Assembly (NCBI GenBank): GCA_001664505.1
Contig: CP011806.1
Location: 1,861,317 to 1,895,498 of the forward strand
DNA length: 34,182 bases
From: Acidobacteria bacterium Mor1
GTDB taxonomy: Bacteria > Acidobacteriota > Polarisedimenticolia > Polarisedimenticolales > Polarisedimenticolaceae
Reading direction: 5' to 3'
The notes beneath the pieces were generated by a model. The model did no database searches. It had not been told where the DNA came from and saw nothing but the letters and a program-made list of their open reading frames with translations. The first letter of the stretch is position 1. Each line of letters begins with the position of its first letter. Below, in pieces: positions 1 to 34,182 of the stretch. The position numbers and the translations under genes were made by a program.

Positions 1-919
1 CGACTCCTGCGACAACACCCCGAACAACGGCGCCTGCGACGACGGCCTGTTCTGTAACGGCGCCGAGACCTGTGACGCCGTCAACGACTGCCAGGCAGGC
101 AACGCGCCCTGTAGTGGCGGTGACTGCGACGAGGGCGCGGATGTCTGCATCACCGACGGTGACGTGGTCTGGATGTCCTTCCGCAGCAACACCGCGGTGC
201 CGGGCGTCGGCACCGTGACCGACGACGACATCGTCGAGTACGACGTGGCCAACGACACCTGGACCAAGGTGTTCGACGGCAGCGACGTGGGCCTCGGCTC
301 CTACGAGATCAGCGGCCTGGCGCGGCTGGGCTCGGGAGACCTGCTGCTCAGCTTCACCGCGGCCGGTTCCGTCGGCGGGGTGAGCTTCGACGATTCCGAC
401 GTCCTGCAGTTCACCCCGACCTCGCTGGGCGACACCACGGCGGGCAGCTTCCAGATGTACTTCGACGGAAGCGACGTCGGCCTGACCACCAACGGTGAGG
501 ACGTGGACGCGCTGACCCTGATGAGCGACGGCCGGATCGTGATCTCCACCCTGGGTGGCGTGAACGCCAGCGGCGCGTCGGGTGCCGACGAGGATCTCTG
601 GATCTTCAACGCCACCAGTCTGGGATCGTCGACGGCGGGCTCCTTCGAGCGCCTGTTCGACGGCAGCGACGTGGGGCTCAACAACTCCAGCAGTGAGGAT
701 GTCGACGCCGCGGCGATGACGACCTCCAACAACCTGCTGCTGTCGACGGTCGGCAACTTCAGCGTGACCGGCGTGAGCGGCGCGGACGAGGACGTGATCG
801 AGTTCGTGCCCGGTACCTACGGCAACTCCACCTCGGGAACGTTCTCGATGTACCTGGATCTGACGTCGCTGGGGATCGTCTCCAGCGAAGACGTCGGCTC
901 GCTGCACTTCGAGAACTGA
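1..919 (+). CDS. Secreted Cys-rich repeat protein, 3' part (5' end outside window)
   Basis: The reading frame is open from base 2 to the stop at 917-919, so the gene starts upstream of the window. The first ~55 visible residues are Cys-rich, with motifs such as DGLFCNGAETCD and CQAG, a module common in large extracellular proteins of Planctomycetota, Myxococcota and Acidobacteriota. The rest holds imperfect repeats of roughly 65 residues sharing FDGSDVGL, a Ser/Thr/Gly-rich turn (SLGDTTAGSF, SLGSSTAGSF, TYGNSTSGTF) and GADEDxxxF; the periodicity suggests beta strands, perhaps a propeller or solenoid. No catalytic motif is visible. The protein is acidic (many Asp) and is probably exported and calcium-stabilised, but the function is unknown. 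A strong terminator follows. An in-frame ATG at 173 and a GTG at 164 lie inside the gene and are not starts. Confidence 0.85.
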   Translation, partial: DSCDNTPNNGACDDGLFCNGAETCDAVNDCQAGNAPCSGGDCDEGADVCITDGDVVWMSFRSNTAVPGVGTVTDDDIVEYDVANDTWTKVFDGSDVGLGSYEISGLARLGSGDLLLSFTAAGSVGGVSFDDSDVLQFTPTSLGDTTAGSFQMYFDGSDVGLTTNGEDVDALTLMSDGRIVISTLGGVNASGASGADEDLWIFNATSLGSSTAGSFERLFDGSDVGLNNSSSEDVDAAAMTTSNNLLLSTVGNFSVTGVSGADEDVIEFVPGTYGNSTSGTFSMYLDLTSLGIVSSEDVGSLHFEN

Positions 920-939
920 TGGCAGCTCTCGAGAACTGA
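909..939 (+). repeat. Duplicated gene end with stop codon
   Basis: The 11-base TCGAGAACTGA, which contains the last codons and TGA stop of the upstream gene, occurs at 909-919 and again at 929-939. The 20-base period is not a multiple of three, so the second copy is not a read-through reserve stop in the same frame. Similar 3' end duplications occur after the metalloprotease and the DUF5916 genes. Confidence 0.7.
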
Positions 940-964
940 CGAACCGCCCGGAACGGGCACACCA

Positions 965-999
965 GGGGCCAGCGCTTCGGCGCTGGCCCCTTCCTTTTT
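965..999 (+). terminator. Intrinsic terminator with UUCG tetraloop
   Basis: A perfect 11-base-pair stem (965-975 with 980-990) closes a TTCG loop and is followed by TTCCTTTTT. It lies 45 bases after the stop of the Cys-rich repeat protein and should end that transcript. Confidence 0.93.
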
Positions 1000-1020
1000 G
1001 GGGTGACCCGAGGTAGGCGC

Positions 1021-1132
1021 CGTGGGGTGCCCGAAAGCACGGGACCGGCGTAGCCCGGCAAGGATCGCGGGACGACACCGGTAAGGATCTCCGTCATCCT
1101 GGCCGGCCGGTGGCCACCAGTGGCACCCCGCG
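1021..1132 (+). ncRNA. Candidate structured RNA, class not recognised
   Basis: Bases 1021-1031 (CGTGGGGTGCC) pair with 1122-1132 (GGCACCCCGCG) in an 11-base-pair helix with one G-U pair, enclosing 90 bases. Inside, ACCGG 1077-1081 can pair with CCGGT 1107-1111, stacked over AGGAT 1084-1088 with ATCCT 1096-1100. The 5' strand of the closing helix also has a competing local hairpin (GTGC, CCGAAA, GCAC at about 1027-1040), so two folds are mutually exclusive, as in a switch. I compared it by eye with c-di-GMP-I, cobalamin, TPP and guanidine motifs and none fits. Chance pairing in GC-rich DNA remains possible. Confidence 0.3.
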
Positions 1133-1302
1133 ATCTAGGGTTTCGTCGTGCCGGGTTGCGAAGCGTTACGGCCTGACGCCGGAAAATCGCAACGAGTTCG
1201 TTTTTTCCTTCCGCCTGCCGTTTTCTCGCCCTGAACTTGCCGCTTTTGCCTTCCGATTCCGTGTCCCATGTCGATCGGCAAGCACGACGATCAGCGAGCA
1301 CA

Positions 1303-1355
1303 GCAAGCAAATACCCCGTTTCCACGGGGCATCCTGGCCGGCCGGGCCTGCTTGT
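1303..1355 (+). promoter_or_regulatory. Three-way-junction-like 5' leader abutting the Shine-Dalgarno
   Basis: GCAAGCA (1303-1309) pairs with TGCTTGT (1349-1355, one G-U), enclosing two hairpins: CCCCGT/ACGGGG (1314-1319 with 1324-1329, TTCC loop) and CCTGG/CCGGG (1333-1337 with 1342-1346, CCGG loop). The outer helix ends one base before the GGAGG (1356-1360) of the metalloprotease gene, so its formation or opening could affect ribosome access. This is a hand-drawn fold without covariation support. Confidence 0.4.
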
Positions 1356-1365
1356 GGAGGACACG

Positions 1366-4300
1366 ATGAACAACAACAGACCGATCGCGACAAGTTCGAT
1401 CGCGCCAGGATCGATCGCGCCAGGATCGGCTCCGGTGCGGACCTTGCTGACCTGCCTGGTGTGGCTGGCCTGCCTGGTTGCCGCCGCACCGGCGCTGGCT
1501 CAGGTCGACCCCGAGCTCAGCCTTTCCCGAAACCCCGGGGATGACGCGGTCCAGCTCAGCTGGACCGGGGGCGCTCCGACCTTTGAGGTCTATCGCTCCT
1601 CGGATGCTTCCGACGTGATCACCCCCGGCAATCGTCTCGGCGAGGTCCAGGGCTACGGATTCAATGACCAGCCCCCCGTCGGCGAAATCTTCTTCTATCG
1701 AATTCAATCCCGCTCGGACTGCCTGCGCCCGATCGGCGACACCGCCGCCCGGCAGTCCCAGCCGGCTCAGAACTTCGGCAACGACCCATCCCTCTTCGCG
1801 GGAGACGACGGCAAGGATCGGACCTACCTGAAGTTCTCGCTTGACGGGATCCCGGCCGACGCCATCGTCGACAAGGCCACCCTGATCCTGCAGCAGACGT
1901 CCCTCACTCAGGGGAACCCGTTCGAGATCTACAGTGCGGTGGAAGCCTGGGCCGAGGACGCCCTGACCTGGAACGACCAGCCGAATCTGGGCTCTCTCTA
2001 CGCCGTCGAGAGTCAGGCGGCAGGGAGCGGAGCGCGGAGCTGGGATGTGGCCGGACTGGTCGATGACTGGCTGTCGGGATCGACGCCGAACCACGGATTG
2101 GTGGTAATCGCCAACGGTAACCTGGCGGAGTACACCTCCCGCGAAACCGACGAGACCTCGGTGCCGCGGCTCTGCGTGCAGTGGCGGGACCCGGTCGAGG
2201 ACGCCCTGCTCAACCTGGAACAACAGTCTCCCGAAGGGGTCCGCTCCCGCTTCGGCGCAGCCACGGTCGAAACCCTCGACGTGCAGGTACCGGCCAGCTC
2301 CGGCGACCCGGTGGATGCCGCCCTTCAGTACCTTCAGGACAACCGCATCCTGTTCGGCATCGAGAGCGCCTGGGTCGATCTGTTCCTCGACCGCATCCGC
2401 GAGTGGGACGGCATGACCGCCGTGGCGTTCGGCCGCAGGGTCCAGAACATTCCCGTGCTGGACGAGACCCTGATCGTCTTCGTCGCCGACGGCACGGTCT
2501 GGGGTTCCTCGAGCCGGCTGCGCGACGACCGGACCTTCGAGGGGCAGGTGCGGATCACCCCCGAACAGGCGCGGCAGTTCGCGCTCAACGAGCTCTCGGG
2601 GGAATACCCCAACGTGCGCACTCTCGGGGCGCCGCGACCCTACTGGGTTCCGCTCAACGAAGACGATCCGGAGCCCGAGGTCGCCTTCTGGGTGCCGGTC
2701 TCCGGCCTTTCGACCAACGGTGATCTGCCGCTCAACGGGGCGGCCTTCATCGATGCCGAGAGCGGAGCGTTGCTGCGGATGGTCGACATGGTCCACGAGG
2801 CGGCCGAGAACTTCCAGGTGCGCGACGCCGAGAACGAATCCAGCGACACCTGCTGGCTCTTCCCCTGGGAGAACAAGCCGATCTGGTTCGACGAGGACGG
2901 TCCGCTGCCGGCCTACCCGGGGCAGCCGGCCGACCTGTTCGGCGACGGCCAGCGGGTCGCCGACGGGATCGACGACGTCTACGACCACTTCGTCGACAAC
3001 TTCGGCTGGCGCGGCATGAGTGGCCGGGGTGAGGGGTTCCGCGCCTACGTGCATTGGAACGACGTCGAGTTCAACAACGCCATGTACACCTCGTTCTGCA
3101 ACATCATGAGCTTCGGCGACGGCTGGACCGGGCTGGATATCATCGGCCACGAGTTCGGGCACGGCCTGGCGTTTCATGCGATCCCGCTGTTCTGGGAAGG
3201 CCAGCCCGCGGCCATCGGCGAGCACATCGGTGACTTCTTCGGCTCCCAGCTCGACGGCAACTGGCAGCTGGCCGAGGACCGCGCCGATGCCGACGCCCGC
3301 ACGATCCGGGACATGTCCAATCCCCCGCTGTTCAACGACTGCGAGGGCATGCCCGACCCGGACCACATGGATCTCGTCCGGCCGATGAGCTGCGACAAGG
3401 GTGGCGTGCACGCCATCAACGGCGTGCTGAACAAGGCGGCTTACCTGCTGACCGACGGAGACGCTCACCGGGGCATCGTGACCAGCGGCATCGGGCGTTT
3501 CAAGGCCGGCCAGCTGATCTTCTCGGTCATCGTCTCCCACACCCACCCCTGGTCCAACCTGCGGATGTTCGGCGAGGAGGCGGTGCGCGAAGCCCAGCGA
3601 TTCCTGCGTGACGGACTCCACGGGTTCACGGTGAACGACGTCTGCGACGTGATCAACGCCTATGCGGCAGTCGGCATCGGCGATCCGGACACCGATTGTG
3701 ACGGCGTGCCCAACGCCCCGGCCGATGACGGCGACGGAGACGGGATCCGCGACGGGTTGGACAACTGCCCCAACGTCAGCAACCGCACTCAGTTCGACCT
3801 CAACGGCGACGGCGAGGGAGATGCCTGCGACGGTGATGACGACGGAGACGGTGTACCCGACGACACCGACAACTGCCGCCGGCGAATCAACCCGGGGCAG
3901 GAGGACACCGACGGCGACGGAATCGGCAACGTCTGCGACGACGACGACCGGGATCGGGTGCTCGATCTCGACGACAACTGCCCGACCTCTTACAACCCGG
4001 ACCAGCGGGATTCCGACGGGGACGGCATGGGCGATGCCTGTGACGAGGATCCGGACAATGACGGAATCTTCCCGGCGGACAACTGCCCGCTGCACTTCAA
4101 CCCGTCCCAGAGCAACAGTGACGGTGACACCCTCGGGAACGCCTGCGACAACTGCCCCTTCGACACCAACGAGGACCAGGCGGACATGGACCGGGATGGC
4201 GAAGGGGATGAGTGCGACAACGACCGGGACGGCGACGGCGTGCCCAACGGCAGCGACAACTGTCCCGACGTGATCAACGCCGCCCAGTTCGACAACGACG

Positions 4301-4743
4301 GCGACGGTGTGGGGACCGCCTGTGACTCCGACGAGATGGCCTTCTTCAGCGGCCTCGCCGGGGCCCAGCAGCTGGCGCTGTTTCTCCAACACAACGACAT
4401 CGCCGAAGTCATGCGGCTTCGCGTCGAGCCCTGCAGCGTGTTGGACTGTCCCGGACGGCTGGGGCCGAATTTCAACACCAGCGTCACCCTGAGCGCCTTG
4501 AATCACGACTACGCGATGCGCATCGTCGACGATCGCGGCTTCGCCATCGCCGACGGGCTCTCCTTCCAGGGAGCCCCGGTGACCATGACGTTCAGCGTCG
4601 ATCACGAGTACTTCTACCAGGACGGCATCAGCGGGCTGGACTACGTCGGTCGCGAGTACTTCCTTGAGCTGATCGCCCCGCCGGGCAGCCAGGACGGGCA
4701 GATCCTCGAAGGGTTCATCGAGGTGAACAGCTCCCTGGATTGA
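1366..4743 (+). CDS. Secreted M4 (thermolysin-family) metalloprotease with DNRLRE-like and thrombospondin type-3 domains
   Basis: This is an exported zinc endopeptidase of 1125 residues. The start is ATG 1366, preceded by GGAGG at 1356-1360; the frame is open further upstream but lacks a ribosome site there. A signal peptide ends near ALAQ (about residue 43). A short FN3-like segment follows, then a DNRLRE-like domain (about 125-275: [27 protein letters not shown]). A prodomain-like FTP/PepSY region precedes the peptidase. Catalytic residues match thermolysin in spacing: H595-E596-x-x-H599, E619 as third zinc ligand 24 residues after H595, D623, and H682 in GGVH. Asp-rich TSP3 repeats (775-990; DxDGDGxxD and DNCP motifs) bind calcium in other proteins. 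The C-terminal ~135 residues are unassigned. It is probably surface-attached or released to degrade external protein. Confidence 0.93.
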
Positions 4744-4829
4744 CTTCTACCTGGATTGACTTCTGAGGGCTGATTCGGCCGTCGGATTGATTCGGCCGTC
4801 GGATTGAGTCGCCGGGACTGACTCGGCCG
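4734..4829 (+). repeat. Short tandem repeats spanning and following a stop codon
   Basis: CCTGGATTGACTTCT, which includes the metalloprotease stop, occurs at 4734-4748 and 4750-4764 (period 16). It is followed by a perfect 17-base tandem repeat starting TGATTCGGCC at 4771-4787 and 4788-4804, and then two degenerate units (TGAGTCGCCGGGAC and TGACTCGGCCGG). Nearly every unit begins with TGA. No gene is present here. Confidence 0.8.
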
Positions 4830-4843
4830 GAACTACCAAGCCA

Positions 4844-4886
4844 GGCCCCGGGAGCGCACGCCGCGTTCCCGGGGCCGTTTCTTTTT
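4844..4886 (+). terminator. Intrinsic terminator
   Basis: GGCCCCGGGA (4844-4853) pairs with TCCCGGGGCC (4867-4876). The stem extends by about three further pairs towards a small loop, and it is followed by GTTTCTTTTT. It ends the metalloprotease transcript about 20 bases before the next gene. Confidence 0.88.
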
Positions 4887-4907
4887 GGCCGGTGCTATCG
4901 TCGATGC

Positions 4908-5780
4908 ATGGAGATCGGAGCCACAGGTCTGGACGAAGGCCGCATTCTCATCGCCGGCTGCGGCTACGTCGGCGCCGAGTTGGCGCGTCGGCTGGTCGGT
5001 GACGGCGTCGAGGTCACAGGGCTGGGGCGCCGCGCCGAGGCACCGTTGGAGGCCATCGATTGGATCCGCGGCGATCTGGCGGACCGGGACAGCCTGACCG
5101 AGCTGGCCACCCGAGGATTCGACGCCGCGGTGTTCGCAGCCTCCCCGTCGAGCCCTGACGAGACCGGCTATCGGCGAATCTTCACCGAGGGCCTCGGGAA
5201 TCTGATCGACGCCCTCGCCGCCGCATCGCCGGCCCCGAAGCGCCTGCTGTTCACCGCCAGCACTGCGGTCTACGGCCAGACCGACGGCGAGTGGGTCGAC
5301 GAAGACTCCCCTACGAAGCCTCCGCGCTACAACGGCCGCATCCTGCTGCAGGCAGAACGGTTACTTGAAGCCGCTCCCTTCACGACCAGCTCGTTGCGTC
5401 TCGGGGGCATCTACGGGCCGGGCCGTACCCGCCTGATCGATCAGGTCCGCCGGGGGGACGCGAGCCTCGATCCGGGGCCGCCTCAGTTTACCAATCGGAT
5501 CCATCGAGACGACGCCGCCGGAGCGCTGCGGCATCTGCTGGGAGTGGAGTCCCCGGCTTCGGTTTACCTCGGCGTGGACTCCGACCCGGCGGCGCGAAAC
5601 GAGGTCACCCGCTTCCTTGCAGAACGGCTGGGAGTCCCCTGCCCCGCGGTTGCCGACGCCCCCGCTCCCCGGCGCGCGGGGAGCAAGCGTTGCCGCAACA
5701 CGAGGCTGCTGCGAAGCGGCTACCACTTCGCCTACCCGAGTTTTCGCGAGGGATACGGAGAGATGATCGAGAGGCTCTAG
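4908..5780 (+). CDS. NAD(P)-dependent epimerase/dehydratase-like protein (atypical SDR, YeeZ-like)
   Basis: This 290-residue Rossmann-fold protein probably acts on a nucleotide-sugar or related substrate in the cytoplasm; the substrate is unknown. The dinucleotide-binding loop is IAGCGYVG (residues 15-22), in the GCGxVG form typical of the YeeZ branch. The middle strand TASTAVYG (117-123) and the RLGGIYGPG segment follow the extended-SDR layout. Y141 sits where the catalytic Tyr is expected, but the usual Lys four residues on is Ile (Arg is at 144), which fits atypical SDRs. The start ATG 4908 has no Shine-Dalgarno; TATCGT at 4896-4901 lies six bases upstream, so a leaderless mRNA is possible. 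The upstream terminator isolates it from the protease gene. It is convergent with the GFA gene, 33 bases apart. Confidence 0.85.
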   Translation: MEIGATGLDEGRILIAGCGYVGAELARRLVGDGVEVTGLGRRAEAPLEAIDWIRGDLADRDSLTELATRGFDAAVFAASPSSPDETGYRRIFTEGLGNLIDALAAASPAPKRLLFTASTAVYGQTDGEWVDEDSPTKPPRYNGRILLQAERLLEAAPFTTSSLRLGGIYGPGRTRLIDQVRRGDASLDPGPPQFTNRIHRDDAAGALRHLLGVESPASVYLGVDSDPAARNEVTRFLAERLGVPCPAVADAPAPRRAGSKRCRNTRLLRSGYHFAYPSFREGYGEMIERL

Positions 5781-5813
5781 AGCCGCGCCAACCGGATCGC
5801 GGCGGCGATGGAG

Positions 5814-6239
5814 CTACCGCGGCAAACGGCCCGGGTGTTGCGGGAGATCATCGAGGATCTCGTGCCAGGGCGCCTTGTCCCTGACGAAGGTGTGGCACTG
5901 GGGACGGATGCCCGGATCGGCGTCGAGAGCCCCCAGGCGAATCGACACTTCAGGACCATCGGGCCAGGTACCGCCGAACAGACTGGATCCGCAGATCTCG
6001 CAAAACGCCTTGACCGCCGCGCCCTCGGCAGGGGTGTAGATCCGGATCCTCTCTGCGCCGTCGAGTAGCTCGAAGTGCTTCCGCAGCACACGTCCCTGGG
6101 TGCCCAGAGCGGCGCCGGAATGCTTGCGGCAGCGAACGCAGTGGCAGTTCCCGGCTCGCAGGAACGGGCCGGTGACCCGAAAGCGTACCGCCCCGCAGAG
6201 GCAGCCGCCGGTCACCGGTTCCCGATCCTGGGCCGTCAT
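5814..6239 (-). CDS. GFA family (CENP-V/GFA domain) zinc protein
   Basis: This 141-residue protein has the full Cys pattern of the GFA fold: GGCLCG (C13, C15), CHCVRC (C32, C34, C37) and FCEICGS (C80, C83). These residues bind zinc in family members. The family is named after a glutathione-dependent formaldehyde-activating enzyme, but most members have no proven reaction, so only the fold can be asserted. Length is normal for a single-domain member. It lies on the minus strand 16 bases downstream of the YceI gene and may be co-transcribed with it. Confidence 0.9.
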   Translation of the reverse strand: MTAQDREPVTGGCLCGAVRFRVTGPFLRAGNCHCVRCRKHSGAALGTQGRVLRKHFELLDGAERIRIYTPAEGAAVKAFCEICGSSLFGGTWPDGPEVSIRLGALDADPGIRPQCHTFVRDKAPWHEILDDLPQHPGRLPR

Positions 6240-6255
6240 CTTCGCTCGACCGCCT

Positions 6256-6810
6256 CTATTCGACCGTGGCCGCGATCATGATCTCGACCTCGTTGGCGAT
6301 CGAGCTGCGGTTGGACGGGTCGTGGGTCGGACCACCCAGGTTGAAGGCGGTGCGGTCCAGGGTCGCGCTGCCTTCGATCTTCAGCGGCGCGGTGCTGACC
6401 ACATCGAACTTCGCGGGCACGTCCTTGGTCACACCCATGAAGGTCACGGCGGCGGTCGCCTCGTAGCTGTTGTCCCCCACCTTCTTGACCCGGTCGATCT
6501 TGACCGTCGCGGTCGGCAGCTTGACCACGTTGAAGAAGTCAGGCTGGCGCAGGTGGTCTGCAAGCTTCGACGAGTTTTCCCAAACAGAGGCCATGTCGAT
6601 CTCGAAGGTCACGCTGCCCTTGGTCAGATCTCCCTCGGGAATCGAAACGTCGGTGAAGTGCCACTTCTCGAACTTGCCGTGGGCGCTGTAGCGCTCGTTG
6701 TGGGCCTTGAACTCGAGACTGCCCGGGGCTTCGCCGGCACCGGCAGCCACCGAGGCCAGAAGAGCCACCAGCGCGGCGGTCATCGTCATCGTTCTACGCG
6801 AGAGTTTCAT
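6256..6810 (-). CDS. YceI family periplasmic protein
   Basis: The product has about 184 residues: a signal peptide (MKLSRR then a hydrophobic stretch ending near VAAGAGEAP) and one YceI domain, a lipocalin-like barrel that binds isoprenoid lipids in characterised members. Typical features are KWHFTDVSIPEGDL, HLRQPDFFNV (the family's HLxSxDFFD motif), the FMGVTKDV segment and the NR-type ending. I chose the ATG at 6810 because AGGAG lies six bases before it; the in-frame ATG at 6816 abuts that AGGAG and is too close to use. The next gene on the same strand also has a YceI-like domain, so the pair may act on the same class of ligand. Confidence 0.9.
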   Translation of the reverse strand: MKLSRRTMTMTAALVALLASVAAGAGEAPGSLEFKAHNERYSAHGKFEKWHFTDVSIPEGDLTKGSVTFEIDMASVWENSSKLADHLRQPDFFNVVKLPTATVKIDRVKKVGDNSYEATAAVTFMGVTKDVPAKFDVVSTAPLKIEGSATLDRTAFNLGGPTHDPSNRSSIANEVEIMIAATVE

Positions 6811-6856
6811 GTCCATCTCCTGAGTGGTAACGGGGATCCGGAAAACTGCGACCGCC

Positions 6857-8302
6857 CTACGAATCGGGCAGCATCAAGACGTCCAGGTGAAACTGCAGTG
6901 TGTCATTGGCCGGAGCCGGGCCATCGGGGCCTTCGACTCCGAAGGGCTCCATCAGGCGGATCTCGAAGCCGGCCTGGACATGGAGCCGCGGTTTGCCGTC
7001 GTCACCGACGATCGGCTCGAGCTGAGCCGCGACATCGAGCGGAATCTCCTGGCCCATCATCGTGAACGTACCCTTGGCGGCAACCCGGGAGAGGTTGCCG
7101 AAGCGCAGCGGCTCTTCCGGCGCGCTCACCTCCGCCAGCTCGAAGCGGGCGTCGGGGAAGCGCTTGACCAGGATCATCTTACCGTGGATCGCGGCATCGA
7201 GGGTTTGCTCGCCCATGGTCACCGACGAGGTGTCCGTCTCGATCCAACCCTTGGCTCCCTGGAGGGAATCGGGGCTCTCGAGCGCCAGTGCACCATCGAC
7301 CTGACCGACCTCCCCGGTGTAGCGGTCGAGAGGAGCCGGGAAGCGGAAGACCAGCCGCGGCGCGGCGCCCGGCTCCGACGGCTCGACTCGCCAGCGAGCC
7401 GGCAACTCCAGGTTTGCCGCCGCGGCGGAAGAGCCCTGGGCGCGCTCGGGAAGCGGCAACCCCGCCTGCTCCCAGCTGACCTCGGCCACCGTCGCCGGCA
7501 CCGGGTCGAAGCCATCGCCGCGGGTCGAACCGGTGATCTGGGCCATGACCTCGTTTTCGAGCTGCCGCGCGGCCGCAGCGAACACTCTGTCCCGTTCGTC
7601 CCAGGAACCGGTATGGGGGGTGTCCTCCCCGACGAATACCGGCTCGATGCAGTTGAACTGCGAGAAGAGCGCCGTCGAGACCCACAGCCGACCGGCCTCG
7701 TCGAGGTAGGGGTGGAAATCCATGTAGAACGCCCGGTCCGCGGCGCCGAGTTCGATGGACTCACGCTCGCTGAACCGTTGGAACCCGGCGAGGATCGCGG
7801 CGCGAGCTTCAGCCGTGAAGCTGTCGGCGTCCAGGCCCTCGGGCAAGTGGCCGCTCAACCCGGTGATCTTGATCGGCGCGCTGACCTGGGCGCGGCCCAG
7901 CGACGCCACCGCGACATTCTTCGCGGTGTACCCACCCGGTTGAGGCGGCACCGCCCGCTGGGTGCGCACGAAATGCGCGACCTTTCCGGTGTCGACGTAG
8001 CGTCCCTGGAATACGGCACGTCCGCGGGCGCTCTGGTAGACGAGCAGCGGCGTGAGATGCACCTCGGCAGGTGCCTGCTCCGCCGTGTCGACCACTCGTA
8101 GCCGCAGGCCGAGTTCACCCGCCAGGGACTCGAGTGCGGGCCGGTGGGTCGTCTCGACGCCGTCGATGATCGCGCCCTCGGCGCTGGAGCGGACGAAGAG
8201 GATCAGCTCCTCGTGGGTCGTCGCTGCGCCGGCGGCGAAGCCCGGCGGCACGGCAGACAAGACGCAAACGAGAAGCAAACAGGCTGTGCGAAGTACATGC
8301 AT
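6857..8302 (-). CDS. Exported protein with C-terminal YceI-like domain
   Basis: This protein of about 481 residues starts at ATG 8302 (MHVLRTACLLLVC...), giving a clean signal peptide ending near GFAAGAA. The frame is open back to 8371, but that would run through the terminator at 8349-8381. Residues ~30-300 form an unrecognised region with ENEVMAQITGS and FYMDFHPYLDEAG. The last ~180 residues resemble YceI: TGEVGQVDGALALESPDS, KRFPDARFELAEVS, GTFTMMGQEIPLDV. It therefore looks like a YceI barrel with a large N-terminal extension. No strong Shine-Dalgarno precedes 8302. The single-domain yceI-type gene lies 46 bases downstream on the same strand, suggesting an operon. The biological role is unknown; periplasmic ligand binding is an inference. 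Confidence 0.8.
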   Translation of the reverse strand: MHVLRTACLLLVCVLSAVPPGFAAGAATTHEELILFVRSSAEGAIIDGVETTHRPALESLAGELGLRLRVVDTAEQAPAEVHLTPLLVYQSARGRAVFQGRYVDTGKVAHFVRTQRAVPPQPGGYTAKNVAVASLGRAQVSAPIKITGLSGHLPEGLDADSFTAEARAAILAGFQRFSERESIELGAADRAFYMDFHPYLDEAGRLWVSTALFSQFNCIEPVFVGEDTPHTGSWDERDRVFAAAARQLENEVMAQITGSTRGDGFDPVPATVAEVSWEQAGLPLPERAQGSSAAAANLELPARWRVEPSEPGAAPRLVFRFPAPLDRYTGEVGQVDGALALESPDSLQGAKGWIETDTSSVTMGEQTLDAAIHGKMILVKRFPDARFELAEVSAPEEPLRFGNLSRVAAKGTFTMMGQEIPLDVAAQLEPIVGDDGKPRLHVQAGFEIRLMEPFGVEGPDGPAPANDTLQFHLDVLMLPDS

Positions 8303-8348
8303 CACGGCACCATTCTGGCACCGGGCCTCCCACCTCGCACATGCAACG

Positions 8349-8381
8349 AAAAAGGCCGGGGAGCGGAACACTCCCCGGCCT
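8349..8381 (-). terminator. Intrinsic terminator of the RHS gene
   Basis: Read on the minus strand, an 11-base-pair stem (8371-8381 with 8353-8363) and a 7-base loop are followed by TTTTT (8353-8349). It lies 65 bases beyond the RHS stop codon and ends that transcript before the YceI-domain gene. Confidence 0.9.
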
Positions 8382-8445
8382 CGTTTGTGGTCGTTTCTCG
8401 GGCGAATCAGGGCCCGATGGTCGTCAGATCCGCGTTGCCGCTAGA

Positions 8446-9345
8446 TCAACACCACCAACCCCACCAGGGCCACCACCAGCCCCACCAGAGCCTCCAGCCC
8501 CACCAGGGCCAGGTCCACCAGCCCCAGGACCAGATCCACCAGTGACCCCAGATCCAGACGCTGAACCAACCCCAGCCCCAGAGCCACCAGTTCCAGCCGA
8601 ACAGCCAGGACCACCAGCCCCACCAGTGCCAGGGCCAGAACCAGCCCCAGCCGAACCAGGTGCCCCAACCGAAGGGGCCCCACCACCAGTGGTGTCCGCC
8701 GATCCAGCCCCAGTGCCACCAGGACCACCAGCCCCACCACCACCAGGGGTTCCAGCCGAACCAGCCCCACCAGGCGCCCCAGCCGGCCCAGTTCCACCAG
8801 CCCCAGGGCCACCAGCACTTGACCCAGCCCCACCAGTTCCACCAGAAGCCGAGTCCGCTCCAACCCCAGTAGCCGTGCCACCAGAAGGGAGACCAGGTCC
8901 ACCAGCCGTTCCAGTGATAGGGATGCCAGGCCCACCAGGTGTTCCAGAAAGGCCACCAGCCGCACCAGCCGAACCAACCGCTACCGGGCCACCAGCCGAC
9001 CCAGGCGTTCCAGCCCCACCATGGCCACCAGCCGTTGATCAGGTTCCAGCCCCAGACCGGAAGCCAGGTACACCAGCCGAAGGCACCCCAGTAGGGCCAT
9101 ATGCCCCACCAGCCGTACCACGGTGCCCAGGCTCGCCAGCCCCACCAGCGGAAGGGTGCGTACCACCAGGTGACCCAGGGCTTCCAGACCCACCAGGAGG
9201 CGAAGGGTCCGCCGAACCAGACCCAGGGGCGCCACTGCCACCAACCCCAGGGACCGCCGAACCACCAGCAGGTGCGCCAGGCCCACCAGCCCATGTTCCA
9301 GGCACCCGGGTGCCACCACCAGCCCTTGCCCCACCAGAACGGGTT
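8446..9345 (-). repeat. Low-complexity tract encoding the Trp-rich tail
   Basis: The plus strand here is a degenerate run of CCACCAG-like words (CCACCAGCCCCACCAG), so the coding strand is G-rich with many TGG codons. The tract is open in several frames because the words lack stops, producing long shadow frames (Pro-rich on plus, Leu-rich on minus). It is an imperfect repeat rather than a fixed-unit minisatellite. I count fifteen GCTGGTGG octamers on the coding strand, which arise where GGC, CGC or TGC precedes TGG TGG. Confidence 0.85.
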
Positions 9346-12300
9346 CATCCCGAACCAGTTGAGCGGACAGGGAAAGAACATCGGCACGTTGTAGGCGCTA
9401 CCCATCGGGCCGATCAGCTGCCCCGGGATGAACCGCTGCATGTGACGGCCGAAACGTGGCGCGTACTTGGCGCCGCGGTTCTCGTAGAGCCTCGTCTCCG
9501 GATCCCAGAACTGCCCCATGTAGAGGAACGGGTTGCCGATGATGCTCTCGTCGGCACCGGTCGGCGTGTTTCCGGGATCTTCGAAGCGCGGCGTGCCCTC
9601 GGCGTCGTAGGTGATGCGCTCGACGATGGAGCCACCGCCGTCGGTGACCATCACGATGCTGCCGCGGACGTCGTCGTGGACGTAGTAGAAGTCGCCGGTG
9701 ATCAGGCTCTCGACACCGACCAGTTCGTTCTGCGCGCCGTAGAAGAAGCGCATGTCGGGCACGCCGGCGCCGAGGTTGTACTGCTCGATCAGACGGTCGC
9801 CGTCGTACACGTAGCGCGTATCGACCCCGGTGTTCAGGTCCCGCTTGACCACCCGGCGGTTGAGGGCGTCGTAGGCGTACTGGGCGATCGTGCTGCCCGA
9901 AACCTCGACCTCCACCAGCCGGTTGAACACGTCGTAGATGTACGTACGGTTGTCTTCGGTAACCATGTTGCCGTTGGCGTCGTGGCCCAGGTTCTGGCCG
10001 TCAGCCACCGGCGTGTTGCCGTCGTCACCGAAATCATCGGGGATTCCGTCGTCAAGGGACGGGTTGGGATCCCCGTACTGGTTCATCACGTTGGGCGTGT
10101 TGGCGAAAGGCGTGCCGTTGATGATCCGGCTGAGCCAATTGCCCACGTCGTCCAGGGTGTACTGGATGCTGGTGGGCGACGCCGTGCCTACATCCCGCTC
10201 GTAGCCGATCAGCCGGTAGGCGCTGTCGTACTCGAAGGCGTCGAACACGCCGGGGTTGTGCAAATCCCGGGACTCACGGGTGATGTTGCCCATGGCATCC
10301 AGGGAGTAGTCGAACCCGGCCTGGACGGCGTTCCCGGGGTCGTAGTGCCGTACCGCCCGCACCCGCTTGAGTCCGTCGTAGCCGATGTTGTTGATGCTCA
10401 ACGGGTCGAGATAGGACTTGCGGGTCCCGTTGCCGTGGAACCGTTGGGCGATCCGGTCGGGGAAGATCCGGTCGTAGTTGACCGAGAAGCCGCTGATCGG
10501 ATCCTGGATCCCGAAGATGTAGCCGAAGGGGTCGGCATTCACCTGGGGCGTCGTACCGCTGGGGTAGAAGCTCTGGGTGCGGTTGCCGTTCCCGTCGTAC
10601 TGGTGGCTCTGGGCGTAGAGGATGCCTCCGTTGAACTGGGAGCTCTCCTCGCGGATCCGGTTGAGGGAGTCGTAGATGAACTCGACTTCGGTGAAACCCG
10701 CCGGGGAATCCTCGGTGGCCAGCACCAGACGGTTCATGCCGTCGTAGTCGAAGGTCTGTTCAACCGGACGAACGTCCGGCCCGGGAGAGACGGCGCGGAG
10801 GATCGGGCGGTCGGCGACGTCGTAGTCGATGACCACCTGACTTCCGTTGGGGTCCCGGACCTCGACGACGTTGTCGTTGGCGTCGTACTCGTACTCGACC
10901 ATCAGCCCGTCCGCCTGAATGTCGCGGATCTTGCGGCCCAGGGTGTCGTACTCGTAGGTCGTCGGGTTCCCGTTGGGGTCGATCTGTTGCTGGATCGCAC
11001 CGTCGAGGTTGTACTCGGTCATGTACACGATGTTGCCGACCACGGCACCGCCGCCGGTGCCGCCGGCACGCATCACCCGGTCGATGCGGATGCGTCGATC
11101 GGTTGCATCGTAGGCATAGTCGATGGTGTTGCCGAGCTGGTCGGTCATCTCGAGCACGTTGTCCCGGCTGTCGTAGCGCAGGGACTTCTCGAAGCCGAGG
11201 TTGTCCCGCACCAGCAGCAGCCGGTTCAGCCGGTCGTACTCCATCTGATCGACGAAGGTCTCGACGCCCGCCGGCCCCGTGGTGTTCTCCAGCCGCTCGA
11301 CGACGTTGTTGTTGGCGTCGTAGACGAACTGAGTGGCGTGTGTGCCGGCGTCGACCTCGAAGACACGGCCGGCACCGTCGTAGTTGTAGTCCGTGGATGC
11401 GCCGCCGTCGTTGCCGGTGACGGTGCGCTGGCTCTTGCGGTCGTACTCGGTGATGACCTCGATGACGTTGTCGCCATCGAAGGATTCGTTGAGCGGAAGA
11501 CCACTGTTGTCGAGGACGTGCTGCCCCAGGTTGACCACCCGGCCGACCTCGTCGTACTGGTAGTCGGCCCTGTAGACCGTGACGCCGAAATCGACGACGG
11601 TCACCCGCGCGATGGTCTCGTCGGAGTTGTAGCGGACCTCGAACTGCGAGCGGCCGGGCACCACGTCCGAACGGACCCGGCGATCCATGCCGTCGTACTC
11701 GAACAGGAACGGATTGGCGCGGCCGTCCTCGTAGGTCACGAGGTTGCCGTTGGCGTCGTAGTCGTAGCGCTGGACCGACGATCCCGGCGGGCCCGTCGAG
11801 GCGTCCCGGTCATCGTCGCCGCGGCGGAGCTGGTAGATCAGTCCCCGCTCGTCGTAGCGCATGGTCTGGAATACGCCCAGTCCGTTGGCCTGACTCTCGG
11901 GCAGCTCGACGGCGATGCGCCGCTCCATGGCGTCGTAGAGGTATTCGGTCCGGGCGAAGACGCCACCACCGATCTCCTGCTCCATGGCGGTCATGTTGCC
12001 CAGCAGGTCGTACTCGAACAGGACGTCGATGAATCCGCCGCTGTTGGACAGGTCGCCGAGATCCTGGATCCGGCGCTCGACGATCTCACCCCGGGCGTTG
12101 TAGATCGTCTCGGAGACGTAGCCGTTCAACGGAGGCTCGGTGGCCAGGTTGATCGAGCGGGGTGACGTACCACCCCGCCGAACCGAGACGATCTGACCGG
12201 CCTGGTTGAGCTCGAACACCGTGCGGGTGCCGTTGCCGTCGACCGAGGCGGTGAGATTGCCGGTTGGGTCGTACTCGAAGTCGTTGACGATCTGCGCCGC

Positions 12301-14511
12301 CGCGGGATTGAGTCCGTTGGCCCGGCGCGCGATCTCCGCCGCGTTGAGGAACGGCGCGGGATCGTCGTCCAGTACCTTCAGGGACAGGTAGCCGCCGGTC
12401 GCCGCGTTCAGGACACGTCCGTCGAGCGGTACCGGTGAGGGGTTTCCGTCCCCGTCGGGGTCGCTCTCGGGGTGGTAGCGATAGGTACTGACCACGTTCT
12501 CGGGGTCGATCTCGATTTCGAGCTGCCCGAGAGCGTTGTAGCGGTAGCGGGTCTCGATCGTTTGGAACGGCGCGCCCTCGATCGCCTGCTGGCGACCGCC
12601 GGGGAGCAGCGTGGCGTTGGGCTGACGCAGCAGGATCGGGTTGCCGAAGTTCTGCTGATCGGTGCCGTCGCCGTTGAGATCGCCCAGGAACAGCGGAACA
12701 CCGCCGAGGCTGATGTTCCAGTCGGCGACCTGATCATTGACGCCGTTAAGGTTGGGGTCCCCTTCCTGCCAGTCGAAGAAGTACTCGGTCGTCTGGCCGG
12801 CCGGGTCGATGATCACCCGCTGTTGGTTGTAGAGGGTCTCGTACTCGTAGTTGACGACCACGTCGGCGAGGCCGCCGCCGAAGCCGTCACCCCGCACCGG
12901 GTCGGCGACCCGGCGAACACCCAGCAGGTTGCCTCGCTGGAAGCGGTCCGGGTTCCCGGTGTCGTAGAGAAATTCGACGAAGTTGCCCATTGGGAACAGC
13001 GTCGAGAGCCGCTCGCCGGTTGGCTCGTAGTGGTGCTGGGTCTCGAAAAACGGTGGGTCGGTCGGACGGATGCCGATAGTCAGCACCCGCTCGACGGCGA
13101 CCTGCCCGTCAAGGGTGAACTCGTACTCAGTGGGTACGCCGTTGCGGTCGATCAACTGCAGTTGACGCGGACCACCCGGCTTGTTCAGGGCGTACTGATA
13201 GGTCCCGCCTGCGCCTCCGGCGCTGCCGAAGTCCTGCTCGAAGACCTCGTCGTCTGCGTTGTACTGGTTGACAAGGTAGGGGTTGGCGTCACCCGGAGCC
13301 GTGATCGAGACCAGGTTGTGGTCAAGACGCGAGTCGCCGGTGTTGTTGGTGTAGGTGAACCTGGTCGTGCGGCCCGACGGGAAGTCGTTGCCGGTCGAGG
13401 TGCCGGTGATGGCCGGGGTGGTGACCGTTTGGAGGTCCCCTTCGGCACCGTCGGCGGTACTGCCGTCGTAGTACGTGTAGCGCACCTGACGGCCGGCAAA
13501 GTCCTCGACCATCGCGAGACGGCCGGTGGCATCCCAGTAGTAGCTGATGGTGCGGCCGAGGGTGTCGACGACGTTACAGAGCAGCCCGTCCGGGTGGTAG
13601 ATGAAGGACAGGAAATTGCCGCTGCGGTCCCGGATCTCCAGCAGGCGGCCCTCGAGGGGGGTGCCGTCGAAGCTCTGGTAGCGGTACTCGGTGCCGTCTC
13701 GGTCTCGCAGGATAAAGTTCCCGCTGACCGGGTCCTGGCGGATCTTGTTGTAGATGCCGGCCTCTACCGGCTCCCACTGGGCGCCGACGTTGATGTAGTC
13801 ATCCTGGCGGCCGGTGCCGTCCAGATGGATCAACCCGCCGCCTCCGGAGATCAATCGCCGGTCGTAGTTGAAGGTCCAGTTGTAACCTTGCTGGCCGTCA
13901 TGGTTGATCTGGCTTCGGTAGAAACGGACATGGCGGAAGCTGATCCCGCGACCGGGGATCTCCATATCGGTCTGCTGCAGGAAGAACTCCCCCGTATGCA
14001 GGTAGATACCGCCGCCGGCCAGGTTGTTGACCTCGTTGGCCACGGCCGGGTTTCTCGGTGGCTCGATGCCCTGGATCTGCCCATCGACGTCGGGGCCGTT
14101 GGGGTTGATCGTGTCGAGCAGCGGCGCGGGGAGCGTTGCGCAGGGGTTCACGTTCGGACGGTTGCCACCGCCCGAATCGACCCCGAAAATGCTCTCGCTG
14201 ACCCCCTTGGTGCCGACGGCCAGGTATGTAAACACCTGACCGGGCGCAGGATCGGGCGACAGGTCGCTGAAGCTGTTGGTCGGTAGCCCGACCGCGAAAC
14301 AACTGCCGTAGTCGGCAGGCAGAGTGGCCACGGAACCGCGATAAATGTTGTAGCCGTCCACTCCGGGAATTGCGTCCCAGTCGAGATCGGTCTTCGACTG
14401 GAACTGCAGATTCTGCACCTCGGGGACGGCGCCGGAAGGGAGAGCAAACGCAGGAAGTGCCAGACACAGCACCCCCAGCGACAACATCCACAGACGGATG
14501 GTTCGCGTCAT
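8446..14511 (-). CDS. Secreted RHS/YD-repeat protein with a tryptophan-rich C-terminal tail
   Basis: This 2021-residue protein starts at ATG 14511 with AGGAGG four bases upstream (14516-14521). A signal peptide (to about residue 23, ALPAFA) and an FN3-like segment (VDGYNIYRG) lead to an RHS N-terminal region (GIYLHTGEFFLQQTDMEI, about 170-200). A long array of YD repeats follows (YDANGNLV, YDTLGRKI, YDGMNRLV). An RHS core-like region spans about 1605-1702 (YYVHDDVRGS, MGQFWDPETRLYENRGAKY). RHS shells normally end at a DPxG-type autocleavage motif and then a variable toxin. Here that point reads RFIPGQLIGPMG, with no DPxG. From N1723 on come 299 residues made mainly of Trp, Gly, Pro, Phe and Asn (about 127 Trp, no Asp or Glu, 3 Lys, 5 Arg). 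In this frame Phe is almost always TTC and Asn always AAC, as in the rest of the gene, supporting real translation. No immunity gene is recognisable downstream. Confidence 0.9.
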   Translation of the reverse strand: MTRTIRLWMLSLGVLCLALPAFALPSGAVPEVQNLQFQSKTDLDWDAIPGVDGYNIYRGSVATLPADYGSCFAVGLPTNSFSDLSPDPAPGQVFTYLAVGTKGVSESIFGVDSGGGNRPNVNPCATLPAPLLDTINPNGPDVDGQIQGIEPPRNPAVANEVNNLAGGGIYLHTGEFFLQQTDMEIPGRGISFRHVRFYRSQINHDGQQGYNWTFNYDRRLISGGGGLIHLDGTGRQDDYINVGAQWEPVEAGIYNKIRQDPVSGNFILRDRDGTEYRYQSFDGTPLEGRLLEIRDRSGNFLSFIYHPDGLLCNVVDTLGRTISYYWDATGRLAMVEDFAGRQVRYTYYDGSTADGAEGDLQTVTTPAITGTSTGNDFPSGRTTRFTYTNNTGDSRLDHNLVSITAPGDANPYLVNQYNADDEVFEQDFGSAGGAGGTYQYALNKPGGPRQLQLIDRNGVPTEYEFTLDGQVAVERVLTIGIRPTDPPFFETQHHYEPTGERLSTLFPMGNFVEFLYDTGNPDRFQRGNLLGVRRVADPVRGDGFGGGLADVVVNYEYETLYNQQRVIIDPAGQTTEYFFDWQEGDPNLNGVNDQVADWNISLGGVPLFLGDLNGDGTDQQNFGNPILLRQPNATLLPGGRQQAIEGAPFQTIETRYRYNALGQLEIEIDPENVVSTYRYHPESDPDGDGNPSPVPLDGRVLNAATGGYLSLKVLDDDPAPFLNAAEIARRANGLNPAAAQIVNDFEYDPTGNLTASVDGNGTRTVFELNQAGQIVSVRRGGTSPRSINLATEPPLNGYVSETIYNARGEIVERRIQDLGDLSNSGGFIDVLFEYDLLGNMTAMEQEIGGGVFARTEYLYDAMERRIAVELPESQANGLGVFQTMRYDERGLIYQLRRGDDDRDASTGPPGSSVQRYDYDANGNLVTYEDGRANPFLFEYDGMDRRVRSDVVPGRSQFEVRYNSDETIARVTVVDFGVTVYRADYQYDEVGRVVNLGQHVLDNSGLPLNESFDGDNVIEVITEYDRKSQRTVTGNDGGASTDYNYDGAGRVFEVDAGTHATQFVYDANNNVVERLENTTGPAGVETFVDQMEYDRLNRLLLVRDNLGFEKSLRYDSRDNVLEMTDQLGNTIDYAYDATDRRIRIDRVMRAGGTGGGAVVGNIVYMTEYNLDGAIQQQIDPNGNPTTYEYDTLGRKIRDIQADGLMVEYEYDANDNVVEVRDPNGSQVVIDYDVADRPILRAVSPGPDVRPVEQTFDYDGMNRLVLATEDSPAGFTEVEFIYDSLNRIREESSQFNGGILYAQSHQYDGNGNRTQSFYPSGTTPQVNADPFGYIFGIQDPISGFSVNYDRIFPDRIAQRFHGNGTRKSYLDPLSINNIGYDGLKRVRAVRHYDPGNAVQAGFDYSLDAMGNITRESRDLHNPGVFDAFEYDSAYRLIGYERDVGTASPTSIQYTLDDVGNWLSRIINGTPFANTPNVMNQYGDPNPSLDDGIPDDFGDDGNTPVADGQNLGHDANGNMVTEDNRTYIYDVFNRLVEVEVSGSTIAQYAYDALNRRVVKRDLNTGVDTRYVYDGDRLIEQYNLGAGVPDMRFFYGAQNELVGVESLITGDFYYVHDDVRGSIVMVTDGGGSIVERITYDAEGTPRFEDPGNTPTGADESIIGNPFLYMGQFWDPETRLYENRGAKYAPRFGRHMQRFIPGQLIGPMGSAYNVPMFFPCPLNWFGMNPFWWGKGWWWHPGAWNMGWWAWRTCWWFGGPWGWWQWRPWVWFGGPFASWWVWKPWVTWWYAPFRWWGWRAWAPWYGWWGIWPYWGAFGWCTWLPVWGWNLINGWWPWWGWNAWVGWWPGSGWFGWCGWWPFWNTWWAWHPYHWNGWWTWSPFWWHGYWGWSGLGFWWNWWGWVKCWWPWGWWNWAGWGAWWGWFGWNPWWWWGWWSWWHWGWIGGHHWWWGPFGWGTWFGWGWFWPWHWWGWWSWLFGWNWWLWGWGWFSVWIWGHWWIWSWGWWTWPWWGWRLWWGWWWPWWGWWC

Positions 14512-14615
14512 GCGTCCTCCTGGGACTCAAAGCTGTACAGGCCGGGCAGGTGTGACGGAATGATTTGGTCGGTGCTATACCGGGGGCGTTACAGATTCGA
14601 GATTAAAAATTAGAG

Positions 14616-15515
14616 ATGAGCCGAGAACACACCCAGGCACTGTGGGCGCTGGTCCTGGTGCAGATCCTGTTCGGAGTGCACTATTTCGCCGCAAAGATCG
14701 TGATTTCGGCGATCGAACCTGCTGCCTGGGCGTTTTTGCGGGTTTGTGGCGGGGCCGCCTGTTTGTGGCTCATCACGGCGTGGCGCAGGTCGCCGTTGCC
14801 GGATCGTCCGCAGGACTATGCGCTACTGGCTCTCTACGCCCTGTTCGGCGTCATCCTCAATCAGGTCTGTTTCGTCGAGGGGCTCAGCCGGACGAGCACC
14901 GGCCATGCATCGATCATCATGACGAGCATTCCGGTGGGCGCACTGGTCTTCGCGCTGCTCCTGCGGCGAGAGCGCGGCTCGCCGCGGAAGGGCCTGGCCG
15001 TGGCGGTCTCCCTGATCGGCGTGCTGAAGATCCTGGGAGTGGGCCCTGCCCTGGCGGAATCGGCGGACGCAACCCTTCAGGGGGACGTCCTGGTTCTGAT
15101 CAATGCGCTGTCGTTCGCCTTTTTCCTAGTGATCTCGAAGCGCCTGATGGCGAGGACCGACCCGATCAGCGGCAGCGCGATTCTAATGAGCTTCGGCGTA
15201 CTCGGAGTCTCCGCCGTGGGGCTCCGGCCCGCGATCGCCATCGACTACTCGGCCGTTCCCCCAACAGTCTGGGTGTGGGCGGCCTTCATCGTCGTCGGCC
15301 CGACAGCGCTTGCCTACATGCTGAATTACCACGCGCTCAAGCACGTCGAATCGTCGACGGTGGCCCTCTTCATCTACCTCCAGCCAGTGGTCGCAGTCGC
15401 CCTCGGCGTGACGGTTCTGGGAGAACGTCCAGGCGTCGAGGTGTGGCTAGGTGCCGCCCTCGTGTTCATCGGCGTCTTTCTGGCTCGGCCCACCGCCAAA
15501 CAAGAGGAGCGCTAG
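14616..15515 (+). CDS. EamA/DMT family transporter
   Basis: This 299-residue inner-membrane protein probably has ten helices in two EamA repeats, the usual size and layout of drug/metabolite transporters. Marks include the N-terminal helix LVLVQILFGVHYFAAK, the repeat-1 end AVAVSLIGVLKILGVG, and the second-repeat segments SSTVALFIYLQPVVAVALG and VLGERPGVEVWLGAALVFIGVFLA. Substrate cannot be read from the sequence; members export amino acids, metabolites or drugs. The ATG at 14616 lacks a clear Shine-Dalgarno and follows an AT-rich patch (GATTAAAAATTAGAG), unusual for this GC-rich window. The gene is divergent from the RHS gene, with 104 bases between them. It appears monocistronic. Confidence 0.9.
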   Translation: MSREHTQALWALVLVQILFGVHYFAAKIVISAIEPAAWAFLRVCGGAACLWLITAWRRSPLPDRPQDYALLALYALFGVILNQVCFVEGLSRTSTGHASIIMTSIPVGALVFALLLRRERGSPRKGLAVAVSLIGVLKILGVGPALAESADATLQGDVLVLINALSFAFFLVISKRLMARTDPISGSAILMSFGVLGVSAVGLRPAIAIDYSAVPPTVWVWAAFIVVGPTALAYMLNYHALKHVESSTVALFIYLQPVVAVALGVTVLGERPGVEVWLGAALVFIGVFLARPTAKQEER

Positions 15516-15590
15516 CCGCCTATTTGGTTTTGGTGCCCCGAGGCGCCGGCAAGCGGCTGACAAGGCACCAAGGGCACCAGTGCCGCGGGG

Positions 15591-16958
15591 TCACCCGAGC
15601 GGATGGCTCTCCGGGCCTGCCTCGGTCGCGCCGTTCTGAGGAGGTTCAGGGGTACGCTCAGAGTCTGCGCCTGCAGACTCCTCGAAACTGACGCCTTCTT
15701 CGCCATGCCCCACACTACCTCCTGCCCCAGCGATCCAGACCGGAAGTCGGAATGCGGCGGCATCGTCGTCGTGCGAGGAGTCGCGGCCGCTGACCGCTGG
15801 GGTCCACCTCAAACCCTGAGTCCCTCCCTCGGCGACCCTACCCTGGACCCGAAGAAGACCTGAGTGAATCAGCGCGTGACAGGTTCTGCACACCGCTACC
15901 TCGTTGGACATTGACGTTTCGCCTCCCTTCGAACGGAAGACGATATGGTGACAGTGCTCCGCCCGCCTGCTACATCGTGGATTCCCGCATCGGTGCAACT
16001 CCCGCCCCAGGATCTTCCGTCGCATGGGAGCCGGCGTCGGCCCGTCAATCGCAACGATCTCCGCATCTCCCAACCGTCGTTCGACGACCTCCGGCTCCAC
16101 CTCGACCATCCCGTCGCGGGTTCCCATTGTTGAACGACGACAGCGCGGGCAGTGCTGATAGATGACCTTCGCCCGACTCCGGAGTGTGGCTCGAGAATTC
16201 GCCGACGCTGCCAGCCCATTCTCACCGCTCGGACCTTTGGCTGAGTCCCGATGGCCGGCTTCGGCAGGCCCACCGGACTCGTGCTGCTCAGAAAGGAACA
16301 ACAGAACGTCCTCAGCCCTGAGCTCTGCGGCCCCTGTCTTCCGCTGAATCTGCTGGCCCACGGCCTCCAGCCACCTTCGAACTTTCTCCATATCCGACCG
16401 CTGAAAGCGAAGAACCATCCGCTGGTGCAGGTTCGGCAGGCCAAAGCCATCTCTCCGAGGAGCGTCTCGCCCGGCTCGATGCGCCTCCCGCGCCTCGGCA
16501 ACCGTCTGCTCCGCGCCGCGCTCCGCGAGGAACTCCAGCCACTTCGCCTCGGATGCCGGCTTTGCCGCACGAGTTACCGCCTTGAGGACCGACCAACTGA
16601 TTCGCCCCCGTGCGAACGACTTCTTGAGCGCCGGCAACTGCAGCAAGGACCGACTCACCCGCAAATACTCGAAGCACTCGGCCCGTCGCAGATGTAGGTT
16701 GGATTCGGCATAGGATGCGATCGAGGAGAACCCCAGCTCCAGGTACCCCGCAGATTCATCGAGGGATCGCATCGCTTCGCAAAGGGCGAGCCGCCCCCGA
16801 TTGCCTACACGAAGCGCCTTGAGAGCGAGCCCGTGCAGCACCCTCGGAGCGATCCGAACGACCTTGCTCGACTTAGAGGTCTTCTCGGTAGAGGGCACCT
16901 CATCGGCAGAAGACGCAACCCTCGAGTCAGCCTGCTCTACGACTTCAGACACTTCCAT
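15591..16958 (-). CDS. HNH endonuclease-domain protein
   Basis: This 455-residue protein resembles stand-alone HNH nucleases with a helical N-terminal region, which occur in several copies in some genomes. The ATG at 16958 has GGAGG four bases upstream. A helical domain spans ~40-225 (SLDESAGYLELGFSSIASYAE, and ISWSVLKAVTRAA). A CPRC pair lies at 270-273. The HNH module has Cys pairs C324/C329 and C357/C360, HHI at 337-339, N352 and H361, so the key residues are intact. Target and role are unknown; phage defence, mobile DNA or repair are all possible. The C-terminal ~70 residues are low-complexity and contain SAGADS (about 428-433), encoded by the palindrome at 15661-15680, which also occurs elsewhere in the window. 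Confidence 0.85.
   Translation of the reverse strand: MEVSEVVEQADSRVASSADEVPSTEKTSKSSKVVRIAPRVLHGLALKALRVGNRGRLALCEAMRSLDESAGYLELGFSSIASYAESNLHLRRAECFEYLRVSRSLLQLPALKKSFARGRISWSVLKAVTRAAKPASEAKWLEFLAERGAEQTVAEAREAHRAGRDAPRRDGFGLPNLHQRMVLRFQRSDMEKVRRWLEAVGQQIQRKTGAAELRAEDVLLFLSEQHESGGPAEAGHRDSAKGPSGENGLAASANSRATLRSRAKVIYQHCPRCRRSTMGTRDGMVEVEPEVVERRLGDAEIVAIDGPTPAPMRRKILGRELHRCGNPRCSRRAEHCHHIVFRSKGGETSMSNEVAVCRTCHALIHSGLLRVQGRVAEGGTQGLRWTPAVSGRDSSHDDDAAAFRLPVWIAGAGGSVGHGEEGVSFEESAGADSERTPEPPQNGATEAGPESHPLG
15661..15680. repeat. Palindromic element, copy in the HNH gene
   Basis: GAGTCTGC and GCAGACTC form 8-base arms around a 4-base centre (GCCT). On the minus strand it encodes SAGADS in the HNH protein tail. 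It matches the copy at 17299-17318 and the cluster at 27768-27847. Confidence 0.8.
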
Positions 16959-17470
16959 AGCACCTCCGAACTACGAAGAGAGTGGGCACGAGCGCTTCGG
17001 TGGCGGGACCCCACCATTGCGCTGCTTGTCAGGTTGGAGGCGAGAAGAGAGTATCCATGAGGCGGGGCGAGCACCATACCTAGGCAGCAGCCGGGCGTTG
17101 TGCTTCCGAAACTCTTCCCGGCTCTCCGGGCCGGATCCGGATGAGTACAGGAAGTACATTGGCGACGAGGCGAAACCCGGAAACGGACCCGGGGGCAGAA
17201 CCGCGAACTGGCCCGCGCCCACCGTCAATTCACCAGGTCGAGTAGATACTCAGTTCGATCCAACCGATCGACCGAACTCGGCAAAGGGTACCCTCATAGA
17301 GTCTGCAGGTGCAGACTCCAGGACGCGGCTCGAAGCAGGCTACGGAGGTTTCAGCAAAAGGGTTGGGTGACCGGGCGACACGAGACGGCCCGACCGCAGT
17401 TGACAGCCGCGCGGGAGTGGTTTGCGGCAGGACTAGCCAACAGAACGACTTAGATATTGAACAGACCGAC
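16959..17470. other. Intergenic stretch without a convincing gene
   Basis: These 512 bases lie upstream of the HNH gene and downstream of the DUF5916 gene. Open frames on both strands have irregular composition and no recognisable domain. The stretch holds one palindromic element (17299-17318) and a duplicated gene end (17447-17486). It may carry the HNH promoter, but no clear -10/-35 pair was found. Confidence 0.55.
17299..17318. repeat. Palindromic element, intergenic copy
   Basis: GAGTCTGC-AGGT-GCAGACTC, with perfect 8-base arms. It has the same centre (AGGT) as the copy in the YgfZ-family gene at 27795-27812 and lies between genes here. Confidence 0.8.
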
Positions 17471-17486
17471 CTAGATGTTGAACAGA
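17447..17486 (-). repeat. Duplicated 3' end of the DUF5916 gene
   Basis: GACYTAGATRTTGAACAGA occurs at 17447-17465 and 17468-17486 with two mismatches. The 21-base period keeps the frame: on the coding strand the gene ends LFNI-stop, and read-through would give VGLFNI-stop, so the same C-terminus is repeated. Confidence 0.8.
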
Positions 17487-19909
17487 TAGGAGAACTTGAC
17501 GAAGACCTGGCGACCATCGCGATTCAGCGTGCCATCGGTCCTCGCCACCTCACGTCCATTCGGCCCGTCGATCAGATCGAAATTGCTGGAGTTGGTGTTG
17601 TAGCCGACGTAGAGCGCCGTCCAGGGGTTCCAGAGGTAGCGGACCAGCAGGTCGATATTCAAGTTCTCGTTGTCCGTCAGACGGGTCCGCTCGGAATCCG
17701 GATCCAGACGGTCGTGCTGCAGGATCGTACGCAACGACAGTTCCTTGGAGAACTGCCAGTTGGCCTGTATCCGCGAGATATCGTTGCGGAAAATGCGGCC
17801 ACCCCCGCCGAGCGCCGACAGCTCGTTGTGCAGATAGCGCATCTCGATCCGCAGCGCCGGCAGCGGTCGCCACAAAGCGTTGGCCGATGCCGAGAAGAAA
17901 TCGGCGAGCGCCGGCGCCTCTCCACTGGGCGGAACGAAGTTGATTCGCTCCCCCACGTTGAGACCCGCGCCGAACTCGATGGTGCTGTACTCGGTCGAGC
18001 CGAAACTAACGCCCCAGGTCTCCTGCTCGAACTCCGTCGTTTGCCCGAGCGAAGGGAAACCCTCAGGAGTCAGCGTTTCGTTCGTCCTGTCATAGCGCAG
18101 GCCGACATCCATGCCCCCGACCCAGTTCCAGCTGAAGGAGGGGTTGATCGTCCAGTCGAGCGGATTGCCATCTGCATCCCAGATTCGCCGAATGAAGAAC
18201 GCCGGCCCCCATTCGGAGAACGGCGAGTCCACCGGGCGGAACCGGTAGGAACTGCGGTGGTGGATATCCATCGCGTCCGGTCGCTGCCTGGCTCCGAGAA
18301 AGCCAAGGTCCGTGCGAAATCCAGGGCTGGTATACACGATGTGGTTGTGGGTATTGAAGTGCTGCCCCTCACGGTCGACGCTGACGTTGTACGCCATGCC
18401 GTCCAGCTCGGTCCCATCCAGCCGCTCCGTAGCCGCCGAGGCCACCTGAAAATTACCCACCCAATTCGGGTTCAGCTTGATGCGCCCATCCACAGCGCCA
18501 ACCCGGTTGTAGGCGTCCGCCAGCTCGCGATCGGTCAATAGCACCCCGACCTCGGACTGGTTCGCGATATCCCGGTTCACACGCAGAATCCCGACCGTCG
18601 CCCGCTCATCAGCAAGCTCTGGGTTTCCAATTGCTTCGACCGGCGATTCGTCATCGATCAATAGCGCACCGATCTGATAGGGCCCCCGCTTTCCGGTCAG
18701 CTTGGCGCCGACCCGCGGCTCGACAATCCTCCGGGTGAACACCAGGTTGATCGGCGTGCGAAAAGCATCGGCGTTCTCCAGAAAGAACGGACGCTGCTCG
18801 GGAAACTGCACCTCGAAGCGTTGGTTCGCCGTGATCTGCGGCTGATCCGATTCGACCTGGCTGAAGTCCGGATTGATCGTCGCGTCCAACACCAGACTGT
18901 TGCGAATCACCATCTTCGCGTCGACACCGAAGTCCGAATCGAAGTCGTCCCGGGCAAACGCCGCCGCATCCCGATCCAGCACATTGACGTTGCGCAGGAA
19001 CGAGAACGGAATGATCTGAATATTCCGCCCCGGCCGGATCTCCCGGATCCCGTGCATATCCGCGCTCTGATTGAGCCGCCCCTCGATCTCGTTGGTGTAT
19101 CGCGGCCAGTAGGACTCTTCGCTATTCCGCGGAACCGAGCGGTTGAACATCACCCGCCAACGCTGCTCCGGTACATCCGGGAACCGCAGGCTCTTGAACG
19201 GGATGGACATCACCACCACGTAGCCCTGGTCGGTACGCCGGCCGTCGGAGCGCCACACCGCCTCGAAATTGGCGTCGAAGTCCCCTCCCTCGTTGAACTG
19301 GGCATCGAACTGAATCCCCAGAGGGTTGCAGAGGAACATGTACGCGCGGCGTTGATCGGCGAAGGTGTCGATCAGAATGTTCAGGTTGTCGTCATCGAAG
19401 ACGTTGCCCCTCGGCGAGAGGTTGGCCCGCACCAGATCCGGCTCATCATCGAAGGCCAGGAACGCCACCTCGAGAGCCTTGCGACTGTAGGCCAGGTAGA
19501 CCTCGGTGCGCTGGGCGGGAATCGCGCCGTCCACGGGAACTCGAGAGATGAACGGCCCCGTCGCCGCAATCCGGCCGGCGAGATGCACGGGAACCTCCAT
19601 CCCCACCGCGAAGTCCTCGAGCTCGAAGACCACATCCTCGACGTACGGGATCTCGATGCTGCTCTCACCGATTCGAGCGGCGATCCCCCCGGGAGGCGGC
19701 CCTTCCCCCGCAGCAGGCCCGCTTCCGACAACAGGCCCACTGAACCCGCCCGAAACCGAGGCTCCTTCCCCCTTGTTCAAGGCGTGGCCATGCCCGCGGC
19801 GGTCGGAAGCACAGAAGGGGCACTCATCCCCGGTGCTCGCAGCAAGACCCAGGTCGGCAAAGCAGCTACCACCGAGCCCGATCAAGACCGCTAGAACGAA
19901 GCGAAACAC
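17471..19909 (-). CDS. Outer-membrane protein with CBM9-like and DUF5916-type beta-barrel domains
   Basis: This protein of about 812 residues starts at GTG 19909, preceded by GGGGGCGA and 13 bases after the typA stop. The longer frame to 20035 would overlap typA and lacks a signal peptide; this start gives MFRFVLAVLIGLGG and a cleavage site near LGLAAS. Residues ~80-250 resemble the family 9 carbohydrate-binding/DOMON-like fold (EVYLAYSRKALEVAFLAFDD, NILIDTFADQRRAYMF). The remainder has the alternating strands and aromatic girdles of a DUF5916 barrel (FPEQRPFFLENADAF, IDATINPDFSQVESD-like motif). The C-terminus VFVKFSYLFNI suits an outer-membrane barrel. Function in this family is poorly known; surface glycan binding or transport is a guess. 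Probably transcribed with typA. Confidence 0.88.
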   Translation of the reverse strand: MFRFVLAVLIGLGGSCFADLGLAASTGDECPFCASDRRGHGHALNKGEGASVSGGFSGPVVGSGPAAGEGPPPGGIAARIGESSIEIPYVEDVVFELEDFAVGMEVPVHLAGRIAATGPFISRVPVDGAIPAQRTEVYLAYSRKALEVAFLAFDDEPDLVRANLSPRGNVFDDDNLNILIDTFADQRRAYMFLCNPLGIQFDAQFNEGGDFDANFEAVWRSDGRRTDQGYVVVMSIPFKSLRFPDVPEQRWRVMFNRSVPRNSEESYWPRYTNEIEGRLNQSADMHGIREIRPGRNIQIIPFSFLRNVNVLDRDAAAFARDDFDSDFGVDAKMVIRNSLVLDATINPDFSQVESDQPQITANQRFEVQFPEQRPFFLENADAFRTPINLVFTRRIVEPRVGAKLTGKRGPYQIGALLIDDESPVEAIGNPELADERATVGILRVNRDIANQSEVGVLLTDRELADAYNRVGAVDGRIKLNPNWVGNFQVASAATERLDGTELDGMAYNVSVDREGQHFNTHNHIVYTSPGFRTDLGFLGARQRPDAMDIHHRSSYRFRPVDSPFSEWGPAFFIRRIWDADGNPLDWTINPSFSWNWVGGMDVGLRYDRTNETLTPEGFPSLGQTTEFEQETWGVSFGSTEYSTIEFGAGLNVGERINFVPPSGEAPALADFFSASANALWRPLPALRIEMRYLHNELSALGGGGRIFRNDISRIQANWQFSKELSLRTILQHDRLDPDSERTRLTDNENLNIDLLVRYLWNPWTALYVGYNTNSSNFDLIDGPNGREVARTDGTLNRDGRQVFVKFSYLFNI

Positions 19910-19922
19910 CGCTCGCCCCCGC

Positions 19923-21761
<1,839 letters not shown>

Positions 21762-21882
21762 GGCTGAAATGCCTCACGAAACACGAGAAACGTAGGGGTT
21801 TCGATCTCGCCACGCGGCAAGGATCATCAAAGTTGATATCAGAACGCCGCGGGGCCATCAAACGGCCCGGCATGGCCGCCCC

Positions 21883-23463
21883 TCAGTACTGCCCCGGGCA
21901 CTCTCCGCCCGCCGGAAACGCCGGTTCCGGCAGCCGCCGGTCGCCGGGCAGCCGGTAGCCCTGCAGAATCTCCGCCGAGGCCTGCTCCAACCCCGCCGCA
22001 TCCAGCACGACCTGGGAGAAAGACGCCTCGGGAGAGAGCCCGATCACGTGGAATTCCCTGTTCTCACCACCGGGCGATTCCAGCGCGGCGAGCACGTCCC
22101 GCAGCCCCCCGATCGGCCGGCCATTGACGGTCTCGACGATCTCGTCCCGCAGATCGTGATAGCCCCGGTTGTACCCCGAGGGGAAGACGCTGGTGATCAG
22201 CACCACCCGCCGCCGATCCGGAGTCTGGGCCTCTTGCTCGTAGAAGTAGCGCGCCATCAGATGCGGCGGCGCCTCCTTGGTCCACTCGTTGCCCCAGGTA
22301 CGCAGGTAGGGCACGTCCAACTCCCGCATGACCAGCCCCCCCACGATCAAGAACGGCGGAGGGGTGTGGCGGTCTCCGGGAATCAGATCCAACGCCGCGG
22401 GATAGGGCCGCAGGGTGATCTCGAGGGATCGCTCCCTGCCGTCCCGCAGCACCTTGAGCGGAACCCGCTCACCGATCCGGCGTCCCGCGGTAAAGAGGTG
22501 GCTCAGCCGCAGGCGGCCGAAACGTTCGTGAAGGAAGTATCCCTCGGCGTCGACCGGGTAGCCGTCGACCTCCAGAAGGATGTCTCGGGGCTCCAGGGTC
22601 CCGCAGGCGGATCCGCCCCAGGGAATCTGGCGAATCAGCACCCCGCGGGGCTCGCCGGACTGCCCCAGATAGCGGGAGACGGCGGCGTCGCCGTTGACCT
22701 GCCACATGGCGCCCAGAGCGGGGAACGCCTCGTAGGTATCCGCCGCGGCGCGTTCCAGGAACTCCCGGACGATCTCGATCGGAATGACCCGGCTGATCTG
22801 CTTGGACTGGGAGGCGGTGATGCCGACCAGGCCCTGCTCGCCGAACACGGGCTCGGCCCACCCCCCGCCGGAGAGATCGGTCCGTAGCTGGAGGAAGGCG
22901 TGTTCCGCCCGGCCGCTCCAACTCGACTCGACCTTGAAGCTGACGATCCGGGACGACGCGGCCTCGATCTGCCGGCCGTTCCAGCGGACGCTGCGCAGGT
23001 CCCCGCCGGTCGGGGTCTCGGCGGCGAGCGTCACCGGCTCGAGCATGCCCCGGGTTTCCTCGTCGTCGATGGCCAGCAGCGCCAAATTGATCGCGGGGTC
23101 GATTCGCACGATCCGCGGCTCGACCGGCCGGGACCGCCCGAACACCTCGAGCTGGATATAGGTCGCGAACTCAAGGGTGTCGGCGGTGGTCAGCAGATGC
23201 CGGTCGTCGATCATCACACCGTTGGCCGAGCGGTTGGCCGGCGAGCGCTTGATCCACGGCCGGTCCTCGTCCCAGGCCTGGAGGCTCATGCTCAGTCCGA
23301 CGATGCTGCGGCCGTACTCCTCGCGGGGATCCCCCTCACGGCCGTTCCCCTGCTGGGCCGCCGCCGGGAGCAGAACCGCGGCCGGCAAGCTCACGACGAG
23401 CAAGACCACCGACCTCACGAATACCGAAAGCGGCGACACGCCGTTCACCGGCCGCCCCCTCAT
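21883..23463 (-). CDS. HtrA-like pseudoprotease with PDZ domains
   Basis: This exported 526-residue protein is a paralogue of the neighbouring HtrA-like protease along its whole length, but its catalytic triad is gone. Aligned by eye, TNAHVV becomes TTADTLE (His to D95), CDLALV becomes INLALLA (Asp to N126) and GNSGGPVV becomes GGWAEPVF (Ser to W202). The signal peptide runs to about residue 37 (VLLPAAAQQG). The PDZ-like region around GGSACGTLEPRDILLEVDG and the C-terminal block (PPPFLIVGGLVMREL, GYNRGYHDLRDEIVETVNG, QASAEILQGYRL) remain well kept, so the protein is probably functional as a non-catalytic partner or scaffold. Its ATG overlaps the upstream TGA (ATGA at 23460-23463), indicating translational coupling and matched expression. 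Confidence 0.88.
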   Translation of the reverse strand: MRGRPVNGVSPLSVFVRSVVLLVVSLPAAVLLPAAAQQGNGREGDPREEYGRSIVGLSMSLQAWDEDRPWIKRSPANRSANGVMIDDRHLLTTADTLEFATYIQLEVFGRSRPVEPRIVRIDPAINLALLAIDDEETRGMLEPVTLAAETPTGGDLRSVRWNGRQIEAASSRIVSFKVESSWSGRAEHAFLQLRTDLSGGGWAEPVFGEQGLVGITASQSKQISRVIPIEIVREFLERAAADTYEAFPALGAMWQVNGDAAVSRYLGQSGEPRGVLIRQIPWGGSACGTLEPRDILLEVDGYPVDAEGYFLHERFGRLRLSHLFTAGRRIGERVPLKVLRDGRERSLEITLRPYPAALDLIPGDRHTPPPFLIVGGLVMRELDVPYLRTWGNEWTKEAPPHLMARYFYEQEAQTPDRRRVVLITSVFPSGYNRGYHDLRDEIVETVNGRPIGGLRDVLAALESPGGENREFHVIGLSPEASFSQVVLDAAGLEQASAEILQGYRLPGDRRLPEPAFPAGGECPGQY

Positions 23464-24995
23464 AGCCGGCGGTCCTTCGCGATGCCGTAGCGCTCCAGGA
23501 TCTCGGCGTTGGCCTCCTCGACCCGCTTGCGATCCAGCACGCCGACGCGGCGCTGGTGATGGAACTCCAACACGTGGAAATCTCCGTCGTGGCCTTCCAG
23601 GGTTTCGATCAACTGCTCGAGGCTCTCGATCGGCTTGCCGTTGACCTGGTCGACCACCTGATAGCGGAACCAGGCCATGTCGGCGTTGACCGGATGGCGC
23701 AGCCGCCGCAGCAACACGACCCGCTCGCTGAAATCGACGACCTCGTCCTTCAATGGCTCGACCAGGAACTCGGTACGCATTTCATTGCGGGCGGTGTAGT
23801 ACCAATCACCGCCGAAGGTTTTCATCAGTTCAAGGCTGAGCGGCATGAACAGTAGGCCGCCGTAGACGAAATAGCGGGGCGACCGGTCGTAGGCGTGCTC
23901 GCGGAGGTGCCGGCCGTGGGAGCCGGTCAGGTCGAACTCCTCGACGACCCGCTCGCCGTCCCGGTGCACCCGCACCGAAACCCGCTCGCCGATCTGCCGG
24001 CGATCGATCAGGAGGCCGAAATCGATCCGGCGCTCACCGTCGTCGATGGTGCCGTCATTGGCCACCCGGTAGCCGTTGACGTTCAGGATCACGTCGCCGA
24101 TCCGCAGATGGCCGTCGGCGCTGGTGCCCTTGTAGACTCGACGCACCCGCACGCCGGTGTCCTGCTCCCGCAGGCCGGCGTGGTGCCGGGCGCTGGGGTT
24201 CTCCATCGCCTCGTAGTCGACGCCAAGTTCCGGATACCCGTCGTAGCGCCCGTCCTCGACATCCTCGAGAAAACGAGCGATGACCTCCGGCGGAATGAAG
24301 TAGCCGGCGCCCTCGAGACCCAGGTTGGCCTGGAAGGCGACGCCGACCACCAGGCCGTCCTTGACCACCGGGCCGCCGCTGTTCCCGGGGTTGATCGCCG
24401 CGTCGGTCTGCACGGTCAGGTGCACGTCCATGCCCGAATGCAGGAACAGCTGCTCCTCGATGCGGGAAACCACGCCGCGGGTCGAAGACAGCCGGTCCCC
24501 GCCCACCGGATAACCCAGGGTCTCCACCGCCGCGCCCAACTCGGGCAGGTCGCCGATCAGAAGCGGCGGCACACTGCCCAACGCCTCGGGGTCCAGCGGC
24601 CGCACCAGCGCCAGATCGCAGTCGTGAGCGACATGCACGACCTCCGCCTCGTAGGGCTGGGGGTCGTTGTGCACCAGGATCAAGAGGTGCCGGCTGTCGC
24701 TGACCACGTGGGCGTTGGTCATGATCATTCCGCCCTCGACGACGAAGCCGGAACCACTGGCCTCTGAAACTCCGCCGACATCCCAGGGGGAATGCCAGCT
24801 GTAGCGCTGGGAGTAGTTGACGATGCGCACCACCGAGGCTTCGAGGCCGACGCTCTCCTGGGCGCGAACCGGTGCGGCCGCCCCGCCCAGGACGAGGGCA
24901 CCCAGGCCGAGCCCGGCCAGCGCCAGCCATCCGAGGCCGAGCCCGGCCAGGGCGATCCAGGCGGTGGCTGCGCGCCGGGTCCGAGATCCCTTCAT
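23460..24995 (-). CDS. HtrA/Deg-like serine protease (S1C) with PDZ domains
   Basis: This 511-residue periplasmic protease or chaperone is likely to handle misfolded envelope proteins. A long Leu/Gly/Ala-rich signal segment (about 10-46) precedes a trypsin-like domain with an intact triad: H96 (TNAHVV), D127 (CDLALV) and S206 (GNSGGP). A PDZ domain follows at ~265-350 (GVRVRRVYKGTSADGHLRIGDVI). The C-terminal module (PRYFVYGGLLFMPLSLELMK, YQVVDQVNGKPIESLEQLIE) recalls the extended PDZ arrangement of the plant Deg9-type branch rather than E. coli DegP. The signal segment contains an internal 10-residue duplication. It is the first gene of a minus-strand cluster and is translationally coupled to the pseudoprotease. 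Confidence 0.93.
   Translation of the reverse strand: MKGSRTRRAATAWIALAGLGLGWLALAGLGLGALVLGGAAAPVRAQESVGLEASVVRIVNYSQRYSWHSPWDVGGVSEASGSGFVVEGGMIMTNAHVVSDSRHLLILVHNDPQPYEAEVVHVAHDCDLALVRPLDPEALGSVPPLLIGDLPELGAAVETLGYPVGGDRLSSTRGVVSRIEEQLFLHSGMDVHLTVQTDAAINPGNSGGPVVKDGLVVGVAFQANLGLEGAGYFIPPEVIARFLEDVEDGRYDGYPELGVDYEAMENPSARHHAGLREQDTGVRVRRVYKGTSADGHLRIGDVILNVNGYRVANDGTIDDGERRIDFGLLIDRRQIGERVSVRVHRDGERVVEEFDLTGSHGRHLREHAYDRSPRYFVYGGLLFMPLSLELMKTFGGDWYYTARNEMRTEFLVEPLKDEVVDFSERVVLLRRLRHPVNADMAWFRYQVVDQVNGKPIESLEQLIETLEGHDGDFHVLEFHHQRRVGVLDRKRVEEANAEILERYGIAKDRRL
24904..24950. repeat. Direct repeat inside the HtrA signal peptide
   Basis: AGGCCGAGCCCGGCCAG occurs at 24904-24920 and 24934-24950. 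The 30-base period equals ten codons and doubles LALAGLGLG in the hydrophobic core of the signal peptide, lengthening it without a frame change. Confidence 0.75.
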
Positions 24996-25031
24996 GAATA
25001 GACTCCGCGGTTGATCAGGATCGAAAAGGGA

Positions 25032-26237
25032 TCAGGAACGGGCGCGCCCGCTCGGCGCCGCCGGCTGCAGCGCCAGCCGCGCCAACAGCTCGGCACCCCG
25101 CGGCAACACCGACTCGTCGATGTCGAATTCCGGCGTGTGGTGCCCGGGCCGATCCGGTCCACCGGCACCGAGGAACGCGAACGCGCCCGGGCGCGCGTTG
25201 AGGAAGTAGGAGAAGTCCTCGGCGCAGGCCATCGGCGGGCACTCGATCACGTTGTCGTCGCCGACCACGTCGCGAGCCAGCTCGCTCATGTGGGCCGCGG
25301 CGGCTCCGTCGTTGACCACCGCCGGGTAACCCTTGTGCAGCTTGTAGTCGACCTTGCAGCCGGCGGCGGCGGCGGTTCCCTCGATCACCTCCTGCACCCG
25401 GCGGCGCAGGGTCGCGCGAACGTCCTCGCGGAAGCTGCGCATGGTGCCGTGGAAGCGGGCGGTATCGGGAATGATGTTGCAGGCGGTGCCCGCCTCGAGC
25501 ACGCCGACGCTGACCACCGCGGCTTCCAACGGATCCACCGCGCGAGCGACCACGGTCTGAAGCGCGGCCACCGCCTGGGCGGCGGCGACCAGCGGGTCGA
25601 TCGTCTGGTGCGGCAGGGCCGCGTGGCCGCCCCGGCCGACGAAGGTCGCTTCGAATTCATCCTGGGCCGCCATCAACGGGCCCGGCCGCAGCTGGAAGGT
25701 GCCGGACTTCATGGTCGACCACAGGTGCAGGCCGTAGACCTCCCCTACGTCGGCCAGGTCGAGCACCCCGTCCTGAATCATCTTGTCGGCGCCGCCGAAG
25801 CCTTCTTCACCGGGCTGGAAGCAGAACAGCACGTCCCGCTTCAGGTCGCCCCGCCGCTCCGAAAGCAGGGTCGCCGCGCCCAGCAGCATCGACATGTGGC
25901 CGTCGTGGCCGCAGGCGTGCATCCGGCCGGGGATCTCCGAGACGTAGGGACGCCCCTCGACCTCCTGGATCGGGAGGGCGTCCATATCCGCCCGCAACAG
26001 CACCGCCGGTCCCCTGGACTCGGGGGCGCGCAGCACCCCGACCACGCCGGTCTGGGCCACCCCTTCCCGCAACTCGTCGAGCCCCAGGGGCTCCAGCCGG
26101 GCCTTGAGATAGGCGGCGGTCTCGTGTTCCTCGAAGCCCAGTTCGGGGCGCCGGTGGAGATCCCGGCGCCAGGCGGTCAGGTCGCCGGACAGGGCTTCGG
26201 CCCGGCCTTTCAGCTCATCTTGGCTCATGGCAGGCAT
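25032..26237 (-). CDS. M20 family amidohydrolase (M20D, N-acyl-amino-acid or hippurate hydrolase type)
   Basis: This 401-residue di-metal hydrolase cleaves N-acyl or N-aroyl amino acids in characterised relatives; its own substrate is unknown. The opening WRRDLHRRPELGFEEHET and RADMDALPI are typical of M20D. Metal-binding residues are present: C109 and H111 in HACGHDGH, E144/E145 in QPGEEG, H171 in GLHLW and a C-terminal His in PGHHTPEF. The lid domain includes GRGGHAALPH. No signal peptide, so cytoplasmic. Start could be 26237 or the internal ATG at 26228; neither has a clear Shine-Dalgarno. It is divergent from mqnD, with 104 bases between. Confidence 0.93.
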   Translation of the reverse strand: MPAMSQDELKGRAEALSGDLTAWRRDLHRRPELGFEEHETAAYLKARLEPLGLDELREGVAQTGVVGVLRAPESRGPAVLLRADMDALPIQEVEGRPYVSEIPGRMHACGHDGHMSMLLGAATLLSERRGDLKRDVLFCFQPGEEGFGGADKMIQDGVLDLADVGEVYGLHLWSTMKSGTFQLRPGPLMAAQDEFEATFVGRGGHAALPHQTIDPLVAAAQAVAALQTVVARAVDPLEAAVVSVGVLEAGTACNIIPDTARFHGTMRSFREDVRATLRRRVQEVIEGTAAAAGCKVDYKLHKGYPAVVNDGAAAAHMSELARDVVGDDNVIECPPMACAEDFSYFLNARPGAFAFLGAGGPDRPGHHTPEFDIDESVLPRGAELLARLALQPAAPSGRARS

Positions 26238-26341
26238 TGTTTACCGACTCGACAAGCAGGGCAAGAAGCCCGGCGTGGAAAGCTCCGGTTAGGCGCGATA
26301 GACTGCCGTTTGCGCCGTTTACGCCCTCTAAAGGAGAGAAA

Positions 26342-27199
26342 GTGAGCGAACAGACCCCGCAGCGCATCCGGGTGGGCCACAGCCCCGATCCCGACGATGC
26401 CTTCATGTTCTACGGGATCCAGGCGGGCAAGGTCGACTGTGCCGGCTTCGAGCTGGAGCAGATCCTGGAAGATATCGAGAGTCTGAACCGCCGGGCGCTC
26501 AAGGGCGAACTGGAAGTCAGCGCCGTCAGCATCCACGCCTACCCGCACCTGGCGGACAAGTACGCGCTGATGTCCTGCGGCGCCAGCATGGGCGACGGCT
26601 ACGGGCCGATGATCGTGGCCAAGCAGCAGATGTCCCCGGCCGACCTGCGCGCGAGCAAGGTGGCGATCCCGGGCAAGCTGACCTCGGCCTACCTGGCGAT
26701 GAAGCTCTACCTCGGCGGCGACTTCCCCCACGTGGTCACCCCCTTCGACGAGATCCTCGAGACCGTCGAACGAGGAGACGCCGACGCCGGCCTGATCATC
26801 CACGAAGGCCAGTTGACCTACGAACGCCACGGCCTGCAGCTGGTCAAGGACCTGGGCATCTGGTGGGGTGAGGAGACCGAAGGCCTGCCCCTGCCCCTCG
26901 GCGGCAACGTCGTGCGCCGAGACCTGGGCGAAGAGACCATGAACACCCTGACCCGGGTGCTGGCCGACAGCATCGCCTACGGCCTCGATCACCGGGAAGA
27001 GGCGCTGGAGTACGCCCTCGGCTTCGGCCGCGGACTCGACGGCGGCCTGGCCGACAAGTTCGTGGGCATGTACGTCAACGACCTGACCCGGGACTACGGC
27101 CAGCGCGGCAAGGACGCGATCACCCGCTTCCTCAACCGCGGCACCAGCGCCGGCTTCGTACCGGGTATCGAAAAGCTCGAGTTCGTCGACGGCAAGTAA
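26342..27199 (+). CDS. mqnD: 1,4-dihydroxy-6-naphthoate synthase MqnD (futalosine menaquinone pathway)
   Basis: This 285-residue enzyme converts cyclic de-hypoxanthine futalosine to 1,4-dihydroxy-6-naphthoate in menaquinone biosynthesis. The family has a periplasmic-binding-protein fold. The hallmark HSPDPDDAFMFY lies at the N-terminus, and IHEGQLTYERHGL in the second half; both separate MqnD from the related MqnA. The start is GTG 26342, with AAAGGAGAG five bases upstream; the frame is open upstream to 26237, but that part is unlike the family and overlaps the divergent gene's start. The presence of mqnD implies a respiratory organism using the futalosine rather than the classical Men route. 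No other mqn gene is in the window. Confidence 0.92.
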   Translation: MSEQTPQRIRVGHSPDPDDAFMFYGIQAGKVDCAGFELEQILEDIESLNRRALKGELEVSAVSIHAYPHLADKYALMSCGASMGDGYGPMIVAKQQMSPADLRASKVAIPGKLTSAYLAMKLYLGGDFPHVVTPFDEILETVERGDADAGLIIHEGQLTYERHGLQLVKDLGIWWGEETEGLPLPLGGNVVRRDLGEETMNTLTRVLADSIAYGLDHREEALEYALGFGRGLDGGLADKFVGMYVNDLTRDYGQRGKDAITRFLNRGTSAGFVPGIEKLEFVDGK

Positions 27200-27238
27200 G
27201 CGACAGACCCTCGGGGGCACCGAAACGAGGTCGCGATC

Positions 27239-28327
27239 ATGAGCGGAAACGCGACGGCCGGCGCCGTCGAACAGCTCCGCGCGCTGCGAGAGGGCTGCGC
27301 CTTCGCCGATCTATCGGCGTCGGCGCGGATCATCGCCCGCGGACCGGACCTGCTGGACCTGCTCAACCGCCTGAGCACCAAGGAGGTCAAGTCCCTCGGC
27401 CCCGGCGAGGGCAAGCTGACCACCTTGACCAGCAACAAGGGGCGCATCGTCGCCCTGCTCGCGGTCTACCACCTGGGCGACGACGGCGTGCTGATGCTAT
27501 CGGCACCGGGTAGCGCACCACGGGTCATCGCACACTTGAACAAGTACACCTTCGCCGAGCGGACCGGCCTGGAAGATGCCGGGGACGCCTGGCATGGGTG
27601 GGGTGTGCTGGGGCCGAAGGCGCCGGAGGCCCTGGAGGCTGCCGGGCTGCCGGTGCCGGAAGGCATGGGCGTGGCCCGGGGAACGATCGGCGGACCTGAC
27701 GGCACCGACGATCATCAGGTCCTCGTGTTGGGCCCGACGCCGGTAGCGCCGACGGTCTACACCGTGCAGTCCGCGAACGCGGACTCGAGGGCAAAGTCTG
27801 CAGGTGCAGACTCCGACAGCAGCTCCGGGCGGTCTGCACATGCAGACTCTCACCCGGTTGCCGTAGCACTCCGCCATGGCGTCGAAAGCTGCGGTGGCCT
27901 CGATGTCCGCGCCGAAACCCTCGCCGCCTGGAGCATCCTCGACGGGATCCCCGGCGCCGAGGAACTCAACGAAGACCACAATCCCCTGGAAGCCGGCCTG
28001 TGGGATTCGGTCGACTTCGACAAGGGCTGCTACGTCGGCCAGGAAGTGGTCGCCCGGCTCCGCACCTACGACAAGGTCACCCGCGGCCTCTACGGCATCG
28101 TCGCCGCCGCCGACCCGGCTATCGCCCCCGGCGCCCCGCTGTTCGACGGCGACCGCAAGGTGGGGACCATCACCCGGGTCGCGCCGAAACCTGGAGACGA
28201 AAGCCGCGTGGTCGCCATGGCCTATGTGAAACGTGCGGCTCTCGCAGAGGGTAAGGCACTCTCCGTTGCAGCCCCCGAAGGATCCGTCACCGCATCCCCG
28301 AGAGAGCTACCGATCTCCTCCGACTGA
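27239..28327 (+). CDS. ygfZ: YgfZ/GcvT-family folate-binding protein with a repeat insertion
   Basis: This 362-residue protein of the YgfZ (IbA57-like) family helps maintain iron-sulfur enzymes and binds tetrahydrofolate in studied members. The diagnostic KGCYVGQEVVARL motif is intact (about 261-273), preceded by a WDSVDFDKG segment; the N-terminal FADLSASARI and LTSNKGRIVALLAVY fit the family. Residues ~178-205 form a Ser/Ala/Asp-rich loop with SANADS, SAGADS and SAHADS, each encoded by a small palindrome (27768-27847), inserted between the N-terminal domain and the central block. The insertion keeps the frame. GAGG lies about ten bases before the ATG. It starts 40 bases after mqnD on the same strand, perhaps as an operon. 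Confidence 0.9.
   Translation: MSGNATAGAVEQLRALREGCAFADLSASARIIARGPDLLDLLNRLSTKEVKSLGPGEGKLTTLTSNKGRIVALLAVYHLGDDGVLMLSAPGSAPRVIAHLNKYTFAERTGLEDAGDAWHGWGVLGPKAPEALEAAGLPVPEGMGVARGTIGGPDGTDDHQVLVLGPTPVAPTVYTVQSANADSRAKSAGADSDSSSGRSAHADSHPVAVALRHGVESCGGLDVRAETLAAWSILDGIPGAEELNEDHNPLEAGLWDSVDFDKGCYVGQEVVARLRTYDKVTRGLYGIVAAADPAIAPGAPLFDGDRKVGTITRVAPKPGDESRVVAMAYVKRAALAEGKALSVAAPEGSVTASPRELPISSD
27768..27847. repeat. Cluster of three palindromic elements in the YgfZ-family gene
   Basis: Three hairpin-forming copies lie in one linker: AGTCCGC-GAAC-GCGGACT (27768-27785), AGTCTGC-AGGT-GCAGACT (27795-27812) and GTCTGC-ACAT-GCAGAC (27832-27847). All are in the same frame and encode SANADS, SAGADS and SAHADS. 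The middle copy equals the intergenic copy at 17299-17318 except for its outermost base pair. Confidence 0.85.
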
Positions 28328-28352
28328 CCCGGACGGGCAAGGGGGACGCCCG

Positions 28353-28814
28353 CTGAAGAAAGAAACCAAGTTCGCGGTCGTCGCCGTTCTCGGCTCCACC
28401 TTGCTCTGCTGCAGCGTTCTGGTTGTCGGGCTGTTCGGAGTATCCTGGCTGTTCGGCCAGCTTCTGGGCAGTACCTGGATCGACCTGAGCGAGTTCGAGG
28501 CCTGCATCGAAGTCCGCGCGAACCACATCGAGGCTACGGTCCCCATCACCGGATTCCGCCTCAGTGAGATGGACGGAACCCTCCTGATCGACGGCCACGC
28601 CGCCCCGGGCTCGGAACTCCTGATGGTGGAACTCTGCACGGGAGCCCGCGTTTCCGAGCTGAAAGAGGAATTGACCGCCGAGGGATGGAACGTCTCCTCT
28701 CGACCGGGCACCGAACTCCTGCCCGGGAGATCGTACGTCGCCCACATCCAGCACGATGACGGCAAAGGCGGCCTCGAGACCACGGAGATAACGGTCAAGC
28801 TGCCTGCCGAGTAG
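28353..28814 (+). CDS. Small single-pass membrane protein, unknown function
   Basis: Not recognised. From the proposed start, the product is about 153 residues: a short basic N-terminus (KKETKF), one hydrophobic segment (about 8-38, FAVVAVLGSTLLCCS and onward) and an extracytoplasmic domain with two Cys (ACIEVR, ELCTGAR), compatible with a disulfide. The start is uncertain. GGGGGA at 28341-28346 sits six bases before CTG 28353, directly ahead of the membrane segment. The only in-frame upstream ATG (28233) would overlap the YgfZ gene by 95 bases and adds a Pro/Arg-rich stretch with no ribosome site. A rare CTG start is therefore favoured. It may be cotranscribed with mqnD and ygfZ. Confidence 0.6.
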   Translation: MKKETKFAVVAVLGSTLLCCSVLVVGLFGVSWLFGQLLGSTWIDLSEFEACIEVRANHIEATVPITGFRLSEMDGTLLIDGHAAPGSELLMVELCTGARVSELKEELTAEGWNVSSRPGTELLPGRSYVAHIQHDDGKGGLETTEITVKLPAE

Positions 28815-28820
28815 GCCTCG

Positions 28821-29762
28821 CTACCCCGCCAGCATCGTCTCCACGTGCAGCTTGCTGGAAGCCGCCAACGCCTCCAGGTCATACCCACCCTCTAGCGTCG
28901 AGACCAACCGTCCCCCGGCGTGTTCATCCGCGATGGACATCAGGATCTTCGTCGCCTCGCCGAAGGCTTCCGTCGATACCTCGAGATTCGCCAGAGGATC
29001 CGCCGCGTGAGCATCGAAGCCCGCCGAGACCAACACGAACTCCGGTTGAAACTTCTTCGCCGCCGCCCGCAGCCCCTGATCCAGCGACGCCAGGAAATCC
29101 GCGTCACCGGAACCCGGCCGGAGCGGCACGTTCAGCGTCGCCCCCTCCCCTGCTCCGATACCGGTCTCCTCGGCCATCCCGGTCCCGGGATAGAGCGGCA
29201 CCTGATGACAGGAGAAGAAGAACACATCAGGATCTTCGTCGAAGATGTGCTGGGTCCCGTTGCCGTGATGCACGTCCCAATCGCAGATCAGCACCCGCTC
29301 GACGCCCCGCGCCCGCAGATCCGCCGCCGCAACCGCCACGTGGTTGAACAGGCAGAACCCCATGGCCACCGCCCGCTCGGCGTGGTGCCCCGGCGGCCGC
29401 ATCGCGGCGAAGCCCCGCTCCAGCTTGCCGTCTAGCACGGAGCGGCAGAGGGAGACCAGCGTCCCCGAGGCCTCCCGGGAGATATCCGCGCTCTCGGCGC
29501 AGACGGCGGTATCGGTCGAGTGAAAGACCTTCTCCCCCCGGGAGCAGGCGGCATGCGCCTCACGGATGTAGTCGACGTCGTGCACCCGGGCCAGCCACTC
29601 TTCCGACGCCCGCACCAGCTCCACCGGCTCGCAGCGCTCGGGTATCCCGGCGGCCTCGAAGGTGCTCCGCACCCCGACCAGACGCTCTACGCACTCCGGA
29701 TGATCCGCCCCGGTGAAATGCTCCTCGAACCGCCCGTCCACGATCAGCCCGAACCCTGCCAT
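28821..29762 (-). CDS. Histone-deacetylase-family deacetylase (class II HDAC/AcuC-like)
   Basis: This 313-residue zinc amidohydrolase removes acetyl or acyl groups from lysine or polyamines in relatives; the substrate here is unknown. Catalytic features are intact: H126-H127 in RPPGHHAE, zinc ligands D163 and H165 in DWDVHHGNGT, D250 in SAGFDAH, and Y294 in EGGYD. The N-terminal HPECVERL motif is typical. The start ATG 29762 has GGAGAAG a few bases upstream; the frame is open to 30284, but that part is antisense to the rhomboid gene and not homologous. It converges with the small membrane protein gene, only six bases apart. Confidence 0.93.
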   Translation of the reverse strand: MAGFGLIVDGRFEEHFTGADHPECVERLVGVRSTFEAAGIPERCEPVELVRASEEWLARVHDVDYIREAHAACSRGEKVFHSTDTAVCAESADISREASGTLVSLCRSVLDGKLERGFAAMRPPGHHAERAVAMGFCLFNHVAVAAADLRARGVERVLICDWDVHHGNGTQHIFDEDPDVFFFSCHQVPLYPGTGMAEETGIGAGEGATLNVPLRPGSGDADFLASLDQGLRAAAKKFQPEFVLVSAGFDAHAADPLANLEVSTEAFGEATKILMSIADEHAGGRLVSTLEGGYDLEALAASSKLHVETMLAG

Positions 29763-29945
29763 TGATCTTCTCCATTCATGCCCGGGGTCCATGCTTGACC
29801 ACGAACGTCTGAACACGACCTGACAACCGTGCCGATGCACCACGGCGAACGCTCCCCGGTCCCTCGGGAGTCTACCTCCCGGCCCCGCAAAACTCCCATC
29901 CCCCGTAGGCAAGCCCCTCGTTCGGTTCCCTGGTAAGCTCACCCC

Positions 29946-30947
29946 ATGGCCCCCAAAGACCACGTGCTGCTCCTGGCCACCGACCAGTCGAGCATGGTTC
30001 CGGCGATCGAGAAGCTGCTGACCGATGACGGCATTCCCTACACCCTCGGGGTGATGCCCGGTCCGCCGCCCCGTGCGGTGTTCACCGTGCCCGGCCACCG
30101 GCTCGATGACGCCCGGGTCGCCGTCGCCAGCGAGATCCCGATGGACTTCCGCGACGCCGACGACCACGTCGACGCCGACGAGGAGGAGGCCGCCGATCAG
30201 CGGGCGCGGGAGCGGGAGGCGCTGCAGAAGACGGCCTTCCCCGGCAGGGAGATCTTCATCGGAGCAGCCCTGGCCACCCTGCATCTGGCCATCGTGTTTC
30301 TGCTGGAATCGCCGCTGGTTTCACGGATCGCGACCTTCAACGCCTGGGGCCTGCGCCCGGAACTCGCCGCCACCGAGCCCTGGCGGCTGGTCAGCTCGCT
30401 GTTCCTGCATAGCGACGCGGGCCACGCCTTGCGCAACGCGGTCTCGATGATCGTCTTCGCCGTTCCGCTGATGATCGAACTGGGGTTGGCCCGTACCGGG
30501 CTGATCTACCTGGTCTCGGGACTGGGGGGCGGACTCGCCGCCAGCATGGCGACGAGCGCTGGCACCACGGTGATCGGAAGCTCCGGCGCGGTGGCCGGCC
30601 TGTTCGGCGCCTGGGTCGCCATGCGGCTGCGCACGGCGGTGCTGACCCGCAGTTCGTGGCGCTCGCGCATGCGGGCAGCGGGTGTTGCCGTGCTGGTGCT
30701 GCCGTCGTTCCTCTCGCCGTTTTCCGCCGACGGCGGACGCATCAGCGTCTCGAGCCACATCGGCGGCCTGCTGGCGGGTCTGGCGATCGGTGCGGTGCTG
30801 GCCGGGGCGCTGATCCTGCAGCAGGAACGCAGCCGCGGCTCGAACCCGCCCGGCGGCGGAAGTTCGAGCGGCGGAAGTTCGAGCGGCCCGGGCGGCTCAG
30901 CCGGTCAGGCCGACGATATTGCGCTCAGCTTCCGCCGAAGGGACTGA
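29946..30947 (+). CDS. Rhomboid family intramembrane serine protease with N-terminal cytosolic domain
   Basis: This 333-residue inner-membrane protein has about six helices from residue 100. The rhomboid dyad is present: S213 in GSSGAVAG (GxSG) and H271 in SSHIGGLLAG, with HSDAGHALRN (H160) in the conserved loop region. The first ~75 residues form a small alpha/beta domain (HVLLLATDQSSMVPAIEKLL) that weakly resembles DUF2007-type domains, followed by an acidic and then charged linker. The C-terminus carries a Gly/Ser linker (GGSSSGGSSSGPGGSAG) made by a short DNA duplication. No Shine-Dalgarno precedes the ATG; TAAGCT (29934-29939) lies six bases upstream, so a leaderless start is possible. 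Its 3' end overlaps the LolA-like gene by 23 bases. Confidence 0.92.
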   Translation: MAPKDHVLLLATDQSSMVPAIEKLLTDDGIPYTLGVMPGPPPRAVFTVPGHRLDDARVAVASEIPMDFRDADDHVDADEEEAADQRAREREALQKTAFPGREIFIGAALATLHLAIVFLLESPLVSRIATFNAWGLRPELAATEPWRLVSSLFLHSDAGHALRNAVSMIVFAVPLMIELGLARTGLIYLVSGLGGGLAASMATSAGTTVIGSSGAVAGLFGAWVAMRLRTAVLTRSSWRSRMRAAGVAVLVLPSFLSPFSADGGRISVSSHIGGLLAGLAIGAVLAGALILQQERSRGSNPPGGGSSSGGSSSGPGGSAGQADDIALSFRRRD

Positions 30948-31707
30948 AGCTGCGCTGCACCTTGACGTCGTCGGGCAGTTCGACGATGTAGACCCCCGGC
31001 TCGATCTCGACGTTGGTCTTCATCTCGTTGAACTCGACCACCCGCACGTTGCCGTCGGCGCTGTGGTACTCGACCCGCACCGGAAGCATGGTCTCCTTGT
31101 GCACCCAGAAGCGGACGTCCTCGATCCGCTTGCGCACCCGGCGCTTCTTCGGCGACATCGACAGCAGGTAGGTGTCGGGCACTTCGGGGTCGGCAGGCAG
31201 CAACTCGAGGTTGTAGGTCTGGGTCAGCTCGGCGGAACCCTGGCCCAATCCGAAGTAGCGGAACAGGCGCTCGCTGCGGCGCTTGACGTTCTGCCGCTCG
31301 GCCCGGTTCTGCTCGGGGTAGTAGCCGACGTACAGGTCGTTGGCGATGACGAAGCGCATCGGCTCGGGGGTCTCGAACTCCCAGCGGATGGCATCGGGCT
31401 TGGTCATGAAGAAGGTGCCTTCGTAGACCATCGGATCCTGCAGCAAGCGGTTGATCGTGGTCATCTTCAGTTCGGCCCGCAGGGTGCGGATCGACTGCTG
31501 CACCTCGTCGAAGCGGCTGAGCACCGATTCCAGCGAAGGTGTGTCCGCCGCGCCGGTGGCACCCTGGGCGACGGAGAGCGAGGCCGGCGACAGGGTCGCG
31601 GACGGCTGGACAGCAGACTGGGTAACCGACTGGGCGGAAAGCGGCAGCGCGGCGGCGGCAAGTAGGGCCGCGGCCGGCAACATGACAGACAAACGGTAGC
31701 GCGCCAT
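30925..31707 (-). CDS. LolA-family outer-membrane lipoprotein carrier-like protein
   Basis: This periplasmic protein of about 260 residues has a signal peptide (MARYRLSVMLPAAALLAAAALPLSAQS) and a LolA/LolB-type half-barrel, which carries lipoproteins from the inner to the outer membrane in known members. Supporting segments are LESVLSRFDEVQQSIRTLRAE, PMVYEGTFFMTKPDAIRWEF, a middle region with MSPKKRRVRKRI and LPVRVEYHSADG, and the end IEPGVYIVELPDDVKV. The ATG at 31707 was chosen because GAGGAGG lies six bases before it; an in-frame GTG at 31728 is upstream of that site. A Ser/Ala/Gln-rich linker of ~30 residues follows the signal peptide. It converges with the rhomboid gene. Confidence 0.9.
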   Translation of the reverse strand: MARYRLSVMLPAAALLAAAALPLSAQSVTQSAVQPSATLSPASLSVAQGATGAADTPSLESVLSRFDEVQQSIRTLRAELKMTTINRLLQDPMVYEGTFFMTKPDAIRWEFETPEPMRFVIANDLYVGYYPEQNRAERQNVKRRSERLFRYFGLGQGSAELTQTYNLELLPADPEVPDTYLLSMSPKKRRVRKRIEDVRFWVHKETMLPVRVEYHSADGNVRVVEFNEMKTNVEIEPGVYIVELPDDVKVQRSFSPFGGS

Positions 31708-31799
31708 GCGCGTCCTCCTCGGAATCACACCCCCTCGAACGGTGATTTCCTGGCGCTGGTAGGGCGCCGGGGCAGGACTTCAACCGTACCAGCGGTTCC

Positions 31800-31828
31800 G
31801 CGACACCGTCAAGCGACGCGGCTATAAT
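31800..31828 (+). promoter_or_regulatory. Sigma-70-type promoter placed for a leaderless mRNA
   Basis: A perfect TATAAT (31823-31828) lies 17 bases after GCGACA (31800-31805, four of six matches to TTGACA). Only seven bases separate the -10 from the ATG at 31836, so transcription should begin at or next to the start codon. No Shine-Dalgarno is present before this gene. Confidence 0.55.
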
Positions 31829-31835
31829 CGGTCGG

Positions 31836-33962
31836 ATGAAGCGAGCTCTCTATCGAATGACCATCCTTCTGGGCACAGCTCTGCTGGGCGCGACCCTGCT
31901 GGCTGCGGCCGGCGCGGAGTCCGGAGGCAAGCCGCGTAAGAAGGCCCCGAAGAAGGCCACGCCGAAGCTGTTGGCCGCGATCCTCGGCGCCGAAGATCGC
32001 CGGGTGGTCGATGAGACCCTCGAGGCCTGCCTCGCCTCCCCCGACGCCGAGCTCCGTCGCCATGCGGCCCGGGCCATCGGCCGGATCGGCGGCGCCGGCG
32101 CCCTCGGACACCTGAGCGCTGCGGCAACCGACACCGATGCAGGCGTGCGGGCCCAGGCGGCCTTCGGGTTCGGCCTGATCGGTGGACAGGAGAGCCTCGA
32201 TCTGCTGGCGACGATGACCGAGGACAAGGACCCCGGTGTTCTGCTCGCGGTCGCTCGCGCCCTGGCGCTGTTCGACGAATCCGATGCCAACACGTGGCTA
32301 CTCAAGCTGCTGGAAAACCCGGACCCTGACGTCCTGACCGCGGCCTGCCTGACTGCCGGGCGGATGAATGCCCCGAATGACGCGGTCACCCCGCTGCTGC
32401 GGCACTCCAATTCGAAGAGTCCCGAGGTCCGTCTCGCCGCGATCTGGGCGCTTTCCCGCCTGGGTGCCGTGCGCACCGGCGCCTTCGGGGTGCTGGAGAC
32501 CTCGGGGGTGGAGCCGCGGATGCTGACCCAGATCCGCGCGCGGCTGGTCGAGCTGACCACCTCCCGGGACCCGCGGATCCGCGCCATGGCCGCCGCCGGC
32601 CTTTCGGCGCCGACGACCCGTACCGAGGTCAAGGCGATGACACCGCGGCTGACTGACCCGGACCGCATGGTGCGGGTCGCGACGATTCGCTCCTTCGGCT
32701 ACCCCAACGCGAAGATCTTTCCCTACCTCAGCAACTCCATCGAAGAGTCCGACCAGCATCTGGTCTGGGCCTCGATCGAGGCGTTGGGGCGGGTCGGACC
32801 GAGCGCGTCGGACCTGCTGGTCGACCGCATCATCAAGGCGCCGTCGAACTGGATCCGCGAGGAGGCGATCCGCTCCCTCAACCGGATCAACGCACCGCTG
32901 GCGGCCAAGACCGCCAACGGCGTCACCCAGGTCGATTCGGCCCGGCTGCGAGCCGCGGCGGCGATCCCGCTGTCGGCGGTGGACACCGAGCTCAGCCGGG
33001 AGATCGCCGAGCGGCTGCGCAAGGACCCGTCGCCCCAGGTACGGGCGATGCTCCCCGGCGCGCTGCTCGACCTGGAAGATTCCATGCAGGAAGCCCTGGC
33101 CGACCTGATCGCCGACCCGTCTCCCCGGGTCCGCGCCGCCGTCGCCGCCACCGCCGGGCGCCGCATGTGGGGCATCGACAGCAACGAGGAAACGGTACGC
33201 GACGCCCTCGCCACCCTGGACCGGCTGTGGAAGGAGAGCCTCGACGATCCGCTCCCCCGGGTGCGGTTCGAGGTGCTGAACGCGGCGCGTCGTCTCGGTA
33301 AGGACGACCGCGGCCGCAAGTACGTCGACCTGGGCCTGGCCGATCCGGACCGCCGGGTGCGCATCCGCGCCGCGAAGCAACTCGAGGAGGTCTTCGGCGA
33401 AACGGCTACGGTCGAGATGGCCGCCACCGATCTGGACGCCAAGACCTACCGGGAGATCCTGCGCTGGGCCTCGGAACCCCGGGCCGCGGTGGTGCAGATC
33501 CGCCGCGAAGGCTTCCGCCCCGGACGCTTCACCATCCGCTTCGACCTGGAACATGCCCCGATCACCAGTTGGCAGTTTGCCCAGCGGGCCGAGCAGGGAC
33601 TCTACGACGGCCTCGAGGTCAGCCGGGTGATCCCCGGCGAGCTGCTACAGGTCGATGTTCCGATCGACGGTGACCGCGCCGGAATCGAGCCGCTGCGCGA
33701 CGAGCCCTCGATGCTCAGTTTCGGACCGGCGCGTCTGGGCATGGCCCGCAGCGGGCCGGACGAGAGCCTCGGATCCTGGTTCATCACCCTGGGGCCCCAG
33801 TGGCACCTGGACGGCCGGTACACCGCGTTTGCCCACGTGGTCCAGAACTACCTGGGTGTGACGACGCTGATGTATCCGGGGGACCGGATCGAGAAGATCG
33901 AGATCTACCAGGGTGACGGCAGCGAACCGCTCAAACCGCTGCCGGCGGAGAAGGCGAAGTAG
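31836..33962 (+). CDS. Exported HEAT-repeat protein with C-terminal cyclophilin-like domain
   Basis: This 708-residue protein has a signal peptide (to about residue 28, LLAAAGAESGG), a basic linker (KPRKKAPKKATPK), HEAT-like helical repeats over ~45-545 (HAARAIGRIGGAGALGHL, RAQAAFGFGLIG, RVRIRAAKQLEEVFG) and a cyclophilin-type peptidyl-prolyl isomerase domain over ~550-700 (DLEHAPITSWQF, GLEVSRVIPGELLQ, LGMARSGPDESLGSWFITLGP, WHLDGRYTAFAHVV). The catalytic Arg is kept (R597 in VSRVIPG), but the neighbouring Phe of the usual RVIPGFMxQ is Glu, the Gln of GSQFF is Trp and the His of LDGKHVVFG is Tyr. Activity may be weak or the fold may serve as a binding domain. A periplasmic folding role with HEAT-mediated client binding is inferred. 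The promoter at 31800-31828 suggests leaderless expression. Confidence 0.9.
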   Translation: MKRALYRMTILLGTALLGATLLAAAGAESGGKPRKKAPKKATPKLLAAILGAEDRRVVDETLEACLASPDAELRRHAARAIGRIGGAGALGHLSAAATDTDAGVRAQAAFGFGLIGGQESLDLLATMTEDKDPGVLLAVARALALFDESDANTWLLKLLENPDPDVLTAACLTAGRMNAPNDAVTPLLRHSNSKSPEVRLAAIWALSRLGAVRTGAFGVLETSGVEPRMLTQIRARLVELTTSRDPRIRAMAAAGLSAPTTRTEVKAMTPRLTDPDRMVRVATIRSFGYPNAKIFPYLSNSIEESDQHLVWASIEALGRVGPSASDLLVDRIIKAPSNWIREEAIRSLNRINAPLAAKTANGVTQVDSARLRAAAAIPLSAVDTELSREIAERLRKDPSPQVRAMLPGALLDLEDSMQEALADLIADPSPRVRAAVAATAGRRMWGIDSNEETVRDALATLDRLWKESLDDPLPRVRFEVLNAARRLGKDDRGRKYVDLGLADPDRRVRIRAAKQLEEVFGETATVEMAATDLDAKTYREILRWASEPRAAVVQIRREGFRPGRFTIRFDLEHAPITSWQFAQRAEQGLYDGLEVSRVIPGELLQVDVPIDGDRAGIEPLRDEPSMLSFGPARLGMARSGPDESLGSWFITLGPQWHLDGRYTAFAHVVQNYLGVTTLMYPGDRIEKIEIYQGDGSEPLKPLPAEKAK

Positions 33963-33972
33963 CTACTTCGCC
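33953..33972. repeat. Perfect 20-base palindrome across two abutting stop codons
   Basis: GGCGAAGTAGCTACTTCGCC is its own reverse complement. It joins the TAG of the HEAT gene (33960-33962) and the TAG of the convergent gene (33963-33965) with no spacer. Both proteins end in Ala-Lys, which accounts for part of the symmetry. No T-run follows on either side, so a classical terminator is not indicated. Confidence 0.7.
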
Positions 33973-34182
33973 GCGCTGGCCTTCAACTCGGGTCGGTCGG
34001 ACTCCGAGTCGTCGGAGTCGCCGTCGCCGAGCCCACCCAGCACGTGGCCTTCCATCTCGGTGACCTGCTGATGCACCCGCTCGCGAATGGTCTCCCAGCG
34101 AGCCGCGGGGATCTCGAGGAACGCCTTGGCCACCACGGGATCGAACTGCACGCCGCTGAACTTCTCGATCTCGTCGCGGGCG
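33963..34182 (-). CDS. Probable HD-GYP-type phosphodiesterase or response regulator, C-terminal part
   Basis: Only the last ~72 residues are in the window; the gene continues past base 34182. The segment DEIEKFSGVQFDPVVAKAFLEI matches the C-terminal end of HD-GYP domains (usual form GTQFDPxxVxAFL), which hydrolyse cyclic di-GMP. The active-site HD and GYP motifs lie outside, so activity cannot be judged. It ends in an acidic, low-complexity tail (GDGDSDDSESDRPE). It converges with the HEAT gene with no intergenic base. The GTG at 34151 is internal, not the start. Confidence 0.6.
   Translation of the reverse strand, partial: ARDEIEKFSGVQFDPVVAKAFLEIPAARWETIRERVHQQVTEMEGHVLGGLGDGDSDDSESDRPELKASAAK

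What the first reader, a model, noticed from the sequence alone, without database searches (positions are those of the whole stretch)
8446..9345. RHS shell protein ending in a 299-residue tail that is about 42 percent tryptophan
Seen: from N1723 to the stop I hand-count about 127 Trp in 299 residues, with Gly, Pro, Phe and Asn filling most of the rest, no Asp or Glu, 3 Lys and 5 Arg. It continues in frame from a normal RHS core-like region with no stop or visible frameshift. Non-Trp codons keep the gene's third-base habit (TTC, AAC, GGC, CCC). Known: RHS proteins carry a variable C-terminal toxin after the core. Inference: a cationic, Trp-rich domain in that position could insert into membranes (as short Trp-rich antimicrobial peptides do), stick to aromatic or glycan surfaces, or be a neutral repeat expansion. 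I know of no described RHS effector class of this composition.
Basis: partly seen in the sequence, partly recalled or inferred. Interest (0 to 1): 0.88.

Follow-up and report, generated by a model that had tools for sequence, protein, structure and literature searches.

The report
RHS protein with tryptophan-rich tail
A bacterial gene for a probably exported RHS shell protein ends in 299 amino acids of which 127 are tryptophan, a composition we found nowhere else and that looks kept as protein-coding sequence, perhaps as a segment that sticks to membranes or surfaces.

Summary
ORF 8446-14511 (-) encodes 2021 aa; residues 1723-2021 hold 127 Trp in 299 (42.5%), no Asp or Glu, 3 Lys and 5 Arg. 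The shell before it holds 10 Trp in 1722. The tail is in frame. Synonymous codon choice matches the genome's usage in this frame (z 0.2), even the genome's preference for C before TGG; the other five frames fit badly or carry stops. It is not decayed (TGG)n: 6 of 172 non-Trp codons are one step from TGG. WWW is avoided, WW doublets enriched, and there is no tandem period. No ordered homologue turned up, and a composition-sensitive pattern found no second case in 396 genomes of the phylum. Collinear, probably Sec-exported RHS homologues in the same class (27-33% identity) share the shell but end in unrelated tails, several repetitive. This RHS lacks the DPxG autoprotease aspartates, so the tail probably stays attached. 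Best reading: a non-enzymatic, aromatic interfacial tail on an exported RHS shell, binding membranes or surfaces. That function is inferred, not shown. Low-complexity replacement in a fast-turnover slot, without a fixed function, remains a real rival.

The parts
8446..14511 (-). RHS/YD-repeat protein gene, 2021 aa
   Evidence: ORF; Pfam RHS_repeat 2e-38; NCBIfam YD_repeat_2x 6e-32; PDB Rhs and teneurin-like relatives
14516..14521 (-). Shine-Dalgarno AGGAGG, 4 nt before the ATG
   Evidence: read directly from the upstream sequence printed
14443..14511 (-). probable Sec signal peptide, MTRTIRLWMLSLGVLCLALPAFA
   Evidence: translation; judged by eye, no predictor was run
14131..14406 (-). N-terminal domain (about residues 36-127) resembling a fibronectin type III domain, repeated in many other proteins of the genome
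   Evidence: weak hits of residues about 30-130 at some 30 places in the own genome; no Pfam domain was called there
9418..14019 (-). YD/RHS shell (about residues 165-1698), collinear with homologues in the class
   Evidence: blastp 27-33% over up to 1857 columns; PDB Rhs hits to residue 1696
9346..9444 (-). degenerate C-terminal plug (residues 1690-1722); the DPxG...DPxG aspartyl protease motif is absent
   Evidence: TIGR03696 matches only positions 12-48 of 76 and stays below its cut-off; no DPxG near the end of the shell
8446..9345 (-). Trp-rich tail, residues 1723-2021 plus stop; 127 W in 299
8352..8382 (-). intrinsic-terminator-like hairpin with T tail, about 64 nt after the stop codon
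   Evidence: scan: 14 pairs, TTTTT tail

Best explanation
The gene makes a probably Sec-exported, non-cleaving RHS/YD shell. Its C-terminal slot, which holds lineage-specific and often repetitive segments in this class, is here filled by a 40 kDa aromatic low-complexity tail of single Trp and Trp-Trp doublets spaced by Gly, Pro, Asn, Phe and others. The tail most likely works without enzymatic activity, as an interfacial sticker: Trp side chains partition into the headgroup region of lipid membranes, or stack on glycans or aromatic polymers. It would tether the exported shell to, or disturb, the surface it meets. Shown: the composition, the coding-frame signature, the missing protease motif, and the variable-tail context. 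Inferred: export, interfacial binding, and continued attachment to the shell. Undecided: whether it merely anchors or permeabilises.
For: Coding in this frame: synonymous choice fits genome usage at z 0.2, against -27, -6, -35 and -12 in four other frames; the fifth fits (z 0.9) but has 5 stops. With the genome's codon-before-TGG context the log-likelihood is -115.9, where -120.7 +/- 10 is expected; sequences drawn without that context score -158. In NNC codons the first two bases are strongly dependent (chi2 84.7, p 2e-14) and GAC is 0 of 134, as amino-acid-level choice predicts and synonymous drift in another frame does not. Built for Trp: the Wimley-White interfacial sum (scale from my own knowledge) is -236 kcal/mol, against a minimum of -28 for any 299-aa window of 260 other genes. 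Pattern: WW doublets 31 against 18 expected, WWW 5 against 22, GW 33 against 22, no tandem period. Slot: homologues with the same shell end in six 41-aa repeats (own genome, 4352591), KFKAGSELADKVKSA repeats (G025), or Gly- or Pro-rich mixtures. No DPxG motif. Hydrophobic, membrane-active C-termini of RHS shells are documented: Tse5-CT (PMC10684867) and the B. inaquosorum teneurin-like protein (PMC13018210).
Against: No orthologue with this tail exists in the data, so conservation across species is untested. No expression, export or binding data. The signal peptide was judged by eye. The AlphaFold model of residues 1643-2021 is unusable (mean pLDDT 49). Sister tails are hydrophilic repeats, so a membrane role cannot be carried over from them. 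A 42% Trp segment might block Sec export or aggregate.
Confidence: 0.45

Rival explanations
1. A releasable, encapsulated membrane-active toxin in the manner of Tse5: the Trp-rich segment is held inside the shell and inserts into a target membrane.
For: Position after an RHS shell with PDB relatives including Tse5; hydrophobic, acid-free composition; precedents in PMC10684867 and PMC13018210.
Against: The DPxG...DPxG aspartyl motif that cuts the toxin free is absent. No adjacent immunity gene is evident; the next gene on the strand is a YceI-like protein after a terminator. Sister tails in the class look like repeats rather than toxins.
Confidence: 0.2
2. Low-complexity drift in a tolerant slot: the tail grew by duplication of short TGG-containing units, then diverged, and has no specific function beyond being harmless.
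For: Other RHS tails in the class turn over completely and some are plain tandem repeats. Short degenerate repeats of 9-45 bp are detectable by TRF. Only one genome carries the tail.
Against: No tandem period above shuffles and WWW runs avoided. Non-Trp codons are not neighbours of TGG (only 6 of 172 one step away) and no stop arose although each of 127 TGG codons is one transition from TAG and from TGA. Codon choice is equilibrated to genome context, and acidic residues are excluded. Trp is also the costliest residue (own knowledge).
Confidence: 0.28
3. The Trp frame is a shadow: the real signal is another reading frame (Gly/Ala/Pro-rich +1, Leu/Val-rich +2, or Pro-rich antisense) or a nucleic-acid element such as a G-quadruplex or Chi-like array.
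For: The +1 frame reads as Gly/Ala/Pro/Ser, and the antisense frame of the 1274-aa + strand ORF is open and Pro-rich. The coding strand is G-rich, with 88 of 873 windows over G4Hunter 1.2 against 2 in the shell. GCTGGTGG occurs 15 times.
Against: Codon-usage z is -27, -6 and -35 in those frames, and +1 and +2 carry one stop each. Antisense GC3 is 37%. GCTGGTGG counts are what the amino-acid sequence predicts (15 against 13.2 +/- 2; CTGG 77 against 69.6 +/- 3.6). Synonymous choices lower G4 potential rather than raise it (0.68 observed; 0.83 +/- 0.04 or 0.76 +/- 0.03 expected).
Confidence: 0.04

Closest known systems
Rhs polymorphic effectors (Rhs1/Tre23, RhsA, Tse5)
   Same: YD-repeat shell with sequence similarity to solved members and a variable C-terminal segment after the shell
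   Different: probable Sec signal instead of a T6SS N-terminus; no DPxG autoprotease motif; no recognisable toxin domain; tail 42% Trp
Bacterial teneurin-like proteins
   Same: YD shell similar to 9ifo and 9pt5; many have Sec signals and diverse C-termini, some membrane-active (PMC13018210)
   Different: characterised ones self-cleave; NHL propeller not tested here; no Trp-rich C-terminus mentioned (the word tryptophan does not occur in the paper)
Repeat-tailed RHS proteins of the same class (own genome 4352591; G025 C138; G018 C73)
   Same: collinear shell at about 27-32% identity, no DPxG motif, low-complexity or repetitive segment in the same slot
   Different: those tails are hydrophilic repeats, poor in Trp, and unrelated in sequence
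Trp-rich antimicrobial peptides (indolicidin group)
   Same: Trp plus Pro/Gly with weak positive charge, thought to act at the membrane interface (own knowledge; a review on the group is PMC6017362, found, not read)
   Different: those are short peptides; this is a 299-residue segment of a 2021-residue protein, with far lower charge density

Membership tests
Rhs/YD-repeat protein | tandem YD repeats forming a shell | tested here: met
   PF05593 2e-38, YD_repeat_2x 6e-32, solved Rhs shells matched
Rhs polymorphic toxin with autocleaved C-terminus | DPXGX18DPXG aspartyl protease motif at the end of the shell | tested here: not met
   TIGR03696 only partial and below cut-off; the last D[PA]xG before the tail is DAEG at 1640 of the ORF read, none in the plug
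Rhs polymorphic toxin with autocleaved C-terminus | known toxin domain in the C-terminus | tested here: not met
   no Pfam or NCBIfam match beyond the shell; no PDB match to the tail
Rhs polymorphic toxin with autocleaved C-terminus | cognate immunity gene next to the toxin end | tested here: inconclusive
   next gene on the strand is YceI-like, behind a terminator
Sec-exported protein | N-terminal signal peptide | tested here: inconclusive
   typical n-h-c pattern by eye; no predictor available
Bacterial teneurin-like protein | FN-plug, NHL propeller and YD shell together | not tested
   only sequence similarity of the YD shell end to 9ifo and 9pt5
Trp-rich antimicrobial peptide | membrane activity | not testable with these tools
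   composition only

The most novel reading that the evidence does not exclude
A new class of RHS C-terminal module: a long Trp/Gly low-complexity domain kept by selection, which acts physically (membrane insertion, disruption or adhesive self-assembly) rather than enzymatically, displayed by a non-cleaving exported RHS shell.
Probability: 0.35. Interest if true: 0.85.

Novelty: new variant of a known kind. Interest (0 to 1): 0.66.

Why it matters
A 299-residue natural segment with 42% Trp is far outside the range of the genome sampled here and matched nothing in the libraries searched. If it is made and functional, it is a non-enzymatic payload or adhesive for the RHS fold and a natural example of an aromatic sticker protein at an extreme composition. 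If it is not functional, it still shows that a costly low-complexity tract can persist with equilibrated codon choice, which is useful for models of low-complexity evolution. The non-cleaving RHS proteins with swapped repeat tails in this class are a separate lead.

Tried and rejected
Homology searches with the tail found nothing ordered: own genome, class of 41, phylum 396, plasmids, phages, PDB, IMG/VR (16), GTDB contigs (27; 29 raw pattern matches, none confirmed). A control then showed that default phmmer and tblastn do not recognise even shuffled copies of the tail, so those negatives only exclude ordered relatives. A DNA pattern chosen to catch 93% of same-composition shuffles gave, outside the own genome, only four hits in 396 genomes, none Trp-rich over any length. 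I considered and rejected Gly-rich +1, Leu/Val +2 and antisense Pro-rich coding, a Chi array and a G-quadruplex element. The AlphaFold model of the tail was unusable. Literature searches found no Trp-rich RHS tail.

Full report
What is there. The minus-strand ORF 8446-14511 encodes 2021 residues. It starts at an ATG with AGGAGG four bases upstream and a sequence that looks like a Sec signal peptide. It is followed, about 64 bases after the stop, by a strong terminator-like hairpin on the same strand. Pfam and NCBIfam see only RHS/YD repeats. Solved relatives are Rhs effectors, Tse5 and bacterial teneurin-like proteins. Residues 1723-2021 contain 127 Trp in 299; the 1722 residues before them contain 10. 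Trp density rises along the tail from 17 to 27 per 50 residues. The predicted mass of the tail is 40.3 kDa and its pI 9.7.

Is it more than chance. Trp is 1.45% of codons in 383 putative genes from 800 kb of the same genome. The next highest 299-residue window among 260 genes has 16 W. No part of this is a counting or translation artefact.

Is it coding. I sampled codon usage from the genome and asked, for each of six frames, whether the synonymous choices look drawn from it. The Trp frame gives z 0.2. The others give -27, -6, -35, 0.9 (but with five stops) and -12. The genome also has a marked context effect: before TGG, codons end in C far more often than elsewhere, for example proline CCC 79% instead of 40%. 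The tail reproduces this: the log-likelihood under the context model is -115.9 where -120.7 +/- 10 is expected, whereas sequences drawn without the context score -158. In NNC codons the first and second bases are strongly associated (chi2 84.7, p 2e-14), GGC, TTC, CCC and AAC being common and GAC absent. That is amino-acid choice in this frame; in the +1 frame it would be an inexplicable dependence of a silent Gly third base on the next codon. The antisense Pro-rich ORF has GC3 37%.

Is it a decayed repeat. Only 6 of 172 non-Trp codons are one substitution from TGG; GGG, CGG, TTG, TCG, TGA and TAG are all zero. Trp runs are mostly of length 1 or 2 (52 and 31), with 3 of length 3 and 1 of length 4, and WWW is more than four-fold below shuffles. 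No lag gives more self-identity than shuffles (0.284 against 0.285). TRF finds only short, poor arrays. Simple expansion and decay of TGG is therefore unlikely. Growth from short composite units followed by long selection is possible.

Nucleic-acid explanations. The strand is G-rich and G-quadruplex-prone, and GCTGGTGG, the E. coli Chi octamer (own knowledge), occurs 15 times. But that number is what the amino-acid sequence predicts (13.2 +/- 2), and the synonymous choices lower rather than raise G4 potential (0.68 against 0.83 +/- 0.04 or 0.76 +/- 0.03).

Relatives. No genome held is of the same genus. In the class (41 genomes) collinear homologues exist at 27-33% identity over most of the shell, two of them in the own genome. 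Their tails are unrelated to this one and to most of one another: about six copies of a 41-residue repeat (own genome, 4352591), KFKAGSELADKVKSA-type repeats (G025, with a related motif in G018), Pro-rich or mixed sequence (G037, G029). Of 26 RHS C-termini surveyed, only this one is Trp-rich (33 W in its best 60 residues; 6 or fewer elsewhere). The tail-turnover RHS proteins lack the DPxG aspartates at the end of the shell, whereas others in the class keep them (G003, G019). In Rhs1 the second of these aspartates cuts the toxin free (PMC8636562), so here the tail most likely remains attached; this is inference.

Limits of the negative searches. Default phmmer and tblastn fail to recognise shuffled copies of the tail, because composition is discounted. 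The absence of hits thus excludes ordered homologues only. A variable-gap DNA pattern that catches 93% of shuffles found no second Trp-rich tract in 396 genomes of the phylum. Metagenomes were not searched.

How it may work. Hydrophobic C-termini of RHS-type shells that act on membranes are known: Tse5-CT inserts into lipid and forms pores (PMC10684867), and the C-terminus of a Bacillus teneurin-like protein permeabilises E. coli when exported (PMC13018210). Trp favours the bilayer interface, and the summed Wimley-White value of the tail is -236 kcal/mol, against no less than -28 for any other window tested (scale from my own knowledge). With no protease motif, no enzyme-like domain and sister tails that are repetitive, I favour an attached, non-enzymatic interfacial tail over a released toxin. 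Confidence is moderate (0.45): a slot in which low-complexity sequence turns over without a fixed function explains the phylogenetic pattern nearly as well.

Verdict. The toxin reading is possible but not favoured. The nearest filing is a new variant of a known kind: an RHS/YD shell protein lacking the autoprotease motif and bearing a Trp-rich C-terminus for which no precedent was found.

Noticed in passing
L044 (own genome 4352591-4356952, -): A 2172-aa RHS protein of the same genome ends in about six 41-residue repeats (GGDYNSSRSNRTHTP...GGGGHDVIYIFGGTRGRAP) in the slot where the Trp tail sits here.
   Followed up: partly
L237 (G025 C138) and L233 (G018 C73): RHS proteins in two other genomes of the class share a tail motif KFKAGxxLADxVKxA, repeated many times in G025.
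   Followed up: partly
own genome, sampled 800 kb: Strong codon-context effect: codons before TGG avoid a third-base G and favour C across amino acids, a sensitive test of true coding for Trp-rich sequence.
   Followed up: yes
own genome, 5533893, 1395314 and 1931700: Three further RHS proteins with an intact Rhs_assc_core match coexist with the non-cleaving ones in this genome.
   Followed up: no
window 1237-4743 (+): Large protein with a thermolysin-type M4 peptidase, a CBM96 module and thrombospondin type 3 repeats; likely a secreted protease.
   Followed up: no
window 31836-33962 (+): Unusual fusion of many HEAT repeats with a cyclophilin-type prolyl isomerase domain.
   Followed up: no
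window 15591-16958 (-): HNH endonuclease-domain protein upstream of the RHS gene on the same strand.
   Followed up: no

What the first reader, a model, noticed from the sequence alone, without database searches (positions are those of the whole stretch)
8470..9325. Fifteen copies of the Chi octamer GCTGGTGG in under 900 bases
Seen: the RHS coding strand has fifteen GCTGGTGG words in the tail region, all one orientation, created by GGC, CGC or TGC followed by TGG TGG. Known: this octamer is the E. coli RecBCD Chi site; Chi sequences differ between taxa. Inference: the density may simply follow from protein composition, but if this host uses a Chi-like word of this kind, the tract would be a recombination hot spot promoting tail exchange or expansion.
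Basis: partly seen in the sequence, partly recalled or inferred. Interest (0 to 1): 0.5.

Follow-up and report, generated by a model that had tools for sequence, protein, structure and literature searches.

The report
Tryptophan-rich RHS tail, not Chi
The pile-up of E. coli-type Chi words is most likely a side effect of how a bizarre protein tail, over two-fifths tryptophan, is spelled in codons; the recombination reading finds no support, but the tail itself is a rare oddity.

Summary
In detail: 15 GCTGGTGG words lie at 8473-9323, all on the - strand and all in one codon phase, NGC TGG TGG. The Chi reading is not supported. The word occurs 804 times in the genome against 1442 for its reversed control and at 0.86 of a sixth-order Markov expectation in an 800-kb sample; its strand bias equals the control's. 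No RecC was found; two AddAB-like pairs were. Redrawing synonymous codons for the same protein gives 10.4 +/- 2.1 such words.

What is odd is the protein. The last 300 residues of a 2021-aa RHS/YD-repeat protein hold 127 Trp (42%) and no Asp or Glu; the 1721 before hold 10 Trp. Codon usage, stops in the rival Gly frame, acidic-residue avoidance and continuity with RHS homology support the Trp frame. No sister tail was found in 148 other relatives or in pattern scans whose listings were cut. Strain variation could not be tested. The tail's role is a guess: a sticky aromatic tip.

The parts
8446..14511 (-). RHS/YD-repeat ORF, 2021 aa, ATG start; N-terminal stretch looks like a Sec signal peptide (judged by eye, no predictor run)
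   Evidence: PF05593 RHS_repeat E 2e-38; TIGR01643 YD repeat over its cut-off
8449..9348 (-). Trp-rich tail, residues 1722-2021: 127 Trp, 51 Gly, 21 Pro, 16 Phe, 0 Asp, 0 Glu
8473..9323 (-). fifteen GCTGGTGG words, all in phase NGC TGG TGG
9349..10918 (-). C-terminal part of the RHS core, the stretch compared with relatives; homology runs in frame to about residue 1712 (window about 9375)
8352..8382 (-). terminator-like hairpin with T run just after the stop codon (consensus match; 2 sites found in the region against 0.9 in shuffles)
8341..12165 (+). antisense ORF, Pro-rich over the tail; judged not coding there (codon score -1.342)

Best explanation
The 15 octamers are codon by-products, not working Chi sites. 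The tract encodes the C-terminal 300 residues of an RHS/YD-repeat protein, 42% Trp. Trp has the single codon TGG, so each Trp-Trp pair after a residue whose codon ends in GC (Gly GGC, Cys TGC, Arg CGC) spells GCTGGTGG in phase. That much is shown from the sequence and its statistics. Inferred: the protein is exported, the tail takes the place of the usual variable RHS tip, and it acts as a sticky aromatic low-complexity segment that binds envelope, polysaccharide, lipid or itself (about 0.35 on its own). The confidence given is for the by-product part.
For: All 15 words are in the Trp phase. There are 40 Trp-Trp pairs. Redrawing synonymous codons gives 10.4 +/- 2.1 words. The Trp frame is likely the coding one: codon score 0.585 bits per codon against 0.584 for the same gene's core, mean 0.542 for 429 gene chunks, -0.875 in the Gly frame with 2 stops and -1.342 in the open antisense Pro frame; third positions such as TTC 16 of 16, AAC 11 of 11, ACC 7 of 7, GTC 7 of 7; Asp+Glu 0 against 11.6 expected, stricter null P 6e-4; RHS homology in frame to about residue 1712, first Trp of the tail at 1719; terminator-like hairpin after the stop. 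No genome-wide excess of the octamer at high Markov order.
Against: A mild excess of octamers over the protein remains (2.1% of synonymous draws, 0.5% of codon shuffles reach 15). At Markov orders 1, 2, 4 and 5 the octamer is above expectation (2.66, 1.55, 1.26, 1.15), and it ranks 10th of 168 anagrams. Codon score alone does not exclude sense frame +2 (0.392, 1 stop) or one antisense frame (0.571, 5 stops). In L139 a Trp-rich frame is an off-frame reading of a Gly/Pro-rich open frame whose own third-position GC is low (0.54), so low GC3 does not by itself disprove a Gly-rich frame. Absence of stops among the tail's non-Trp codons is uninformative (29% of shuffles have none). Expression and export are not shown.
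Confidence: 0.9

Rival explanations
1. The tract is a Chi-type recombination hot spot: the host's AddAB-like enzymes read GCTGGTGG or a near variant, and the one-way array promotes tail exchange or expansion.
For: The exact E. coli octamer, 15 times in one orientation; mild excess over synonymous expectation; excess at low Markov orders and against anagrams; AddAB-like enzymes exist in the genome.
Against: No excess at order 6 (o/e 0.86) or order 3 (0.85); 804 copies against 1442 of the reversed control; strand bias like the control; no RecC. The AddAB words tabulated in PMC5959072 (passages) are different words and do not pile up in the tail.
Confidence: 0.03
2. The tail is a neutral or slippage-born expansion of 9-base GGCTGGTGG-like units that happens to stay open in the Trp frame and has no selected function; the octamers are relics of the unit.
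For: Weak 9-, 18-, 27-, 36- and 45-base units; Trp autocorrelation positive at 3, 6 and 18 residues (z 2.6, 2.0, 2.3); match at DNA lag 9 z 2.1; an RHS paralogue (L052) and relatives (L329, L334) have repetitive tails.
Against: Long internal repeats are not above shuffles (4 against mean 3.6); other lags that are multiples of 9 have z only 0.9 to 1.5; Asp and Glu are absent; Trp is the most expensive amino acid to make (passages of PMC7699789).
Confidence: 0.3
3. The Trp frame is an off-frame reading: the tail once was, or by a frameshift still is, a Gly/Ala/Pro-rich low-complexity segment read one base on.
For: The Gly frame reads as a plausible Gly-rich low-complexity sequence; L139 shows a Trp-rich frame produced that way.
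Against: The Gly frame has 2 stops within the tail, near 9346 and 9040; its codon score is -0.875; Asp/Glu avoidance is a property of the Trp frame; the Trp frame continues the RHS core without a break.
Confidence: 0.06

Closest known systems
RHS/YD-repeat proteins with variable C-terminal tips (Rhs polymorphic toxins)
   Same: RHS/YD repeats followed by a C-terminal segment that differs between paralogues and relatives.
   Different: No domain hit in the tail, no DPxG motif after residue 1327, terminator then YceI-domain genes in place of a recognised immunity gene.
E. coli Chi site (GCTGGTGG, RecBCD)
   Same: The exact octamer in one orientation.
   Different: No genome-wide excess at high Markov order, no strand bias beyond the control, no RecC.
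W-rich low-complexity domains (class in PMC11132505, passages seen)
   Same: A long stretch in which Trp is the commonest residue. The survey calls this class rare in all domains of life.
   Different: 300 residues at 42% Trp fused to an RHS core; I did not see whether any surveyed example resembles it.

Membership tests
Chi site of RecBCD/AddAB | exact cognate octamer present | tested here: met
   15 copies of the E. coli word; whether it is the cognate word of this host is not known
Chi site of RecBCD/AddAB | genome-wide over-representation | tested here: not met
   804 against 1442 reversed control; o/e 0.86 at order 6, 2.66 to 0.85 at orders 1-5
Chi site of RecBCD/AddAB | orientation bias beyond composition (not universal among Chi words according to PMC5959072) | tested here: not met
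   62:41 for 103 of 108 sampled words against 108:74 for the control
Chi site of RecBCD/AddAB | cognate RecBCD enzyme | tested here: not met
   PF04257 absent, E. coli control rings; two AddAB-like pairs instead, below NCBIfam cut-offs but over the PF12705 cut-off
Chi site of RecBCD/AddAB | stimulates recombination | not testable with these tools
   needs an enzyme or genetic assay
Rhs polymorphic toxin | RHS/YD repeats | tested here: met
   PF05593, TIGR01643 over cut-off
Rhs polymorphic toxin | DPxG-type boundary motif before the tip (motif recalled) | tested here: not met
   last DPxG is at residue 1327, 395 residues before the tail
Rhs polymorphic toxin | toxin domain in the tip | tested here: not met
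   no Pfam or NCBIfam match in the tail; absence of a match is weak evidence
Rhs polymorphic toxin | adjacent immunity gene (PMC3482391, passage) | tested here: inconclusive
   terminator-like site then a YceI-domain gene on the same strand; ORFs under 100 aa were not listed
W-rich low-complexity domain | Trp is the dominant residue over a long segment | tested here: met
   127 of 300; the survey's exact threshold was neither read nor run

The most novel reading that the evidence does not exclude
The tail is a selected, exported aromatic domain of a new kind: a 300-residue Trp/Gly polymer without acidic residues, used as an adhesive, membrane-interface or self-assembling tip on an RHS shell in place of a toxin. 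It would show that Trp-dominated low-complexity domains can be useful, against the published suggestion that they are limited by selection or lack benefit.
Probability: 0.3. Interest if true: 0.75.

Novelty: new variant of a known kind. Interest (0 to 1): 0.42.

Why it matters
As a Chi array it would matter little. As a protein it is an outlier: the most Trp in any 100-residue window tested among 287 filtered ORFs of 300 aa or more from the own-genome sample is 11, while the tail averages 42 per 100. [quoted passage not shown] An expressed, conserved example would make it testable what such a domain can do and how a cell bears its cost.

Tried and rejected
Chi hot spot: rejected on word counts, strand bias and absent RecC. 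Other Chi words (GCTGGCGC, AGCGG, GCGCGTG, GAAGCGG): 0, 3, 0 and 0 copies in the tail on both strands, so no pile-up. Toxin tip: no boundary motif, no recognised domain, no recognised immunity gene.

Search for sister tails. By protein: 1 of 149 genomes, the own one. In genome contigs 29 stretches matched a peptide pattern and none was confirmed by tblastn. Two codon patterns over 396 phylum genomes matched in 129 and 118 genomes; among the places listed, only the window's genome shows a compact cluster that is not a simple TGG-type repeat (4 of 4 and 6 of 6 matches inside the tail), but both place lists were cut. A looser pattern in 12 genomes gave 10 of 16 own-genome matches in the tail. One other genome with a high count was looked at; its five matches lie in four places, two of them overlapping. 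A six-frame scan of 321 loci and the window gave 69 frames with 12 or more Trp in 60; the best that is not the tail itself is L139 with 26 of 60, which is an off-frame reading of a Gly/Pro-rich open frame. An own-genome stretch in L022 (19 of 60) is a short-unit repeat open in all three sense frames. The other frames were not examined one by one. A scan of 43 later loci gave only the tail. So absence elsewhere is not shown.

RHS tails in relatives: 24 of 60 genomes, own included, have a core match. I took the 30 loci of that call; 29 gave an alignment, two of them the own genome's. None of the other 27 is Trp-rich (at most 12 Trp after the match), but 12 were cut by the end of the locus.

Structure: AlphaFold without an alignment gave mean pLDDT 47 and pTM 0.24; a C-terminal helix (pLDDT about 70-83) appears in the best of five models and I draw nothing from it. 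No fold search was made.

Literature: listings and abstract starts only; passages of four papers. None that I saw describes a Trp-dominated RHS tail; one search listed 25 of 103 papers.

Full report
Observation. The window has 18 GCTGGTGG words, 15 of them at 8473-9323 on the - strand. That strand codes for ORF 8446-14511, 2021 aa. All 15 sit in one codon phase, NGC TGG TGG, with 12 GGC, 2 TGC and 1 CGC. At the genome rate 0.06 words are expected per 900 bases of strand, and the densest 900 bases in 80 sampled strands hold 3.

Is it Chi? In the 5.985-Mb contig the word occurs 406 + 398 times, against 707 + 735 for the word read backwards. In 800 kb sampled evenly (40 stretches of 20 kb) 108 copies are seen against 125.7 from a sixth-order Markov model (0.86); orders 1 to 5 give ratios of 2.66, 1.55, 0.85, 1.26 and 1.15. 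By z at order 6 the word ranks 39325 of 41273 octamers; among its 168 anagrams it ranks 10th, with 108 copies against a mean of 50. So it is a fairly common word for its base make-up, but not more than its sub-words predict. With chromosome arms set by the sign of GC skew in the sample, leading:lagging is 62:41 for the word (103 of 108 copies; two stretches near the switch points left out) and 108:74 for the control. RecC (PF04257) is absent, while E. coli, one of 14 controls, rings. PF12705 marks two neighbouring pairs of large ORFs near 5.02 and 5.40 Mb, all four over its cut-off. By Pfam and NCBIfam each pair looks like AddA plus AddB; the NCBIfam scores are below the curated cut-offs. Chi words differ between taxa, and the AddAB/RexAB words tabulated in PMC5959072 are other words (passages) that do not pile up in the tail. 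A Chi role for this word here is unsupported, though only an enzyme assay could exclude it.

Why the words are there. The last 300 residues hold 127 Trp, 51 Gly, 21 Pro, 16 Phe and no Asp or Glu; the 1721 before them hold 10 Trp. There are 40 Trp-Trp pairs. Keeping the protein and redrawing synonymous codons at genome usage gives 10.4 +/- 2.1 octamers, 15 or more in 2.1% of 5000 draws; shuffling codon order gives 8.25 +/- 2.37, 15 or more in 0.5%. Most of the cluster is explained and a mild excess is left.

Is the Trp frame the true one? Synonymous codon scores in bits per codon: Trp frame 0.585, the same gene's core 0.584, 429 gene chunks mean 0.542. The Gly frame scores -0.875 with 2 stops; the antisense Pro frame, which is open, -1.342. 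Sense +2 scores 0.392 (1 stop) and one antisense frame 0.571 (5 stops), so the score alone does not exclude those two. The gene set was filtered for GC3 > GC1 > GC2 (287 ORFs); with an unfiltered 303 the three figures are 0.572, -0.572 and -0.613. Asp+Glu number 0 against 11.6 expected from shuffled base positions (0 of 20,000 shuffles); a stricter null from codons with C or T in the middle gives P 6e-4. Lack of stops among non-Trp codons says little (29% of shuffles). Homology to the RHS core in relatives runs in frame to query position 515 of 537, about residue 1712, and the first Trp of the tail is residue 1719. A terminator-like hairpin follows the stop. A warning: in L139, another organism, a Trp-rich frame is an off-frame reading of a Gly/Pro-rich open frame with low third-position GC. 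There the Gly-rich frame has no stop; here it has two.

Anatomy. Trp rises from 8-10 per 25 residues in the first 175 residues to 15 in the last 25. Trp avoids lags 1 and 4 and favours 3, 6 and 18 (z -3.1, -2.6, 2.6, 2.0, 2.3), in line with weak 9-base units (lag-9 z 2.1). Long internal repeats are not above shuffles (4 against mean 3.6). The tail is basic (8 Lys+Arg, computed pI 9.7) and G+T-rich on the coding strand (400 G, 212 T, 219 C, 69 A). AlphaFold without an alignment was uninformative (mean pLDDT 47, pTM 0.24).

Context. The genome has three more matches to the RHS core. One (L052) ends in six copies of a unit of about 40 residues (counted by eye); another (L051) in an unrelated tail without obvious repeats. 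In relatives, 24 of 60 genomes, own included, have a core match; of 27 foreign loci aligned none shows a Trp-rich tail, 12 of them cut short; L329 and L334 carry short Lys/Ala/Gly repeats. Variable and sometimes repetitive tails therefore occur in this group, and the Trp tail is an extreme case. It lacks the usual signs of an Rhs toxin: no recognised domain, no DPxG after residue 1327, and YceI-domain genes next door.

Known things. A survey of low-complexity domains calls W-rich ones rare in all domains of life and suggests they are limited by selection or lack benefit (PMC11132505, passages). Trp is described as the most expensive amino acid (PMC7699789, passages). No paper seen or 69 describes a Trp-dominated RHS tail; I saw listings, abstract starts and a few passages.

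Limits. No same-genus genome is listed among the 396, so strain variation is untested. Host name, expression and export are not shown; the signal peptide is judged by eye. The role proposed for the tail is an inference at about one in three.

Noticed in passing
L052 580-3894 (-), own genome near 4.3526 Mb: RHS paralogue whose C-terminal tail is six copies of a unit of about 40 residues with the motif GGDYNSSRSNRTHTP.
   Followed up: partly
L334 and L329: RHS homologues in relatives with tails made of short Lys/Ala/Gly repeats such as KFKAGSELADKVKSA.
   Followed up: no
L356 and L357 (own genome, 5.017-5.027 and 5.398-5.409 Mb): Two separate AddAB-like gene pairs in one genome.
   Followed up: partly
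window 6256-8302 (-): Two neighbouring genes with YceI domains downstream of the RHS gene.
   Followed up: no
window 1237-4743 (+): ORF combining CBM96, M4 metallopeptidase and thrombospondin type 3 repeats.
   Followed up: no
L022 12771-13313 (-), own genome near 3.713 Mb: Short-unit Gly-rich repeat open in all three sense frames, reading WGWGWG in one of them.
   Followed up: partly
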